Of a DNA stretch of 64,000 bases, positions 1-64,000 are shown piece after piece. Source of the DNA: Gemmatimonadaceae bacterium (GTDB taxonomy: Bacteria > Gemmatimonadota > Gemmatimonadetes > Gemmatimonadales > Gemmatimonadaceae). Under the pieces are notes generated by a model. The model was not told the origin of the DNA, did not search any database, and was given only the letters and a program-made list of their open reading frames with translations. How positions within the stretch are numbered: position 1 is the first letter of the stretch; the number at the start of each line of letters is the position of its first letter. The position numbers and the translations under genes were made by a program. The DNA lies in assembly GCA_025934775.1 (NCBI GenBank), contig JAICWO010000012.1, positions 1 to 64,000 on the forward strand, in the 5' to 3' direction.

Positions 1-9
1 GAGTGAACC

Positions 10-411
10 GTGCCGCACGTCGCGCCCTGGACGCCCGTCTTTCCCGCCGACACGCCCGCCGCGATACTCGGCGATCTTCCGTTCGAGGCCGGGACCACCT
101 CGTTCGCGATCCCGAACGCCGTGGTCCCTCCAGACGCCAGCGGCATTCTGGTGTTCGCGTGGGCCGCGCTGCGCGGGGTGAATCCGAGCGCCGCCTATTG
201 GCACGTGTCGTCCGGGCCGGCGGGATCGGATGCGGTCTTCTTCTCGCTGCTGGTCGCGGGCGACCCCGCGGGTGCGAGCGTCGTTTGCAACTCGCAGGAA
301 TTCTGGCTCCCCATGCCAGCCGATGGCGCGCTCACCGTCACGCTCGCCCCCAACGATCTCCCGTCGCCGGCCAACGAGGGCCAGCTCGAGATTCACGGTT
401 ACACGCGCTGA
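10..411 (+). CDS. Hypothetical small protein
   Basis: A 133-residue reading frame starting with GTG. An in-frame TGA lies at 4-6, so the gene cannot begin further left and this GTG is the first possible start; that TGA may be the stop of a gene outside the window. I recognise no family. The protein has no signal peptide and no membrane segment, a single cysteine, and alternating hydrophobic and polar stretches that suggest a beta-rich fold. It ends 33 bp before the cytochrome-like gene on the same strand, so the two may be co-transcribed. Confidence 0.6.
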   Translation: MPHVAPWTPVFPADTPAAILGDLPFEAGTTSFAIPNAVVPPDASGILVFAWAALRGVNPSAAYWHVSSGPAGSDAVFFSLLVAGDPAGASVVCNSQEFWLPMPADGALTVTLAPNDLPSPANEGQLEIHGYTR

Positions 412-444
412 GCAGTTCGTCCCTTCACTCCCAGGAGGCGCAGC

Positions 445-1941
445 ATGCGTATGAGAGTCGGTCTCGTCATCCCGTTGACGCTCGTTGCGGTGCTCGCGTT
501 CGTCTACGGTGCGGCGGCCAGCGCGAACGCGCGCGAGGCCGTCGTCCAGGCTCCGTCGGTGTACGTTCCGCCTCCGCCCGTGCGCACATATCCAACCACG
601 AACGCGCGCATTCAGGCTTGGGTCGCGCGCGACGCCATGGATTCGATTCGCGCGCACGGCTGGGACATCTGGCAGTCGATCACGTCGCGTACGGCCACCG
701 GACGGCCGGTCTGGCAGACGTGGTACTCGGGACACGAGTTGTTCGAGATGACGGGTCAGACGCGCATGCTGGCCCGGGCGGACGCGCGCGGGATGGTGCG
801 GTTCCACCCGCTCGCGCTTCCGCCCGGACACCGCCCGACACCGATGATGGCCGCGGTGAACGGCATTCCGTACGACGCCGCGGAGCGCACGTTCGCGTTC
901 AATCGATTCTCGCAGACGACCGCGCAGTTCGTCTGGAACAAGCGGCTCAACAACGGCAACACGCTTCGCGACACGCTCCTCGCGATGGTCGCGAAAGGCC
1001 TTCCGATCGCGCAGCGCGAGGTGCTGACCTCCGCCGACTCGACCGACGCCCAGTCGTTCGTCCTCAAGCCGGTGTTCCAGTTCATCTCGAGCACCGAAGT
1101 GACCGCGGTGCCCGTCTGGACCGGCTACGACACCGCGTCGACCTACACGCCCGGCAACCCGGTGCCGTCGCGTTGGCGTCACGCGATCGCCGTCGACCCG
1201 ACGGGCAAGTACAAGCTCGGCGACTCGATCACGATGGTGATCAACAACGAGCCGCCCGTGAAGCTGCCCGTCGTGCCGCTGAACCAGTTCTATTATATCA
1301 AAATTACAAAGGCGGACTCGGCGAGCTTCACGACGTTCGGCGCGGTCAACGGCGACTTCATCGGCACGGCGAACGACACGAGCGCCCAGGCCGTGTACAT
1401 GGCGGTGCGGCCCGGAAGCATCGGCCTCCTGATGGCGATGCACGTCACGGGGAAGGAGATCCCCAACTGGACGTGGCAGTCGTACTGGTGGACGCTCAAC
1501 CCCAGCGACTCGATGGGCTACGACCGTCCGAAGTCGATCCCGGCGCCGTGGAACCACTACGACATGACCGTCGCGTATGCGATGGTGCACGCGGACGGCT
1601 CGCAGTGGATCGCGTTCAACCCCTACCTCGAGACGAACCTCGGCGGACTCGTGCCCACCGGGGCGAACGGCGCCGATACCGTGGCGTGGACGGGCGTGAC
1701 GACGAACTGCATGTCCTGCCATCGGCGCGCGTCGATTGGCTGGGCGACCGTGGGGCAGAACATCATTCCCACGGGGCCGCCGTACGGGCCGGACATGAAC
1801 ATCGCGGCCGGCGACTCCGTCGTGTTCACGCAGCCGGTGCCGGGCGTGCCGGGGCGCGTGCCGCTGCTCAAGACCGATTTCCTGTGGTCCGTCGCGATTC
1901 GCGCATCGCAGCCGACGGCATCAGGGGCGCGACGGCCGTAG
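445..1941 (+). CDS. Secreted protein with CxxCH (cytochrome c-type) motif
   Basis: A 498-residue protein beginning with a clear signal peptide (M-R-M-R then a hydrophobic run to about residue 27). A strong Shine-Dalgarno AGGAGG sits just upstream of the ATG. Near residue 424 the sequence NCMSCHRR gives one CxxCH haem-attachment motif, so a periplasmic haem-binding protein is likely. The rest is a large domain I cannot name; no other CxxCH is seen. It may be an electron-transfer or oxidoreductase component, but no partner gene adjoins it. A short AT-rich codon run at 1291-1308 encodes Y-Y-I-K-I-T. The 3' side carries a long palindromic element. Existence of the gene is secure; function is only motif-level. 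Confidence 0.8.
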   Translation: MRMRVGLVIPLTLVAVLAFVYGAAASANAREAVVQAPSVYVPPPPVRTYPTTNARIQAWVARDAMDSIRAHGWDIWQSITSRTATGRPVWQTWYSGHELFEMTGQTRMLARADARGMVRFHPLALPPGHRPTPMMAAVNGIPYDAAERTFAFNRFSQTTAQFVWNKRLNNGNTLRDTLLAMVAKGLPIAQREVLTSADSTDAQSFVLKPVFQFISSTEVTAVPVWTGYDTASTYTPGNPVPSRWRHAIAVDPTGKYKLGDSITMVINNEPPVKLPVVPLNQFYYIKITKADSASFTTFGAVNGDFIGTANDTSAQAVYMAVRPGSIGLLMAMHVTGKEIPNWTWQSYWWTLNPSDSMGYDRPKSIPAPWNHYDMTVAYAMVHADGSQWIAFNPYLETNLGGLVPTGANGADTVAWTGVTTNCMSCHRRASIGWATVGQNIIPTGPPYGPDMNIAAGDSVVFTQPVPGVPGRVPLLKTDFLWSVAIRASQPTASGARRP

Positions 1942-2006
1942 CATTCGCGCTCGGTGCCCGAGGTCGTTCGCGCCGTGCTCTGCGGGCGTGCTCGGCGGGC
2001 GTGCTC

Positions 2007-2096
2007 GGGGTGGGACGTCACTCCGCGCGACGAGGCAGAACTGACACTGATCGTGTCAGTTCTGCCATCCGCTCGCGCTGCATGACATCCCACCCC
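2007..2096. repeat. Palindromic repeat element, copy 1
   Basis: The core is a perfect 14-bp stem: GGCAGAACTGACAC at 2034-2047 pairs with 2053-2066 across a 5-nt loop. Outer arms 2007-2020 and 2083-2096 (GGGGTGGGACGTCA and its near-exact complement) extend the palindrome to 90 nt. The same core recurs at about 29.7 kb and, inverted, at 29.95 kb. It lies 3' of a plus-strand gene facing a minus-strand gene. No T-tract follows, so a simple intrinsic terminator is unlikely. A REP-like interspersed element is the best description. Confidence 0.8.
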
Positions 2097-2134
2097 TGCG
2101 CGCGTCGTGCGGTCTTTCCGCAAAGCGCCGCGCG

Positions 2135-2199
2135 CATCGGCCGCGTGCATCGGCCGCGTGCATCGGCCGCGCACGTCGGCCGCGCACGTCGGCCGCGAT
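2135..2199. repeat. 13-bp tandem repeat, five units
   Basis: Five head-to-tail 13-mers with consensus CRTCGGCCGCGYR occupy 2135-2199. The first two units are identical and the later ones drift at two or three positions. The array lies just downstream of palindrome copy 1. No coding function is apparent. Confidence 0.8.
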
Positions 2200-2389
2200 C
2201 ATTTCGGGCGCACGCGCGTGATGCGCAACGTCGACTGTGCGGCGCATTGACGTCGTGATCGTGCGCGATGGTCGGGGCGCGGCGCCGGAAGGGGCCGCCG
2301 CCGGGCAACTCCGCGATGCGCGAGCTCCGCTCTCTCAACGCGCGCAGCGGCGCGTCACTCGATACTCGCGCTCACGTCGTTCGAGTCTG

Positions 2390-3301
2390 CTACGGCGCGA
2401 ACGGCGTTTCGGTCTCGACGGCTTTCCAGGCCTTGGCCACTCGCTCGGTCGGCAGCCATGTGGTCGGATAGTTCGGCGGCCGCGTAGCGCCGGCCGCGCG
2501 AATCTCTTTCGTGTGCGGGTCCGCGATCCAGCCCGCCCGTTCGTCGATCGTCCTCAGCGCGCCCGACGCCGAGTCGAGGCGCATCGGCAGCACGTCGTCG
2601 AAGAATGCGATCGACATGTCCTTCGACCGCCCGACGATGTGCGTCGCGGCCGGCTCGTTGACGAGCGCCCACAGCGCGCCGCCGCGCCGATTCACCGCGA
2701 AGAGACCCGTGATCGTCTCCACGCGCTGCTCCAGATCTTTGCCGCCGATGAAGAGCAGGGCCGGGATGTGGCGCGTGGCGCGCGGCGTGAGCGCGGTGTA
2801 GTAGATGCCGCCCTTGTTGACGACGAACGCGATCACGCGCTCGGGTTTCCATGCGGCGAACTCGTAATCGAACTGCCCGCCGGCCGACATTCCCCACATG
2901 AGCAGGGGCGCGGCGGCCATTTCGGGATGGTGGCCGCGGTCGGCAAAGCGCGCGATTGCGTCGAGGAGCGCCTGTCCGGATCCCTGCGAGACATTTACAT
3001 AATTCTCAATAAAGCCCTGATCGTGCGGCTTGTCCGTGAATCGGCAGGCGACGATCGCGGCATCGTGGCGCGCGGCGAACGCTTGCCAGGCGGAATCCTG
3101 CGCCATGGCGCGGCCGTCGCCGTTGGAGCCCGGGACGAGGACGAGTACTTCGCGGATGTGCCCGACCCCCGGCGGCGTCCAGAGGCGAAATTGCGCGACG
3201 TCGTAGTTCACCCCCGGCGGCAGCGAATCGTCGAGCGTTTGTGCCGGCAGCGCCCACGGGAGCGCGAGCGCCGCTGCCGTGGCGAGCGAGATCGGTCGCA
3301 T
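2390..3301 (-). CDS. Secreted alpha/beta hydrolase
   Basis: A 303-residue exported protein. The start at 3301 gives a clean signal peptide (M-R-P-I-S-L, hydrophobic core, then A-L-P-A-Q); in-frame extension further upstream would bury it. The pattern is an alpha/beta hydrolase of the esterase/dienelactone type: an LVLVPGSNGDG segment near the N-terminus (oxyanion-hole region) and the nucleophile elbow W-G-M-S-A-G-G near residue 148. Substrate is unknown; a periplasmic esterase or peptidase role is inferred. It is divergent from the kinase gene at 3465, sharing a 163-bp upstream region. Confidence 0.8.
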   Translation of the reverse strand: MRPISLATAAALALPWALPAQTLDDSLPPGVNYDVAQFRLWTPPGVGHIREVLVLVPGSNGDGRAMAQDSAWQAFAARHDAAIVACRFTDKPHDQGFIENYVNVSQGSGQALLDAIARFADRGHHPEMAAAPLLMWGMSAGGQFDYEFAAWKPERVIAFVVNKGGIYYTALTPRATRHIPALLFIGGKDLEQRVETITGLFAVNRRGGALWALVNEPAATHIVGRSKDMSIAFFDDVLPMRLDSASGALRTIDERAGWIADPHTKEIRAAGATRPPNYPTTWLPTERVAKAWKAVETETPFAP

Positions 3302-3464
3302 GATCGAGCCTTGGTCGAGTGAGGTCGGCGGCGGATTCCGTGGCGGCGGCTCACCGTGGCGCGCCGAACCGCGTCCATGCGTGGAATCTGCGCCGTCCGT
3401 CCCTGCGCGGGCAACTCGCCGCGTGCCGCTAGCCGCCGTCTCCGCCAATCGATAGTTTCGCCCG

Positions 3465-6400
3465 ATGTCCGACCTCCGCGACCAGGTCCAAGAGTCCCTC
3501 GGCGCGCACTATTCCATCGACCGCGAGCTCGGCGGCGGCGGCATGTCGCGCGTGTTCGTCGCGCACGACCAGACGCTCCGCCGCGACGTCGTCGTCAAAG
3601 TGCTGCCGCCCGACCTGATCGCCGGGGTGAACCTCGAGCGTTTTCGCCGCGAGATTCTGGTCGCCGCGGGTCTTCAGCATCCGCACATCGTCCCCGTCCT
3701 GAGCTCGGGCGAAACGGACGGGCTGCCGTGGTTCACGATGCCGTTCGTACAGGGCGAATCGCTGCGCGAGCGCCTCAAGCGCGGCCCGCTCCCGATCGCC
3801 GAAGCCGTCCAGATCATGCGCGAGGTGGCCAAGGCGCTCGCCTACGCGCACGAGCGCGGCGTGGTGCATCGCGACATCAAGCCCGACAACGTGCTGATGA
3901 CCGGCGGCACCGCCGTCGTTACTGATTTTGGTATTGCAAAAGCCTTATCGGCGTCGCGGACCGCGGAGAGCCCGGGTGCCACGCGCGGGCAGTTGACGCA
4001 GATGGGCATGTCGATCGGGACGCCGACGTACATGGCGCCGGAGCAGGCCGCGGCGGACCCCGACACCGACGCGCGCGCCGATCTCTACGCCTTCGGCTGC
4101 ATGGCGTACGAGCTGCTCGCCGGCCGGCCGCCGTTCGTCGGCATGCCGCCGCAGAGGCTGCTGGCCGCGCACATGAGCGAGCGTCCGCAGCCCGTCGCCG
4201 AGCTGCGACGCGACACGCCGCCGCTCCTCGCGGAGCTCGTGATGCACTGCCTCGAGAAGGAGCCGGCGAAGCGGCCGGCGAGCGCCGCCGACGTGGTGCG
4301 GCTCCTCGACGTGGCGACGACGACGAGCGGCAGCGCCGCCGCGGCGTCCGCGGTGCTCCTCGGCGGGCGCGTGTCGCTGCCCGCGGCGCTCCTGGTGTGG
4401 GCGGTGGTGCTCGGCGCGGCGTGGATTCTCGCCAAAGCCGCGATCGTGGGCATCGGGCTTCCGAGTTGGGTGTTGCCGGGCGCGCTGATCGTCGCCGGCC
4501 TCGGATTGCCGGCCATTCTCTTCACCGCGTTCGTTCAACAGACGGCGCGGAGCGCGCTCACCCGCACGCCGACGCTCACGCCCGGCGGCACCATGGCGCC
4601 GCAGGGCACGATGGCGACGATCGCCGTCAAGGCGAGCCCGCACGTGAGTTGGCGCCGCACGACGCGCGGCGGGATTCTCGCGTTTGGCGCGTTCGTGCTG
4701 GTCGTCGCCGCGTTCATGGCCATGCGCGCACTCGGGATCGGTCCCGCGGGGTCGCTGCTCGCGTCGGGCCGCATCAGCGCCAAGGAACCGCTGCTCGTCA
4801 CCGATTTCACCGTGCACGGCGGCGATTCCACGCTCGCGACGATCGTGTCCGAGGCGGTGCGGTCGAGCCTCTCGCAATCGAGCACGATCACGCTCGTGCC
4901 GCCCGCGCGCGTGGCGAGCACGCTCGCGCTGATGCAGAAGCCGGCGACGTCGCGTCTCGATCTCGCGCTCGCGCGCGACGTCGCGCAGCGCCAGGGCGTC
5001 AAGGCGATCGTCGACGGGGACGTGAGCGCGCTCGGCAGCGGCTTCGTCGTCGCGGTGCGACTCGTCACGGCCGATTCGGCGCGCGTGCTCGCCGCGGTGC
5101 AGCAGGCGGTGGACGGTCCCAAGGAGCTCATCGCCGCCGTGGATGCGATCGGACGCGAGCTGCGCGGCAAACTCGGCGAGTCGCTCAGATCGGTGCAGAA
5201 CGCGCCGAGTCTCGAGCAGGTGACGACACCGTCCGTCGAGGCGCTCCGTGCGTACTCGGAGGGGGCGCGCGCGTACGACATGGAGGGCGACTACCCGATG
5301 GCGATCGCGCGGCTCAGGGACGCCGTCGCGATCGATTCGGGGTTCGCGATGGCGTGGCGCAAGCTCGGTTCGGTCTACAACGCCGCCGGCTACTCGACGG
5401 CGACGGCGGATTCCGTATTGGAACGCGCATATCACTTTCGTGATCGCCTCACCAGGCACGAACGGTTGATGACGATCGCGTCGTATTACTTCATCGGCCC
5501 CGGCCAGGATCGCGTGAAGGCAATGGCGGCCGACGAACAGCTCGTCGCAGAGGGCGACACCGCGATGGCCGGCGTGAACCTCTCGCTTCAGGAAGACAGC
5601 CGCCGGCATTTCGCGCGAGCCGATTCGCTGCTCCGGGCGGCGGTCCGGCTGAACGGCGCCAGCATCGCGTACGTCGATCTGGCGTCCACCCTCGTGAATG
5701 CCGGGCAATACCGGCAGGCTCTCGCGACGCTGGACGAAGCGACGAAGCGGTATCCGTCGCCGAGCGGACACGCCGGCGCGCAGTACTTTCGCGGCGGCGT
5801 GCTCGCGGACGGTGGAGACTACGATGCCTCCGAGGCGGTCGCCGATTCGCTCGCACACGGCTCGATTGCCACCGGGGCCGCGGGCGGCAACTACGGGCTG
5901 GCCATGCTCGACGGCGCGCGCGGCCGCATCTCCCGCATGCCGTCCGCGCTCGCGGCGAGCGCCGCCGCCACGCCGGCCGGCGCGCGCCGCGCGCCGCTGC
6001 TCGATTCGATCGCGATTTCGCTGAGCGACGTGACGGAATCCGGGCAGTCGGCCCGCGCCGTGCGCCGCGTGGAAGAGGCGCTCGCGGTCACACCGTTCGC
6101 GAAGATCGCGCCGCAGGACCGCGATTACATCGAGACGGCCATGATGTACGCCCGCGCGGGTCAGCCGGACAAGGCCAAGGCGGTCCTCGCGCTCCGTGCC
6201 GCCGACAAGAGCGATACGGCGCGCTGGCGGGCGCAGACGCCGTATCTCCATCGGGCGATGGCGGAGATCGCGATCGCCGAGCACCGGCCCAAGGACGCCA
6301 TATCAGAGTTCTGGAAGGGCGACTCGCTCCCCGACGGGCCCGTCGACGACTGCGCGCCGTGCACGTACGCCGGCCTCGCCGTGGCGTACGACAAGGCGGG

Positions 6401-6662
6401 CATCGCCGACTCGGCGATCGTGTACTTCGAGAAATACTTCACGACGCCGTCGTGGTCGCGGATTGTCAGCGTGGATTTTTTCGAGCGCGGCCCGGCGGCG
6501 CAGCGGCTCGGCGAGTTGTACGAAGCGAAAGGCGACCGGGCGAACGCGACGAAGTATTATGAGATGTTCGTGAATCTGTGGAGGAACGCGGATCCGGAGC
6601 TGCAGCCGCGGGTGAACGACGTGAAGCAGCGGCTGGCGCGGATGGAGAAGACGAGGGGGTGA
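3465..6662 (+). CDS. Membrane Ser/Thr protein kinase with TolB-like and TPR region
   Basis: A 1065-residue Hanks-type kinase. Catalytic features are complete: glycine loop G23-G-G-G-M-S-R-V, lysine K45, catalytic loop HRDIKPDN (H about 134) and DFG at about 154, followed by GTPTYMAPEQ. The kinase domain spans about residues 15-275. Hydrophobic stretches near 305-360 and 405-425 should place the rest outside the cytoplasm. That remainder has a TolB/CsgG-like segment (about 445-585, LLVTDFTVHGGDSTLAT onward) and then TPR-like helical repeats to the C-terminus. The layout suggests a receptor kinase whose exported part binds a protein or ligand. It converges on the SNF2 gene with 12 bp between stops. 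The DFG region is encoded by an AT-rich codon island (3918-3947). Confidence 0.92.
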   Translation: MSDLRDQVQESLGAHYSIDRELGGGGMSRVFVAHDQTLRRDVVVKVLPPDLIAGVNLERFRREILVAAGLQHPHIVPVLSSGETDGLPWFTMPFVQGESLRERLKRGPLPIAEAVQIMREVAKALAYAHERGVVHRDIKPDNVLMTGGTAVVTDFGIAKALSASRTAESPGATRGQLTQMGMSIGTPTYMAPEQAAADPDTDARADLYAFGCMAYELLAGRPPFVGMPPQRLLAAHMSERPQPVAELRRDTPPLLAELVMHCLEKEPAKRPASAADVVRLLDVATTTSGSAAAASAVLLGGRVSLPAALLVWAVVLGAAWILAKAAIVGIGLPSWVLPGALIVAGLGLPAILFTAFVQQTARSALTRTPTLTPGGTMAPQGTMATIAVKASPHVSWRRTTRGGILAFGAFVLVVAAFMAMRALGIGPAGSLLASGRISAKEPLLVTDFTVHGGDSTLATIVSEAVRSSLSQSSTITLVPPARVASTLALMQKPATSRLDLALARDVAQRQGVKAIVDGDVSALGSGFVVAVRLVTADSARVLAAVQQAVDGPKELIAAVDAIGRELRGKLGESLRSVQNAPSLEQVTTPSVEALRAYSEGARAYDMEGDYPMAIARLRDAVAIDSGFAMAWRKLGSVYNAAGYSTATADSVLERAYHFRDRLTRHERLMTIASYYFIGPGQDRVKAMAADEQLVAEGDTAMAGVNLSLQEDSRRHFARADSLLRAAVRLNGASIAYVDLASTLVNAGQYRQALATLDEATKRYPSPSGHAGAQYFRGGVLADGGDYDASEAVADSLAHGSIATGAAGGNYGLAMLDGARGRISRMPSALAASAAATPAGARRAPLLDSIAISLSDVTESGQSARAVRRVEEALAVTPFAKIAPQDRDYIETAMMYARAGQPDKAKAVLALRAADKSDTARWRAQTPYLHRAMAEIAIAEHRPKDAISEFWKGDSLPDGPVDDCAPCTYAGLAVAYDKAGIADSAIVYFEKYFTTPSWSRIVSVDFFERGPAAQRLGELYEAKGDRANATKYYEMFVNLWRNADPELQPRVNDVKQRLARMEKTRG

Positions 6663-6674
6663 GCGCGGCGCGCC

Positions 6675-9476
6675 TCACGGCGCCAGCAGCATCTCCAGCT
6701 CTTCGCGCCCGATGCCCGACAACACGCCCTGATCCGCGCCGAGGATGGCGTCGGCGAGCGTGCGCTTGGAGGCCTGGAGCTCGAGCACCTTCTCCTCGAT
6801 CGTCCCGCGCGCCACGAGTCGCGTGGCGATCACTCGCCGCGTCTGCCCGATGCGATGCGCGCGATCGATCGCCTGCGCCTCGACGGCGGGATTCCACCAG
6901 GGATCGAGCAGATAGACGTAGTCGGCGGCGGTCAGGTTGAGCCCGTGGCCGCCGGCTTTGAGACTGATCAGAAAGACGGGCGGCCCGTCGGCGGATTGGA
7001 AGTGATCCACGCGTTGGGCGCGATCGCGCGTGCTGCCGTCGAGATACTCGAAGGCGAGCTCCGCGGCGTCGAGGCGGCGTCGGACGAGCGTGAGGAAACT
7101 CGTAAACTGCGAGAAGACGACGGCCTTGTGCCCCTCCTCCGCGATCTCCTGGAGTGACGGGATGAGCGCGTCGAGCTTGGCGCTGGGCAGGTCGGGCCGC
7201 GAGTGGTCGACCAGCACCGGGTGGCATGCTGCCTGGCGCAGGCGCAGCAGCGCCTCGAGGATGTGCATGCGCGCCCGGTCGACGCCGGTGCGGTCGATCT
7301 CGTCGAAGATCGTGCGCCGCGTCGCCGCGAGGAGCTCGGCGTAGAAGGCGCGTTGCGCCGGCTCCATCTCGACGTAGAGCGTCTGCTCGATCCGTTCCGG
7401 CAGCTCCGGCGCGACCTGGTCCTTGGTGCGGCGAAGGATGAGCGGACGCAGCGCGCGCCGGAGCGTGTCGCGCATCGCGTCGGCGCCCTCCTCCTCGACG
7501 GCGTCGGTCGCGAGATCCGCCAGCAGCCCGAAGGTCGAGGCGCTGCCGAGCATTCCTGGATTCAAGAAATCGAAGATGCTCCAGAGCTCCTGGAGGCGGT
7601 TCTCGATCGGGGTGCCGCTGAGCGCCAGGCGGTGGCGGGCGCGCAGGAGACGCGCCGCCTTCGCGGACGCGGTGCGTGCGTTCTTGATCGCCTGCGCCTC
7701 GTCGAGAATGGCGTACTCGAAGTCCAGCGCGCGCAGCGCGTCGATGTCGGCGCGCAGCGTGCCATAGGTCGTGAGCACCACGTCGACGCGAGTCGGATCG
7801 ATGTCGTCCAGCCGGCGACGCGGTCCGCTGAAGTCGAGCACCCGCAGCGACGGCGTGAACCGCGCGGCCTCGCGCATCCAGTTGAACACGAGCGATCGCG
7901 GCACGACGACGATCGACGGCCGGCTCGAGGCTCCGCGCCGCGCGTCGAGCAGCGCGAGGACCTGCACCGTCTTCCCGAGCCCCATGTCATCGGCGAGGCA
8001 GCCGCCGAGCCCGAACTCCCGGAGAAAGAGCAGCCATCCCAGCCCCTCGCGCTGGTACTCGCGAAGCGATCCGGTGAAGCTCGGGGCGGGATCCGCCGGC
8101 GCGATGCCCTCGAAGTCCCGCAGCCGCGCGCGGGCGTTGAGAAATGTCTCATCGAGCGACGCTTCGGGCAGCGTCGCGACGAGCGCGTCGAGCAGACCGA
8201 TCTGCGATCGCGTGAATCGCGCCGCGTCCGCGGTCAGGCGGCCGGCCGCGAGGGCCGGCGCGAATCGCGCGAGCCATTCCACCGGCACGAGTCCCTCGCT
8301 GCCGTCGGAGAGCGTGACCGTCGCCTGCCGCTTGCGGAGCGCGTCGAGGAGCATCGGCAGCGTCGCGTGCGCGCCGTCGTAATCGATCACGAGATCGAGA
8401 TCGAACCAGTCGATGCCCGACCGCACCTCGGCGCGCGCGATGCCGTGTGGCCGGTAGCGGCGGCCGCTCGTCTCCACGCGCCAGCCGGCACGTACGAGAT
8501 CGAGGACGAGCGGCGCGAGCTTCGACTTGGGCGTCGTGTATCGCGGCGCGCCGGGGGCCGAGTCGATCGACACGCGCGCGCCGGAGGCGAGGAGGTGTTC
8601 GCGCGCCGCGTGCTCCGCCTCGAAGTCGCGGTGATACCGGGTGAGCGTCGTCTTGTCGAACAACGTCGGCCGCGGGTCGTCCGCGCCGACGCGCGCGGCG
8701 CCGTACTGGAAGCCGAGCGCGAACGTCGGCGCCGAATGCTTCCATGCGGAGAGATCCTGCGCGATCGAGATCCACGGGCTCGGCCCCGTTCGCCGATCGT
8801 CGATCGAGACGTCGGGCGGCAGCGTGACCGCCGGTCCGCGCGGCATCGCGTACAGCATCGCGAGCAGCTCGCCGAGCTCGCCTTCGGCGAGCGGCACGCG
8901 CGGAACGTGGCGCAGCGTGAGCGCGAGGCCGTACGCCCCGCCGTGATCGAAGGGAGCGAGAGTGTTCTTTATATAGAGAACGCCAGACGGATGGAGCAGT
9001 GCCGGCGCGGCGATCGGCATCGTCCGCTCGCCGCGCGTCAACCGGCCGGTGAGCGTGTACGAGCCGCCGCGGGACGGTTCGACCGTGAGCGCGAGCCGCC
9101 ACGGATCGTCGTCCCATCGCGCCGCATTGGCCGGCCACGCGGTCCCGGAAACGCGGACGCGGCACCGCCCCGTGTCGCACATGGCGGCGATCGTTCGGCC
9201 TGCGTCGGCGGCGGGAATCAGGAAATCGCGTGGAAGCGGAAGTCTTCCGGCGCGATAGAGATCGATGCGCGCGCCGAGCAGCGTGCGCGCGATCTCGCGG
9301 TCGGCCGCGTCGCGAACCTCGAGCCACGCGTCCGCCGTGAGGTCCAGCGTCCTGAGCTCGCTCGTGCCGCTGGAGGGCGCAGCCGTCTCGATCGCGACGT
9401 CGACGAGGACACCATCGGCCTCGGGATGCGCCGCGGGATCGATGATGTAGACGAGTCGCGGATTTGCGTCCCGCAT
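6675..9476 (-). CDS. SNF2/HepA-family DEAD-like helicase
   Basis: A 933-residue SWI2/SNF2 ATPase, likely cytoplasmic and acting on DNA-protein or RNA polymerase complexes. The C-terminal half has the helicase core: DDMGLGKT (motif I, about residue 495), DEAQ (motif II, in ILDEAQAIKN), LSGTPIENRLQELWS (motif III), then the second RecA lobe with VVFSQFTSFL, LKAGGHGLNLT and AIDRAHRIGQTR (motif VI). The N-terminal 440 residues are a family-specific region without clear motifs. I chose ATG at 9476: it lies 4 nt after the stop of a small upstream frame, while the in-frame alternative at 9509 is TTG. Neither start has a clear ribosome binding site. Confidence 0.9.
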   Translation of the reverse strand: MRDANPRLVYIIDPAAHPEADGVLVDVAIETAAPSSGTSELRTLDLTADAWLEVRDAADREIARTLLGARIDLYRAGRLPLPRDFLIPAADAGRTIAAMCDTGRCRVRVSGTAWPANAARWDDDPWRLALTVEPSRGGSYTLTGRLTRGERTMPIAAPALLHPSGVLYIKNTLAPFDHGGAYGLALTLRHVPRVPLAEGELGELLAMLYAMPRGPAVTLPPDVSIDDRRTGPSPWISIAQDLSAWKHSAPTFALGFQYGAARVGADDPRPTLFDKTTLTRYHRDFEAEHAAREHLLASGARVSIDSAPGAPRYTTPKSKLAPLVLDLVRAGWRVETSGRRYRPHGIARAEVRSGIDWFDLDLVIDYDGAHATLPMLLDALRKRQATVTLSDGSEGLVPVEWLARFAPALAAGRLTADAARFTRSQIGLLDALVATLPEASLDETFLNARARLRDFEGIAPADPAPSFTGSLREYQREGLGWLLFLREFGLGGCLADDMGLGKTVQVLALLDARRGASSRPSIVVVPRSLVFNWMREAARFTPSLRVLDFSGPRRRLDDIDPTRVDVVLTTYGTLRADIDALRALDFEYAILDEAQAIKNARTASAKAARLLRARHRLALSGTPIENRLQELWSIFDFLNPGMLGSASTFGLLADLATDAVEEEGADAMRDTLRRALRPLILRRTKDQVAPELPERIEQTLYVEMEPAQRAFYAELLAATRRTIFDEIDRTGVDRARMHILEALLRLRQAACHPVLVDHSRPDLPSAKLDALIPSLQEIAEEGHKAVVFSQFTSFLTLVRRRLDAAELAFEYLDGSTRDRAQRVDHFQSADGPPVFLISLKAGGHGLNLTAADYVYLLDPWWNPAVEAQAIDRAHRIGQTRRVIATRLVARGTIEEKVLELQASKRTLADAILGADQGVLSGIGREELEMLLAP

Positions 9477-9480
9477 CCGA

Positions 9481-9633
9481 TCAACCAAGCGGCTGCTCGA
9501 GCTCCCCAAAGCGCGGGCGCCGTTCGTTGCGCGCGTTGCGTGAGTTGGCCGAGAGCGGCTGCGCGTGCGGCGAGGTGGAAGGGTTCTCGACGAGCCTGCC
9601 GGGGATGCGGAGTTCGACGTCTGTGAAGTGCAT
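9481..9633 (-). CDS. Possible 50-residue leader ORF
   Basis: An ATG-started frame of 50 codons (M-H-F-T-D-V-E-L-R-I) whose TGA is 4 nt before the ATG of the helicase gene. That spacing would suit translational coupling. No family is recognised, the predicted protein is polar and Arg/Pro/Asn-rich, and the Shine-Dalgarno is weak. It fills most of the gap between the lipoprotein and helicase genes. It could equally be non-coding. Confidence 0.3.
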   Translation of the reverse strand: MHFTDVELRIPGRLVENPSTSPHAQPLSANSRNARNERRPRFGELEQPLG

Positions 9634-9677
9634 TCCCGGAAGATACCCGGTGCACGCGCGACGGTGTGGCGAGGCGG

Positions 9678-10619
9678 CTACGGTGACGGCGGTGCCGCGT
9701 CCGGCGGCGCCGTTTCCGGGTTTGGAGCACCGAAAATCTTGCGCCAGTTGGAGAGGATCCCCGCGACCGCGGCCAGGATCGCGCTCACCGCGAGGAGGAC
9801 CGCTTTCCACTTTTCGAGAAATGCGATGATGCGCGCCGCGAGGTCCGGGAATTCGCCGACGTACACGCGCAGATGATACACGCTGTCGTAGACGACGATC
9901 GGCGACGGCTGGTCGTTGAATGCCGCGCGAACTTCGACTTCGAGATCCTTGCTACCCGTATCGCGCGGGAGGACGTGAAAGACCCACGGCGACGGAAGGC
10001 CGAGCTGACTCACGGCGCGGAGCGAGCACATGCCATCGCCCGCCGGTGAACGCGAGTCGCCTCCAGAGATCTGGAAATTGTTGGTATCGGCGCGAACGCA
10101 GATCGTCGCTTCATCGCCGATCCGCGTCTGTCGGGTGACCTGGCGGTGAGGCCCGTCGGGTCCATTGACGATGCGATCGGTGCCGGCGGCGAGCGCGGCC
10201 AGTGAGTCGCGGCTGATCGAAATGCGAATGTCGGAGGAGTGCTTCGCGCGCAGCGTATCCGACAAGTCGAGCGTGAGGGCCGCGGGGGCGAGCTTCCGCT
10301 CGGCGTCTGCAATGGTTGGCGGCCCGTCACTCGCCGGGCTGCGCGAGGCTCGCTCGCCGTTCGCGCGGTGGTGATGCGCGACAGGCACGGGATCCCCGGG
10401 GCGCGGCTGCGGGTGAGGTGAGCCGCCGGACGGAGCGGGCGGTCGCGTCTCGGGGTGCGAGATCGAGTCCGCCGGAGGCGGCGGCGGGGGAGGGGGCGGT
10501 GGCGGGATTGGCGGATCGTACACCACCGGCGCCGGCGGAGGCGGCGGCGCGAGAGGCCGCGTGCACGCCCCCGCGAACGCGGTGAATGCGATGCCGAGGA
10601 CCGCCGACCGAGCTCTCAT
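9678..10619 (-). CDS. Proline-rich lipoprotein with C-terminal membrane segment
   Basis: A 313-residue protein. The chosen start (10619) gives a lipoprotein signal ending in A-F-A-G-A-C, with the lipidated cysteine near residue 19. A proline-rich linker follows (PPPPP runs, about residues 22-80), then a globular part with two cysteines and a C-terminal hydrophobic helix (AVLLAVSAILAAVAGIL, about 275-292). It looks like an envelope-anchored protein spanning or bridging membranes. I do not recognise a family. It lies downstream of the second kinase gene on the same strand, across an AT-rich hairpin-containing gap. Confidence 0.75.
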   Translation of the reverse strand: MRARSAVLGIAFTAFAGACTRPLAPPPPPAPVVYDPPIPPPPPPPPPPPADSISHPETRPPAPSGGSPHPQPRPGDPVPVAHHHRANGERASRSPASDGPPTIADAERKLAPAALTLDLSDTLRAKHSSDIRISISRDSLAALAAGTDRIVNGPDGPHRQVTRQTRIGDEATICVRADTNNFQISGGDSRSPAGDGMCSLRAVSQLGLPSPWVFHVLPRDTGSKDLEVEVRAAFNDQPSPIVVYDSVYHLRVYVGEFPDLAARIIAFLEKWKAVLLAVSAILAAVAGILSNWRKIFGAPNPETAPPDAAPPSP

Positions 10620-10666
10620 GGCGACGCCACGATAGCACTCGTCGTGGCGAAGGGCAAGGTCGCTCA

Positions 10667-10717
10667 AAGATTAAGGCATTCTAATCTTTTCGAGCGTTCA
10701 GTCGATTGCGAACGCTC
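10667..10717. other. Two adjacent hairpins in AT-rich gap
   Basis: AAGATTA (10667-10673) pairs with TAATCTT (10682-10688). GAGCGTTC (10692-10699) pairs with GAACGCTC (10710-10717). They sit in an unusually AT-rich stretch between the minus-strand kinase gene and the lipoprotein gene. They could be a weak terminator for the kinase or part of the lipoprotein promoter region; the sequence does not decide. Confidence 0.4.
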
Positions 10718-10782
10718 ATCAGTCTAATTGAAATCGATTGCGCTGATACGGCGTCGATGGACGCCGAACCGCTCGACGGGCG

Positions 10783-12486
10783 CTAGCCCCCGAGCTTCCG
10801 CCGCTCCCCGGACATGAGCGGTGCGTCGTCCGCCGCGATCGCGTCCTGCGTCTGTTGCGCGAGCTCGTCGACGAGGCCGCGGAAGCGCCGCTGGCGCTTG
10901 CGCACGCTGCTCATGAAGGAGAATCGCGCCAGCGCTCCCACGCCAACGATCGCCGCAGCCGCGAGGCCCGCCAGCTTCGGCGCGGGCCAGAAGCCTCCGA
11001 TCATGCTGACGCCGATCGACGTGAGCCACGCGCCGCCCGCAATGCCGATGATGCGCGCGCGGCGCGCCAGCGATTCCATGTTCTCGGCGACGCGAATCGT
11101 CGTCTTGCCGTGCCGCGCGACGACCGACACGTGCGCGGTCCGTTCGCGCGCGAGCGCCGACCAGGTGAGCGAACGCCCGACCGCGTTCACGGCGCCGGCC
11201 ATCGACATGCGACGGCGAATCGTCTCCACAAGGAGATCGAACTCGCTCTCCGGCAGCTCGCCGTTGACGACCGCTTCGTACTCGACGTTCGTCGACGCGC
11301 CGTAGAAGCGCGACGCCGGCACGCTGCGATCGGTCGTGACGATCGCGCCGCGCGCCGCGCCGGTCCCGCGCAAGAGTCCATGCTCCGCCATCGCGTGCTC
11401 GACGTACTGCGCGGGAATGCCGGCTTCGACCGCGGCATCGCGCACGGCGCCGAGCGCGTAGCCCGATGTTCGCGTCGCATCGGCGGTCGCGTCGCGCGCG
11501 CCGATCGCCGGCGGCGTGCGCGTCACGACTCCGGTCTGCGCTTGGAGCGCGGCGGCACGATCCCAGATCTGCTGCGCCTCCGTTTCCGATACGAGCTTGG
11601 GCGCGCTCGGCGACGCATCTGCGCGAATGGCGTCACGCGCGACTTCGCCTTCGATGCGACCGAGCGCGTCCGCCATCTCGTCGCCGCTCGCGAAGCGCTC
11701 GGCTGCATCTTTCGCGAGGCATCGATCGATGATCTCGGCGAGCGCGCGCGGCGCCGACGGAGATACCGCGAGCACCGCGGGCGGCGCTTTGTTGACGTGC
11801 GCCACGAGCACCGCCGAGGCGATGCTCGAGTCGAACGGAAAGCGGCCCGTGAGCTCGTAGAATCCGACGACACCGAGCGAGTAGAGGTCGCTCCGACCGT
11901 CGAGCGGCGTGCCCTCGACTTGCTCGGGGCTCATGTAGTAGACCGTGCCGAGCACCTGGCCCGTCGCCGTGAGCGGCGCCGACTCGGCGAGCCGCGCGAT
12001 CCCGAAATCGGTGACCATCGCGCGACCCGTGGCGCGCTCGATGAGAATATTCTCAGCCTTCACGTCGCGATGCACCACGCCATGCGCATTCGCATAGCCC
12101 AGCGCCGACGCGACGTCGCGGAGATGGCGCAGTACGTCGCGTGGATCGATGTGCGTGCGGTCGCGCACGAGGTCCGCGATGGATGCGCCATCGACGTAAC
12201 CCATCGCGAAGAACACATGGCCGTCGATCTCGTCGGCCCGGTAGATGGGCACGATGTTGGGATGCGACAGCTTGGCCGCGGTCCGTGCTTCGCGGAGGAA
12301 GCGTTCACGGATGGCGAGGTCGCCCGCGAGATGGGGCGGCAGCGTCTTGATCGCGACCGGGCGGTCGAGCCGGAGGTCGCGCGCGAGATAGACGATGCCC
12401 ATGCCGCCGCGTCCGATCTCGCGTTCGAGCTCGTACTGGCCGGCGAGTGCGGCGGCGAGGGAGGCGAGGTCGGGGGAGGGGGGCAT
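10783..12486 (-). CDS. Ser/Thr protein kinase with C-terminal membrane region
   Basis: A 567-residue Hanks-type kinase. It shows glycine loop G25-R-G-G-M-G, VAIK with K47, catalytic loop HRDVKAEN (H about 139) and DFG at about 160, then GTVYYMSPEQ. The catalytic loop has alanine where proline is usual (K-A-E-N for K-P-x-N), a tolerated variation. The kinase ends near residue 280. About 300-440 is a soluble region of unknown fold. Two hydrophobic segments (about 475-520) follow, then a basic C-terminal tail. Unlike the kinase at 3465 there is no TPR part. It follows the zinc-ribbon/GYF cluster on the same strand after a 197-bp gap, so it may be transcribed separately. Confidence 0.9.
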   Translation of the reverse strand: MPPSPDLASLAAALAGQYELEREIGRGGMGIVYLARDLRLDRPVAIKTLPPHLAGDLAIRERFLREARTAAKLSHPNIVPIYRADEIDGHVFFAMGYVDGASIADLVRDRTHIDPRDVLRHLRDVASALGYANAHGVVHRDVKAENILIERATGRAMVTDFGIARLAESAPLTATGQVLGTVYYMSPEQVEGTPLDGRSDLYSLGVVGFYELTGRFPFDSSIASAVLVAHVNKAPPAVLAVSPSAPRALAEIIDRCLAKDAAERFASGDEMADALGRIEGEVARDAIRADASPSAPKLVSETEAQQIWDRAAALQAQTGVVTRTPPAIGARDATADATRTSGYALGAVRDAAVEAGIPAQYVEHAMAEHGLLRGTGAARGAIVTTDRSVPASRFYGASTNVEYEAVVNGELPESEFDLLVETIRRRMSMAGAVNAVGRSLTWSALARERTAHVSVVARHGKTTIRVAENMESLARRARIIGIAGGAWLTSIGVSMIGGFWPAPKLAGLAAAAIVGVGALARFSFMSSVRKRQRRFRGLVDELAQQTQDAIAADDAPLMSGERRKLGG

Positions 12487-12683
12487 GGCAGAAGAGTGAG
12501 CTGGCGCGTTCCGCTGTCGATCGATCCATCGACGTCGGGAATCAGGGCGCCCACCTCAAGCTACACGCTGCTCCGATGTGCATCAAACTACGATCCGGCC
12601 CACCGATTCTCACGCTTCAGAGGGCTGTGCGGCCGATGAATCGGTGCGGATGTCTCACAGCGCGCTCAAGCCATGCTCCCGCC

Positions 12684-13151
12684 TTACTCGACGACGTAGG
12701 TACTGACGAGCTTGTCATGCCAGCCTTGGCGATCGCGATCGAGCAATATCCAGATGTAACCGAGGCCAAGGATGAATCCGGATATGAATTTTCCGATCCA
12801 TTCGCGGACGAACATTTTTCCGAACGATGCGCGCTGGCCCCGTTCATCGATCACGCGCATGCCGAGCAGGTTCTTGCCAGGCGTCGTGCCTTTGCTGAAC
12901 AGCATCAGTGCCCAAACGATATACCCCAGCAGTAGTAGCATGAAAAATCCGCCACTCCCCAGTGCTGCCGCGGTCGAGGCGATCATCACAATTGCGAATA
13001 TTGGAATGCCAAAATCGAGGAAGTACGCGCCGAGGCGCTTCCCCGGCGAAGCGAGGTGACCGTCGATCGAGCTCACTGCGCTCGCGTGACAAATTGGGCA
13101 CCAGCGAATTCCCGGCGGGAGGTCGGCGCTACAGGCATTACAAGCTGACAT
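12684..13151 (-). CDS. RDD-family membrane protein with N-terminal zinc ribbon
   Basis: A 155-residue protein. The N-terminus has two CxxC pairs (C-N-A-C and C-P-I-C, residues 4-21), a short zinc ribbon. The rest is an RDD-type membrane domain: R39-L-G-A-Y-F-L-D-F, membrane helices at about 45-62, 68-88 and 120-136, and the conserved GTTPGKNLLGMRVID element between the second and third. RDD proteins are inner-membrane proteins of mostly unknown role. It is the last gene of the minus-strand cluster from 17626 and follows the CsgG-like gene by 59 bp. Its base composition is less GC-rich than that of its neighbours. Confidence 0.85.
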   Translation of the reverse strand: MSACNACSADLPPGIRWCPICHASAVSSIDGHLASPGKRLGAYFLDFGIPIFAIVMIASTAAALGSGGFFMLLLLGYIVWALMLFSKGTTPGKNLLGMRVIDERGQRASFGKMFVREWIGKFISGFILGLGYIWILLDRDRQGWHDKLVSTYVVE

Positions 13152-13210
13152 GACGAGCCCTCACCATCGCGTATTAGGAGCGAAGCGATAAATGGTTGGA
13201 TGGCGCTGCA

Positions 13211-14590
13211 CTACCGCGCGTATGCCTCTAATGCCGTGGACAGCTTGCGCGTAAGATCTGCGGCCGCTCTGTTCACCATGTCCTCCGTGACCGGCGCATG
13301 CTCCTCTTTGACGGTGACCAGCCGCTGCGGGTCGCCCGAGAGAGCACGCTGATCGCCTTCGTACGTGCCCCACTGCGTCGCGAATCGGTAGGCGCCGCCA
13401 AATTGCTGTGTTTCTTTGAGTGCGCCCGTTTTCACGTCGACAATCTTATACGAGCCGGATATCTCGACGCTGGCCTTGCGATCATACAGCGTCGCCAGTG
13501 CGACGACCGTGTCATACACACATCGATTGCTCGCTTTGCCCTTACTGTCGACTACCCGTTCCGTGCGGTCACAGACTTGCGCAGCCTGCTTGACCAAGCT
13601 GCTTGTCGTCTGCTCCGGCGTCACGATGATCTGAGTGATCTCGCCGGTCAGCATTTCGTGAACGCCCAACAGCTGCCCGATTTTGGCCACAGTCTTTTGA
13701 TCGAACATGCTCGTCGAGCCGAGGCGTTGCTCGGCGATGACACGTTCCGTCTGGTCGCGCGGCACGATCTCTAGGAACTCCATGGCTTGCGCGTCACGCA
13801 TCACGCTGCTTACCACGCCATCGACGACCGTGGCGCTCACGTCGCCAAATCGGCCCGCCTTGCCGCTCCGATCCTCAAAGGGAATGATGGCAAGGCGCTT
13901 GACACCAGCCTTTCGTGCCCGCTGATATGCAGTGGCCGCGTCCTTATATCCGGGCATTGCTTGCTGGGCGGCAGCGAATGCCTTTGCTGCCTGCTTCTGT
14001 GCTTCGACACCAGACTGCTTCACTAGGAATTCGCCTTCTTGGTAGTATCCCTCGGCGGCGAGCGCACTACCGTCCTTGTACCCTGGTACATACGAGCCCG
14101 CTAGCCGGAACTGCTCGGCGGCCAGATCGCGACTCGTCATGCCGGCCGTTCCGAACAGCCGTCGCCCGGCTTGATAGTGGGCTTCGGCCGCGGCCGCCTT
14201 CGCATCTCCAACGGCTCGCGAGTAATCCTGGGTCGGAATACTCACACCGCTGGGCAGCGATTTTACCGCGTCGTTCACGGCGATCAAACTCGTGTATTCG
14301 GCGACGACCCTGTCCCATTTGAATTCCGCAGCACTCGCCTTTGCTTCGTTGATCTTGTCGAGATGTGACTCGACAGCCTTCGGCTCGACTTCGCGAATGA
14401 AAGTGGCTGCCTCGTTGTAGTCGGGTTTGAGCCGGAGCGCCTTCGCCAGGTCCTGTACGGCTTGATCATAGTTGCTGTTTGCGTAGCTAGTATGAGCACT
14501 CTGATACAGCGTGCCATATGGCGTCGCGCACGCAGTCGATAGGAAGAGCAGAGTGGCGGCCGATATCCGGGCGCATGAGCGGATCGTCAT
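13211..14590 (-). CDS. CsgG-like lipoprotein with TPR-like N-terminus
   Basis: A 459-residue lipoprotein. The start at 14590 (GGAG upstream) gives a signal ending L-S-T-A-C, cysteine near residue 20. Residues about 25-250 are helical repeats of TPR type (YDQAVQDLAKALRLKPDY and similar; YQEGEFL; YKDAATAYQRARK). The C-terminal half starts with RLAIIPFEDRSGKAGRFGD, the hallmark opening of CsgG/TolB-like curli-assembly folds, and includes an EMLTGEIT strand. CsgG relatives are outer-membrane or periplasmic lipoproteins; pore formation here is only a possibility. It belongs to the six-gene minus-strand cluster. Confidence 0.85.
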   Translation of the reverse strand: MTIRSCARISAATLLFLSTACATPYGTLYQSAHTSYANSNYDQAVQDLAKALRLKPDYNEAATFIREVEPKAVESHLDKINEAKASAAEFKWDRVVAEYTSLIAVNDAVKSLPSGVSIPTQDYSRAVGDAKAAAAEAHYQAGRRLFGTAGMTSRDLAAEQFRLAGSYVPGYKDGSALAAEGYYQEGEFLVKQSGVEAQKQAAKAFAAAQQAMPGYKDAATAYQRARKAGVKRLAIIPFEDRSGKAGRFGDVSATVVDGVVSSVMRDAQAMEFLEIVPRDQTERVIAEQRLGSTSMFDQKTVAKIGQLLGVHEMLTGEITQIIVTPEQTTSSLVKQAAQVCDRTERVVDSKGKASNRCVYDTVVALATLYDRKASVEISGSYKIVDVKTGALKETQQFGGAYRFATQWGTYEGDQRALSGDPQRLVTVKEEHAPVTEDMVNRAAADLTRKLSTALEAYAR

Positions 14591-14645
14591 CGTAGTCTCC
14601 AGGTTCAAGGTGCGACACCCAGCGAAATTCAATTTTGCGAGCGGG

Positions 14646-15086
14646 TCAGGTGAGCGGCGCCGGAGCACCGCATTCCGGGCACGGATCTGTTCGGGGCTCG
14701 AGTGGGACTCGACATTCCCTGCACAGGCTCAGCCCGTTGTCCGGAACTGCCGTCGCGAGCGATGCGAGAGCAGCGCGCGGTGTTGATGGCCGGGTATCCG
14801 TTCGTGAGCTCCCGCCGAGAACGGAGCCAACGAACCACCCCCCGATCGTGCCAACCGCCGCGCCGGCAGCCATCACATTGAACGACGTCTGCGCGGTGCC
14901 TACAAGCAATTGATCGAGGCCGGAGAGGTTGGCGCCGCGCGAAATCACCGTCTCGAACGGCAGTTGACCCACAAGCAAGACCGAGGGCCGCAATGCGAAC
15001 CCGATCGCAGCGCCGATCACTAGGCCAAGAAGCGCCAGTACGATCGCTGAATCCGAGCCGGAGTGCGATGACGTCGACGAATGCAT
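14646..15086 (-). CDS. Small membrane protein with C-terminal zinc ribbon
   Basis: A 146-residue protein starting at an ATG 2 nt after the stop of the GYF gene (TGA-TT-ATG), so it is very likely translationally coupled. A hydrophobic helix lies at about residues 16-36 and a glycine-rich membrane-like segment at about 72-97. The C-terminus carries C-R-E-C and C-P-E-C pairs, a zinc ribbon at about 124-143. No family is recognised. A longer in-frame extension upstream overlaps the GYF gene and looks non-coding. Confidence 0.75.
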   Translation of the reverse strand: MHSSTSSHSGSDSAIVLALLGLVIGAAIGFALRPSVLLVGQLPFETVISRGANLSGLDQLLVGTAQTSFNVMAAGAAVGTIGGWFVGSVLGGSSRTDTRPSTPRAALASLATAVPDNGLSLCRECRVPLEPRTDPCPECGAPAPLT

Positions 15087-15088
15087 AA

Positions 15089-15775
15089 TCAAATACTCGC
15101 CATCACTTGGTGGCGGATATCGGTACCAGCTCCATACGCGACGCTTGCACTTCCGACGAGTGCGACATAGAGTCCGATCCCGGCAGACGAAAGGACCGAC
15201 GAACCGACGGAAATCAGCGCGGCGCCAATTGCGGTCCAGCCGGCGGCGACGGCAAGCACGTAGCGCATTGCAAGCAATCGTTCCGGCGCAGACGCGCGAG
15301 CGAGGCGCTGGTGCGCAGCGAGGCACCCGATGAAGCTGATCGGGTGTAACCACAGCAGCGGCGCATGGCCAGCGAGCGCGAGTCCAGAGATGCTCGAGCC
15401 AAAGAGCGAGCCCCACGGGAGCAGCATCGCGAGCACGGCAGCACTGGATCCGAAGACCACGGCCTTGTCGGAGGTTGAGGCAATCGAGAGGAGCGGCGCC
15501 AGCGGCTCGGCACCACGCAACGGCGCTTGCGGAGCCGCGACATGGTCTCTCGCGCGCGTTGAGTAAGCGGCACCGCTCGATGGCTGATAGGCCGCGGAGG
15601 AACTCGCGGCTGAAGACAATAGCCTATCGATCGTGCTCCAAGACGTGCTTCCCTCTTCGATTAGAGGAGTGTCGCCTTGGAGAGTGCCGGCTCGATACAA
15701 TCTCAGGACGTCGTCGCCGCTCATCGGCCCGACAGTTTTCTGATTAGCGTCCGCGTAGAAGAAGCGCATGGTCAT
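15089..15775 (-). CDS. GYF_2-domain membrane protein
   Basis: A 228-residue protein. The N-terminal 55 residues match the GYF_2 (DUF4339) pattern: F-F-Y-A-D-A-N-Q-K-T-V-G-P, then L-Y-R-A-G-T-L and a final S-T-S-W-S-T-I. GYF_2 domains are thought to bind proline-rich peptides. Several hydrophobic segments follow (about 103-122, 127-150, 165-190 and 195-215). The start codon lies 3 nt after the stop of the upstream gene. Proline-rich stretches are present in the neighbouring zinc-ribbon protein (15779-16774) and the lipoprotein at 16781, which are possible partners by inference. Confidence 0.8.
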   Translation of the reverse strand: MTMRFFYADANQKTVGPMSGDDVLRLYRAGTLQGDTPLIEEGSTSWSTIDRLLSSAASSSAAYQPSSGAAYSTRARDHVAAPQAPLRGAEPLAPLLSIASTSDKAVVFGSSAAVLAMLLPWGSLFGSSISGLALAGHAPLLWLHPISFIGCLAAHQRLARASAPERLLAMRYVLAVAAGWTAIGAALISVGSSVLSSAGIGLYVALVGSASVAYGAGTDIRHQVMASI

Positions 15776-15778
15776 TTG

Positions 15779-16774
15779 TCACTGGTGGCGAAAGTCGGCA
15801 TCTGTGAATCTGAGCGCGAGTCGGCCTGATCGTGAATCCACCGACGCACCTATGTTCTCAAAGGTTGCAGAGTCGCCCCCGGCCGTGACCGCACGTACGT
15901 TTGAGTTTGCATATAAGCTGAAATAGCCGATAAATCGGCGTGTCGCCCCTGGAGGGATGCTGCAGGTGCAGTCCTGGCTTAAGGGTGCGCCATCCGGCGC
16001 CGCGAGCTCGGCGTCTACGCGGATGTACAGTGGGACGCTCGCGCTGTTCGTGATGAGCGGTGCGAATCGTGCGACGCTGCCGTCGCGCGCGTTCAAGTCA
16101 GCGCTGCCAGTGCGCCATGGATACGCCGGAATCGAAATCGCGACCATTCCGCTCGTCCACTGCCCGTGAGCATCGCCCGCCACTGAGTCGGTTGATCGGG
16201 CGATTCGCCATTCAACTGACGATACCTTCCGGTTCGATAACCGAAACACCTCTGAGTTCGCTGCGTTGACGCCGATCCAGGATCCCTCGATGTTGAGCTC
16301 GACCCCGGTCACCAATTCGTTGCGAATCACAATGCGCGGATGTGACCATGACCACCATCCGTACGCGGCCGCTGCTCCGGTCGCCAGCGTGGACGCGACC
16401 ACTAGGGCGCTGAGCAATCCGCGCGCGCGCGGGCGCGGGAGGCCAACGGGCGCGCTCGGCGCATGATACGCCCCTATGCTCGAATTCGTCGCGGGAGATG
16501 GGGATGGCTGAATGGGCTCGGTGAGGACGCTCGCTCTCGGGCTCGGCGACGGAGGGGCGTACTTCTGCCAGTCGGCCGTGTGCTCCTGACCGCGAGCGGC
16601 GCTCAATGTCTCAGCGTACCGTCGCGTCGTTGGTGGCGGCGGCGGCACCCACGCCGGACTCGATGCCTGCGGCGCTGACGCCTGAGGCTGTCGGTACTGC
16701 GGCGTACGACAATGTGGACACGCTCTGGCTTCGTCGCTGATTCGTCGCCCGCAGGTGGAACACGGCTTGAGCAT
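15779..16774 (-). CDS. Zinc-ribbon membrane protein, proline-rich
   Basis: A 331-residue protein. It opens with a zinc ribbon (C-S-T-C at residues 5-8 and C-P-H-C at about 19-22), followed by a Pro/Ser/Ala-rich linker to about residue 115. One membrane helix (LLSALVVASTLATGAAAA, about 119-137) precedes a soluble C-terminal domain (about 140-331) that should be exported and contains a C-T-C pair. The shape is a cytoplasmic zinc finger, tether, membrane segment and periplasmic domain. Spacing to the flanking genes is 6 and 3 bp, consistent with an operon. The function is unknown. Confidence 0.8.
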   Translation of the reverse strand: MLKPCSTCGRRISDEARACPHCRTPQYRQPQASAPQASSPAWVPPPPPTTRRYAETLSAARGQEHTADWQKYAPPSPSPRASVLTEPIQPSPSPATNSSIGAYHAPSAPVGLPRPRARGLLSALVVASTLATGAAAAYGWWSWSHPRIVIRNELVTGVELNIEGSWIGVNAANSEVFRLSNRKVSSVEWRIARSTDSVAGDAHGQWTSGMVAISIPAYPWRTGSADLNARDGSVARFAPLITNSASVPLYIRVDAELAAPDGAPLSQDCTCSIPPGATRRFIGYFSLYANSNVRAVTAGGDSATFENIGASVDSRSGRLALRFTDADFRHQ

Positions 16775-16780
16775 AGCCGG

Positions 16781-17626
16781 TTACGAGGTTTTCGTGAGCG
16801 CCGACGACAATGTCAGCACGAGTGGCGCACCCGACGGGATGCACAAGTCGTAACCACGGCGCGCCATTGAGACGCCAGTTCCGACGGCGGCGCCAGCTGC
16901 TGCGCCTTCGGCCGCGGCTTTCACATCTCGCTTTGCAAGAAAGCCAACGATCGCGCCGCCAATGGCGCCCTTGACGATGTTCGCCTTGTTGATGGGCCGC
17001 TTAACGCGATCGACCTGCGGGATGCGCACTTGCGCATTCAGCGGGATGGACGCGTCATCCCAGCGTATCGTGTGCGCCTGAATGATGAACGGTTGCGCGG
17101 CCGACGTGTCGGCTGGTGCCACGTTCACCGATTGTAGATCAAGAATGACGATGGTGCCAGCGGGCAGCGTCGCGTTTGCGCCTGCGTAGACGTCTTGGTC
17201 GAGCGTTGCGAGAATTTCATCGCCGGCTTTCGCCTTATTGTCGCAAATCGCAGCGGAGACGCGGACCGTCATCTGAGTTCCGCTGGCGACTGTCGGTGCA
17301 GGTACCGGCGCCGCTACGGCTTGCATCGACGGCTGAATGGCGGCCAGCGAGATTGACGAGTCCCGCGCTGGCGCGCTCGGACTGCTGGGAGCCTTGTCAG
17401 CGCGCGGCGTCGGCTGCTGCGCGACTCGAGTCTCACGTGCAGGAGCTCGTGGCGGCGGCGCCGCTACAGGCGCGTCGTTCAGCTGCGGCGGTGTTGTGGC
17501 TGTATGAGACGCCAGTTCAAGGTCCGCGGCGGTCGTGTCGGTTTGCACAGTCCGCGCCCTATCACATCCGATCAGCACAATGATTGTGGTGAGGTATCGA
17601 AGAGTTTTCCTACCGTGCAGCGGCAT
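16781..17626 (-). CDS. Glycine-zipper lipoprotein
   Basis: A 281-residue protein. The start at 17626 is preceded by AAAGGA and gives a short lipoprotein signal ending V-L-I-G-C. A long Pro/Ala/Thr-rich stretch follows (about residues 30-130). A beta-rich region (about 135-215) resembles TrbI/VirB10-like or envelope-spanning barrels only loosely. A glycine zipper comes next (AIGGAIVGFLAKRD and EGAAAGAAVGTG, about 225-260). Glycine zippers are common in outer-membrane-associated proteins. It is the first gene of the six-gene minus-strand cluster and is divergent from the SARP-like regulator across 202 bp. Confidence 0.75.
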   Translation of the reverse strand: MPLHGRKTLRYLTTIIVLIGCDRARTVQTDTTAADLELASHTATTPPQLNDAPVAAPPPRAPARETRVAQQPTPRADKAPSSPSAPARDSSISLAAIQPSMQAVAAPVPAPTVASGTQMTVRVSAAICDNKAKAGDEILATLDQDVYAGANATLPAGTIVILDLQSVNVAPADTSAAQPFIIQAHTIRWDDASIPLNAQVRIPQVDRVKRPINKANIVKGAIGGAIVGFLAKRDVKAAAEGAAAGAAVGTGVSMARRGYDLCIPSGAPLVLTLSSALTKTS

Positions 17627-17794
17627 AAGCGCGTCCTTTCCCGGAAGCATGAATCGCCGAGGTCTTACCCACGGCCCCCGCTTGCCGGCATTAGCATTTC
17701 GGTATACCTTCGCGGCTGTCCAGCACACGTAGGCGACCTAGCCGGTTCGCGGAGACCGGGGCGTTTGGTTTCGCAGGCTCGTACCTAGCCACCA

Positions 17795-17816
17795 AGCGTC
17801 CATTCAGCGTCCATCC
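17795..17816 (+). promoter_or_regulatory. 11-bp direct repeat upstream of SARP-type gene
   Basis: AGCGTCCATTC (17795-17805) is followed directly by AGCGTCCATCC (17806-17816), a nine-base identity repeated with 11-bp period. SARP-family regulators typically bind direct heptamer repeats with this spacing. The pair ends 12 nt before the GTG start at 17829, so an autoregulatory site is plausible but unproven. Confidence 0.4.
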
Positions 17817-17828
17817 GCCGAGTATTCC

Positions 17829-20800
17829 GTGTCGATCGCGGTTCCCGAACAGCCTCCGCTCCTGCGTTGCCTGGGAGCGGCATGTGTAAGCGCGTCTCCA
17901 TCCGAGCACGCGCAACCCACGGTGCTGCTACCGCTTGGGAAGCCGCTCGCGCTGCTCACGTACCTCGTCCTCGCTCCCGAGCGGACCGCGTCGCGCGAAC
18001 ACCTCGCGGACTTGCTGTGGGGTGATCAAGACCGTACCAAGGGCCTTCAGTCGGTGCGCCGCGCCCTGTCATTCGTGCGGACACGCGTCGGTGGATGGGT
18101 CATTTCGGCTGATGGACAACGGTGTACAGTGTCCGAATATCTCGACGCTGACATTAAGATTTTCACATCATTGGTCGATGCCGCCCAATTCGACGAGGCG
18201 CTCCAATGCTATCGCGGAGACTTCCTGGCAGGCTTTGCGTCGCCCGGCTCCGGCGAATTCGAGGCGTGGGCCGACGTCGAGCGCGCCTATTTTCGGTCCA
18301 AGGCCGTTCGAGCGGCTGAAGTGGCCTGCCGGTCGGCCATGGACACGGGTCGGTCTCCCACGGCCAAGTGCGCCGCGGTTCGACTCCGCGCGATCGACCC
18401 AAACGGGCAGCTGGGCTGGCGCCTTCTATTAGAGTCGCTGGCTGCAGCCGGCGATCGCGTGGGTGCGATTGCCGAAGCGGCAAAGTTCGAAGCGTGGCTC
18501 CGCGCCGAGGGCGCGGAGCCCGAACCGGCCTCTCGAGCCGCGATTCGCCTGGCGCAGCACACGGCGGCGACACCCCCGCGTGCGGAAGCAGCCATCGACC
18601 CGCCGCTGACCCCTGACATCGTGGGCCGCGAGCGGGAGTTTGCCGCGATGCTCGAATCGTGGCGAACGGCTGCGGCGGGGACCACACAGGTCATCGCCGT
18701 CCTCGGCGGGGCAGGTCTCGGAAAGAGCCGGTTGCTGGAATCGGTCGCGCAACGACTGCGCTCGATGAGAAGGCAGCCCGTCGTCGTCCGAGCCTATCCG
18801 GGTGAACGTTCCATCCCCGGTGCCTTCATCGGCAACGTGGCATATGAAATTGCTAAGCTACCCGGCGCGCCGGGCGTCGCGACTGGAATCGTGAGCCACC
18901 TCGTCGCGCTCGACCCGCGCCTTGCCGAGCAGTACCCGGGCGTCACACCGGCAGGTCAAACCGGATCTACGATCGGCTCCCGAGTGATCGCGCTGCGCGA
19001 GTTGATCGCGACAGTGTGCGAAGAAGCACCGGTCTGCTTGCTCCTCGATGACGCCCATTGGCTCGACGACGAATCGCGCCAGATTCTCGGCGCCGTGATC
19101 GCCCGAATGGGTCACGTGCGGCTGCTCATCGCACTGGCGAGCCGCGATGTGGGCGCGCTTCCTCCGCTAGGCGACACACACTTGACGCTCGAGCTCCCGA
19201 CCCTCAATCCTGCCGACGTCGGCGCCCTCATTGCAAGCATCGGCGCTCTCCCGGCCGAGGCCGACTGGCCGGGATTTCTCGTTGCGCGGGTGATGGCTGC
19301 TTCGCGCGGAATTCCGCTCCTCGTGTTGGGCGCGCTCCGCGAGCTGGTCACGGCAGGTGTCCTCGAGCTGTCCGACGGAGCCTGGACCACGCCGGACGAG
19401 CCGCGCCTCCGAGAGCGGCTCAGGAACATCAACGCTGTCGCGAACCGCCTGCGTGCTCTTTCCGCGCAAGCACTCGATCTCCTCGTCGCCTGCAGCATCG
19501 CGGGCCGGCCACTCTCGCGCGAACATGTCAACGCAATCGCCAGTCAGCTCGGCGATCCAGACTCCGTACTCGAATTGGATCGGTCCGGTCACCTGAAACA
19601 AGTGGGCAGCGGGATCGAGGTGTCGCACGACGTCATCGCCGAAACCGCGGTTGAGATCGCGGCATCGGAGTCTCGGGATCGCGCGCGGAGGATTCTTGGC
19701 TCCGTGCTCGTGCACTCCGACGACGAGGCGCTCGTCGAACACGGCATCCGTCACCTTGCCGCCGTGCGTGACCACGAACTTCTGCGCGAACCGCTCGAGC
19801 GCATGGCCCGATCCAAGCTCGCCAAGCGTCGCATCGCGGCGCGCGACTTCGTCGCGCGGCTCACCGGACTTGGTAGAAACGACGATCTTGTCGTGCAGCT
19901 CGCTCGAGCACTGCCGCGAGCCCTGCGTTGGCGGCGTTGGCGGAGTCTTGGTGCGGCTGGGGTGGTCGTTATTGCGCTCGGCACGAGCGCATTCATCGCC
20001 GAGGAGCGGCGGCGAGATCACGGCGGCAAACCAACAATCGAAATCCTGGCGGCCGTCGGCCCACTCACGGCGCGACATGCGCGCGTGTCGCTCGACATGA
20101 CCGATTGGAGTTCGCGCGCGCCCCTGACCGCGTCGTTCGGGAACGCCTCGATCGATAGCGTCAGACGCGCGGCGCGTGGCGCGTGGTGGCGACCGGGCGC
20201 GCCGTCATGGGCTGTCCAGATCCAGACTGATACCGGCGGTGCTGATGTCGCCGAGATCCTTCCCAACGGACAGCGGCGCTGGATCGCGCAGTCTCACGCG
20301 GAGGAGAATCCGGGCGCTTGGTCGCCAGACGGCCGATACTTCGCGGTCATCACATCGGCGTTCGCCAAGCCGCCAGGATCTTCCATCGGCATCATCGATC
20401 TGAAATCGCGGACGATGCGCCCGCTTCGGTCGGTGGGTCGTGATCCCGAGCACCTCGCGTGGAGCCCGGACGGTACGCGGATCGCCTACATCACGAACGA
20501 TACGGCGAAGAATGCCCGCAACGTCTGTCAGATCGGTATTGATGGTCTCGGCGCGACTTGCCGCGGCGGCTTCCCAATCGGGACGCAGATTGATGGATGG
20601 TCGGACGAAACGAGCCTTGTCACACAGGTGGGCAGCCCGGGATCTCTGGTCTCCTACGATCCCGCGGCGAAGACGATCGAACCGTTAGGCATCGAGAACG
20701 TCGTCGCGAGCGACGTCTCGCCCGACGGCGATTGGCTGTACTACTCGCGCCAGTCCAGCGACGGGGTCGAGACGTACGTGACCCCCACCGCGCGGCCACT

Positions 20801-21848
20801 CGATGCGCGACTCATCGCGCCGACTGGACGCGGTCTCGACACCAAGGCGAGCGCGATCTATTGGGCGGGTCGATTCCGACGTCGCGAATACTTGGACTCA
20901 GTATTCATCGCGGCGACGTCCGACACGATCGAGCTGCGAACCGATTTTCACCTGACTCCTCGCGGGTTCTCGAGCGACGGCCACGACACGCCGTTGTACG
21001 CCGCGCGATGGCGTTCGAGTGACACGACCATCGCGTCTGTTGATAGCCTCGGATACGTGTCCGCCAAGCGCGCGGGTGTGGTCGAGATTTCACTTTCGGC
21101 GGGTGGCTGGAGGTTGGCAACCCGCCGCTTCATCGTGCGTGGCTCGCGACCCGTCGTCGTGCTCCGGGAAAACTGGCTCGACCCATTCGCGCATCGATGG
21201 ATTCCGTTCGGCATTCCCTATCCAACAGTCGTCAAGGATTCATTGTTGGGCGACGCGTTCTTCAACAATGGCGACGGCTGGTATTTCAGCGGCGCGTATC
21301 TCGCTCATCCGATTGATGCGCGGCGTGGGCTCGCGCTCGAAACGGCCGTGCGGACGCCGATCACACGACCCATCGAGCGCTACCTGGACATTTCCATCTT
21401 TCCGATTCACGCGATCGCCAAGCTCCGGTCGGAGTGGGATCATCGGTCGGGATATTTTCCGTACCGATTCGGCACGGGTGGCGAGTGCGAGTTTGCCTAT
21501 CCTTCGGGCGAGGGAGAGGAAAGTCAAACCGGTGCGGCGCCTGTCGGCCCGTTGACGCGCTACGACCATGGGCGTCCCGCACTGGCCAGCGGGATGCCAG
21601 CGCGGCTGCGTATCCAGGTGTTCGCGGATGGATCGTGCGGTGTCGCGCTCGAGGGCGAACGCCCGGTGATCCTCGACCGGCGGATGCGCGGACTCGACTC
21701 GGTCACGATCCTGATCCAAGGCAACTCGGTCGGTACAAAGCTGCTGGTCGGTCCGATGACGATCACGCAGGGGGTGCCGGACGGCGTCGACTGGCTGCAT
21801 GCGGTCCCGCGGCCGGTGCCTCGGGGACCGCAGACGGGAGATCCGTGA
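17829..21848 (+). CDS. SARP/BTAD regulator fused to AAA ATPase, membrane helix and propeller
   Basis: A 1339-residue multidomain protein starting with GTG. Residues about 30-95 form an OmpR-type winged helix (GKPLALLTYLVLAPERTASR, then LADLLWGDQD). About 100-245 is a BTAD helical domain (DEALQCYRGDFLAGF). An AAA/STAND ATPase follows, with Walker A GGAGLGKS near residue 295 and a Walker B-like CLLLDDAHWLDDE near 400. One hydrophobic helix (GVVVIALGTSAFIA, about 709-724) precedes TolB/PD40 propeller repeats (WSPDGRYFAVIT near 827, WSPDGTRIAYIT near 878). A Big_2-like segment (about 1057-1097) and a C-terminal beta-rich domain follow. This resembles AfsR-like regulators but with an exported sensor half. 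It is divergent from the zinc-ribbon/GYF cluster, a likely target. Confidence 0.88.
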   Translation: MSIAVPEQPPLLRCLGAACVSASPSEHAQPTVLLPLGKPLALLTYLVLAPERTASREHLADLLWGDQDRTKGLQSVRRALSFVRTRVGGWVISADGQRCTVSEYLDADIKIFTSLVDAAQFDEALQCYRGDFLAGFASPGSGEFEAWADVERAYFRSKAVRAAEVACRSAMDTGRSPTAKCAAVRLRAIDPNGQLGWRLLLESLAAAGDRVGAIAEAAKFEAWLRAEGAEPEPASRAAIRLAQHTAATPPRAEAAIDPPLTPDIVGREREFAAMLESWRTAAAGTTQVIAVLGGAGLGKSRLLESVAQRLRSMRRQPVVVRAYPGERSIPGAFIGNVAYEIAKLPGAPGVATGIVSHLVALDPRLAEQYPGVTPAGQTGSTIGSRVIALRELIATVCEEAPVCLLLDDAHWLDDESRQILGAVIARMGHVRLLIALASRDVGALPPLGDTHLTLELPTLNPADVGALIASIGALPAEADWPGFLVARVMAASRGIPLLVLGALRELVTAGVLELSDGAWTTPDEPRLRERLRNINAVANRLRALSAQALDLLVACSIAGRPLSREHVNAIASQLGDPDSVLELDRSGHLKQVGSGIEVSHDVIAETAVEIAASESRDRARRILGSVLVHSDDEALVEHGIRHLAAVRDHELLREPLERMARSKLAKRRIAARDFVARLTGLGRNDDLVVQLARALPRALRWRRWRSLGAAGVVVIALGTSAFIAEERRRDHGGKPTIEILAAVGPLTARHARVSLDMTDWSSRAPLTASFGNASIDSVRRAARGAWWRPGAPSWAVQIQTDTGGADVAEILPNGQRRWIAQSHAEENPGAWSPDGRYFAVITSAFAKPPGSSIGIIDLKSRTMRPLRSVGRDPEHLAWSPDGTRIAYITNDTAKNARNVCQIGIDGLGATCRGGFPIGTQIDGWSDETSLVTQVGSPGSLVSYDPAAKTIEPLGIENVVASDVSPDGDWLYYSRQSSDGVETYVTPTARPLDARLIAPTGRGLDTKASAIYWAGRFRRREYLDSVFIAATSDTIELRTDFHLTPRGFSSDGHDTPLYAARWRSSDTTIASVDSLGYVSAKRAGVVEISLSAGGWRLATRRFIVRGSRPVVVLRENWLDPFAHRWIPFGIPYPTVVKDSLLGDAFFNNGDGWYFSGAYLAHPIDARRGLALETAVRTPITRPIERYLDISIFPIHAIAKLRSEWDHRSGYFPYRFGTGGECEFAYPSGEGEESQTGAAPVGPLTRYDHGRPALASGMPARLRIQVFADGSCGVALEGERPVILDRRMRGLDSVTILIQGNSVGTKLLVGPMTITQGVPDGVDWLHAVPRPVPRGPQTGDP

Positions 21849-21922
21849 GCGGGCCGACTCGTCGGTTTGTCAAAATTCTAAATCCGAAGGTCGCAGTCCG
21901 CGACGGCGGACGATCTGCTCCC

Positions 21923-22684
21923 TCACCGCGATTCCGGCAATCGCGCCGTCACCCGCCCACCCTCATCCAAGAACTCCAAACTCGCCGCCCCCGTCGAATC
22001 CACCGCCATCCTGATCCGCGGCCGTCCCGCCCGGTCCGACAACAGCAGCATCGCCGCCTTGGCCGGATTCCGTCCGAGGAACACGCGCTGCGCCTGGAGC
22101 GGCTCGCCGCTCGTCGGCGCCATGATCTTCATCATCTCCGCCCGGCGCTGCGCCGCGTCCGCGATGCGATTGAGTGAATCGTACATCGCGGCGAGCTTCG
22201 CGATGTCGAATGGCGCACGGTCGAGCATCGAGATCCCGACGAGCCGCTGGCCGTTGTTCTCACGATAGTCCAGATTCAGCACCTGATCGTTGTCGAACTG
22301 ATCGAACGACATGTGCGTCGCCGCTTGGACGCGGCCGTCTGCACTCCGCGAGCCGCCGAACGTGAGCCCGCCGTTCTCTGTGCCCTCGTCGTTGAAGAAA
22401 ATGATCCCCGGGCGGCCGCCGCCGGCGTAGCCGAATGGCTTGCCCTTGTAGATCGGGCCGGTGGAGCGCGGCGTATTCGAGATCACCATCCGATATCGTC
22501 CGCCCGGCTCGACGACGTTGATCCGCTGCACGTCGATCGTGTCGAACGTTTCGTGCGCCGGCGTGCCGCGCCGGAACGCGCCGAGCGCCATGGTCGCGAC
22601 GAGCGCCGTGATGGCGAGCGCGTAGCCTTTGAGCCATCGAAGCTCGCGGCGAATCTGTGCGATCTGCGGATCGTTGCCGGTCAT
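21923..22684 (-). CDS. Single-pass membrane protein of unknown function
   Basis: A 253-residue protein. The start at 22684 places a membrane helix (YALAITALVATMALGAF) at about residues 19-36, so most of the protein is exported. The soluble part has repeated glycine- and asparagine-rich beta-like segments (DVQRINVVEPGGRYRMVI; GGGRPGIIFFNDEGTENGG) and a C-terminal repeat of the same flavour (MLLLSDRAGRPRIRMAVD). I cannot name its family with certainty. It converges on the SARP-type gene and is divergent from the zinc-ribbon gene at 22842. Confidence 0.75.
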   Translation of the reverse strand: MTGNDPQIAQIRRELRWLKGYALAITALVATMALGAFRRGTPAHETFDTIDVQRINVVEPGGRYRMVISNTPRSTGPIYKGKPFGYAGGGRPGIIFFNDEGTENGGLTFGGSRSADGRVQAATHMSFDQFDNDQVLNLDYRENNGQRLVGISMLDRAPFDIAKLAAMYDSLNRIADAAQRRAEMMKIMAPTSGEPLQAQRVFLGRNPAKAAMLLLSDRAGRPRIRMAVDSTGAASLEFLDEGGRVTARLPESR

Positions 22685-22841
22685 GCTCGTGTGCCTCGGT
22701 CGGGAGGGGGTCGGTCCTCTCCTCCAAATTGTGGGCGCGCGCGCAATCTGCAATCGGGAGCCGCCGGTCACATCGCTGTTACAACGACTCCCGCTCTTGC
22801 GTCCCATACGATAGCCGCGTCGCTACAGGTGTATCCCGCGC

Positions 22842-23579
22842 ATGTCCGCCTCCGCCTCTCTCAACTGTCCGAACTGCGGCGCTCCGACCAGCGCCGACGC
22901 GACGCGCTGCGCCTACTGCGGCTCCGGCCTCACCGCGGCGCCATGTCCCTCGTGCCTCGGCTCGATGTGGCTCGGCGCCGAGTACTGTCCGCATTGCGGC
23001 GCGCGCGCGATCGTGCCGACGGAGACGAGCGACCCGGCGCTCAAATGCCCCGGATGCAACGCGGACATGCCGCGCGTGCAGCTGGGTGCGATCGCGATGC
23101 ACCGATGCGCGAGCTGCGATGGCGCGTGGCTCGATCCCGAGACGTTCGTGCAGCTGTGCGCGAATCAGGAAGAGCGCGGCGCGGTGATGGCGACGTTCGG
23201 CGCGGACGTCGCGGCGACTCGTGTGAGTACGGGACCGGTGCGCTACTTCCGCTGTCCCATCTGTCAGAAAACGATGAATCGCTCGAACTTCGGGCACACG
23301 TCGGGGATCGTGATCGACACGTGCAAGGGTCACGGCGCGTGGTTCGAGCACGACGAGCTTCGCGGCGTGCTGCAGTTCGTCGCGTCCGGCGCGCTCCAAC
23401 ACCAGGCGTCGTTCGACGCGGCGCACCCGGACCGGGCAACCGTCGTCCTCGGGGCCAACATTCTCGGCGCGCCCGCGACCGGCGCGAACGCGAATGCCAT
23501 GCGTGTGATGCTCGACGTGATGAGCAACGACTCGGCGTCCTCGCTGCTCCACGGCTTCTTCACCTCGCTGTTCGGCTGA
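22842..23579 (+). CDS. Multi zinc-ribbon protein (zf-TFIIB type)
   Basis: A 245-residue cytoplasmic protein with three zinc-binding areas. First is a double ribbon (C-P-N-C, C-A-Y-C, C-P-S-C, C-P-H-C, residues 9-54). Next is a zf-TFIIB module (C-P-G-C then C-A-S-C-D-G-A-W-L-D, about 68-98). The third is similar (C-P-I-C then C-K-G-H-G-A-W-F-E-H-D-E-L, about 138-175). No membrane helix is seen. It precedes the SPFH gene by 15 bp. A comparable zinc-ribbon/SPFH partnership is known from Bacillus YdjG-YdjI, so a shared membrane-stress role is a reasonable inference. Confidence 0.85.
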   Translation: MSASASLNCPNCGAPTSADATRCAYCGSGLTAAPCPSCLGSMWLGAEYCPHCGARAIVPTETSDPALKCPGCNADMPRVQLGAIAMHRCASCDGAWLDPETFVQLCANQEERGAVMATFGADVAATRVSTGPVRYFRCPICQKTMNRSNFGHTSGIVIDTCKGHGAWFEHDELRGVLQFVASGALQHQASFDAAHPDRATVVLGANILGAPATGANANAMRVMLDVMSNDSASSLLHGFFTSLFG

Positions 23580-23594
23580 CTTTAGGAGATACTC

Positions 23595-24671
23595 ATGACA
23601 CTGCGCGACTGGATGGCCGGCCAACTCGTCGACATCATCGAATGGGGCGACGATACCGACGACGCGATGGCCTGGCGCTTCACGCGGCCGCAGAACGAGA
23701 TCAAGAACGGCGCGCAGCTCATCGTGCGGCCGGCGCAGATGGCGATTCTCATCGACGAGGGCCACATCGCGGACGTGTATCAACCCGGACGTCACGAGCT
23801 GAGCACGGGCAACATGCCGATTCTCTCGTCGATCCGCGGCTGGAAATACGGCTTCGCGAGCCCGTTCAAGGCGGACGTGCTGTTCATCAGCACCAAGCAG
23901 TTCGTCGGCCGCAAGTGGGGCACCGGGAACCCCGTGATCCTCCGCGACCCGGAGCTCGGCCCGGTGCGCCTTCGCGCGTACGGCACCTACGCGCTGCGCG
24001 TCTCGGATCCGCGGACGTTCGTCCGGGAGCTCTCCGGCGCGAACGCGACCTTCATGGTCGACCAGGTCGCCGACCAGCTCCGCGATCTGCTCGTCGCCAA
24101 AGTCAGCAGCGTTCTCGCGAGCGGCGGGCTCTCGGTGTACGAGCTCTCGAGCAAGTACGGCGAGCTCGCGTCGCGCGCGCAGGAACAGGCCGCGCCGGCG
24201 TTCCAGCAATACGGTCTCAGCGTGACGCAGGTGGTGATCGAGAACATCTCGCTCCCGGCCGAGGTCGAGCAGACGCTCGATCAGAAAACACGAATGAGCA
24301 TGTTGGGAAACGACCTCGATCGCTACGCGAGCCTGCAGTCGGCCGACGCCATCCGCGACGCGGCGCGCAATCCGGGCGGCGCGGCGGGGGCGGGGATCGG
24401 CCTCGGCATGGGCGCGGCGCTCGGCAACCGGGTCGCGGCTGCCGCCGTGGCGGCGCCGGTGACGACACCGCTCACGCCGCCGCCGGTGCCGTCCACCGCG
24501 TGGTACTATGTCGTCGGGCGCGAACGGAAAGGGCCGGTCGATGAAGCGACGATTCGTGCACCGGGCACGATCGCGGAGGACACGCTCGTCTGGCATTCCG
24601 GCATGAGCGCGTGGACGGCGGCGCGGCAGGTGCCGGAGTTGGCGGGGATGTTTCCGCCGCCGGTGGGGTGA
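23595..24671 (+). CDS. SPFH-domain protein with C-terminal GYF_2 domain
   Basis: A 358-residue protein. An AGGAG lies just before the ATG. Residues about 1-270 are the SPFH/virion-core-like family (ydjI type): W-G-D-D-T-D-D-A-M-A-W-R-F near the start, then a PSVL-like band-7 fold (LSTGNMPILSSIRGWKYG) and a helical segment. A glycine/alanine-rich linker (about 255-300) leads to a GYF_2 domain (W-Y-Y-V-V-G-R-E-R-K-G-P, then T-L-V-W-H-S-G-M-S-A-W-T). Band-7 proteins oligomerise at membranes. The GYF_2 domain would recruit a proline-rich partner. It is likely co-transcribed with the upstream zinc-ribbon gene. Confidence 0.88.
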   Translation: MTLRDWMAGQLVDIIEWGDDTDDAMAWRFTRPQNEIKNGAQLIVRPAQMAILIDEGHIADVYQPGRHELSTGNMPILSSIRGWKYGFASPFKADVLFISTKQFVGRKWGTGNPVILRDPELGPVRLRAYGTYALRVSDPRTFVRELSGANATFMVDQVADQLRDLLVAKVSSVLASGGLSVYELSSKYGELASRAQEQAAPAFQQYGLSVTQVVIENISLPAEVEQTLDQKTRMSMLGNDLDRYASLQSADAIRDAARNPGGAAGAGIGLGMGAALGNRVAAAAVAAPVTTPLTPPPVPSTAWYYVVGRERKGPVDEATIRAPGTIAEDTLVWHSGMSAWTAARQVPELAGMFPPPVG

Positions 24672-24733
24672 GGCGGTTCACCCTGCGCAAGCGCCGACCG
24701 TAGGAGACGGGACTCTATCGTGAGCCCCGGCAC

Positions 24734-25279
24734 TCAGTCGTCCCGCCAGCTCCAGAGGTTGGCGTGGCCTCGGTTCGCTCGCTCCTCCCAGTCATCCATG
24801 CCGTGCTCGCGCAGCGCGGCGAGATCATCGCATCCGAGCTCGTACAGCTTCGCCGTGACGATCGCGTCAGCGCGGCGGTCCCACTCGGCGTTGAGTGCCT
24901 GCCACTCGAGCGGCGCCTCGTTCACATACCAAGATTCGTCTTCACTCAACCCATGAGCGATTTCGATATGGTCCATCGCGGCGCGAATGCGCACCAGCTC
25001 GCGGTCAGTTTGCGAGGCGTGGGCGATCACGCACTCGGTGAAGAGCTCGCCGAAATAGATCACCGTGTCATCATCGATCAGGCCGCGGTCGCGCAGCGTT
25101 CGCGCCGCGGCAATCCACGGACCGGGGTCGGGCGCGTCGTCGAGATCGCGCCGAATGCGCCAGAGAATCCGGCGCGACCGCTCCTCACCGCGTTCGGCGA
25201 CGAGTGCCGCGAGCCGATCGATCACCGGACGTCGATCGTCAGTGCGTTGCTGGCGTGCGGGTTTGAAACGGCGCGACAC
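24734..25279 (-). CDS. Hypothetical protein
   Basis: A 181-residue acidic, mainly helical protein with a GTG start at 25279 and no good Shine-Dalgarno. It has many Trp, Asp, Glu and Arg residues, no signal peptide, no membrane helix and a single-domain look. I recognise no family. Composition and codon use fit its neighbours, so it is probably real. It converges on the SPFH gene. Confidence 0.6.
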   Translation of the reverse strand: MSRRFKPARQQRTDDRRPVIDRLAALVAERGEERSRRILWRIRRDLDDAPDPGPWIAAARTLRDRGLIDDDTVIYFGELFTECVIAHASQTDRELVRIRAAMDHIEIAHGLSEDESWYVNEAPLEWQALNAEWDRRADAIVTAKLYELGCDDLAALREHGMDDWEERANRGHANLWSWRDD

Positions 25280-25383
25280 GGCGGCGGATCCCCACAGGAT
25301 GGTGCGAAGCGTTGAACTGCCATGAAGGCGACGGGCGCGAACTTATTGCACGATCCTTTCAGACGGCTCAGCTGTCGAGCCTT

Positions 25384-27435
25384 TCACCAGATCCTCACCC
25401 GCTCCGCCGGCGCCAGATACAACGTCTCCCCCGCCTTCACTCCGAACGCCGGATACCACGCATCAAGATTCCGCACCGTGAGTGCACGCCACGGGCCTGG
25501 TGAATGCCCGTTGGTGAGCAGCTGTCGTCTCAACGCGGGCTCGCGAAACTTCGTCCGCCAGATCTGCGCCCAGCTCAGAAAGAGCTGCTGATCGCCGCTC
25601 AAGCCCGCGACCACCGGCGCCGGCTTCCCGCCGAGCGACGCGTGCAGCGCGTCGTACGCGGCCGTGAGCCCGGCGAGATCCGCGATGTTCTCGCTCAACG
25701 TCTGCTGCCCGTTGATCGGCAGATCCGGCAGCGGACGATACGCGTCGTACTGCCGCGCGAGCGCCTGCGTCGACGCCTTGAAGTGCGCGAAGTCCGACGG
25801 CGTCCACCAGTTGCGCATCTGCCCGTGCGAGTCGAACGCGGCGCCGAGGTTGTCGAAGCTGTGGCTGATCTCGTGCCCGATCACCGCACCGATGCCGCCG
25901 TAGTTCATCGCATCGGCGCGCTTCGCGTCGAAGAACGGCGGCTGTAGAATCGCCGCGGGGAAGTTGAGCGCGTTCATCGCCGGCATGTTCACCGCGTTCA
26001 CCGTCTGCGGCGTCATGACCCACATGCCCTGATCGACCGGCTCGTGCAGCGCGCGAATGCTGTTGGCGTACGTGAAGCGCACGACGCGATCGGCATTTCC
26101 ATACGCGTCGCCCGGCGAAACGGACAGCGCCGCATAGCTCGGCCACTTGTCCGGATAGCCGATGCTCACGCGCAGCGTCGTCAGCTTCGCCTTCGCCTCG
26201 GCTTTGGTGGACGGCGCCATCCACGACAGCGCGTCGATCCGATGCTTGTACGCCGCGATCAGGCCGGCGACCATCTTCTGCGCGTTCGCCTTCGCGGAGG
26301 GCGGGAAGTAGCGCGTCACGTACGCTTTGCCGACGACGAAGCCGAGCGCATCGCTCGTCGCGGCGACGGCGCGCTTGTCGCGCGTGTCCTGCGCCTCGGC
26401 GCCGCTCAGCGTCTTGCCGAAAAACGCGAACGACTCCCGATCGAATGCCGGCGGCAGCACGGCCGCGTGGTCTTCGATCGCGTGGTACGCGAGGAGGTCC
26501 TTCCACGCGTCGAGCGGCTGGCTGGCGACGAGCGCCGCGATCCCGGCGATCGCACTCGGCTGCCACGCGATGATAGAATCCTCATGAGAGAGCTCTGCCG
26601 CCGCGAAGAAGCCGGGCCAATCGAGCCCCGGCGCCTTTGTCGAGAATTCGGCGCGCGCCCAGTGGTTGTTCCCCTTCGATGGATCGTACGTGTCTTCGGG
26701 CTTCCAGTGCGTCTGCGCGATGCGCGTCTCGAGCGCGATGGTCGCGTCGGCTCGCGCGGCCGCGTTCGACTGGCCGGCGAGCGAGAGCATCCGCTCGACG
26801 TGCGCGCGATACGCGTTGCGTACCTCGGCCATCTTGGCCGACGGATCGAGATAGTAGCTGCGATCCGGCATCTCGATCCCGCCCTGGAGCAGCGAGGCGA
26901 CGTTGTGACCCGGATGGTTGAAGTCCTGCGCAACCCACAGGCCCAAGATGTTATCGGTGTGAATCACCGCGTTATTGATCGGATCGACGTCAGCGCGGAG
27001 ATGCGCGCCCAGGAATTGCGCGAGCGCCCGCTTGCTCGCGATCGCCGCGATGCTGTCGAGCAGCGGGCGAATCGGTGTGAGCCTGCGCTTCGCGATCGCC
27101 GTGGTGTCGACGAAGGCGTGGTAGTAATCCGCGACCTTGCGCAGGTCGGTGCCCGGCGCGCCGGGCGCCGCCGCCGCGCCGTGGACGATCGCCATCACGT
27201 TCGCGTCCGCCTGCTTGGCCGCGATGTTGAAGGCGCCGTAAGAGCTCAACTCGGGCGGAATCTGTGTGCGGCGATCCCACGTGCCATTCGCATACTTATA
27301 AAAATCGTTCCCCGGACGCACGGTCGTGTCCATCGCCGAGGCGTCGAGGCCGGGGATGACACGCTGCGCGGCGAGCGGCGACGCGAGTGCGGCGAAAGCG
27401 ATGCTGAAGAAAGCGCGACGAACCAAGCGAGGCAT
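25384..27435 (-). CDS. M13-family zinc metallopeptidase, secreted
   Basis: A 683-residue neprilysin/PepO-type peptidase. The ATG at 27435 has AGGAG upstream and opens a signal peptide ending S-P-L-A-A-Q. The mature start resembles other bacterial M13 enzymes (DTTVRPGNDFYKYANGTW). The zinc site is G-H-E-I-S-H-S-F-D-N near residue 520, with the third ligand in E-N-I-A-D-L-A-G near 580. The substrate-binding N-A-Y/F element and C-terminal V-R-I-W (family-typical W ending) are present. It should degrade peptides in the periplasm. It is divergent from the amidohydrolase across a repeat-rich 411-bp gap. Reading frames that continue upstream on this strand are antisense to that neighbour and are not part of this gene. 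Confidence 0.93.
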   Translation of the reverse strand: MPRLVRRAFFSIAFAALASPLAAQRVIPGLDASAMDTTVRPGNDFYKYANGTWDRRTQIPPELSSYGAFNIAAKQADANVMAIVHGAAAAPGAPGTDLRKVADYYHAFVDTTAIAKRRLTPIRPLLDSIAAIASKRALAQFLGAHLRADVDPINNAVIHTDNILGLWVAQDFNHPGHNVASLLQGGIEMPDRSYYLDPSAKMAEVRNAYRAHVERMLSLAGQSNAAARADATIALETRIAQTHWKPEDTYDPSKGNNHWARAEFSTKAPGLDWPGFFAAAELSHEDSIIAWQPSAIAGIAALVASQPLDAWKDLLAYHAIEDHAAVLPPAFDRESFAFFGKTLSGAEAQDTRDKRAVAATSDALGFVVGKAYVTRYFPPSAKANAQKMVAGLIAAYKHRIDALSWMAPSTKAEAKAKLTTLRVSIGYPDKWPSYAALSVSPGDAYGNADRVVRFTYANSIRALHEPVDQGMWVMTPQTVNAVNMPAMNALNFPAAILQPPFFDAKRADAMNYGGIGAVIGHEISHSFDNLGAAFDSHGQMRNWWTPSDFAHFKASTQALARQYDAYRPLPDLPINGQQTLSENIADLAGLTAAYDALHASLGGKPAPVVAGLSGDQQLFLSWAQIWRTKFREPALRRQLLTNGHSPGPWRALTVRNLDAWYPAFGVKAGETLYLAPAERVRIW

Positions 27436-27465
27436 CGAGTGGCTCCTGTCTGATCTGTCCCACCG

Positions 27466-27703
27466 CGTGTCATTCCGAGCGGAGCGAGCGTAGCGCCGGC
27501 AAGGCCGTGTCATTCCGAGCGGAGCGAGCGTAGCGCCGGAGACCGTGTCATTCCGAGCGGAGCGAGCGTAGCGAGCGAAGTCGAGGAATCCGGGCTCGTG
27601 GCGCGCGTGGCATCCATCGCGAACCGGACGCCAGATTCCTCGACTCCCTCGCTGCGCTCGGTCGCTCGGAATGACAATCACCGCCCTCGGCCGCTCGGAA
27701 TGA
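27466..27703. repeat. GGAATGACA-type interspersed repeats
   Basis: Three direct copies of CGTGTCATTCCGAGCGGAGC and downstream bases start at 27466, 27506 and 27544. The third continues to GAGGAATC (27590). An inverted copy runs 27634-27675 and a partial one lies at 27684-27703. Copy three and the inverted copy can form a long stem around a 43-nt spacer. Such repeats recur in the intergenic DNA of many GC-rich bacteria. The remainder of the 27436-27846 gap shows no gene; the promoters of both divergent genes must lie here. Confidence 0.75.
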
Positions 27704-27846
27704 TCCGACACCTGCCGCTGGCAACTTACGTACGCCCCGACCGCGCCGGCTAGCGGCCCCACTGGCGCCGCATCGTCCCGGTGCCGAATTTCGAACGATC
27801 GCCCGGTGTCTCCCGGGCGCCCATCTCCCGCACCCGACCACCTCCC

Positions 27847-29619
27847 ATGACATCGCGCGCCTTTCGCCGTCCCGTCGCCGCGACGCTCGGCATCGCCGCC
27901 ATCGCGCTCACCGCCGCCGGATTTGCAAGAACTCTCAATACGCCGCGGCTCGCCCCGGCCGATCTCGTCCTGAAGAACGGCACCATCGTCACGATGGATG
28001 CGAAGCATCCGCATGGCCAGGCGATCGCGATCACCGGCGACAAGGTCACGGCCGTGGGGTCCGACGCCGAGATCCAGCGCTACGTCGGTCCGAACACCAA
28101 GGTCATCGATCTGCACGGCCATCTCGCCATCCCCGGTTTCGACGAGTCGCACGGCCACTTCATGGGACTCGGCCAATCGCTCACCGAGCTCAGGCTGATG
28201 GGCGTTCCGACGTGGCAGGACATCGCGCAGATGGTCGCGAATGCGGCGAAGACGGCGAAGCCGGGCGCGTGGATCCAGGGCCGCGGCTGGCATCAAGAGA
28301 AGTGGTCGAAGTCGCCGGGGCGCGTCGTCGAGGGGTTTCAGACGAACGATCTGATCAACGAAGCGGCGCCGAACAATCCGGTGGTGCTCGAGCACGCGAG
28401 CGGACACGCGCTGATCGTGAACGCCAAGGCGCTCGAGCTCGCGGGCATCGGGCCGGACACGCCGAACCCGGCGGGCGGCCGAATCATCAAGGACGAACAC
28501 GGGAAGCCGACGGGCGTCCTCGTGGACGGCGCGCAGGGACTGATCCGCGGCGCATTGTCGAAGAGTCTCGCGCAGCGCTCGCGCGCCGAGCAGGACGCGG
28601 ACTTCCGGAACGAGGTGCACCTCGCCGTGCGGAACGCGCTCGAGAACGGCGTGACGACGTTCCAGGACATGGGCGAGTCGTTCGCGACGATCGACGGGAT
28701 CAAGAAGATGGTCGACGAGGGCGACATGCCGATGCGGCTGTACATCCTCGTGAGCCAGGGCGAGGTGCGGCCGGACAACGTGAACGCGCTCGTGTCGCAC
28801 CGGATGATCGACTACGGCAATGGCCACCTCACGGTGCGCGCGATCGGCGAGATCACCGCCGACGGCGCGCTCGGCTCGCGCAGCGCGTGGATGCTCAAGC
28901 CGTACGACGACGATCCGACGAACACGGGTCTCAACGTGACGAAGATGCCGCGCATCCACGAGATCGCCGAGATCGGGCTGGCGCACGGCTACCAGATCTC
29001 GGTGCACGCGATCGGCGACCGCGCGAACCGCGAGACGCTCGATACGTATGAACAGATCTTTAATGAGCATCATGTAAATAGCGACACCCTGCGCTGGCGG
29101 ATCGAACATGCGCAGCACCTCAGCCCGGCGGACATCCCGCGCTTCGGCAAGATGGGGGTGGTGGCGAGCATGCAGGGGATCCATGAATGTTCGGACGCGC
29201 CCTACGTGCTGCCGCGGCTCGGCTGGCAGCGCGCCGAGGAAGGCGCGTATGTCTGGAAGAAGCTCTGGAACACGGGAGCGGTCGTGACGAACGGGACGGA
29301 TGTCCCGGTCGAGGACATCAGCCCGATCGCGAGCTATCACTGCAGCGTGACGCGCGACATGGTCGGCACGGACTCGGCGTTCTTCGGGAGCCAGAAGCTT
29401 TCGCGCCAGCAGGCGCTCCAGACGTACACGACCAACGGCGCCTTCGTCGCCTTCCAGGAGCACGAGAACGGCTCTCTCGCGCCCGGCAAGTGGGCGGACA
29501 TCGCGGTGCTTTCGCGCGACATCATGACCGTGCAGCCCGATTCGATTCTCGGGACCAAGGTGCTGTACACGATCGTTGGCGGCAAAGTCGCGTACACGGG
29601 TCCGGGCGCCCAGCAGTAG
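27847..29619 (+). CDS. Exported amidohydrolase (YtcJ/Amidohydro_3 type)
   Basis: A 590-residue metal-dependent hydrolase. It begins with a basic, hydrophobic signal-like segment (about residues 5-30). The TIM-barrel pattern is clear: L-K-N-G-T-I-V-T-M-D start of the beta-sandwich, metal motif G-F-D-E-S-H-G-H-F near residue 98, H-A-S-G-H-A near 183, V-H-A-I-G-D-R-A-N-R near 388, R-I-E-H-A-Q-H near 420 and N-G-T-D-V-P-V-E near 484. The true substrate in this family is usually unknown (amides, formamides or ureides). An AT-rich codon island lies at 29041-29085. Confidence 0.92.
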   Translation: MTSRAFRRPVAATLGIAAIALTAAGFARTLNTPRLAPADLVLKNGTIVTMDAKHPHGQAIAITGDKVTAVGSDAEIQRYVGPNTKVIDLHGHLAIPGFDESHGHFMGLGQSLTELRLMGVPTWQDIAQMVANAAKTAKPGAWIQGRGWHQEKWSKSPGRVVEGFQTNDLINEAAPNNPVVLEHASGHALIVNAKALELAGIGPDTPNPAGGRIIKDEHGKPTGVLVDGAQGLIRGALSKSLAQRSRAEQDADFRNEVHLAVRNALENGVTTFQDMGESFATIDGIKKMVDEGDMPMRLYILVSQGEVRPDNVNALVSHRMIDYGNGHLTVRAIGEITADGALGSRSAWMLKPYDDDPTNTGLNVTKMPRIHEIAEIGLAHGYQISVHAIGDRANRETLDTYEQIFNEHHVNSDTLRWRIEHAQHLSPADIPRFGKMGVVASMQGIHECSDAPYVLPRLGWQRAEEGAYVWKKLWNTGAVVTNGTDVPVEDISPIASYHCSVTRDMVGTDSAFFGSQKLSRQQALQTYTTNGAFVAFQEHENGSLAPGKWADIAVLSRDIMTVQPDSILGTKVLYTIVGGKVAYTGPGAQQ

Positions 29620-29693
29620 CCGCGGTGCTCGGAACCGCGGTGCCGGCGGCGCGGTGCTCGGAGCCGCGGTGCTCGAAGCCGCGGTGCTCGGAG
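29620..29693. repeat. 15-bp tandem repeat, about five units
   Basis: Immediately after the amidohydrolase stop, about five imperfect copies of CCGCGGTGCTCGGAG run head to tail, running into palindrome copy 2. GTGCTCGG-type repeats also precede palindrome copy 1 (about 1974-2006), which suggests the two sequence types travel together. Confidence 0.75.
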
Positions 29694-29777
29694 TCGGCAT
29701 CTCCTCCGGCGACGAGGCAGAACTGACACTGCTCGTGTCAGTTCTGCCATCCGCTCGCCTCCGGAGACACCGGCTCC
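29690..29777. repeat. Palindromic repeat element, copy 2
   Basis: The core stem GGCAGAACTGACAC (29716-29729) pairs perfectly with 29735-29748 across loop TGCTC. Outer arms 29690-29704 and 29763-29777 also pair, with mismatches or wobbles at three positions. The arms differ in sequence from those of copy 1. It is downstream of the amidohydrolase gene. Confidence 0.8.
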
Positions 29778-29911
29778 TGCGCTCCGCCACGGCGGTGTGC
29801 GCGGGCAGCGGTGTCCGCCGCGGCGCTGCCCACGGTCATGCGGTCGCCCGCGATCATGCGCGTGTCCCGCGCGCACGTTTTCACGCGCAACGGCACGGAG
29901 GCGAGCGCGAG

Positions 29912-29997
29912 CGGGCCTGGTGCCCGCAGGCGAGCGGATGGCGATACTGACACGAGCAGTGTCAGTATCGCCTCGTCGCCGGAGGGCACCAGACCCC
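29912..29997. repeat. Palindromic repeat element, copy 3 (inverted)
   Basis: In inverted orientation, the core GGCGATACTGACAC (29940-29953) pairs perfectly with 29959-29972. Relative to copies 1 and 2, three consecutive base pairs of the stem differ on both arms, so pairing is preserved. Outer arms 29913-29925 and 29984-29997 pair as well. Together with copy 2 it occupies most of the 437-bp gap 29620-30056, which I judge to hold no gene. Confidence 0.8.
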
Positions 29998-30056
29998 GAG
30001 TCGCGATTCGTGCGCGCTTCGAGCTGCGCCCGGGAATTGCACCGAACTGACCAACC

Positions 30057-30839
30057 ATGAGCCAACCGCATCCGACTCGAATCCGCCTCGACGACGCGTA
30101 CATCGCGCGCATCGGGCTCGGCACCAACCGTCTCCGCGATACGCGCGAGAACGTCGAGTTCATCCGCGCCGCGGTCGATGCCGGGGTACAGATGATCGAC
30201 ACCGCGCATCTGTATACCAGCGGCGACAGCGAGCGCACGATCGGCCATGCGCTGGCGCCCGCACCGGACGGTGTCGTGATCGCCACCAAGGGCGGCTACG
30301 GCGGCGCGGGGCAGGGCAAGCCCGACGTGCTGCGGAGCCAGATTGAGCAAAGCCTAACGAGCTTGGGCGTCGATCGGATCCCGCTGTACTACCTCCACCG
30401 CGTCGATCCGGAAACGCCGATCGAAGAGAGCCTCGGCGCGATCAAGGAATTCGTCGACGACGGCCGGATTCAACGCGTCGGCATCTCCGAGGTCGACGTC
30501 GCGCAGATCCAACGCGCGCGCAAGGTCGTTCCGATCGCCGCGGTCCAGAACGAGTACAATCTCTCCGAGCGCAAGTACGACGAGGTCGTCGACTACTGCG
30601 CGCGCGAAGAGATCGTCTTCGTCCCGTTCTTTCCGTTGCACGGCGAGCCCTCCAGCGCCACGCAAGAGATCGCGAGGCGGCACGACGCGACGCCGACGCA
30701 GGTCGTGCTCGCGTGGCTGCTCGCCCGCTCGCCGATGATGCTGCCGATTCCAGGCACGCTCTCGATCGAGCATCTCCGCGAGAATCTCGGCGCCCTCTCG
30801 CTCGAGCTCTCGAGCGCGGAGCTGAAGTCGCTCGCCTGA
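30057..30839 (+). CDS. Aldo/keto reductase
   Basis: A 260-residue soluble oxidoreductase. It shows the AKR pattern: G-L-G-T-N-R-L near the N-terminus, catalytic aspartate and tyrosine in D-A-G-V-Q-M-I-D-T-A-H-L-Y (residues about 40-52), the lysine in A-T-K-G-G-Y-G, and the Y-Y-L-H-R-V-D motif near 110. The C-terminus has V-L-A-W-L-L-A-R-S-P and a P-I-P-G-T NADPH-binding strand. No ribosome binding site is obvious. Substrate is unknown. It converges on the membrane hydrolase gene (25 bp between stops). Confidence 0.92.
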   Translation: MSQPHPTRIRLDDAYIARIGLGTNRLRDTRENVEFIRAAVDAGVQMIDTAHLYTSGDSERTIGHALAPAPDGVVIATKGGYGGAGQGKPDVLRSQIEQSLTSLGVDRIPLYYLHRVDPETPIEESLGAIKEFVDDGRIQRVGISEVDVAQIQRARKVVPIAAVQNEYNLSERKYDEVVDYCAREEIVFVPFFPLHGEPSSATQEIARRHDATPTQVVLAWLLARSPMMLPIPGTLSIEHLRENLGALSLELSSAELKSLA

Positions 30840-30864
30840 GCGAAGCCCCCCCTCCCCGCGCCGG

Positions 30865-33591
30865 CTACGCGATCGCGCCCGCCTGCTCCGCGGCGGACGT
30901 GGGCACCGGTGTGCGTAGCGCGGGCGGCACGCGCCGGCGCAGCTGCTCGTCGAGCTCGGCGGCCACATCGGCGCTCGTCCAGTAGCGCGTGTGCGTACCG
31001 TCGCCCAGGCACCGCTCGCGGCGCCCCGGGCCGAGCATCGCATGTTGAAAACTCTGATAGCGCCAGATGCCGCCCGTATCCTGCGTCTGCCAGAGCGGGC
31101 GGCCGACGTAGTCGCCTGAGGTGAACAGATTCACCCAGATCGCGGCGCGCAGCCAGCTCGGCGACGGGCTGCGTTCGGCGAGCGATTGCGGTGCGCCGGC
31201 GGCCTGCATGCGCGCCGGCGCGACGATGCCGCGCGCGTCGAACGCGGCGTCATCGTCCGGACGCGTGCCGGGGGCGAGCGAGTCCGTGCGATCGACCCAG
31301 TCGTACAGGTGCGGGAAATTGGCCGCGTACAACTGCCGGAGCGGCGACCCCATCGTGAGCACGCGAAGATCGACCGTCGTCACATTGGGCTCGGCGACGC
31401 CGGCGACGGTGAGGAAGCGAAGGAAGTCCGCGGAGATCACCGTCCCCTGGCTGTGCGATACGATCACGACGCGGTCGAAGAACGGCGTGCCGTCCGCATC
31501 GCGCCGATTCAGCACGTGGCGCAGCAACGACGCGTAGCGCTCGGCGATGCGCGCGCGCGGCGTGGCGTCCGCCGGCGATTGCCGGAGATAGTTGTCGACG
31601 TCGAGCACGATGCCGATCGCGGGCCGAGCCTTGAGCACGGCCGTCTGCACGCGATGAAACACGCCGCCGATCGCGCCGGCGCCGACGACGATCACCGCCA
31701 TCGCCTTCAGGACGCGGCTCGTCCACTCGAGGCGGAATAAGGGAATGCTGATCGAGTCGAACGGCAGGTCCACCATGCCGCGGAAGATCTCGAGCGACGT
31801 CGCGAGCAGACCGATCGAGAGCGCGATCACCAGCAGCAGGACGAGGATCGACCCGGAGCGCCGGATCCACGCGAGTCCGCCCGTGAGCCAGTTGCCGAGG
31901 TTCTCCGCGTAGGTCACCTGCGATTGCGGGCGGCGAAGCGCGGTCACGGCGATCAGTGCGACGAACGGCGAGACGAGGAGAAACGTCAGGACGGCGGCGC
32001 CGAGACCAATCGGCAGGCCGACGGTGCCGCTCTGAGCGATGATCGCGCTGAACATGTCCTGCGCGCAGCCGAGCATGCTGGCATGCGCGGCGGGCGGACA
32101 CGACGCGATCGGCGGGACCAGCCGTTGCCAGAGCAACGGCGGCAGGTGGCCCGCCGCGATCGACGGGAACAGGTCGACGCGCGACTCGAGCCTCGCGGCG
32201 AGATACGCGAGCGTCTCGTACGCGACGAGCGTCGTCAGCACGAAGCCGAACAGTGGCGCGCCGAGCGTCACCTTCGCGGTCCACATCGCGCGCTCCGCGC
32301 GCTGCCGCGCGTCCTCGGATGAGGCGCCCGGCTTTCGGAGCGCATGCGTCATGCGCCACGAGTGCGCGTACGCCATCAGCGCGGCGGCCCAGATGAGCAG
32401 CCACGCAACCATGAGCACGACGTAGCTCACTTGAAAGGCGCCGAACGCCGCGAACCGCAGCTCTTCGCCCGTGCCGGCGGCCATCGCGCCGACGAATCGC
32501 GGCGCGAAGATCAGCGCGCCGACGAACGTGGCCACGAAGCCCGCGCCTCCCCACGAGAGCGCGCCGGCGGCGTATTGGTCGTACATGTTGAGAGAATACC
32601 AATACGCGGCGATGACGAGCAGTGTGCTCGTCGAGCGGAGTACGATCGTGCCGAGGAGATACGGGCCGCCGAGCCACGCCGGATGCCAGGCGACGAGCGC
32701 ACCGCCGGCGGCGACGAGTGCGATGAGCGCGTACACGAACCGCGTCGCCCCGCTCTCGGCGCCATCACGAAAGTAGAAACGGAGTCCGAGGAGCGTGATC
32801 AGCGCGACATCGAGGATCACGGTGCCGGTCACGAGACGCGGCATGCCGGGCCGCACCGCATCCGGGACGAAGAGCGCGAGACAGGCGAGCATCAGCAGCA
32901 TGGCCGACGGCACCGCGACGGTGAAGAGCCGAACGGCGCGATCGTGGGCGTCGGCGAGCCGCTGCCACGCTCGGGCGCGGTCGGCGTCCATCGGCCCGAG
33001 CGCCGCGGCCTGCGCCGCGAGATCGAGCGTCTTGCGGCCGAGGTGCGCGATGTGGAGGACGAGCTGGTAGAGCGCACCCAGCACCGCGGCGATGCCGGTC
33101 CCGAGCCGCGAGAGATCCGCCCAATACATCTCGAAGACGTGCAGCTCCTCACGTGACTCGCGATCGACGCGTTCGCCAACGAGCTCGATCGTCGAGTACG
33201 GTTCGCGCGGGCTCGCCTGCTCGTACGGCACGAGCTGGTCGCGCATGAACGCGACGTCGACATCCATTTGCGCGACGACGTCGTTCGGCGCGAACGTGGT
33301 GCGATCGCGATCGCCGGGGCTGAAGTCGAGCAGGCGCTGCGTCGAGCTGCGTGGCGCGTTTGCACCGCCGGCAGTCCGGCCGGGTGCCGCGCTCGCCCGT
33401 GGCACCACGACCGGCGCGGTCGGAATCGTGACGTGCTGTTCGGTGAATCCGGTGTAGGCTACGGCACCGTCGTCGGCATCGCCGCGCGCGGCGGCCCCGT
33501 ACTGCACGAGAAGATCGGCGACATTGCGGGCCGTCTCGAAGGCGGGCGGGCTGCCCACGCCATGGACGGCGATGATCGCGGTGCGGGGCAT
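30865..33591 (-). CDS. Polytopic membrane protein with alpha/beta-hydrolase (lipase-like) domain
   Basis: A 908-residue protein in which a hydrolase fold is split by a membrane region. The N-terminus has A-I-I-A-V-H-G-V-G (residues 5-13), an oxyanion-hole strand. From about 160 to 655 I count about eleven hydrophobic helices. Near residue 710 lies the lipase nucleophile elbow V-I-V-S-H-S-Q-G-T, followed by a strand-rich C-terminal part (V-L-T-M-G-S-P-L-R). The combination suggests a membrane-embedded esterase, lipase or acyltransferase acting on lipids. I do not know a named family. A divergent prolyl oligopeptidase lies 140 bp away. Confidence 0.8.
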   Translation of the reverse strand: MPRTAIIAVHGVGSPPAFETARNVADLLVQYGAAARGDADDGAVAYTGFTEQHVTIPTAPVVVPRASAAPGRTAGGANAPRSSTQRLLDFSPGDRDRTTFAPNDVVAQMDVDVAFMRDQLVPYEQASPREPYSTIELVGERVDRESREELHVFEMYWADLSRLGTGIAAVLGALYQLVLHIAHLGRKTLDLAAQAAALGPMDADRARAWQRLADAHDRAVRLFTVAVPSAMLLMLACLALFVPDAVRPGMPRLVTGTVILDVALITLLGLRFYFRDGAESGATRFVYALIALVAAGGALVAWHPAWLGGPYLLGTIVLRSTSTLLVIAAYWYSLNMYDQYAAGALSWGGAGFVATFVGALIFAPRFVGAMAAGTGEELRFAAFGAFQVSYVVLMVAWLLIWAAALMAYAHSWRMTHALRKPGASSEDARQRAERAMWTAKVTLGAPLFGFVLTTLVAYETLAYLAARLESRVDLFPSIAAGHLPPLLWQRLVPPIASCPPAAHASMLGCAQDMFSAIIAQSGTVGLPIGLGAAVLTFLLVSPFVALIAVTALRRPQSQVTYAENLGNWLTGGLAWIRRSGSILVLLLVIALSIGLLATSLEIFRGMVDLPFDSISIPLFRLEWTSRVLKAMAVIVVGAGAIGGVFHRVQTAVLKARPAIGIVLDVDNYLRQSPADATPRARIAERYASLLRHVLNRRDADGTPFFDRVVIVSHSQGTVISADFLRFLTVAGVAEPNVTTVDLRVLTMGSPLRQLYAANFPHLYDWVDRTDSLAPGTRPDDDAAFDARGIVAPARMQAAGAPQSLAERSPSPSWLRAAIWVNLFTSGDYVGRPLWQTQDTGGIWRYQSFQHAMLGPGRRERCLGDGTHTRYWTSADVAAELDEQLRRRVPPALRTPVPTSAAEQAGAIA

Positions 33592-33731
33592 CGGTCAATC
33601 TCCCGGTGGGGCGCTGCGCGCACAGAGTACATGCCGTGCAGCGGCGGAGCAAGGCGCTCCGCGGCCGCGGCGCTTGCGGGTCGGCGCGCACGATGGCCAG
33701 AATTGACTATCACCGCTCGTGGAGCTCCATG

Positions 33732-35849
33732 ATGCGCCGCCCGCACCTGCTCGCCCTCTTGTGTCTCGCCGTCGCGCCGGCGCTTGCCGCGCAGACGCAA
33801 TCCGGGACGACCAAAGCCGCCGATCCAAATCTCTGGCTGGAGGACCAGCACGGCGCGCGCGCCATGGCCTGGGTTCATGCCGAGAACGCGAAGACGGTCG
33901 CGGTTCTCGAGAAGGACTCGCATTTCGCGCAGCTCTACAAGGACGCACTCGCCGTCGCGCAGTCGAGCGACCGCATTCCATATGTGAGCTTCATCGGCGG
34001 CGAGCTGTATAACTTCTGGCAAGATTCGGTACACGTGCGCGGACTCTGGCGGCGCACCTCGCTCGCGAGCTATCGCACCGCCAAGCCGCAATGGACCACG
34101 GTGCTGGACCTCGACTCGCTCGCCACGGCCGAAAAGGCCAACTGGGTCTGGGAAGGCGCGGACTGCGCCGAACCGGCTGAACGCACGTGCATGGTGCGGC
34201 TCTCCGACGGCGGCGAGGACGCGATCACGGCGCGCGAGTTCGATCTCCGAGCGCGATCGTTCGTCGCGGGCGGCTTCGTGCTGCCGCACGGGAAGCAGCG
34301 CTTCACCTGGGTCGGCGAGGACACGCTCCTCGTCGCGCGCGAGTGGGCGAAGGGCGATCTGACGAAGTCGGAGTATCCCTTCATCGTCAAGCGCGTCGTG
34401 CGCGGGCAGCCGATCGCGCAAGCGACCGAGGTCTATCGCGGCTCGGCGCAGGACGGCGGCTACGGCGTCACGCCCTATACAATGGAAGACGGGGCGGGCC
34501 ACCGCGTCGTGCTGATCGACCGGCCAATTAGCACATTTGAATCAGAAAAATATATCGTGACGCCGAGCGGCGTCGAGAAGCTCGCGCTGCCGCTCGAGTC
34601 GTCGCCGTCGGCCATCGTCGACGGGCAAGTCGTGGTGCAGCTCTCGCAGGACTGGACGGCGGGAGCGACCCGCATTCGCGGCGGATCGCTCGCGTCGTTC
34701 GACGCCGCGAAGGCGATCGCCGATCCGGCGCATCTCTCGCCCGTGGCGATCTACCAGCCGGGCCCGAGAGAATCGGTCGGCGGCGCGTCGGCAGCGCGCG
34801 ACCGGCTCGTCGCCACGATCTATCAGAACGTTCGCGGCCGCGTGTTCCTGTTCACGCGCGCGGCGAACGGCACGTGGGTCAAGAAACAGCTCCCGTTCCC
34901 CGACAACCTCGCGATCGACGTCGCCGACGCCAACACGCACGGGAACGAGGCGTTCGTCAACGTGCAAGGATTTCTCACGCCGAGCAGCCTGTGGCTCGCG
35001 GATGCGCGCACCGGCAGCGCGGTGAGCGTCAAGTCGCTCGCGCCGACGTTCGACGCGTCGCGCGACACGGTCGAGCAGCTCGACGCGGCATCGACGGACG
35101 GGACCAGGATTCCGTACTTCATCGTGCACCCCAAGCAGATGAAGCTCGACGGCGCGAACCCGACGATCCTCACCGCGTACGGCGGCTTCGAGGTCTCGAT
35201 GACGCCGAGCTATCAGTCGATGGGCGGCAAGCTCTGGCTCGAGCACGGCGGCGTTTACGTGCTCGCGAACATTCGCGGCGGCGGCGAGTTCGGTCCGGCG
35301 TGGCACGAGGCCGGTCTCAAGACGCACCGTCAGATCATCTATGACGACTTCGCCGCGGTTGGGAAGGATCTGATCGCGCGCAAGATCACGAGCCCGCGGA
35401 AGCTCGGCATCGTCGGCGGCTCGAATGGCGGGCTGCTGATGGGCGTCGAGTTCACGCAGCATCCCGAGCTGTCGCACGCGGTCGACATTCAGGTGCCGCT
35501 GCTCGACATGCTGCGATACGAGCAGATCGACGCCGGCAGCTCGTGGGTCGGCGAGTACGGATCGATGTCCAATCCGGCCGAGCGCGCGTTCTGGGAGAAG
35601 ACGTCGCCATACCAGAACTTGAAAGCGGGCGTGGCGTATCCGGAGCCGTTCATCTGGACGACGACGAAGGACGATCGCGTCGGGCCGCAGCACGCGCGCA
35701 AGTTCGCGGCGAAGATGGCGGCGATGGGGCTGCCCTATCTGTTCTACGAGGTCACCGAGGGCGGGCACGGCTCCGGGGCGAACCTGAAGGAGCGCGCGCA
35801 CACGTCGGCGATGGAGTTCACGTACTTTACGCGACAGCTCATGCAATGA
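33732..35849 (+). CDS. Prolyl oligopeptidase (S9A), secreted
   Basis: A 705-residue serine peptidase. The second of two adjacent ATG codons (33729, 33732) is chosen because it has the better 7-nt spacing to GGAG. A signal peptide follows (LLALLCLAVAPALAAQ). The N-terminal beta-propeller spans roughly residues 75-430. The catalytic triad is visible: S564 in G-G-S-N-G-G, D647 in K-D-D-R-V and H679 in E-G-G-H-G. The family cleaves short proline-containing peptides. An AT-rich codon island at 34524-34556 lies in the propeller. Confidence 0.93.
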   Translation: MRRPHLLALLCLAVAPALAAQTQSGTTKAADPNLWLEDQHGARAMAWVHAENAKTVAVLEKDSHFAQLYKDALAVAQSSDRIPYVSFIGGELYNFWQDSVHVRGLWRRTSLASYRTAKPQWTTVLDLDSLATAEKANWVWEGADCAEPAERTCMVRLSDGGEDAITAREFDLRARSFVAGGFVLPHGKQRFTWVGEDTLLVAREWAKGDLTKSEYPFIVKRVVRGQPIAQATEVYRGSAQDGGYGVTPYTMEDGAGHRVVLIDRPISTFESEKYIVTPSGVEKLALPLESSPSAIVDGQVVVQLSQDWTAGATRIRGGSLASFDAAKAIADPAHLSPVAIYQPGPRESVGGASAARDRLVATIYQNVRGRVFLFTRAANGTWVKKQLPFPDNLAIDVADANTHGNEAFVNVQGFLTPSSLWLADARTGSAVSVKSLAPTFDASRDTVEQLDAASTDGTRIPYFIVHPKQMKLDGANPTILTAYGGFEVSMTPSYQSMGGKLWLEHGGVYVLANIRGGGEFGPAWHEAGLKTHRQIIYDDFAAVGKDLIARKITSPRKLGIVGGSNGGLLMGVEFTQHPELSHAVDIQVPLLDMLRYEQIDAGSSWVGEYGSMSNPAERAFWEKTSPYQNLKAGVAYPEPFIWTTTKDDRVGPQHARKFAAKMAAMGLPYLFYEVTEGGHGSGANLKERAHTSAMEFTYFTRQLMQ

Positions 35850-35920
35850 TCGCGGTGGTCGAATCGCGACGCGGGCCCCGCGCCGCACATCCTCAACACT
35901 CACTCCGAACGAGTCATCCT

Positions 35921-36454
35921 ATGCTCCGTCGCCTCTCCATTCTCCTCGCCGTTGCCGCCATGCCGGCGCTCGCCGCGGCACAAAATCCCGTCTCGGATGC
36001 TTTCCGCGCGATCGCGGCGAGCGACGCCAAGAACCTCGTCGCCGCCGCGGAAGACGTGCCGGCGGACAAGTACGGCTACAAGCCGACGCCCGCACAGATG
36101 ACGTTCGGCGCCATCATGGTGCACCTCGCGCAGGGCAATGATGCGTTGTGCGGAACGATCGGCGGCGTGAAGGCGCCCGAGCGCTCGAAGGTTGCGGCGA
36201 CGGACAAGAAGGAGGTGCTCGTCGCCCGCCTCAAGGAGACATTCGACTTCTGTAATAGCGCGCTCGCGAACATCAGCGACGCGAATCTCAACGAAGAGCT
36301 GCCCTTCTTCGAAGGGCCGAAGATGACGCGGGCGCGCATGGAGCTGCTCACGGTCGGCGACTGGGCGGACCATTACAGCCAGGTCGCGAACTACATGCGC
36401 CTCAACGGCCTGCTGCCGCCGACGGCGAAGAAGCCGATGAATATGAAGAAGTAG
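35921..36454 (+). CDS. Exported DinB-superfamily protein
   Basis: A 177-residue protein with a signal peptide ending A-L-A-A-A-Q. The mature part is a four-helix DinB/YfiT-like bundle: A-D-K-Y-G-Y-K-P-T-P-A-Q-M-T-F-G, the M-V-H-L histidine region, and a terminal W-A-D-H-Y-S-Q-V-A-N-Y segment supplying metal-ligand histidines. DinB-fold proteins act as metal-dependent thiol-related transferases or hydrolases; this one is exported. It follows the prolyl oligopeptidase by 71 bp. Confidence 0.88.
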   Translation: MLRRLSILLAVAAMPALAAAQNPVSDAFRAIAASDAKNLVAAAEDVPADKYGYKPTPAQMTFGAIMVHLAQGNDALCGTIGGVKAPERSKVAATDKKEVLVARLKETFDFCNSALANISDANLNEELPFFEGPKMTRARMELLTVGDWADHYSQVANYMRLNGLLPPTAKKPMNMKK

Positions 36455-36564
36455 CTCGAGCGGACGACGGATTTGTCATCCTGGCGTCAGGTGCGCCATG
36501 GTAGAATACCTGGCTCCAGCCGCCCCGCGATCGCCCAGCCCATGCTCAACCAACCGAGGTTCAC

Positions 36565-37608
36565 ATGAACCGCAGCATTCTCGCCGCCGTCGTCACGCTC
36601 CTGGCGGCGGCGCCCGCCGTCCCGGCGCAGCACTTCACCGCCACGAAGATGGACATCGGCGGTCAGGGCGCGTTCGACTATCTCACCGCCGATCCGGCGA
36701 CCGGACGCGTCTTCGTGTCGCGCGGCAGCCACATCATGGTGGTCGACGGCGCGACGGGCAAAGTGCTCGGCGACATCACCGACCTCTCGGGCACCCATGG
36801 CGCGCTGCTGGTGCCGAGCGCGGGTCACGGGTTCACGACGAACGGGCGCGATTCTACCTCGACGATGTTCGATCTCAAGTCGCTCGCGGTGATCAAGCAG
36901 ATCCACGCGGGTGTGCCGGGGCTCGACGGCTTCATGTACGATGATTTTACCAACAAGGCGCTGACGATCGATCACACGCGCGGCGGCGGGCCGGGCACCG
37001 TGGTGGTGATCGATCCCGCGAGCGGCGACGTCGTGACGACGTTCGACACGCGCGGCTCGGCGCCCGAGGGCGGCGTCTCCGACGGGAAAGGCCGGATCTT
37101 CATCAACATGGAAGACAGCGCGGACGTGAACGTCGTCGACGCGAAGACGTGGAAGGTGGTCGACGCGTGGTCGGTGAAGCCGTGTGAGGGGCCGACCGGC
37201 ATCGCGATGGATCGTTCGACGAGCCGGATCTTCGTCGGCTGCAGCAACACGTCGATCGTGCTCGACGCGAAGAGCGGCAAGATCGTGGCGCAGCTCACGA
37301 ATGGCGGCGGTGTCGACGGCATTGCGTTCGATCCGGAGCAGAAGCTGCTCTACATTCCGTCGGGTGCCGCGGGGAACGTGACGATCGTCCACGAGGACTC
37401 GCCGGACAAGTACACTACCGTCGGGACGGTCGAGACGATGCGCGGCGCGCGGACGATCACGCTCGACACCAAGACGCACACCGCGTACGTGTTCACGCCG
37501 GAATACGGCCCGCCGCCGGCGAACGCCCCGGCGCCGCCGGCCGGGGGCCGCGGCCGCGGACCGCGTGGACCGCAGGTCGCCGCGTGGTTATTTGCGATCA
37601 AGCATTAG
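36565..37608 (+). CDS. Secreted YVTN-type beta-propeller protein
   Basis: A 347-residue protein with a signal peptide (N-R-S-I-L-A-A-V-V-T-L-L, cleaved near A-V-P-A-Q). The rest is a seven-bladed propeller with YVTN/40-residue repeats: F-D-Y-L-T-A-D-P-A-T-G-R-V-F-V-S, D-G-A-T-G-K-V-L-G and similar. The C-terminus has a Pro/Gly-rich segment and a final strand. GAGG precedes the ATG. Propellers of this type act as binding scaffolds; the function is unknown. Confidence 0.88.
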   Translation: MNRSILAAVVTLLAAAPAVPAQHFTATKMDIGGQGAFDYLTADPATGRVFVSRGSHIMVVDGATGKVLGDITDLSGTHGALLVPSAGHGFTTNGRDSTSTMFDLKSLAVIKQIHAGVPGLDGFMYDDFTNKALTIDHTRGGGPGTVVVIDPASGDVVTTFDTRGSAPEGGVSDGKGRIFINMEDSADVNVVDAKTWKVVDAWSVKPCEGPTGIAMDRSTSRIFVGCSNTSIVLDAKSGKIVAQLTNGGGVDGIAFDPEQKLLYIPSGAAGNVTIVHEDSPDKYTTVGTVETMRGARTITLDTKTHTAYVFTPEYGPPPANAPAPPAGGRGRGPRGPQVAAWLFAIKH

Positions 37609-37637
37609 CCGCCATCAGACCTGCGCCGTGGCACGCA

Positions 37638-37669
37638 ACGCCGGAAACGAGCTCGCTCGTTTCCGGCGT
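37638..37669 (+). terminator. Strong hairpin after propeller gene
   Basis: A perfect 14-bp stem (ACGCCGGAAACGAG at 37638-37651 with 37656-37669) and a 4-nt loop lie 29 bp after the propeller stop. No T-run follows, so termination would need Rho or a hairpin-only mechanism. Confidence 0.5.
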
Positions 37670-37673
37670 CCGT

Positions 37674-37763
37674 TCATCGGACGCGCGCGATCGTCAGCAT
37701 CACGCTGTCGCGGTTGTTGCCGTACATGAATGAGACGTCGTTTGCGAAGGCGCCGAGCTCGAA
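37674..37763 (-). pseudogene. C-terminal gene remnant
   Basis: On the minus strand an open 29-codon stretch, including the segment A-N-D-V-S-F-M-Y-G-N-N-R-D-S-V-M-L, ends in TGA. It has neighbour-like codon use and a protein-like C-terminus, but an in-frame TAA at 37770-37772 cuts it off two codons upstream, and no start is available. It looks like the 3' end of a lost gene. I cannot name the parent protein. Confidence 0.35.
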
Positions 37764-37889
37764 GGAAATTTAAAGAACATTAATCTTCGGACCCTATACT
37801 TCGAGTATTGACACACCCCTTGCGACCGAACTCGGCAAGAGGCTACGATCGTGCCGGCCGCATCCACCGTTCACGCGAGGCATGCGCCC

Positions 37890-38867
37890 ATGTCCGGGTC
37901 GATCGTCATCGAGATCGCTATCGGTCTCATTCTCATCTACCTCACTTTCAGCCTGCTGTGTAGCGCGATCAACGAGTGGATCGCGCGCTTCCTCGCGCTC
38001 CGCGCCGCGGGGCTGCGCAACGGCATTGACGAGCTGCTCGAGGACGCGAGCGAAACGGGCTTCGCGTCGCTGTTTCATGCGCATCCGCTCATCGACGCGC
38101 TGAAGCCGACGAAGTCGCCTGTCCTTCGGCGGTTCCTGCCGAGCGGCGATCGCGTGCAGTATCCATCGTACATCTCCGCGCAAACGTTCGCGATCGCGGT
38201 GATGGACATGGCCACGCACCAAACCAGCCCTGGCATGCCTGGCGTTGCGGTGCGTGCGGTGCTCAAGCGACCGGGCGAGCTGCCGACTGCCATTCCACGC
38301 TCGATCGTGTCGCTTCTCTCGGCGGTCGACGGCGACGCGCTGGCGATGCAGGCGCGGCTGGAAAGCTGGTTCAACGACTCCATGGAGCGCGTGAGCGGCT
38401 GGTACAAGCGCCGCACGCACGTGATTCTCTTCGTGCTCGGACTCATCGTGTCGCTGGTGTTCAACCTCGACACGTTCCGAATCGCGACCCAGCTCGCGAA
38501 CGAGCCGTCGGTGCGTGAGGCGCTGGTGAAGCAGGCGGAGACGATCGTCGCCAAAGCGGATAGCGGCAGCGGCCCGAATTCGGCGAAATCGAAAGCGATC
38601 GCGAATCAGATCGCGGGTCTCCAGCAGGCAGGGTTGAGTCTCGGCTGGACGGAAGCCTGCTCGCCGGTCATGCGTGCGCGGTCGGGCGGGGGCGCCGTGC
38701 CAAGCGCCGGCGACGGCGGCTGCGGGAATCTGGCGGCGAGCCTGATCGGGATCTTTGTCACGTCGATCGCGTTGTCGTTCGGCGCGCCATTCTGGTTCGA
38801 CGCGCTCAATAAAGTCACGAACCTGCGCCAGTCCGGCACGCCGCCCGACGCGCCGGCGCGCAACTGA
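37890..38867 (+). CDS. Membrane protein of unknown function
   Basis: A 325-residue protein. The ATG at 37890 opens an N-terminal membrane helix (I-V-I-E-I-A-I-G-L-I-L-I-Y-L-T-F-S-L-L). Further helices lie at about residues 180-198 and 285-302. The soluble stretch between has charged helices and conserved-looking H-P-L-I-D-A-L. It precedes the DUF2235 gene by 14 bp and is probably co-transcribed with it. I do not recognise a function. Confidence 0.75.
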   Translation: MSGSIVIEIAIGLILIYLTFSLLCSAINEWIARFLALRAAGLRNGIDELLEDASETGFASLFHAHPLIDALKPTKSPVLRRFLPSGDRVQYPSYISAQTFAIAVMDMATHQTSPGMPGVAVRAVLKRPGELPTAIPRSIVSLLSAVDGDALAMQARLESWFNDSMERVSGWYKRRTHVILFVLGLIVSLVFNLDTFRIATQLANEPSVREALVKQAETIVAKADSGSGPNSAKSKAIANQIAGLQQAGLSLGWTEACSPVMRARSGGGAVPSAGDGGCGNLAASLIGIFVTSIALSFGAPFWFDALNKVTNLRQSGTPPDAPARN

Positions 38868-38881
38868 GCCCGGAGCGCGCC

Positions 38882-39973
38882 ATGTCACGACGACTGGTTG
38901 TGTGTGCGGACGGCACATGGAACACGCCCGGTGAGACCGACGGCGGCGTCCCGACGCCGACGAACGTGTGCAAAATGCGCGACGCGTTGGTTCAGGACGG
39001 CACGCAGCTCGTGGAATATCACCCCGGGGTGGGCACCGGGAACTGGCTGGACAAGCTGGCCGGCGGCGGCTTCGGCGAGGGGATCGACCGCAACATTCAA
39101 GATCTCTATCGGTGGCTCGCCCAGACCTACGACGGCGCGCAAAACGATGCGATCTACCTCTTCGGCTTCAGCCGCGGTGCGTACACGGTGCGCAGCCTGG
39201 CCGGCTTCATCCGCAATTGCGGGCTCCTCGATCGCGATCACCTGGACAAGATCGAGGACGCGTACCGTTTCTATCGAGATCGCACGCCGCTCACCGCCCC
39301 GGACGCCGCGGCCTCACAAGCGTTCCGCGCGCAATACGCGAGCGAAGCCCGCGACGTGACGACCACGTTCATCGGCGTCTGGGACACCGTGGGTGCCCTC
39401 GGCATTCCGATCCCTGCGCTCAAGTGGCTCGACGGCGACAAATATCAGTTTCATGATGTGAATCTCAGCCGGACCGTGCGGTACGCTTACCACGCGCTCG
39501 CCGTCGACGAGGAGCGCGTGCCGTTCGCGCCGTGTGTCTGGCAGAGCCAATTCTCCGGCGGTACTTCGGACCAGCAGACGCTCGAGCAGGCGTGGTTCGC
39601 CGGCGTACACTCCAACATCGGCGGCGGCTATCCGCTCGCCGGGCTCTCGGATCTAACGTTTGACTGGATGCGCAACCGCGCAACGGCGGCCGGCCTCGTC
39701 TTCAAGGACGACTACGCGACGCCGGTCCACACCAAGCCGGACTACAAGCTCTCCGACTCGATGTCCAACCTCTATACGCCGCTCGGCCGGATCGTGCGCA
39801 CGATCCGGCAGCCGCGCGAGGACGACCGCGGCGATCCCATCGCCACGAACGAGTCGCTGCACCGGTCGGCGCTCGAGCGATGGGAGAACGACTCCTCGTA
39901 CCGCGCGCCGAACATCAAGGACTACATCATGCGATTTCCGACGAGTGATCCCGGCGTCATCACCGACACGTGA
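38882..39973 (+). CDS. DUF2235-family (Tle1-like) hydrolase
   Basis: A 363-residue alpha/beta hydrolase. Family hallmarks are present: R-R-L-V-V-C-A-D-G-T-W-N-T-P at the start, the nucleophile elbow F-G-F-S-R-G-A-Y-T-V-R-S near residue 97, an aspartate-bearing I-G-V-W-D-T-V-G and H-S-N-I-G-G-G-Y. Some DUF2235 proteins are phospholipase effectors (Tle1). No type VI secretion gene lies in the window, and the partner is the membrane protein just upstream, so a cellular lipid-related role is equally possible. Confidence 0.9.
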   Translation: MSRRLVVCADGTWNTPGETDGGVPTPTNVCKMRDALVQDGTQLVEYHPGVGTGNWLDKLAGGGFGEGIDRNIQDLYRWLAQTYDGAQNDAIYLFGFSRGAYTVRSLAGFIRNCGLLDRDHLDKIEDAYRFYRDRTPLTAPDAAASQAFRAQYASEARDVTTTFIGVWDTVGALGIPIPALKWLDGDKYQFHDVNLSRTVRYAYHALAVDEERVPFAPCVWQSQFSGGTSDQQTLEQAWFAGVHSNIGGGYPLAGLSDLTFDWMRNRATAAGLVFKDDYATPVHTKPDYKLSDSMSNLYTPLGRIVRTIRQPREDDRGDPIATNESLHRSALERWENDSSYRAPNIKDYIMRFPTSDPGVITDT

Positions 39974-39992
39974 TGCACGCCGGGCGCCGCGC

Positions 39993-40304
39993 TCACGTCT
40001 CGATCCGGAAGAACTCCCGCCGTCCTTCCACCACGAGCTCGTGATAGCCGTCCATGATCTTCTCTAGCGCTTTCTGATCATCGACGCTCGATGATGGATT
40101 CTGCATCATCGTCTCGAACTCGTGGATCGAGCCGACTTCCATCTCGGCGACCAACGTCCAGTAGCGCTCACCCGCCATGTCAGTCATGAGCCGCATCGGC
40201 GGCATGCCGGACTTTTCACCCAGCGCAGACATCGCTTTGAATTTCTCGATGAGCGGACGGACTTTACCCGGTTTGCAGTAGAAGATTTCGCGGACGAGAT
40301 ACAT
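39993..40304 (-). CDS. Small NIPSNAP/ABM-like protein
   Basis: A 103-residue soluble protein with a ferredoxin-like dimeric alpha/beta-barrel look: Y-L-V-R-E-I-F-Y-C-K-P-G-K-V, a long helix, a W-T-L-V-A-E-M-E-V strand and a C-terminal helix. CAGGAG precedes the ATG. Function is unknown. It is divergent from the PadR gene and converges on the DUF2235 gene. Confidence 0.75.
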   Translation of the reverse strand: MYLVREIFYCKPGKVRPLIEKFKAMSALGEKSGMPPMRLMTDMAGERYWTLVAEMEVGSIHEFETMMQNPSSSVDDQKALEKIMDGYHELVVEGRREFFRIET

Positions 40305-40454
40305 GGTGGGCTCCTGTCGTTTGGGAGAGATGGATCATGGCGTGGTTTGGCGGCGTGGGCAATCGCCGAGCTGAGGCCCGCGTCGCGAGCACCGCTCCCG
40401 CCATGTCCAGATTGTGTACGGGCGTCTTGCGCGCTCGCGGTGCCGCGCCTAGTG

Positions 40455-40475
40455 TCCCCTCTAACACAGAGGGGA
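40455..40475 (+). promoter_or_regulatory. Inverted repeat overlapping the PadR ribosome binding site
   Basis: TCCCCTCT (40455-40462) and AGAGGGGA (40468-40475) form a perfect 8-bp inverted repeat with a 5-nt spacer. The right arm contains the GAGGGGA ribosome binding site of the gene starting at 40479. It could be an autoregulatory operator or an RNA hairpin masking the site. Confidence 0.5.
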
Positions 40476-40478
40476 ATC

Positions 40479-40826
40479 ATGCTCGATCCTGATGGCGGCC
40501 TCCTCCGGGGGACGCTCGACGTGCTCATTCTGAAGGCCCTCACCTGGGGTCCGCGCCACGGCTATGCCGTCGCCGAGTGGATCAAGGGCGCCACCGACGG
40601 CGAGCTGCTCGTCGAGGAAGGGCCGCTCTACACGGCGCTCCACCGGCTCGAGAAGAACGGCTGGCTTGGCGGCGAGTGGGGCTACTCCGAGAACAATCGA
40701 AAGGCCAAGTACTATCAGCTCACGCGTACGGGACGCGCGCAGCTCCGCGCCGAGGTGAGCGCGTGGGAGCGGTACGTGCGCGCCGTCGGCAAAGCGCTCG
40801 CCGCGCCGGCGAACGTCACGGCCTGA
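40479..40826 (+). CDS. PadR-family transcriptional regulator
   Basis: A 115-residue PadR regulator: G-T-L-D-V-L-I-L-K-A-L and H-G-Y-A-V-A-E-W-I form the first helices; E-G-P-L-Y-T-A-L-H-R-L-E is the recognition helix; K-A-K-Y-Y-Q-L-T-R-T-G is the wing. It is the partner type normally found beside ADOP permeases, and the permease gene follows 8 bp downstream. An inverted repeat overlaps its ribosome binding site, suggesting autoregulation. Confidence 0.92.
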   Translation: MLDPDGGLLRGTLDVLILKALTWGPRHGYAVAEWIKGATDGELLVEEGPLYTALHRLEKNGWLGGEWGYSENNRKAKYYQLTRTGRAQLRAEVSAWERYVRAVGKALAAPANVTA

Positions 40827-40834
40827 TCGCGCGC

Positions 40835-43567
40835 ATGCGCCGCGTCTTTCGCATTCCGTTCAGCCGGTCGCGCATCGCGCGCGAGATCGACGACGAGCTC
40901 GCGTTTCACCTCCAGGCGCGCATCGATCAGCTCGTCGCGCGCGGCATGCCGCCCGACACGGCGCGCGCCGAGGCGCTCCGTCAGTTCGGCGCGCTCGATC
41001 CCGTTCGCGAGCAAATGCTCATTCTCGATCATCAACGTGAAGCGACCGCGAGGCGCGCCAACGTGCTCAGTGAATTCCGGCAGGATCTCGCGTACGGCGT
41101 CCGCACCCTGCGGCGGAACGTCGGCTTCACCGTGCTCGTCGTCGGCGGCCTGGCGCTCGGGATCGGGGCCAACGCCGCCATCTATTCCCTCATCGACGCC
41201 GTGCTGCTGCGCAACCTCCCGGTGCCGCACGCGGAGCAGCTGATCGCGATCGGCGACGGGAGCCGCGTCGGCGGCTTCAGCATCGGGACCCCGCGCACGG
41301 ATCTCTACTCGGTGCCGCTGTACCGCGACATCCGGAGCTCGCCGCTGTTCACCGGCGTGCTCGCCACCGGGCGCGCCGACCGACTCGAGCTGCGCGCGAA
41401 CGCCGCCGCCGGTGACGCCGAGCATCCGCGCGGCCGGTATGTATCGACCAACTATTTCACGGTGCTCGGCCTCCGCGCGGCGGCCGGCCGCACGTTCACG
41501 GTGAACACGGACGACGTGGCGGGCGCCGACCCCGAGATCGTGATCAGTTACGGGTACTGGACGCGCCGCTTTCACAACGATTCGTCGATCATCGGCCGCC
41601 AGGTGACGATCAACAACGTGCCGCTCGCGATCGTCGGCGTTGCGCCGCGCGACTACGATGGCGAGATCGTCGGCTCGTCGCTCGACCTCTGGCTTCCGAT
41701 CTCGATGCACGACGTCCTCGAGCCGCATCGACTCACCATCAACGACCGCACGTCGAGCTGGCTCGTTCTCATCGGCCGCCTCGCGCCCGGCGTGACGCTC
41801 GAGCGCGTCGTGCAGCAGCTCGTGCCGTTCATTCGGCGCATGATGATCGAGCATTCGACCGCCGGTGCCGGTCTCGTTCCCGCGTCCGCCAAGCTCACGT
41901 TCCCGATGGCCTCGGCGGCGAAAGGATTGTCGCGCGTCCGCGCCGATTTTGGCGCGCCCCTCATCGCGCTCATGATCGGCGTGGCGCTCCTGCTCGGGAT
42001 CGTGTGCGCGAACGTGGCCAACCTGCTGCTCGCGCGCGGCATCGCGCGGCAGCGTGAGATGTCGCTGCGGCTCGCGATCGGCGCGAACCGCGCGCGCATC
42101 GTTCGACAATTGCTCACCGAGAGCCTGCTCCTCGCGCTCGCGAGCGGCGCCGCGGCGGTCCTCGTCGCCTGGTGGGGCAGCCGCACGCTCGTCACCATGG
42201 CGTCGGAAGGGTCGCGCATCTCGCTCGCGGTGGGGCCCAACGCCAGCGTCCTCGCGTTCACGCTGGCGCTCTCGGTGCTCAGCGTGGTGCTGTTCGGGTT
42301 GGTGCCGGCGCTCCGCGCATCGCGCATCGACCTCGCGGCGACGATGCGTGCGACGTCGCGCTCCGTCTCGCACGGCGCGCGCTTTGGCCGGCTCCTCATC
42401 GTGAGTCAGGTTGCATTCTCGCTCGTGCTGCTCGCCGGCGCGTCCATGCTCGCTCGCAGCTTGCACCGGCTCCAGTCGATGGACCTCGGCTTCGATCGCG
42501 ACCACATCATCGTCGCATCGCTCGACATCCGCACGCCGGGGTATGCCGGCGAACGCCTCGCGGCGGTCACGCACGCGCTGCAGGCGGCCGTCGCGCGCGT
42601 GCCGGGCGTCGCGGCGGTCACGTACTCGGAGAACGGCTTGTTCTCCGGAACGGAATCGGGCACCTCGCTCGAAGTCCCGGGATTCACGGCGCATTCCGCC
42701 GACGATTCGAGCACTGCGTACGACAACGCGGGCGCCGGCTACGCACACGGCATCGGCGCACGCGTCATCGCGGGCCGCGATCTCGAGCCGCGCGACGAAG
42801 GCGTGCTCGCGCGTACCGCGATCGTGAATGAATCGTTCGCCCGCTTCTACTACGGCAGCCGGCCCGCGGTCGGGCAGTATTTTCATCTCAACGACAGCGT
42901 CGCGATCCAGATCGTCGGGGTGATTTCGGACGTGCGGGGCCAGTCGCTCGACGTGCCGGAGGGTCAGCACGCGCGTCGTGCCTACTTTCCATACCTGCAC
43001 GCCGCCGATCCGGACATCGATCAACCGGGCGACCTTCGGCTGCTCGTGCGCACGAGCGGCGATCCCGCGGCGGTGCTCCAATCGGTGCGACGCGCCATCG
43101 TGTCGGTCGACCGCAGGCTGCCGCTCGAGGAGATCGCGCCCGTTACCGACTGGATCCGTGTGTCGATTCGCGAAGAGCGGCTCGTGACGCGCATCGCGAC
43201 CGCGCTCGGCGCGCTCGCGCTGCTGCTCGCCGCGATCGGTCTCTACGGCGTCGTCAGCTACTCGATCGCGCGGCGCACGAATGAAATCGGCGTCCGGATC
43301 GCGCTCGGCGCGCAACGCGGCGCGATCGCGCGGATGGTCGTGCGCGACGCATTGCGCCCGGTCGTCGTCGGACTCGTCATCGGCGCGCCGCTCGCGCTCG
43401 CCGCGATGCACACGCTCGGCGCGAAGCTCTCCAACGTCGCGCCGAGCGATCCGGCCTCGATCTGGATTGCATCCGCGGTGCTTGCCGCGAGCGCGACCGT
43501 CGCCGCGCTCGCGCCCGCGCGCCGGGCAACTCGCATCGATCCAATCTCCGCGCTCCGCGAGGAGTAG
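40835..43567 (+). CDS. ADOP-family ABC transporter permease
   Basis: A 910-residue membrane protein. Residues about 1-75 are the soluble ADOP leader (DDELAFHLQARIDQLVARGM). After the first helix (G-F-T-V-L-V-V-G-G-L-A-L-G) comes the MacB-like periplasmic domain, three further helices, a second periplasmic domain and the C-terminal FtsX-type helices (L-L-L-A-A-I-G-L-Y-G-V-V-S). This is the duplicated MacB/FtsX layout typical of the Acidobacteria/Gemmatimonadota paralogue family. No ATPase gene adjoins it. Substrates are unknown. Confidence 0.92.
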   Translation: MRRVFRIPFSRSRIAREIDDELAFHLQARIDQLVARGMPPDTARAEALRQFGALDPVREQMLILDHQREATARRANVLSEFRQDLAYGVRTLRRNVGFTVLVVGGLALGIGANAAIYSLIDAVLLRNLPVPHAEQLIAIGDGSRVGGFSIGTPRTDLYSVPLYRDIRSSPLFTGVLATGRADRLELRANAAAGDAEHPRGRYVSTNYFTVLGLRAAAGRTFTVNTDDVAGADPEIVISYGYWTRRFHNDSSIIGRQVTINNVPLAIVGVAPRDYDGEIVGSSLDLWLPISMHDVLEPHRLTINDRTSSWLVLIGRLAPGVTLERVVQQLVPFIRRMMIEHSTAGAGLVPASAKLTFPMASAAKGLSRVRADFGAPLIALMIGVALLLGIVCANVANLLLARGIARQREMSLRLAIGANRARIVRQLLTESLLLALASGAAAVLVAWWGSRTLVTMASEGSRISLAVGPNASVLAFTLALSVLSVVLFGLVPALRASRIDLAATMRATSRSVSHGARFGRLLIVSQVAFSLVLLAGASMLARSLHRLQSMDLGFDRDHIIVASLDIRTPGYAGERLAAVTHALQAAVARVPGVAAVTYSENGLFSGTESGTSLEVPGFTAHSADDSSTAYDNAGAGYAHGIGARVIAGRDLEPRDEGVLARTAIVNESFARFYYGSRPAVGQYFHLNDSVAIQIVGVISDVRGQSLDVPEGQHARRAYFPYLHAADPDIDQPGDLRLLVRTSGDPAAVLQSVRRAIVSVDRRLPLEEIAPVTDWIRVSIREERLVTRIATALGALALLLAAIGLYGVVSYSIARRTNEIGVRIALGAQRGAIARMVVRDALRPVVVGLVIGAPLALAAMHTLGAKLSNVAPSDPASIWIASAVLAASATVAALAPARRATRIDPISALREE

Positions 43568-43621
43568 CGGCCGCCGCTGTCGCGGACGGAGCGGCGGCCG
43601 ATAGCGCCAACCGTCGGGCGA

Positions 43622-43629
43622 TATATTAT
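43622..43629 (+). promoter_or_regulatory. Extended -10 of a possibly leaderless transcript
   Basis: TATATTAT lies 7-14 nt before the ATG of the PQQ-type gene at 43636. A -10 hexamer here would start transcription at or next to the ATG. No Shine-Dalgarno is present. No clear -35 was found. Confidence 0.35.
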
Positions 43630-43635
43630 TGCGAC

Positions 43636-45093
43636 ATGAGAACGCTGATCGCCGCGCTGGTGATGGCGGCCGGCACCGCGTGCGCGAACGGCGGCCCGTC
43701 GGCCGACGCGGTTCACGCCGAGACGGCGGGCGCTTCCGGTCAGGCGGCGCGCGGCTCGAGCACGCACGATTGGACTCGCTTCGGGTGGAACGCGGCGCGC
43801 ACGAGCGCGTCGCTGGATCCCACCGGAATCGATTCGTCGAACGTCGCCACGTTGGTGCGCCGCCAAGTGACGATCGACGGTACCGTGGATGCATCGCCGA
43901 TCTATCTGCATTCGGTCACGATCAACGGTGCCGCGCACGATGCGCTCTTCGTGACGACGAGCTATGGAAAGACGCTCGCGATCGACGCACACGACGGATC
44001 GGTGCTCTGGCGGTTCACGCCGCCCGCGTACGGGGCGATGGCGGGGACCTATCAGGTCACGACGTCGACGCCCGTCTCGGATCCCGACCGGCAGTCGATC
44101 TATGCCGCCGCGCCGGACGGTCTCGTTCGCAAGCTCGCCGTTGCCGACGGACACGTGGAGTGGGCGACGGAGATCACGCGGCTACCCGGGCGCGAGAAGA
44201 TCGCGTCTCCGCTCAACGTGGATCGAGGACACGTGATCGCCGTGACGGGCGGCTACATCGGCGACGAGCCGCCGTATCAGGGACACGTCGCCGTGCTCGA
44301 CGCGGCGAGCGGCAAACTGCTGCACGTGTGGAATTCGCTGTGCAGCGATCAGGCGGTGCTGCTCGAGCCCTCGAGCTGCGGCGCGAGCGACGCGGCGACC
44401 TGGGGGCGCGCCGGCGCGGTGGTCGACAGCGCGAGCGGCAACATCTTCGTCGCCACGGGCAACGCGCCGTGGGACGGGGCGCGCAACTGGGGCGATGCGG
44501 TCCTCGAGCTCGATCCGCTCGCGACGACGCTGCTGGGAAATTACACACCTATTAATACTGAAACACTAAACGAGACCGACCAGGACCTCGGCTCCGCCTC
44601 GCCCGTGCTGCTCGGTGGCGGCCTGATCGCGCAGGGCGGCAAGGATGGGCACATCCGGCTGCTCGACTGGTCGGCGATGGAGGGGACGACGCCGCATCGC
44701 GGCGGCGAAGCGGCCGTCGTCTCGACGCCGTCGGGGAACGCGATCTTCACCGCGCAGGCCGTCGCGCGGATTCAGGGCGCGACGTGGCTGTTCGCGGCGG
44801 ACTTCAACGCAACGGCCGCGTGGAAGCTGGTCGGCTCGCGCCTCGAGCAGGTCTGGAAGAACGGCAACGCGGGCACGAGTCCGGTGCTCGCCGGCGGCCT
44901 GCTCTACGTGTACGATCCGGGCGGCGCGCTCCGGGTGTACGATCCGGTGACGGGGAACCAGCGCGCCAAGTTGGACGCCGGCGGCGGACACTGGAACAGT
45001 CCGATCGTGGTCGACGGAGTCGTCGCGCTGCCTGAAGGCGCCTACGCGAGCCACGCCGCCACTGGCGTGCTCGACATCTACCGGCTGCCCTGA
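43636..45093 (+). CDS. PQQ-type beta-propeller lipoprotein
   Basis: A 485-residue protein. The signal ends A-G-T-A-C (residues 13-17) for lipid attachment. After a W-T-R-F-G-W-N-A-A-R-T-S opening, repeated propeller blades follow (T-L-A-I-D-A-H-D-G-S-V-L-W-R-F and V-L-D-A-A-S-G-K-L-L-H-V-W), as in PQQ-dependent dehydrogenases and BamB. PQQ binding itself cannot be confirmed. An AT-rich codon island lies at 44536-44568. The mRNA may be leaderless. Confidence 0.88.
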   Translation: MRTLIAALVMAAGTACANGGPSADAVHAETAGASGQAARGSSTHDWTRFGWNAARTSASLDPTGIDSSNVATLVRRQVTIDGTVDASPIYLHSVTINGAAHDALFVTTSYGKTLAIDAHDGSVLWRFTPPAYGAMAGTYQVTTSTPVSDPDRQSIYAAAPDGLVRKLAVADGHVEWATEITRLPGREKIASPLNVDRGHVIAVTGGYIGDEPPYQGHVAVLDAASGKLLHVWNSLCSDQAVLLEPSSCGASDAATWGRAGAVVDSASGNIFVATGNAPWDGARNWGDAVLELDPLATTLLGNYTPINTETLNETDQDLGSASPVLLGGGLIAQGGKDGHIRLLDWSAMEGTTPHRGGEAAVVSTPSGNAIFTAQAVARIQGATWLFAADFNATAAWKLVGSRLEQVWKNGNAGTSPVLAGGLLYVYDPGGALRVYDPVTGNQRAKLDAGGGHWNSPIVVDGVVALPEGAYASHAATGVLDIYRLP

Positions 45094-45233
45094 GCGCTCA
45101 TTAAGAGCTCCTGAAAATCCGCCGCTGGGCCGGCTCTCGCCGTGCGCGCGGGTGCGTCGATTGCACCGTTCGATCGATGCACACGGCGGCTTCGCGTGCC
45201 GTTGCCGCCGCGCCATATGTTCAGGAGGTTCTC

Positions 45234-45623
45234 ATGACGCATGCGGCACATCCACAGCAATTCCATCCGCACACCCATTCCGGCCAGATTCGCGTCGCGA
45301 GCGCGATCAACTTCCTCGCCGGCATCTACCTGCTGATCGCCGGCCTCATGGGCGGCCCCACGGCCGGCAGCACGTGGAACAGCGTGATCTTCGGCATCAT
45401 CGTCGCCGTCCTCGCCGCCACGCGCTTCACGGGCGCGACGGGCCCGTGGGCCAGTTGGATCGACGCGCTGATCGGCCTCTGGCTGATCATCTCCCCGTGG
45501 GTCTACGGCTTCTCGGGAACGCAGTGGGAATGGAACTCGATCGTGATCGGCATCATCATGCTCGTGCTCGGAGTGTGGAGCGCGTTGGCGGGCAATCAGA
45601 CCGAGGCGATGCCGACGCCGTAA
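45234..45623 (+). CDS. SPW-repeat membrane protein
   Basis: A 129-residue membrane protein with AGGAGG upstream. Two SPW-type halves are visible, each a helix pair; the second includes W-L-I-I-S-P-W-V-Y-G-F. Four helices span residues about 20-110. The N-terminal tail is rich in histidine (H-P-Q-Q-F-H-P-H-T-H), a possible metal-binding stretch. SPW proteins have no assigned function. Confidence 0.88.
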   Translation: MTHAAHPQQFHPHTHSGQIRVASAINFLAGIYLLIAGLMGGPTAGSTWNSVIFGIIVAVLAATRFTGATGPWASWIDALIGLWLIISPWVYGFSGTQWEWNSIVIGIIMLVLGVWSALAGNQTEAMPTP

Positions 45624-45679
45624 CCGCGCGTCGGCGAGCGGCTGCGCGCCGGACGCTGTGGTTCTGCGTCTTGTGTCGT

Positions 45680-45729
45680 CCGTTCTCCGTTCTCCGTTGT
45701 GCATCGCACGAACGGAGGACGGAGAACGG
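45680..45729. repeat. Long inverted repeat between convergent genes
   Basis: CCGTTCTCCGTTCTCCGTT (from 45680) and its near-exact complement ending at 45729 form a hairpin with a stem of about 19 bp and one mismatch. It lies between the SPW gene and the TonB receptor gene, so it may terminate both or be a mobile repeat. No T-run follows. Confidence 0.5.
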
Positions 45730-45780
45730 ATCACGCACAACGACAGCGACCGGCGCATCCAGGCTCGCCGTCACGCACCG

Positions 45781-47829
45781 TCATTCGTGAACTCTGAACT
45801 TGAGGTAGAACGTCCTCGGCTCCCCCGGCGAGTACACGTGCCCCGCCACGAGCTCCGCGTACGCGCGGTCGAACGCGTTCCGCAGGCCGCCATCCAACTC
45901 CACGCTCCCGAAGGTGTACGTTGCTCCGACGTTGCCGAGACCGTAGCCCGGGAGCACCACGCCCGGTTCGTCGAACGGGGAGTAGCCGAGCGCCCAGGTG
46001 CCGCTGAGCCGAACGCGCCAGGGTGCGTGCGCGGGCGCGAGGTCGAGCGCGGTCTCGCCCTGCGATCTCGACGTGTTGTAGACGCGCAGTCCGTCGAGGT
46101 TCGCCGGCGGCTCGCCGCCGTCCTCGGATGCCGAAATCAAATGCCGGTACCGCGCATCGTTGAACGTCCAGTTGCCCGACACGGTCGCGAGTCGCGCGAT
46201 CGGCGGCAGCTTGAGGTCGAGCTCCAGTCCCTGGCGGCGGCTGGCGCCTCCGTTCTCGCTCTCCAGCGTGATGGGATTGAACGTCTGCTCGTTGCTCACG
46301 TCCATGCGGAAGAGCGTGGCCGACGCAGAGAGCGGACCGCGGTCGAGCTTGAGTCCCGTCTCGTACGCCCACTCGGTGATCGGCTCGAGCGAGGGATTCT
46401 CGATCACACCGTCGCTCGATCGGAAGCCGCGCGAGACGTTGCCGAACAGCCCGACGGCCGGCGACAGATGCACGAGCGCGCCGAGCTTGGGCGAGAGGAC
46501 GGCGTGCGTACCGTCGAGCGACGCGGCACCGGGCCCGTCCGGCGTGGACAGCGTCCCGAGCACGTCGTACCGCAGCCCGGCGTCCACGCGCAGCCGATCA
46601 GTAATGTTGAAATAGGATTGTAGAAAAGGCGCGCCGAGGAGCTGCCGGCCGGTGAGCGCGGCGGCGACGGAATCGCGGCGGCGCGCCGTGGTGAAGTAGT
46701 TCTCGTAGTGCGAGCGATCCCAGCGCGTCTCGCCGCCGAGGGTGACCTCGCCGTTCGGCAGCGACCACGTGAGCGCCGTCGTCGCCCCCGCGCCGGCGCG
46801 CGAGTCCTCCTCCTCGGTCTGGCTGCCCGAGCCCTCGAAGCGCCCGCCCGCCGGAGGAATCGTGAGATAGAGCTGCCAGCGGCCTTCGGTCGCGTACGCC
46901 GTCGTGCGCCAGAGCATGTTGCCGGTGAGCACGCGCAGGCTCACGCGCTCCTGCGCTCGGCGCTTGTACCCGCCGTCGGTCGGGTTCGACACGATGCCGT
47001 ACTGATGCGCCTTGAACTCGTCCTCGCTCAGGAAGCCGGGTGAATTCCAGTTGCTGCCGTAGAGCTCCGTGCCGGCGTCGATGCGCACGGCCGAGTTGAG
47101 ATCGTGTACGATGCGGCCGTGCGCGTGGACGACGTCGTTCCGCGAGTTGGGTCGGAAGCCATCCTCGCGGAGATAGTGCGCGCCGACCATCCCGCCGCCG
47201 CTCGCTCCGTGATCGAAACCGGTCATGACCATCGCCTCGGCGCGGCCAAACGAGCCGGTGCCGGCGGTGAATTCCGTGCCGCGCATCCGCTCCATCGTGC
47301 GCACGTTCACGACGCCGGCCATCGCGAAGTTCCCAAACAGCGCGTTGGTCGGTCCGCGAATGACGTCGATGTCCTGGATGCCGCCGGGAAAGAGCACCGT
47401 CCAGTCGTTGTAGCCTTCGGCGTGCCCGTTCACCGGCTCGTTGATCGGGACGCCGTCCACCCACAGCGCGATGTCGGTCGAGTGGTCGGAGCTGAAGCCG
47501 CGGAGCGATGCGTCGGACGCGAAGCCCGGCCCTTGGCCTTGCAGGTGGACATCGACGCCCGCCGTCTGCCGCAGCAGGTCGTACGGGTTGTTGGACGGTG
47601 TCACGCGGATCTCGAGCGCGTCCACGTGCGTGATGCTCACCGGCTGCGAACGTTCGGCCGGTGCGGCGATGATCTGCACGGTCTCCAGCCGGCGCGCCGA
47701 ATCGGCGGCGGCGCTCCCTCCGTGAACGTGCGACGTGTCCTGCGCGCGGGCGATGCGGCCGCGTGAACCGATGCAAACGATCGCGAGCACGATCGGGAAC
47801 GATCGCGCACGCAATGACGAAGCGTGCAT
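45781..47829 (-). CDS. TonB-dependent outer-membrane receptor
   Basis: A 682-residue receptor. A signal peptide precedes a plug domain (V-Q-I-I-A-A-P-A-E-R; N-N-P-Y-D-L-L-R-Q-T-A-G-V-D-V; R-G-F-S-S-D-H-S-T-D). The 22-strand barrel follows and ends in an aromatic-rich F-Y-L-K-F-R-V-H-E. It imports a metal chelate, cobalamin or similar ligand. A small Met/His/Cys-rich gene lies 87 bp upstream on the same strand, hinting at metal transport. An AT-rich codon island lies near 46600-46630. Confidence 0.9.
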   Translation of the reverse strand: MHASSLRARSFPIVLAIVCIGSRGRIARAQDTSHVHGGSAAADSARRLETVQIIAAPAERSQPVSITHVDALEIRVTPSNNPYDLLRQTAGVDVHLQGQGPGFASDASLRGFSSDHSTDIALWVDGVPINEPVNGHAEGYNDWTVLFPGGIQDIDVIRGPTNALFGNFAMAGVVNVRTMERMRGTEFTAGTGSFGRAEAMVMTGFDHGASGGGMVGAHYLREDGFRPNSRNDVVHAHGRIVHDLNSAVRIDAGTELYGSNWNSPGFLSEDEFKAHQYGIVSNPTDGGYKRRAQERVSLRVLTGNMLWRTTAYATEGRWQLYLTIPPAGGRFEGSGSQTEEEDSRAGAGATTALTWSLPNGEVTLGGETRWDRSHYENYFTTARRRDSVAAALTGRQLLGAPFLQSYFNITDRLRVDAGLRYDVLGTLSTPDGPGAASLDGTHAVLSPKLGALVHLSPAVGLFGNVSRGFRSSDGVIENPSLEPITEWAYETGLKLDRGPLSASATLFRMDVSNEQTFNPITLESENGGASRRQGLELDLKLPPIARLATVSGNWTFNDARYRHLISASEDGGEPPANLDGLRVYNTSRSQGETALDLAPAHAPWRVRLSGTWALGYSPFDEPGVVLPGYGLGNVGATYTFGSVELDGGLRNAFDRAYAELVAGHVYSPGEPRTFYLKFRVHE

Positions 47830-47916
47830 TGAACTCCTCTCGGTGTGATTGAACGCCGACGACGGCGCCGCGGCAATGGTGCCGGGCGAACGCGGAACGT
47901 CGGGCGGGTCAGCGAA

Positions 47917-48330
47917 TCACATCGAGACGGGCGGGCCGTTGGCGAAGGGGAGCGCGTGCGGACGCTCGAGGACGCGGCATGGGCTGTCGGCGAAATTCTG
48001 CGAGGCCGCGATCGCGACGACACGGTCGCGGAGCTGCGCCCCGGCCGTGGGCGGCACGAACGCCGGCGAGCTGTAGCACAAGCTGAGGCACGTGCAGCTC
48101 GCGGCGTGGTGTGGCGGCTGATCGGCCTTCGCCATCTCCGCCGCCATCGGCTTCGCGCCCATGTCCATCGCGGACATGTCGCCCATGTCGCCCATCTGCG
48201 CGCCGACGCCGTGCACCGGGCACTGGTGAATCCCCGCCGGCTCGATGAGCGCGACGGCGAACCAGAGGCCCCAGAGGGCAGTCAGGGCGCGGAGCCAGAC
48301 GGGGCGGGGACGCACGAACGAATAATACAT
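47917..48330 (-). CDS. Met/His/Cys-rich membrane or exported small protein
   Basis: A 137-residue protein (an alternative start at 48387 adds 19 residues). An N-terminal hydrophobic segment (L-R-A-L-T-A-L-W-G-L-W-F-A-V-A-L) is followed by a methionine-rich stretch (G-D-M-G-D-M-S-A-M-D-M), a P-H-H-A and a C-T-C-L-S-L-C cluster. This resembles small proteins that precede copper-type TonB receptors, so copper binding is plausible. Neither start has a strong Shine-Dalgarno. Confidence 0.65.
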   Translation of the reverse strand: MYYSFVRPRPVWLRALTALWGLWFAVALIEPAGIHQCPVHGVGAQMGDMGDMSAMDMGAKPMAAEMAKADQPPHHAASCTCLSLCYSSPAFVPPTAGAQLRDRVVAIAASQNFADSPCRVLERPHALPFANGPPVSM

Positions 48331-48462
48331 CACTATCGCGCGCCGTTCACCCGGCCCGTCCGCGGGGCTCAGCTCCCGGCCGATCATCGGTCCCGCTTGA
48401 ACGGAACGTTCTTTAACGAATTCTCGAATATTCTCCGGTAGGCCTGGAAGTTGGCGGCTTCC

Positions 48463-49023
48463 TCACCCGACCCATCGCGTCGACGCGCTCGCCGGCTCGC
48501 GCGGCTTCGGCAGCGGCACGTCCGCCGGTTCGCCGACGTTCACGATCGCCACGATCCGCTCGTTCTCCGCGACGCCGGCCGCGCCGCGCGCGGCCGGGTC
48601 GGACATCACGGAGCCCGTCTTGATGTGCGTACCAAGCCCCATGTCGACGGCGACGAGCGCGATGTTCTCGATCGCCATCATCGCCGCCGCATAATCCTCT
48701 TCGGCGGTCTCGGGGTTCTCGCTTTTCACGACCGACACTGCGATCATGCAGGGAAGCGCACGGTGCTCGTTCGCGACGTTGTCGCGCAACTCGCGGCCAC
48801 GCACGGGATCCTCGAGCTTGCGCGCCTTTCGTTCGCCGAGCGCCAGACCGTATGCGTGCCGTGCGTTGGGGCCGAGCACGTAGAAGCGCCACGGCTGCGT
48901 GAGACGGTGGTTCGGGGCCAGCGCCGCGGCGTCGAGCAGCGCTTCGATTTCGGATTTCGTGATCGGCCGACCGGTGAATCGCTTGATCGACCGCCGGCCG
49001 CGGATGGCTTCTATCGTTTGCAT
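48463..49023 (-). CDS. Nitroreductase-family flavoprotein
   Basis: A 186-residue FMN-dependent oxidoreductase. The opening M-Q-T-I-E-A-I-R-G-R-R-S-I-K-R-F supplies FMN phosphate-binding arginines. A-P-N-H-R-L-T-Q-P-W-R-F-Y-V-L and A-I-E-N-I-A-L-V-A-V-D-M-G-L-G-T are typical family segments. It is complete. Substrate is unknown. Confidence 0.9.
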   Translation of the reverse strand: MQTIEAIRGRRSIKRFTGRPITKSEIEALLDAAALAPNHRLTQPWRFYVLGPNARHAYGLALGERKARKLEDPVRGRELRDNVANEHRALPCMIAVSVVKSENPETAEEDYAAAMMAIENIALVAVDMGLGTHIKTGSVMSDPAARGAAGVAENERIVAIVNVGEPADVPLPKPREPASASTRWVG

Positions 49024-49084
49024 GCGGACAAACTAAATGTCTCCGCTCAACCTGCGAGCACCGGAGTTGCCAAAATTGCGCACC

Positions 49085-51343
49085 ATGACGACGACGACGC
49101 GCGAGCTGCTGACCGCGGCCGGTTACCTGTTGCTTGCAGCGGCGCTGGCCTGCGGCGGCGGGGGCTCGCCCAATGAGACCGGCCCTTCGGCGCCACCAAC
49201 GCCCACACCGGTGCTCACGACGATCAACGTTGCCCTGAGCGTCGCGCAGATCCAGGTTGGACAGACCGCGACGGCGACAGCGTCCGGCCTGGATCAGAAT
49301 GGAGCCCCCATCGCGACCGGCACCGTGAGCTGGTCATCCAGCAACACGAACGTCGCGGTGATCGCGCAGACGGGCGCGATCACCGCGGTCGGAGCGGGCA
49401 CCACGCAGATCATCGCGACGTCCGGCGGAAAGTCCGGTCAGGCGGCGCTCACGGTCGTCCCGGCGCCGGTCCCCGTCGCGAGCGTCACCATTTCGCCCGC
49501 GACGGTCACTTTGGTGATCGGCGCGACGCAGCAGATGACGGCCACGGCGACCGATGCGAACGGGAATGTGCTCACGGGTCGCACCGTCACCTGGTCCAGC
49601 TCTGATCCGACCAAGGCGACCGTCACCCCGACTGGCGTCGTGCAGGCGATCGCCGCGGGGACGGCGACGATCGTCGCCACGAGCGAAACGAAGTCCGGCA
49701 GCGCGACCGTCACCGTGTCATCCTCGACGCCGGCGCCCTCGTGCACGCCGGCCACGGCCCTCCAACTCGCGGCCGGTGAGGTCCGGACGCTCACCGCCGC
49801 GCAAGCCGCCGCGCTCTGTGTCGGCGGACTGGCGGCGGCATCGGAGTACGTTCTCGTTCCATTCAATAACTCGAATGTCGCGTCGTCGACGACGCAGATC
49901 GAGCTCGCCTCCACGGGCACGAGCGCGGTCACCGCGTCGCCGGCGTTGTCGCCGCTCGGCGGCCCGCGGCTGAACAGGGTGCCAAATCAGTCGATGGCCG
50001 TCGGTCGGCAGATCGAAGGCGCGTTCCGCTATCGCGAGCTGAACGACGTGCGCGGCGCGTTCACGCGCACACGCTCCTCGTCGCGCGTACTTCCCGGCGC
50101 GCGCAGCCAGATCACCGGTGTGCCGACGGTGCCAACCGTTGGATCGGTCGTGCAGCTCAACGCGAACCTGAACGGCAACACGTGCAGCGATCCCAAGACG
50201 CTGCATCCGGCGCGCGTGGTCGCGGTGACGCAGCACAGCATCGTCTTTCTCGACACGTTATCGCCGGCCGGCGGCTACACGGACGCGGATCTCACGGCCT
50301 TCGCGACGGCGTTCGACACGATCGGCTTTCCACTCGACACCACGAACTTCGGCGCGAATACCGACATCGACGGCAACGGTCGGGTTGGCATCTTCTTCAC
50401 GCCGGGGATCAACCAGATCCCGCAGCCGACGGGCGGCGTCATCGGCGGACTCTTCGCCGCGCGCGATCTGTTCCCGGCTACGGCGCAGGGCTGCACGGCG
50501 AGCAACGAAGGCGAGATGTTCTACATGCCGGTCCCCGATCCGAACAAGACCATCAACGGGAACTACGCGTCCAAAACGAACGTGGCCGCGCTCGTCGAGC
50601 CGACGCTGGTGCACGAGTTTCAGCATTTGATAAACGCCGGCCGCCGCATCTACGTGAACAACGCGAGCGCGCTCGAGGAAGTCTGGCTCAACGAAGGACT
50701 GAGCCACATCTCCGAGGAGCTGTTGTACTACCGGATGTCCGGGAACGCGCCCGGGCAGAACATCGATCTCACGCGCGTGACGTCGACCCAGGCGCAGGTC
50801 GACGCGTTCAACAACGATCAGTCGCAGAACTTCGCGCGGCTCCACTCGTATCTCTCGGCGCCGCCGGCCAACTCGCCGTACGCCGAGATCGACGGCCTCG
50901 CGATGCGCGGCGCGATCTGGCAGCTCCTGCGCTATGCGGCCGATCAGAAAGGCGGCGACCAGCGCGCGACGTGGTTCGCGCTCGTCAACAGCACCTCGAA
51001 CGGTCAGGCGAACTTCGACGCCGTACTGGGCGACATCGTCGCCAACGCGCGGAACTGGGCGGTGGCGCAATTCGTCGACGATATCGGCTTCGCGGAACCG
51101 CGGCAGTACACCAATCCGAGCTGGAACTTCAGGAGTGTGTTCTCGGGTCTTGGGAGCGGCGTGTTCCCGATTTCGACGCAGCCGCTCATCGCCGGTACGA
51201 ACGTGCAGCTCACGCTCGACGGCGGCGGGGCGGCGTACGTGCGATTCCGCGTTGGGTCGTCCATTGCCGCCACGCTCGCGGCGACGTCGCAAGGTCAGGC
51301 GGTGCCGCCGAACGTCGACTTCATCCTGGTGCGTACCCAATGA
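49085..51343 (+). CDS. Lipoprotein with Ig-like (Big_2) domains and an HExxH peptidase region
   Basis: A 752-residue lipoprotein; the start at 49085 gives a signal ending L-A-A-A-L-A-C. Two tandem Big_2 domains follow at about residues 40-230 (V-S-W-S-S-S-N-T-N-V-A-V-I and V-T-W-S-S-S-D-P-T-K-A-T-V). The rest contains a zinc site, L-V-H-E-F-Q-H-L-I near residue 515, and a downstream glutamate helix W-L-N-E-G-L-S-H-I-S-E. The pattern is that of M30/M6-like metallopeptidases. It overlaps the next gene by 4 bp. Confidence 0.85.
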   Translation: MTTTTRELLTAAGYLLLAAALACGGGGSPNETGPSAPPTPTPVLTTINVALSVAQIQVGQTATATASGLDQNGAPIATGTVSWSSSNTNVAVIAQTGAITAVGAGTTQIIATSGGKSGQAALTVVPAPVPVASVTISPATVTLVIGATQQMTATATDANGNVLTGRTVTWSSSDPTKATVTPTGVVQAIAAGTATIVATSETKSGSATVTVSSSTPAPSCTPATALQLAAGEVRTLTAAQAAALCVGGLAAASEYVLVPFNNSNVASSTTQIELASTGTSAVTASPALSPLGGPRLNRVPNQSMAVGRQIEGAFRYRELNDVRGAFTRTRSSSRVLPGARSQITGVPTVPTVGSVVQLNANLNGNTCSDPKTLHPARVVAVTQHSIVFLDTLSPAGGYTDADLTAFATAFDTIGFPLDTTNFGANTDIDGNGRVGIFFTPGINQIPQPTGGVIGGLFAARDLFPATAQGCTASNEGEMFYMPVPDPNKTINGNYASKTNVAALVEPTLVHEFQHLINAGRRIYVNNASALEEVWLNEGLSHISEELLYYRMSGNAPGQNIDLTRVTSTQAQVDAFNNDQSQNFARLHSYLSAPPANSPYAEIDGLAMRGAIWQLLRYAADQKGGDQRATWFALVNSTSNGQANFDAVLGDIVANARNWAVAQFVDDIGFAEPRQYTNPSWNFRSVFSGLGSGVFPISTQPLIAGTNVQLTLDGGGAAYVRFRVGSSIAATLAATSQGQAVPPNVDFILVRTQ

Positions 51344-51825
51344 TCGGCCGTCGTGCGGCGTTGGCCGCGATGCTCGTGTCTGTCGGCGGCTGTCACCGCG
51401 CGCACCAGTCGACGCCGGCGGATACGACCGAACGCATCCTGCACGGCACGGTCTCCGTCACCGGCACCGGATTCGAGCAGCACCTCGTTCTGAACCCCGG
51501 CGCGGGCTCGGTCTCGTTGCACGCCACGCCAAGCGACTCGACCGCGCTCACGCGGGTCGCTGGCCTCGAGCTTTCGGTTCGCGGCGTCGACGAAGGCTCC
51601 GGACTTCGGGTGCGGAGCTTCACGGTCGTGAGCGTGAACGGCTCGCCGGCGATCGACGGCATCGTGCGTGTGGACGGCGATCGCGTGTACATCGAGACCG
51701 CCAGCGGCCGCCGCGCACTCGGCAATCCACCGAGCGCGCTCAGGCGCATGGATGGCGCGCGCGTATGGATTCAGGGCCCGCTCGATACCGGACCGAATCA
51801 GTACGGCATCATCGTCCCGCCCTGA
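51340..51825 (+). CDS. Small lipoprotein
   Basis: A 161-residue lipoprotein, translationally coupled to the upstream peptidase gene through ATGA overlap. The signal ends V-S-V-G-G-C. The remainder is beta-rich (T-V-S-V-T-G-T-G-F-E-Q-H-L-V-L) and of unknown function. Its stop codon lies inside the left arm of a hairpin that also holds the opposite gene's stop. Confidence 0.75.
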   Translation: MIGRRAALAAMLVSVGGCHRAHQSTPADTTERILHGTVSVTGTGFEQHLVLNPGAGSVSLHATPSDSTALTRVAGLELSVRGVDEGSGLRVRSFTVVSVNGSPAIDGIVRVDGDRVYIETASGRRALGNPPSALRRMDGARVWIQGPLDTGPNQYGIIVPP

Positions 51826-51847
51826 CCAAAACGGTCAGGGCTTCTTT
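51819..51847 (+). terminator. Hairpin containing both convergent stop codons
   Basis: GCCCTGACC (51819-51827) pairs with GGTCAGGGC (51833-51841) across AAAAC, followed by TTCTTT. The plus-strand TGA (51823-51825) and the minus-strand stop (51835-51837) lie in opposite arms. It should work best for plus-strand transcripts, as the pyrimidine tail is on that side. Confidence 0.75.
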
Positions 51848-52602
51848 CCCGGCGGCGTTGGCGGTTTGTGGGTCGAACCCGGATTCGTCGTCGGCCGCGT
51901 AGATGCGCCTCCGTTCGCCGGCACGCCCGGCGGTGGACCGCCGCCCGCGTTCCCGTTCTGCGCCGCGCCGGCCGCGCTGCCCGGGCGCTTGGTCCCCGCG
52001 AGATCGCGGCCGGTTTCGGCCGGACGATTTCCATGCGCCAGCGCTTGCGCAGGCAGCTCACTTGGCAGGCGCTCGAGCTCGCGGTCGGATGCGCGTGCCT
52101 GGAGCCGCTGCGCCACACGCTGCAGCGCGGAATCCGACGGCAGTCCACGATCGACGAGACTGCCGATCACGTAGAGCGGAATCGCCAGTGAACGGCCGCT
52201 CGGCGCTTCTTTCGCGAGGGTGCTGATCTTCGCACCGTCCACCCCTTTGCGCAGCGCTTCGGCGCCCGCCTCGATCTCGTCCGCCGACGCCGCGCGGCCG
52301 CGCGCACGGCGCAGCGTATCGGACACCGCTTCCATGCGCGTCTCCTGCTCGCTCACCGACCGGGCGATCGAATCCGGCTTCACGCCTTTGGCCGCGAACT
52401 TGAGCGCGCGGTTGGCGAGCGCATCCGTCGGCAGATCGTGGGCGCGTGCTTTGGCGATCACGGCGAGCACGTGCGCCGCGACGCCGCGCGGCAGCACCTG
52501 CTCCAGCCGCGCCGAGGGATCGTTCGCCGGCACCTGGGCCGCGAGCGGCGCGGCGAGCATCGCCGAGGCGGCCACCGCCACGAGGATTTTTATAGAATTC
52601 AT
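51835..52602 (-). CDS. Exported helical protein of unknown function
   Basis: A 255-residue protein. GAGGTGA precedes the ATG at 52602. A signal peptide ends A-P-L-A-A-Q. The middle is charged helices with repeats of a D-A-L-x-x-A-R style, and the C-terminal about 70 residues are a Gly/Pro/Asn-rich tail (G-G-G-P-P-P-G-V-P). No family is recognised. It follows the sigma/CBM48 operon on the same strand by 62 bp, so it may be transcribed with it. Confidence 0.7.
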   Translation of the reverse strand: MNSIKILVAVAASAMLAAPLAAQVPANDPSARLEQVLPRGVAAHVLAVIAKARAHDLPTDALANRALKFAAKGVKPDSIARSVSEQETRMEAVSDTLRRARGRAASADEIEAGAEALRKGVDGAKISTLAKEAPSGRSLAIPLYVIGSLVDRGLPSDSALQRVAQRLQARASDRELERLPSELPAQALAHGNRPAETGRDLAGTKRPGSAAGAAQNGNAGGGPPPGVPANGGASTRPTTNPGSTHKPPTPPGKKP

Positions 52603-52664
52603 ATGCCATCACCTCGAACCAGAGAGTACATCCATCAGATTGACTGCCGCGATCGCCCGCGAAG

Positions 52665-53819
52665 TCACTCGATCGTCAGCAGCCCGACGATGCCGCCGAA
52701 TTCGTCGGTCGTCGTGAGCAGTCCGGGTGGCGCGAGCCACGGCCCGCCGTTCACCCGCACGTTGAGCTGATACGTCCCCGGCGCAATCGACTGCGTCGTG
52801 CTCCACCAGCCGCCCCCCGCCGGCGCGAGCGCCGCCGGCTGCCAGTGCGTGAAATCCCCGTTGATCTCGACCGAGCGCGCGGACGGCGCGTACACCCGCA
52901 GCTCGCGCGACGTGCCGCGAACCGTGCGCACCGCGAAGGTCGCGACGCCGGCGGCTTTCGTCTCCTCCGCGGCCTCGTCGATCGGGTTCTCTCCCGCCGA
53001 CTCGCGCATCGCCGCCGTGCGCGTCGCCCGCGCGCCGATCCGCAGCGAGACCGTGACGAATCGTCCGCCCGGATATCCCTGCGTGAGGTCGACCGGGTAC
53101 GTCCCGGCGTCGCCGACGAGCGCGAGGCGCGATGTGAGCCATGCGAGAACGCTAATGCTCCCCCACGCGCGCGACGTGCCGCCCACCGCCGCGCCGACCG
53201 ACCCGCTGCGCGCCCCGGCCGTGACACCAAGCTCCACCGAGCGCGCTGCGTACCGCACGGCGCCTTGCACGTCGGTGTAGCGAATCGTGTCTTGCGCCGT
53301 CACCGGACTCACCGTGACGAGCGACGTCACCCCGTTGCGCTCGAGCCACGCGCCCGCTTCGCCCTGCCGCACGTTGCGCCACACGACGCCATCCCACGTG
53401 CGACCCGCGCCGCCGCCGATCCATGCCCCGGCGAGCGGTGTCATGTAGTACACCCGCGCGAGGCCGAGTGCCTGCCCGGTATGCGTGCCGTCCTGATGCT
53501 CGCTCCCGCCAAACGAACCCGCGAGCTCCGCTGTCACCGGCCCGGCGTTCGGTGTGAAAATCGACGGCGAGATCCCGCCTTCCATACTGAAGCCGCCGGC
53601 GCCGAGCCGTGAGACCGTGGCGAAACCGTCGATCGTCGCGCGCGGCCAATCGAGCTCGATCGCCGGCGTCACCGACGGTCCAGCCGACCGCACCGAGTCC
53701 GCGTACCAGACGCTCGTCCCGGAAACGTCGATGCTCGACACGACCCGCTGTGCAGGCAGCGTCGCGCCGAGCATTGGCAGCATCGGCAGCAGTGCGGCGA
53801 CCGCGAGGCGACGCCGCAT
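52665..53819 (-). CDS. Exported protein with C-terminal CBM48 (glycogen-binding-like) domain
   Basis: A 384-residue protein with a signal peptide ending A-T-L-P-A-Q. A beta-rich, repeat-like region (about 25-280) resembles an outer-membrane barrel or surface scaffold. The last about 85 residues match an AMPK/CBM48 early-set domain: S-V-E-I-N-G-D-F-T-H-W-Q-P, G-G-G-W-W-S-T-T and A-P-G-T-Y-Q-L-N-V-R-V-N-G-G-P-W. The ATG overlaps the TGA of the upstream gene (ATGA). Confidence 0.8.
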   Translation of the reverse strand: MRRRLAVAALLPMLPMLGATLPAQRVVSSIDVSGTSVWYADSVRSAGPSVTPAIELDWPRATIDGFATVSRLGAGGFSMEGGISPSIFTPNAGPVTAELAGSFGGSEHQDGTHTGQALGLARVYYMTPLAGAWIGGGAGRTWDGVVWRNVRQGEAGAWLERNGVTSLVTVSPVTAQDTIRYTDVQGAVRYAARSVELGVTAGARSGSVGAAVGGTSRAWGSISVLAWLTSRLALVGDAGTYPVDLTQGYPGGRFVTVSLRIGARATRTAAMRESAGENPIDEAAEETKAAGVATFAVRTVRGTSRELRVYAPSARSVEINGDFTHWQPAALAPAGGGWWSTTQSIAPGTYQLNVRVNGGPWLAPPGLLTTTDEFGGIVGLLTIE

Positions 53820-54418
53820 CAAGTGCCGACCATCAGCACCGAGCTCTTCGTGTCGAAATCGTCGGAGCTCGTCGGCGCGTACGGGTCCGGCACCCAACGG
53901 GCGCCGTCGACGATGAACGCGTACTCGTGGCGTCCACTCGGCACGGGGACCGACACCGTCCACGCGCCCTTCACGCCGGTGCTGTGGAGCGGCGTCGCGT
54001 CGGCGCCCCACGCGTTGAAATCGCCGACGAGCGACACGCTCTTCGCCGGCCCGACGAACACGAATCGGACGAGTGTGACGGTGTCGGGTGCGCTCGCCGC
54101 CTGCGCGACGATCGACGGCGTCGTAGCCGCGATGCGGGCGGGTGCGAGGTTCGATGCGCCCAGCGCGGCGACCGCGGCAATCGATGCGGCAAGCGCGAGC
54201 GCCATCACCGGCGACACGTCCATGCGGCGCGGCGTGCTCCACCACGCAAACGAGAGTGCGCCGCGTCGCGGCTCGGTCGAGCGATCGATCGGCCGGTCGG
54301 AGTGAATCGCGTCGACGAGCGACCGCTCGAAATCATCGTCGAACCGCTCGGGCGCGCGGAGCACGCTCGCCACGCGCTCGGCGAACACGTCATCATTTTC
54401 GCGCGGGTGTTCAGACAT
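53819..54418 (-). CDS. Single-pass protein with extracytoplasmic CBM48 domain, putative anti-sigma partner
   Basis: A 199-residue protein. Residues 1-65 are charged and cytoplasmic-looking, and a membrane helix lies at about 70-88. A CBM48 domain follows (V-S-L-V-G-D-F-N-A-W-G, G-A-W-T-V-S-V-P-V, Y-A-F-I-V-D-G-A-R-W-V-P-D-P-Y). The gene overlaps the sigma factor gene by 8 bp and is followed by another CBM48 gene. An RsgI-like carbohydrate-sensing anti-sigma role is inferred; no classical anti-sigma motif is visible. Confidence 0.75.
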   Translation of the reverse strand: MSEHPRENDDVFAERVASVLRAPERFDDDFERSLVDAIHSDRPIDRSTEPRRGALSFAWWSTPRRMDVSPVMALALAASIAAVAALGASNLAPARIAATTPSIVAQAASAPDTVTLVRFVFVGPAKSVSLVGDFNAWGADATPLHSTGVKGAWTVSVPVPSGRHEYAFIVDGARWVPDPYAPTSSDDFDTKSSVLMVGT

Positions 54419-54968
54419 CGTGCACCTCCTCCAATATTTCGCGGAGCCGTGCGCAGGCTCGTTTCACTCTCATCTTCAACGCCGAGATCCCGTCGCCGGT
54501 GATCTCGGCAATCTCTTCGTAGCTCAGCTGCTCGACGTGCTTCATCAGAAACGCCTCGCGCTGCTCGACATCGAGCTGCAGCAGCGCGTGCTGCACGTCG
54601 GCGAGCGTGTCGCCGTCGTCGAACTCCGGTTCGACCGCGATCGCCTGGATCGCGAGCTGATCGCGCGCGAGCCGCTTCTCCCGCCGCGCATGGCGGACGA
54701 CGAACGTCCGGCACTCGTTCGCGACGATCTGATAGAGCCACGCACCGAATCGGTCCGGCTCACGGCATCGTGCGAGCGCACGATACGCGCGAATGAACGC
54801 CGATTGTAGCACGTCTTCCGCATCGTCGCGATTGCCGACCATGCGGACCGCGAACCGCGTGTAATGGTCGCGGTACCGCCGGCTCAGCTCGGCGAATGCT
54901 TCGACTTCGCCGCGAAGAGACGCCTGCACGAGGTGTTCGTCCGGTACGCTGGTCAGACTGTTGCTCAC
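54411..54968 (-). CDS. ECF-type RNA polymerase sigma factor
   Basis: A 185-residue sigma factor. Region 2 is clear (F-A-E-L-S-R-R-Y-R-D-H-Y-T-R-F-A; E-D-V-L-Q-S-A-F-I-R-A-Y-R-A-L). Region 4 is also clear (Q-L-D-V-E-Q-R-E-A-F-L-M-K-H-V-E-Q-L-S-Y-then-E-E-I-A-E-I-T-G). Linker length fits the family. It heads the operon with the CBM48 genes. A CRP/FNR-like site lies 66 bp upstream. Confidence 0.93.
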   Translation of the reverse strand: MSNSLTSVPDEHLVQASLRGEVEAFAELSRRYRDHYTRFAVRMVGNRDDAEDVLQSAFIRAYRALARCREPDRFGAWLYQIVANECRTFVVRHARREKRLARDQLAIQAIAVEPEFDDGDTLADVQHALLQLDVEQREAFLMKHVEQLSYEEIAEITGDGISALKMRVKRACARLREILEEVHDV

Positions 54969-55032
54969 ACGAAATGGACTGCTGTGATTGTACGCCAGGT
55001 CACACGCACGCGACGCGCGCCGCCCATGAATT

Positions 55033-55048
55033 CGTGAGGTAGATCACA
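55033..55048. promoter_or_regulatory. CRP/FNR-family-like site
   Basis: C-GTGA-GGTAGA-TCACA matches nine of the ten conserved bases of TGTGA-N6-TCACA. It lies between the sigma factor gene and the DUF4382 gene, which are divergent. A palindrome TCACACATGTGA overlaps its right end. A functional CRP-type regulator has not been located here. Confidence 0.4.
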
Positions 55049-55158
55049 CATGTGACTCCTTCGCTGGCGCGCGCAGTCAACGAATAGATCCGCCGGCGAA
55101 CTCACGCCGCGCGCCGGCACCGGCGGAGCAGGTTCATCAGCGATGCAGGAGATGCACC

Positions 55159-56415
55159 ATGAGGAAGACCGTGAGAATCACCGCTTGTTCTACCCTCGCT
55201 CTCGCCGCGGCGTTCGTGCTGCCGCTGGCGTGCGCCGACTCAGGCTCCACGTCGCCGGTCAACAGCTCCGGTTCCGGCTCGATGGTCGTACGCCTCACCG
55301 ACGCGCCATTCTCGAGCGATTCCGTGCGCAACGTCAACATCTTCGTCGTGCGTGTCGACGCCCGGCAGTCGGACGCGGATTCCGCCACGACCGACCGCGA
55401 CCTGAGCGACGACAGCCTGTCGATGGGCGGGTGGAAGACCGTCGCCTCGCCCAACGCGGCATTTGATCTGTTGTCGCTCCAGAACGGCGTCAGCCAGACC
55501 CTTGGCCAGACGACGCTCGCCGCCGGCACGTACAGCGGCTTCCGTCTCGTGATCGATCCGACGCGCTCGAGCGTGACGCTGAAGGACGGCACGGTGCTCA
55601 CGGGAACCTCGAATCCGAGCGTCACGTTCCCGAGCGCCGCACGCTCCGGCATCAAGATCGTGCTCTCGCAGCCGGTGCAGATCGTGTCCGGCACGACGAC
55701 CAATCTCCTCGTCGACTTCGACGTCAACAACAGCTTCGTGCAGCGCGGCAACTCGATCGAGAAGAACGGCCTGTTATTCAAGCCCGTGATTCACGCGACG
55801 ATTACGAACACCGCGCTCACCAACGCGACGATCAAGTTCATCAACGCCACCGAGTCGACGCTCAACCTGCTGCAGAACGGCTCGTCGCTCACCGGCGCGA
55901 GCAATCTCGCATTCGGCCAGAGCTCCGCGTGCACGAGCGTGGCCGCGGCGACGCCGGCGCTCTCCGTCGTGACCGCCGGTTCGACGACGCCGCTCCCCGG
56001 CTTCACGACGACGCTCGCGGCCGGCAACAGCTTCGACATCGTTGCCTTCCCGAATGCGACTGGCGGCGTGTCGTTCGCCACGTTCGGCAACGCCTTCACG
56101 CCGACGGCGGGCGACGCTGGGCTGCGCATCTTCAACGCGACCACCGTTCCGACGGGCTTCGATGTGTACGTCACCGCGGTCGGCGCACCGCTCGGCACGG
56201 CGGCGGTCACCAACGTCGTCTCGGCGAACGGCTCGTCGTTCGTGAGCGTGCCAGCCGGCACGTCGGAGATTCGTCTCACGAGTACCGGCGGCTCGACAGT
56301 GCTGGTCGACCTGAGCTCGCAGGCATTCACGGCGGGTCAGAACGCCACGTTGATCATCGCGCCGCCCGCGAGCGGCTCGCTGTCGCCGCGAGCGTTCCTG
56401 GTCACGGGGTGCTGA
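55159..56415 (+). CDS. DUF4382/DUF4397-type lipoprotein
   Basis: A 418-residue lipoprotein; signal ends V-L-P-L-A-C. An N-terminal DUF4382 domain (S-M-V-V-R-L-T-D-A-P-F) with a D-x-N-V-N-I-F-V-V-R-V strand runs to about residue 210. A DUF4397-like beta domain (about 215-418, I-K-F-I-N-A-T-E-S-T-L and L-R-I-F-N-A-T-T-V-P-T-G-F) follows. Both are extracellular beta-sandwich domains of unknown function. It is divergent from the sigma operon. Confidence 0.88.
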   Translation: MRKTVRITACSTLALAAAFVLPLACADSGSTSPVNSSGSGSMVVRLTDAPFSSDSVRNVNIFVVRVDARQSDADSATTDRDLSDDSLSMGGWKTVASPNAAFDLLSLQNGVSQTLGQTTLAAGTYSGFRLVIDPTRSSVTLKDGTVLTGTSNPSVTFPSAARSGIKIVLSQPVQIVSGTTTNLLVDFDVNNSFVQRGNSIEKNGLLFKPVIHATITNTALTNATIKFINATESTLNLLQNGSSLTGASNLAFGQSSACTSVAAATPALSVVTAGSTTPLPGFTTTLAAGNSFDIVAFPNATGGVSFATFGNAFTPTAGDAGLRIFNATTVPTGFDVYVTAVGAPLGTAAVTNVVSANGSSFVSVPAGTSEIRLTSTGGSTVLVDLSSQAFTAGQNATLIIAPPASGSLSPRAFLVTGC

Positions 56416-56429
56416 TCTAGCGGTTAGCC

Positions 56430-56527
56430 GTTAGAGGTTGGAGGTTGGAGGTTGGAGGTTAGAGGTTAGAGGTTAGAGGTTAGAGGTTAGAGGCGACTTA
56501 GAATTGCCTAACCTCTAATCTCTAACC
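56430..56527. repeat. Heptanucleotide tandem array with inverted copies
   Basis: Nine units of GTTRGAG run 56430-56492, and CCTAACCTCTAATCTCTAAC at 56508-56527 is their inverted counterpart, so a hairpin can form. The array lies in the gap between two convergent genes. Copy number may vary between strains, but the repeat is not in a coding or promoter position. Confidence 0.85.
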
Positions 56528-56532
56528 CACCC

Positions 56533-57381
56533 TCAGTGCTTCAACCAGATCATCGACACGCAGCCGCGCGCCGCGACGGAATTTGACGCGGCGGTCAACT
56601 GGTGCGCGACCATGTTCGCGCCTACGTCGAGAGCGCCGGCGCCGGGAACCGTGTGCGTGCCGTCCACGGGCGCGTCCCCCGAATAGTACGTCTCGATCCC
56701 CGCAATGTCCGCCGCGTTCACCACCGCGTCGACGCCTTCCTTGAGGAAGCGCCCGGTTCGATGTGGCACGGCGATCGGCATGCCGTCGATGTAGAGATTG
56801 CTCTCGCAGATGCCGCGGCCGAAGTACCGTGCGTTCGACGCGAGCAGCGTTCGTCCGAGCTTGGTGCCGTCGATGAACGCGCTGAACGGCGCGCCTCCGG
56901 TGAGCCGTCGCTCGTAGAAGCCGTTGCGCAGCAGTTCCGGCACGGTGTCGGCAGGGCCGAGCTTCACCGCGCGATTCCCGATCGTCACCACTTTCGCCAG
57001 CACGTGGCCCGCACGAATCATCGTTGCGGTCACCGGCGTCGTGTCGTTCAACGCCGTCCCGACCACGATGGTGTTCTGCTCGTAGCCCACTTTCTTCAAC
57101 CGCACCATCGTTCCCGTCGTGTCGCTGAAGAAGAGCGCGACGGTGCCGGTATTCGTGCTGCGCGAGGTCAGCCCGGTGAACATGTCCGTGACGTCTGCGC
57201 CGGTGATTGGCTCGCCGCTTTCTTCATCGTACACGCCGAGCACCCGGATGCGAACGTGCGGGCGCGCTGTGGCCGAAGCAGCGCGCGACGCCGAGTCACT
57301 CTGAGCGCCCGCCGCGAGCGGGAGCGCCGCGAGCGCCGCTATCGCGGCGACGCAGAGCGACCGGTGCAGAGCAGCACGCAT
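56533..57381 (-). CDS. Secreted protein with carboxypeptidase-regulatory-like N-terminus
   Basis: A 282-residue exported protein (signal ends L-A-A-G-A-Q). Residues about 40-125 look like a CarboxypepD_reg/SusC-type beta-sandwich: V-L-G-V-Y-D-E-E-S-G-E-P-I-T-G-A-D-V and L-K-K-V-G-Y-E-Q-N-T-I-V-V-G. The C-terminal part resembles a plug-like domain (D-G-M-P-I and D-I-A-G-I-E-T-Y-Y-S-G). It has no barrel and so is not itself a TonB receptor. Role unknown. Confidence 0.8.
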   Translation of the reverse strand: MRAALHRSLCVAAIAALAALPLAAGAQSDSASRAASATARPHVRIRVLGVYDEESGEPITGADVTDMFTGLTSRSTNTGTVALFFSDTTGTMVRLKKVGYEQNTIVVGTALNDTTPVTATMIRAGHVLAKVVTIGNRAVKLGPADTVPELLRNGFYERRLTGGAPFSAFIDGTKLGRTLLASNARYFGRGICESNLYIDGMPIAVPHRTGRFLKEGVDAVVNAADIAGIETYYSGDAPVDGTHTVPGAGALDVGANMVAHQLTAASNSVAARGCVSMIWLKH

Positions 57382-57444
57382 CGAAATCCGCCTGTGGAGA
57401 GTCGGCTCAAATTGTATGCAACGGCGCGTTTCTGTCCAGCGCCG

Positions 57445-60102
57445 CTACTCCGCCCTGAGCGCGATCGTCGGGTCCACACCCGCCGCTCGGCGCGCCGGCG
57501 CCCACGCGGCAAGCACGGCGACCCCGGCCAGGAGCAGCACCACGGCGGCGTCCGTGAGCGGGTCGATTCTGGAAACTCGAAAGAGCATACTCTCGAGCAG
57601 CCGGCTCGCGATGAACGCGCCGGCGAGGCCGAGCGCCGCCCCCGCCCCCGTGAGCGCCAGCCCGCGCCCCACCACGCCGCGCACGATGTCCGCCGGTTGC
57701 GCGCCGAGCGCCGTGCGAATCCCGATCTCGCGAATGCGCTCCGTCACGCTTCCCGAGATCACGCCATACAGCCCGATCGCGGCCAGCAGCAGCGCGGCCG
57801 CCGCGAACGCCTCGAGCGCCATGAGCGCGAATCGCCGCTGGCCGGCCGACGCCACCACGTACGACTCCATCGTCGCGACGCGCTGGATTGGCTCGTTGGC
57901 GTTCACCGACCAGATCGCGCGCTCGATTGCCGGCACGAGCGCCGCCGCATTCCCGGTCGTGCGCACGACGATCGACTGCACGTTGTCGACCCACTCCCAC
58001 TGCCCGTCCGCGACATAGAACGCATCCGGCGCATCGGCGGCGAGTCCGTACGCCTTGACGTCTCCGACGACCCCGACCACGTGCTCCCAGCGGTTGGTGC
58101 CCAACTGGCCGCCGAACTGAATGCGCTGGCCGATGGGATTAGCGTCTTTGAACAGCGCGCGCGCCATGGACGCGTTGATCACGACCGACGGCGGCGCGCC
58201 GGGCCGGTCGGTCGCGTCGAGCAACCGCCCGCGGAGAAGCGGAATGCGGAGCGTCGCGAAGTAGTCGGGCGTGACGGCGAACCGAAGCGCGCTGCCCGCG
58301 GTCTGCTGCGTCTGGCCGGCTGCCGAGGGCAGCGCGTATCCGTAGCCGTCCATGTCGCCGCTCAGCGGCACCGCGCTCGTGAACGCGGCGCGCGTCACGC
58401 CGGGCACGTGCTGCACTGCGGCCAGCGCTTGCTGAAAGAACTGCAGCCGCGCGGGATCCGCGTCGAATCCGTGACCCGCTTCGATCACCTGCATCGTAAC
58501 CACGTGCGACGCGTCCAACCCGGGAGCGATCGAGAACAGCCGCCGCACACTCTGGAAGAGCAGCCCCGCGCTCACGAGCAGCACGATCGCGAGCGCGACT
58601 TCGGCCACCACGAGCGCGCTCCGCCCCGCGGCGTGGCCGCCCGTCGCGCGGCGCGAGCCGCCCTGCAGTCCCGCCGTGAGCTCCGCGCGCGCCGCGCCGA
58701 GCGCTGGAATCAGTCCGACGATCAACCCAACGACGGTCGTCAACCCGAGCGCGAAGAGAAAGACGTGCCCGTCGACGCGGATCGCATCGACGCGCGGGAG
58801 ATTCGGCGGACTCGCGGCGACGAGCGCGTGCACGCCGGCGGCCGCCACGCCAAGACCGAGCACGCCCCCGCACAGCGCGAGCACCACGCTCTCCGTGAGC
58901 AACTGGCGCAGGAGCCGCGCTCCCCCGGCGCCGAGCGCCACACGCATCGCGAACTCCGGTTGCCGCCGCGCGCCGCGCGCGAGCAGAAGATTCGTGACGT
59001 TCACCGCCGCGATCGCGAGCAGCAGCAGCACCGCGCCGACGATCGCGTACAGCGAGGGCTTCACGCGGCTCGCGACGCTGTCCTGCAGCGACCGCACGAG
59101 CAGTCCACGATCGAGCTTCGCCCACGACGGCCGCGCGAACGCTAGCGTGGGCGCGTGCCCGATGTCGAGGACCTCCCGCGTCGCCTGCTGGATCGTCGTG
59201 GACGCCGCGAGCCGGCCGACCATCTCGTAATGATGTCCCCACGCGCGCGTGTTGAGATCACCGTTCGAGCGTTCCTGCATCGGCGTCCAGATCTCCGCCG
59301 ACGGCGCGACGACGTTCGCGAACCCGTGCGGCATCACGCCCACCACCACGTACGGATCGCCGTTGAGTTGGATCGTGCGTCCGATGATCGAGCGATCGCC
59401 GGCGAATCGCCGCTCGAGCAGTCCGTCGCTGAGAATCACCACGTGCGGTCCGCCCGGCTGATCCTCCGCCGCCGTGAAGCCGCGGCCGACGAATGGCACC
59501 GTGCCGAACACACTGAAATAATTCGCCGTGATGCGTTGCCCGGTGAGGCGCTCCGGCGTGCCGTCGTCAGCGAGCGTCGGCTGCCACTTATCCGCGGCGG
59601 CGAGCTGGTCGAACGCACGGCTGCGCGCGCGCAGCTCGTCGTAGGTGCCGAGCGTCACCGGCATCGGAACGCCCGCATCATTGCGGTCGTCGAGCGTGAC
59701 GAGCCGGTCGGCGTGCGGGAAGGGCAGCGGCTCGATGAGAATCGGATTGACCGCGCTGAACACCGCCGTGCTCGCCCCGATCCCGAGCGCGAGCGTCGCG
59801 ATCGCGGTGATCGTGAACCCCGGCGAGTTGCGCAGCCGGCGCAGCGCGTAGCGAACGTCGCCCACCGTCGTCTCGACCGCGTGCTCCCATCCGGACGTGC
59901 GCACCTGCTCGCGCGCCACGGTGATGTTGCCGACGTCGAGCAGCGCCGCGCGGCTCGCCTGATCGCGCGTGAGGCCGCGCGCGACGTGCGCCGCGGTCGC
60001 GCGCTCCACGTAGTCGCGAAGCTCATCGTCCACGCGGCCGTCCGCTTCGGCGCGGTGGGTGAGCGCGCGCAGGCCGTGCGTGAGCTGGCGCCAGATCGAC
60101 AT
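57445..60102 (-). CDS. ADOP-family ABC transporter permease
   Basis: An 885-residue permease of the same family as the one at 40835. The leader (about residues 1-75) is D-E-L-R-D-Y-V-E-R-A-T-A-A-H. The first helix is F-T-I-T-A-I-A-T-L-A-L-G-I-G-A, followed by the MacB-like domain and the duplicated FtsX module with L-L-L-A-A-I-G-L-Y-G-V-I-S near the C-terminus. It lies 3 bp after its PadR gene (TAA-CCC-ATG). An AT-rich codon patch lies near 59510. Confidence 0.92.
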   Translation of the reverse strand: MSIWRQLTHGLRALTHRAEADGRVDDELRDYVERATAAHVARGLTRDQASRAALLDVGNITVAREQVRTSGWEHAVETTVGDVRYALRRLRNSPGFTITAIATLALGIGASTAVFSAVNPILIEPLPFPHADRLVTLDDRNDAGVPMPVTLGTYDELRARSRAFDQLAAADKWQPTLADDGTPERLTGQRITANYFSVFGTVPFVGRGFTAAEDQPGGPHVVILSDGLLERRFAGDRSIIGRTIQLNGDPYVVVGVMPHGFANVVAPSAEIWTPMQERSNGDLNTRAWGHHYEMVGRLAASTTIQQATREVLDIGHAPTLAFARPSWAKLDRGLLVRSLQDSVASRVKPSLYAIVGAVLLLLAIAAVNVTNLLLARGARRQPEFAMRVALGAGGARLLRQLLTESVVLALCGGVLGLGVAAAGVHALVAASPPNLPRVDAIRVDGHVFLFALGLTTVVGLIVGLIPALGAARAELTAGLQGGSRRATGGHAAGRSALVVAEVALAIVLLVSAGLLFQSVRRLFSIAPGLDASHVVTMQVIEAGHGFDADPARLQFFQQALAAVQHVPGVTRAAFTSAVPLSGDMDGYGYALPSAAGQTQQTAGSALRFAVTPDYFATLRIPLLRGRLLDATDRPGAPPSVVINASMARALFKDANPIGQRIQFGGQLGTNRWEHVVGVVGDVKAYGLAADAPDAFYVADGQWEWVDNVQSIVVRTTGNAAALVPAIERAIWSVNANEPIQRVATMESYVVASAGQRRFALMALEAFAAAALLLAAIGLYGVISGSVTERIREIGIRTALGAQPADIVRGVVGRGLALTGAGAALGLAGAFIASRLLESMLFRVSRIDPLTDAAVVLLLAGVAVLAAWAPARRAAGVDPTIALRAE

Positions 60103-60105
60103 GGG

Positions 60106-60441
60106 TTATCCCTCGGCGTTGAGCAGTCGTGCGACGGCGGCGGAGCGTCGCTTCCAATCAGCGGTCTCGAGGTCGAGCTGCTTGCGGCCGGCGCGCGTGA
60201 GCGTGTAGAACTTGGCGCGGCGCGCATTCTCGGTCTCGCGCCATGCGGCATCGAGCCAGCCCGCGCGCTCGAGGCGTTGCAGCGCGACGAGCAGCGAGCC
60301 GGGGTTGACCTTGAACACGTCGCGCGAGATCTGCTCGATCCGCCGCGCGATCCCGAAGCCGTGGAGCGGCCCCAGGCTGAGCGTCTTGAGGATGAGCAGA
60401 TCCAGGGTGCCCTGGATGACGTCCGTGTTCGGTGGATCCAT
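60106..60441 (-). CDS. PadR-family transcriptional regulator
   Basis: A 111-residue PadR regulator from the start at 60441; alternatives at 60453 and 60462 are less likely because a -10 element overlaps them. Core motifs are G-T-L-D-L-L-I-L-K-T-L, L-H-G-F-G-I-A-R-R-I and N-P-G-S-L-L-V-A-L-Q-R-L-E. Together with the downstream permease it forms the second PadR-ADOP module of the window. Confidence 0.9.
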   Translation of the reverse strand: MDPPNTDVIQGTLDLLILKTLSLGPLHGFGIARRIEQISRDVFKVNPGSLLVALQRLERAGWLDAAWRETENARRAKFYTLTRAGRKQLDLETADWKRRSAAVARLLNAEG

Positions 60442-60460
60442 GGAGTGACTCATGGACCGC

Positions 60461-60518
60461 ATGATACGGTGCCTTCATCATGATTGTCAAGAGTTGATCG
60501 TCAAGTGTTGACGATCAA
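60461..60518 (-). promoter_or_regulatory. PadR-ADOP promoter and operator
   Basis: On the minus strand TTGACA (60490-60485) is followed after 18 nt by TATCAT (60466-60461), a good sigma-70-type promoter. Just upstream lies a perfect 11-bp inverted repeat, TTGATCGTCAA and TTGACGATCAA (60494-60518, 3-nt spacer). A third half-site (GATTGTCAA, 60482-60490) overlaps the -35. This is a likely autoregulatory PadR operator. Confidence 0.6.
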
Positions 60519-60528
60519 GGGGTGAGCC

Positions 60529-61365
60529 TCAGCCGGCGAAGGCCCGCGCCAGCGCCTCCACGCCCTCGGCGTACCGCGGACCGGGGCGCGCGAAGAACGC
60601 GTTCGCGTCCACCGGCACCACGCGCGCGTTCGGAATCGCCGGAATCGTCCGGGCCAGCCGTTCGGCCTCGGCCAAGCCGTAGCCGCACGGCGCCACGATC
60701 ACGACCTCGGGGCGCGCTGCGCGGACGTCGTCCCACGTGATCCGCACCGAATCCGCACCGCTGCGCCCGAGCGGGTCGTCGCCCCCCGCGAGCGCGATCA
60801 TCTCCGGCATCCAGTGGCCCGCGCAGTACGGCGGATCGGTCCACTCGAGAAAGACCACGCGGCGCCGCTCCGCCGGCGGCGTGAGGCGCGCGAGCCGCTC
60901 GCGGTTGCGCGCGACCACCGCGCGTGCCTCGGCGTCGCGGCCGATCGCGCGGCCCACCTCGAGAATGTTCGCGTCGATGTCGGCGAGCGTGCGCGGCGTG
61001 AGATAGACCACCTCGGGCCGCGGCGCGATCGACGCCAGCGCGCGCGTGAGCTCGTTCCCCGACGGCGCGCAGACCTGACAGAGATCCTGGGTGAGGATCA
61101 CGTCCGGCGCGAGCCCGTTGAGCAAATCCTCATCGAGGAGATAGAGGCTCTCGCCGCTCGCCAGCCGACCGGCCACCGCGTGGTCGATCTCGCTCTGCGC
61201 CAAACCGTCGAGCGAGAGCGCGGGCCGGCTCACCACCGGCAGGCCGCGCACGCTCGGCGGGTAGTCGCATTCGTGCGACCGGCCGACGAGGGCGGCCTCT
61301 CCGCCGAGCGCGCAGACGATCTCGGTCGCGGCGGGAAGCATGGAGACGATCCGAGGGGATGTCAC
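60529..61365 (-). CDS. BtuF-like periplasmic-binding-family protein
   Basis: A 278-residue class III substrate-binding fold: R-I-V-S-M-L-P-A-A-T-E-I-V-C-A-L-G at the start, then L-V-G-R-S-H-E-C-D-Y-P and L-T-Q-D-L-C-Q-V-C-A-P. It lacks an evident signal peptide, like many cobalamin-binding homologues of unknown location. No permease or ATPase partner lies beside it. Cobalamin or other corrinoid binding is inferred from family. Confidence 0.88.
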   Translation of the reverse strand: MTSPRIVSMLPAATEIVCALGGEAALVGRSHECDYPPSVRGLPVVSRPALSLDGLAQSEIDHAVAGRLASGESLYLLDEDLLNGLAPDVILTQDLCQVCAPSGNELTRALASIAPRPEVVYLTPRTLADIDANILEVGRAIGRDAEARAVVARNRERLARLTPPAERRRVVFLEWTDPPYCAGHWMPEMIALAGGDDPLGRSGADSVRITWDDVRAARPEVVIVAPCGYGLAEAERLARTIPAIPNARVVPVDANAFFARPGPRYAEGVEALARAFAG

Positions 61366-61374
61366 GGCGTCGTC

Positions 61375-61890
61375 CTACAACGTGCCCCAGTTCGTGAACC
61401 GCGGCGGCTTCACCCACGGCGGCCCCGCTTCGATCACGATATCGGTATGCGAGCGGAGTGGAATCGCCCGTGGATCGCCCGCGTACGGCTTACCGTCGAC
61501 CCACACGCGGAGCTTCGTCCCCTTGGCCGCCTTCGCCGTCGCCGCCTCCCGCGCGGAGAGCGGCTCGCCCCAGACGGTGAAGAAGTCCCCGAGCGTGAAC
61601 GATCGGTCGAGCGGCGCCTCGATGTGGATGATGCCGTCCGGCGTGTGCGTGTGCAGCCAGTAGAGGCACCCGGCCGCCGGCACCTGTCCCACGTTCGGCG
61701 GAATCGTGATCTGCTTCCCGTGATCGAAGATCACGAGATGCTGATGGATGTGAATCCGACTCCCTTCCTGCCGGTCGCACGAGATGCCGCCGATGGTCTG
61801 ACCGTTGGCTCTGGCGGCCTGTGCGGCGGCCCGACCGGTCATGAGGGGAAGGGCGCACGCCAGCGCGGCGCAGAAAGGCAATGCTTTCAA
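61375..61890 (-). CDS. Exported His-rich protein
   Basis: A 171-residue protein with a signal peptide (L-P-F-C-A-A-L-A-C-A-L-P-L-M-T-G-R-A). The mature part has two histidine clusters, H-I-H-Q-H-L-V-I-F-D-H-G and C-L-Y-W-L-H-T-H-T-P-D-G, that could bind metal, and two cysteines. The family is unknown to me. It lies 9 bp upstream of the BtuF-like gene on the same strand, so the two may be an operon. Confidence 0.75.
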   Translation of the reverse strand: MKALPFCAALACALPLMTGRAAAQAARANGQTIGGISCDRQEGSRIHIHQHLVIFDHGKQITIPPNVGQVPAAGCLYWLHTHTPDGIIHIEAPLDRSFTLGDFFTVWGEPLSAREAATAKAAKGTKLRVWVDGKPYAGDPRAIPLRSHTDIVIEAGPPWVKPPRFTNWGTL

Positions 61891-61965
61891 CCGAGGCTCC
61901 GAGGGGGACGGCGAATCTTACCCGGCCGTCGCGGCCGCGGTCCAGGCTTTGCGACCTCGGCGGCC

Positions 61966-62103
61966 ATGTTTCTCACGATCGCCATCATCCTGCTGATCCT
62001 CTGGCTCCTCGGCGTGTTTGCGTTCCGCATCACGAAGGGAGTCATCCACCTCGTGTTGATCATCGCGATCATCGCGCTGATCGTGCATTTCGTGCGGGGG
62101 TAG
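61966..62103 (+). CDS. Lmo0937-type small membrane protein
   Basis: A 45-residue protein, almost entirely two hydrophobic stretches (L-T-I-A-I-I-L-L-I-L-W-L-L-G-V-F-A and G-V-I-H-L-V-L-I-I-A-I-I-A-L-I). It resembles the small Lmo0937-type/DUF5670 family, whose role is unknown. It lies between minus-strand genes on the opposite strand. Confidence 0.8.
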   Translation: MFLTIAIILLILWLLGVFAFRITKGVIHLVLIIAIIALIVHFVRG

Positions 62104-62173
62104 AGCAGGCGCCCCAGATGGCGAGGAGCTGGGCGAGCCCGTCGAGCCGCGCCGGCCAGAACGCCGCGCCCGC

Positions 62174-63262
62174 TCAGGGCGCCGCGAGGAACTTGCCAAT
62201 CGTGGTATTCAAAAACGCCAAATCCTCCGCGCTCGCCCCCGCGCCCGCCGGGTGCCCCCACAACGACGGGATCGGCGCGAACTGGACGCGCGGAATGAAC
62301 TGCTCCTCGTAGCGCGCGTCCGTGATCGGAAAGTACATGTCGGTCGCCGACGGCATGTACAGGAACGGCACCTTGATCGAGCGCAGCGCGGCTTCGATGT
62401 CGCCGTTGAACCCGGGCGTCTTGCCGACGTCATGCTGCTCCCACGTCCGCGCCTGAAGAATCATGTCGTTCGCGTCGCCGCCGGGGATGAAGTTGTGCCG
62501 GAAGCGATCGAGAAACTGATCGAGCGTCGTCCCGGGCGGCACCTGCGTCTTCCACAGCTCACGGTGCCACCACTCCTGCGAGTAGAGCCAACCGGCCCAC
62601 ACCATCCCGAACGCCGACAGCCCGGCCGCCGGCTCCGCGGTGTAGTCGCCGTGATTGAAGGTCGGATCGGCTTCGAGCGCCGCGATCTGCCCTTCCAGGC
62701 GCACGATCCCGTGATCGTACGTCTTTGCCGTGCCTGACGTCGCGACGATGCGATCGGCGAAGTCCGGGTAGCTCACCGCCCACTGAAACGCCTGCTGCGC
62801 GCCCATCGAGAATCCGATGATCGCGCGCAGATGCCTGATCCCGAGATCCTGCATCAGCAGTCGATGCACGGCCTCGACGTTGTCGCGAATGGTCGTGACC
62901 GGAAAGCGCGGACCATGATAGGGCTCCGGCGTGTTGCTGGGACTCGATGAATGTCCGTTGCCAAAGAGCTCCGTCGCGACGAGATAGAGCTTCGTCGTGT
63001 CGAGTGCGCGACCGGGGCCGATGAGCCACTCGTAGCCGTGGTGATTGGCCATGTAATGCGATGGTAACAGCACCGCGTTGTCGTGCGCGGCGTTGAGATG
63101 GCCGTACGTGCCGTAGACGATGTGGGCTTTGGGAAGGACGACGCCGCTCTCCGTCCGAAAATCGTCGATGACGAACTCGTGATGCTCCGCGTGATCGACA
63201 CGCTGGGCGCTGAGGGCGGACGCGCCAAAGACGACCGCGGCGACGGCGACGAGTGAACGCAT
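62174..63262 (-). CDS. Exported alpha/beta hydrolase of the MetX-like family
   Basis: A 362-residue protein with a signal peptide ending S-A-L-S-A-Q. The fold is that of homoserine O-acetyltransferase-like hydrolases: V-Y-G-T-Y-G-H-L-N-A, nucleophile elbow G-F-S-M-G-A-Q-Q, catalytic aspartate in S-A-T-D-M-Y-F-P and histidine in W-G-H-P-A-G. A secreted copy is unlikely to make O-acetylhomoserine, so an esterase-like role is more probable. Confidence 0.88.
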   Translation of the reverse strand: MRSLVAVAAVVFGASALSAQRVDHAEHHEFVIDDFRTESGVVLPKAHIVYGTYGHLNAAHDNAVLLPSHYMANHHGYEWLIGPGRALDTTKLYLVATELFGNGHSSSPSNTPEPYHGPRFPVTTIRDNVEAVHRLLMQDLGIRHLRAIIGFSMGAQQAFQWAVSYPDFADRIVATSGTAKTYDHGIVRLEGQIAALEADPTFNHGDYTAEPAAGLSAFGMVWAGWLYSQEWWHRELWKTQVPPGTTLDQFLDRFRHNFIPGGDANDMILQARTWEQHDVGKTPGFNGDIEAALRSIKVPFLYMPSATDMYFPITDARYEEQFIPRVQFAPIPSLWGHPAGAGASAEDLAFLNTTIGKFLAAP

Positions 63263-63369
63263 GGTGGCTTGAGGAAGGGTGAAGTGAAAGTGCCCGGCTC
63301 CGGCCGGGGGCGCTAGCCGGCCGCGGGTGATCTGCGGGTGATCCGCGGGAGCCGTGCTGGGAGCTCCCC

Positions 63370-63399
63370 TTGCCACCAGCCTCCCGGGGGCCATGATAT
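63370..63399 (+). promoter_or_regulatory. Candidate promoter of the right-edge gene
   Basis: TTGCCA (63370-63375) and TGATAT (63394-63399) are separated by 18 nt. Transcription would begin about 24 nt before the ATG at 63430. Both hexamers are imperfect, so the call is tentative. Confidence 0.35.
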
Positions 63400-63429
63400 A
63401 GCCAAACCGAAACTCCCCCCGGAGGCTGC

Positions 63430-64000
63430 ATGTCGCCCGACGTCCGCACGTCTACGCACGGCCCTCTCACGCCCGCGAACGCTTTCCTCAATAACGAAGA
63501 AACGCTCCGCAAGGCATTCGACGCCGAGTACGCGTCCTCGATCGAGAACGCGCGCGCGCAGCTCGGCGACGCGCAGGTGTTGGCGCCGCGCGTCGTCGAA
63601 ACGGCGTTCATCAACGTCTGGCAGCAGCGCGCAACGATCGCCACGCACGACCAGTTCAAGAAGGTGCTCCAGGACGAGGTGCACCACGGGGCCGCGCGCG
63701 CGTTGAGCCGCCGCGCCGCCGCGCAGCGCTTCAACAGCGGCGGCCGCGATGATCGCACCATGACCGGCACGCATCAGGCGTCCGGCGAAGCGACGGCCGA
63801 ACAGTCGTGGTCGCAGATCACCCGCACGATTCGCGGGGAAGGGCACACGGCCGACGCGCACAAGGAGGCGGCTACCACGTCGCGGCGCGAAGCGGTCGCG
63901 CACATGAAGGGCGTCGCGAAAGGACGCAGTTGGACCGTTCCGATTCTCATCGGCATCATCGCGCTCGCGTTGTCCATCGGCGGCGTGATCTACGTCGACC
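63430..64000 (+). CDS. Sigma-region-2-like domain with membrane segment (truncated by the window)
   Basis: The gene starts at ATG 63430 after GGAGG and runs off the window's right edge with 190 codons visible. About residues 25-100 resemble an ECF sigma region 2 (V-V-E-T-A-F-I-N-V-W-Q-Q-R, then F-K-K-V-L-Q-D-E-V-H-H-G-A-A-R). After a polar linker, a hydrophobic helix begins near residue 174 (V-P-I-L-I-G-I-I-A-L-A-L-S-I-G-G-V-I). No region 4 is seen in the part present. It may be a membrane-bound sigma-like regulator, but the match is weak and the C-terminus is missing. Confidence 0.6.
   Translation, partial: MSPDVRTSTHGPLTPANAFLNNEETLRKAFDAEYASSIENARAQLGDAQVLAPRVVETAFINVWQQRATIATHDQFKKVLQDEVHHGAARALSRRAAAQRFNSGGRDDRTMTGTHQASGEATAEQSWSQITRTIRGEGHTADAHKEAATTSRREAVAHMKGVAKGRSWTVPILIGIIALALSIGGVIYVD

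Follow-up and report, generated by a model that had tools for sequence, protein, structure and literature searches.

A predicted one-piece transmembrane SARP-STAND regulator with an outward-facing sensor half and an adjoining SARP-type operator in Gemmatimonadota

The window (the whole 64,000-nucleotide stretch of DNA analysed here, from a Gemmatimonadaceae bacterium) encodes in a single chain what is rather probably a one-component transmembrane SARP activator, in which an exported sensor, a membrane helix and a STAND relay would act on a DNA-binding head placed on its operator, with adjacent genes activated as the outcome. This reading is drawn from the sequence of the protein, from its relatives in other genomes and from the DNA upstream of their genes. 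Coordinates of the protein, its domains, the putative operator and the divergent genes are collected in Table 1.

Table 1. Features of the regulator locus, in window positions; residue numbers refer to the regulator
Feature	Coordinates	Strand	Basis or remarks
One-piece transmembrane SARP-STAND regulator, 1339 aa	17829..21848	+	GTG start, frame open 1339 codons
OmpR/SARP-type winged-helix DNA-binding domain, residues 9-104	17853..18140	+	Profile match AfsR/EmbR, family HMM
BTAD domain, residues 107-244	18147..18560	+	Pfam BTAD above cut-off
STAND/AAA_16 NTPase, residues 263-440	18615..19148	+	Pfam, family alignment
Walker A GGAGLGKS	18705-18728	+	Inside the STAND/AAA_16 NTPase
Helical STAND middle region, residues 444-700	19158..19928	+	Family HMM
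Predicted single transmembrane helix, residues 706-724, SLGAAGVVVIALGTSAFIA	19944..20000	+	Hydropathy; preceded by RALRWRRWR
TolB-like PD40 beta-propeller, residues 801-1008, with C900 and C911	20229..20852	+	Pfam PD40, TolB match
Ig-like (Big_2/LigA-type) domain, residues 1021-1109	20889..21155	+	Family profiles
C-terminal domain (CTD), residues 1110-1325, with C1220 and C1270	21156..21803	+	Conserved in family
Putative SARP-type operator, two half-sites GGACGCT, 11-bp period, GATGGACGCTGAATGGACGCTT	17794..17815	-	Repeat and weight-matrix searches
-10-like hexamer TAGGTA, spaced from the operator as is typical of the family	17782..17787	-	A present, final T absent
Divergent Gly-zipper lipoprotein gene, predicted first target	16784..17626	-	ATG 17626, RBS AAAGGA, lipobox VLIGC
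Rest of the divergent gene run	10786..16774	-	Minus-strand genes beyond the lipoprotein gene

A sequence-only reading of this DNA had proposed that a SARP/BTAD front, an ATPase, a membrane helix and a PD40 propeller with a Big_2-like tail follow one another in one chain of 1339 residues, and this order is borne out by Pfam and family profiles and conserved in relatives. In the window protein, AAA_16 (residues 265-433, 56.8 bits, cut-off 32.6), BTAD (118-237, 28.8 bits, cut-off 22.1) and PD40 (31.2, cut-off 20.9) score above their Pfam cut-offs. Trans_reg_C (40-72) and Big_2 (1060-1089) fall under theirs in the window protein alone and turn up again in 7 and 5, respectively, of the 13 relatives; both calls become firm because profiles made from the family alignment (A1, 13 rows) match known domains. 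The profile of residues 1-262 finds the SARP domain of AfsR (8hvr, 2.3e-10) and EmbR (2fez, 5.1e-6), and that of residues 728-1112 finds TolB (2.5e-27) and the Ig-like repeats of Leptospira LigA (5.7e-8). The nucleotide-binding motifs of the NTPase are well kept: Walker A residues G296, G298 and K299 are present in 49 of 50 copies, and in Walker B (LLDDAHW) D407 is present in 45/50 and D408 in 47/50. Pfam gives no TPR match and no N-terminal TolB domain in the window protein, and the domain order is fixed in the family. The domain boundaries first drawn hold throughout, except that a C-terminal domain had been overlooked: the Big_2-like tail does contain an Ig-like domain (approximately residues 1021-1109), but it is not the end of the chain, which continues into a conserved domain (1110-1325) that had gone unnamed. 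Single-sequence AlphaFold2 predictions, run with no alignment, reached a pLDDT of only 32 for the CTD and 34 for the whole ectodomain, and these models were discarded.

The CTD, about 220 aa long, closes the window protein. Its own sequence has no match in Pfam and its profile no significant match in the PDB; a secreted homologue of the domain matches Laminin_G_3 at 3.7e-5, and the fold is probably laminin-G/concanavalin-like. The CTD profile was positive in 59 of 298 sampled Gemmatimonadota genomes, where its match almost invariably closes an ORF of 1200-1500 aa, in none of 198 sampled Actinomycetota genomes, and in 1 of 141 Myxococcota genomes, where the domain stands alone in a secreted protein. 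The Myxococcota match was rejected as a family member, being a secreted protein with the lectin-like domain alone and without the architecture.

A search of 59 relatives returned full-length matches at 30-35% identity over approximately 1300 aa in many genomes. The order wHTH, BTAD, STAND NTPase, STAND middle region, TM helix, propeller, Ig-like domain and CTD is found in nearly all of the 52 copies read with both ends, a count that, like all family counts given here, is somewhat inflated by sequence relatedness. A search for the same order in Gemmatimonadota genomes, proposed as a check on the first reading, thus found it kept almost without exception, and because full-length relatives occur in many genomes and the order is kept in CTD-bearing ORFs from dozens of genomes, the architecture is not a product of chance. 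A scan of genome contigs returned mostly ATPase-only matches, in actinobacteria. Gene starts and neighbours throughout come from a simple in-house gene finder.

Variants of the architecture were also seen. Two relatives (L202:4239-6947 and L199:3054-7823) are without the STAND ATPase and read wHTH-BTAD-TM-propeller-Ig-like-CTD, which is near the ToxR/CadC plan; the additional 640 aa at the start of L199 was considered as an extra domain, but none is there and the reading frame is probably over-long. Three others (L136, L137, L138) have the cytoplasmic half and the helix in common with the family; their C-terminal part differs, is shorter and gives no match in Pfam. As these pair the same cytoplasmic half and helix with another C-terminal part, the family ectodomain looks exchangeable. 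The operator-like repeat is present with the L136-L138 types too (seen via L025-L027). Pseudopilin-like genes (GFTLxEVLV signals; 22 genes in 4 genomes) stand on both sides of a more distant paralogue whose architecture is the same (L140, G000:C11:1-14000; also L203, L210 and L211), suggesting that this subclade is tied to type II/IV pilin-like systems. One locus (L204:704-8085) has a tandem pair of family genes, the second starting where the first ends, and in another (L133) the family copy is split into two frames of 1095 and 429 aa, by a broken gene or an assembly error. The L103 record, entitled Acidobacteria, probably bears a wrong label, as its genome gives the same phylum sample that a Nocardioides genome gives.

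That the sensor half lies outside and the DNA-binding half inside, as had been predicted, is well supported in silico by the fixed transmembrane segment, charge bias, cysteine parity and the relatives of the outer domains. Residues 706-724 form the one standout hydrophobic segment (family mean 1.71, next best 1.19), at a position fixed across the family; these calls are by hydropathy only, and the helices of several relatives are weak (1.2-1.5). Over 52 members the mean net charge is +3.7 before the helix and -0.2 after it, with 94% of members more positive on the N side; in the window protein itself 6 K/R precede the helix, but another 4 follow it. Cysteines that are gained or lost in pairs are a mark of disulfides in an oxidising compartment. 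Beyond the helix the cysteine number is even in 47 of 50 copies (four in 24 and six in 18, together 42), as against 23 of 50 before it, and this parity, confined to the outer half, argues for ectodomain disulfides. Among 11 close relatives, C900, C911, C1220 and C1270 are present in all, the C-x-C pair 972/974 occurs together in the same 6, and no cysteine conservation of this kind precedes the helix. Each outer domain, moreover, has extracytoplasmic relatives, namely periplasmic TolB, LigA and a secreted Laminin_G_3-type protein.

The sequence-only reading had further suggested that such an architecture could carry envelope signals straight to transcription, an idea that gains support from a SARP-type operator which appears to adjoin the genes family-wide. 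The DNA upstream of 52 family genes was set against that of 372 other genes of the same loci; an 11-bp period was sought because SARPs use it, and the TGACG core and the spacing to a -10 emerged from the data. Period 11 is the only one at which repeats of at least 9/11 identity are enriched (16/52, other periods 1-6/52), and GACG-N7-GACG, again only at that period, occurs in 22 of 52 family upstreams versus 6.5% of the 372 controls (Fisher 1e-10). A weight matrix with the consensus TGACGCTCGtnTGACGC, applied leave-one-out at a threshold of at least 10 bits, recovers 33/52 family upstreams versus 16/372 controls (7e-24). A direct repeat of the TGACGCT type is present in about two thirds of copies, and the 15 of 52 upstreams without a site belong chiefly to distant members. 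Two positions are prominent past the second half-site, an A at +7 and a T at +11. This -10-like A-N3-T is present at that one offset in 17 of 37 sites, as against 0-4 sites for each of 44 other offsets (p 4e-17), with 35 of the 37 site flanks non-redundant. In published SARP promoters the repeats are spaced by 11 bp, with about 8 bp between the final repeat and the -10 (PMC10936776; PMC5930380), and since this period and -10 distance are shared, the family sites have SARP promoter geometry; the window copy is present, with an imperfect -10. Sites occur in both orientations relative to the regulator gene. Of the sites that face away from the regulator, 15 of 18 have a divergent neighbour, versus 8 of 17 of the remaining sites (p 0.035, small numbers), which suggests that each regulator activates either its own gene or the divergent one. 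Shorter SARP-ATPase ORFs that have no helix are mostly without the site, and membrane types with other ectodomains have it, again in small numbers.

In the window, the 11-bp direct repeat AGCGTCCATTC AGCGTCCATCC lies just 5′ of the regulator's start codon. It departs from the family pattern in having GGACG for TGACG and TAGGTA as its -10. No other place in the same genome holds both half-sites intact within the allowed mismatches. The generic operator pattern has three matches in this genome and none in the control, one of them just upstream of a SARP paralogue; the other two were set aside as regulator targets, no link to the regulator having been found for the genes near them. The window operator faces the divergent minus-strand run, a putative envelope operon that starts with the Gly-zipper lipoprotein gene and continues with genes for a Zn-ribbon membrane protein, a GYF_2 protein, a small membrane protein, a CsgG/LpoB-like lipoprotein, an RDD protein and a Ser/Thr kinase. 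Separately, at 22842-24668 the window encodes a Zn-ribbon protein and then an SPFH/Band_7_1 protein with a GYF_2 tail; the divergent run close by likewise encodes Zn-ribbon and GYF_2 proteins. Across the family, divergent neighbours are exported in 8 of 15 cases versus 27%, a weak excess in small numbers. Wide neighbourhoods, mostly of housekeeping genes, show clade-wise synteny only and no conserved neighbour or partner gene, and none of the ten neighbours scanned is a tol-pal gene.

Taken together, a mechanism can be proposed in which the exported half, comprising the propeller, the Ig-like domain and the laminin-G-like domain together with their structural disulfides, would sense the state of the envelope or surface, and the signal would cross by the single helix to the cytoplasmic STAND NTPase. 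The NTPase would, as in AfsR, hold the SARP head (wHTH and BTAD) off or let it dimerise; the active head would then bind the TGACGCT-type direct repeat of 11-bp period, at a place that overlaps the -35 region of a promoter close by, and recruit RNA polymerase. The window repeat would drive the divergent envelope operon led by the Gly-zipper lipoprotein, and because it sits in the leader just before the regulator's start, binding may also damp the regulator's own expression. DNA binding by the window protein, the direction of control and the role of ATP are what we infer from these sequence patterns. In AfsR, the ATPase domain governs the SARP head, two copies of which bind side by side as a dimer over the -35 region (PMC10936776), and by analogy we infer the same ATPase control and dimer binding here.

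Other readings of the same data were weighed. With protein and topology unchanged, activation might come from cleavage of the chain at the membrane, releasing a soluble SARP-STAND fragment, or from a partner envelope protein, instead of an ectodomain ligand. A membrane-tethered activator must reach its DNA, and because divergent partners are often exported a co-sensor is conceivable; yet the operators adjoin the regulator genes, where tethered binding is feasible, as for ToxR/CadC-type regulators, and the search for a conserved partner gene was negative, so that we regard cleavage or a partner as unlikely. The operators might also belong to another regulator such as a paralogous SARP, the gene of the window protein being controlled by them and not controlling. 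Each genome has several SARP-type genes, and related membrane SARPs with other ectodomains carry similar sites; against this, the window variant is unique in its own genome and differs from the generic site upstream of the paralogue, which fits one site for one regulator and makes foreign ownership of the operators quite unlikely.

Far more doubtful is a reading in which the hydrophobic stretch serves as a buried linker and the protein, wholly cytoplasmic, is a large SARP whose TPRs are replaced by a WD40-like sensor. The weak helices of some relatives are in keeping with it, and the large SARPs described so far have C-terminal TPRs and no membrane part in their descriptions (PMC10972967), but the even cysteine pattern begins only beyond the helix, and the charge bias and the extracytoplasmic relatives of all three outer domains speak for a membrane crossing. 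We therefore retain the transmembrane activator as the preferred reading. Its extension to the family is evenly poised in our judgement: these would be lineage-specific one-component receptors of Gemmatimonadota, in which a STAND ATPase relays the state of an exported multi-domain sensor to a SARP head, each gene having its own operator facing itself or a divergent envelope gene, and together they would constitute a membrane-spanning STAND transcription switch.

SARPs, AfsR among them, are familiar as soluble regulators, mostly of Streptomyces antibiotic genes, and their inputs are poorly known. Here the input half is predicted to be exported and so accessible, and the promoter motif common to dozens of relatives offers a direct output assay. 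The setting of a STAND switch by a signal from across the membrane becomes testable, and for the envelope genes of Gemmatimonadota the repeat supplies a candidate regulatory motif.

STAND-WD40 proteins of actinobacteria and cyanobacteria also place a propeller after a STAND ATPase, some with a TM segment between, and bear other DNA-binding or effector heads. Like AfsR and other large SARPs of Streptomyces, the window protein has an N-terminal wHTH and BTAD, a central STAND/NOD ATPase with Walker motifs, and 11-bp direct-repeat operators at a fixed distance from the -10. The winged helix and BTAD place it and its family among the SARPs by sequence, and the STAND/NOD ATPase with Walker A and B agrees with the AfsR type; it differs in the TPR sensor and the solubility of that type, for where AfsR ends in TPRs and is soluble, the ATPase is here followed by a TM helix and a propeller/Ig-like/lectin-like ectodomain. 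With TolB it shares the PD40 propeller (profile match 2.5e-27), but TolB is a soluble periplasmic protein of the tol-pal operon, whereas the TolB-like part here is a domain within a membrane-anchored regulator. ToxR/CadC-type regulators likewise combine a cytoplasmic winged helix, one TM helix and a periplasmic sensor in a single chain, but join the winged helix directly to the TM helix, whereas BTAD and the STAND ATPase intervene in the window protein; it falls outside the strict ToxR/CadC definition, to which L199 and L202 come close. With a DNA-binding domain and at least one TM region in one chain it belongs with the transmembrane regulators as delimited in PMC10269533, the TM region being called by hydropathy only; the main text of that survey of 50,302 such regulators makes no mention of SARP, BTAD or propellers (PMC10269533). 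The earlier statement that AfsR-type regulators are normally soluble fits the literature, and in the limited collection searched no paper describes a membrane SARP, an absence that is not proof. The SARP, STAND and transmembrane-regulator parts are each known; their union in a SARP with a TM helix and an exported propeller/Ig-like/lectin-like ectodomain appears, from its sequence, to be new.
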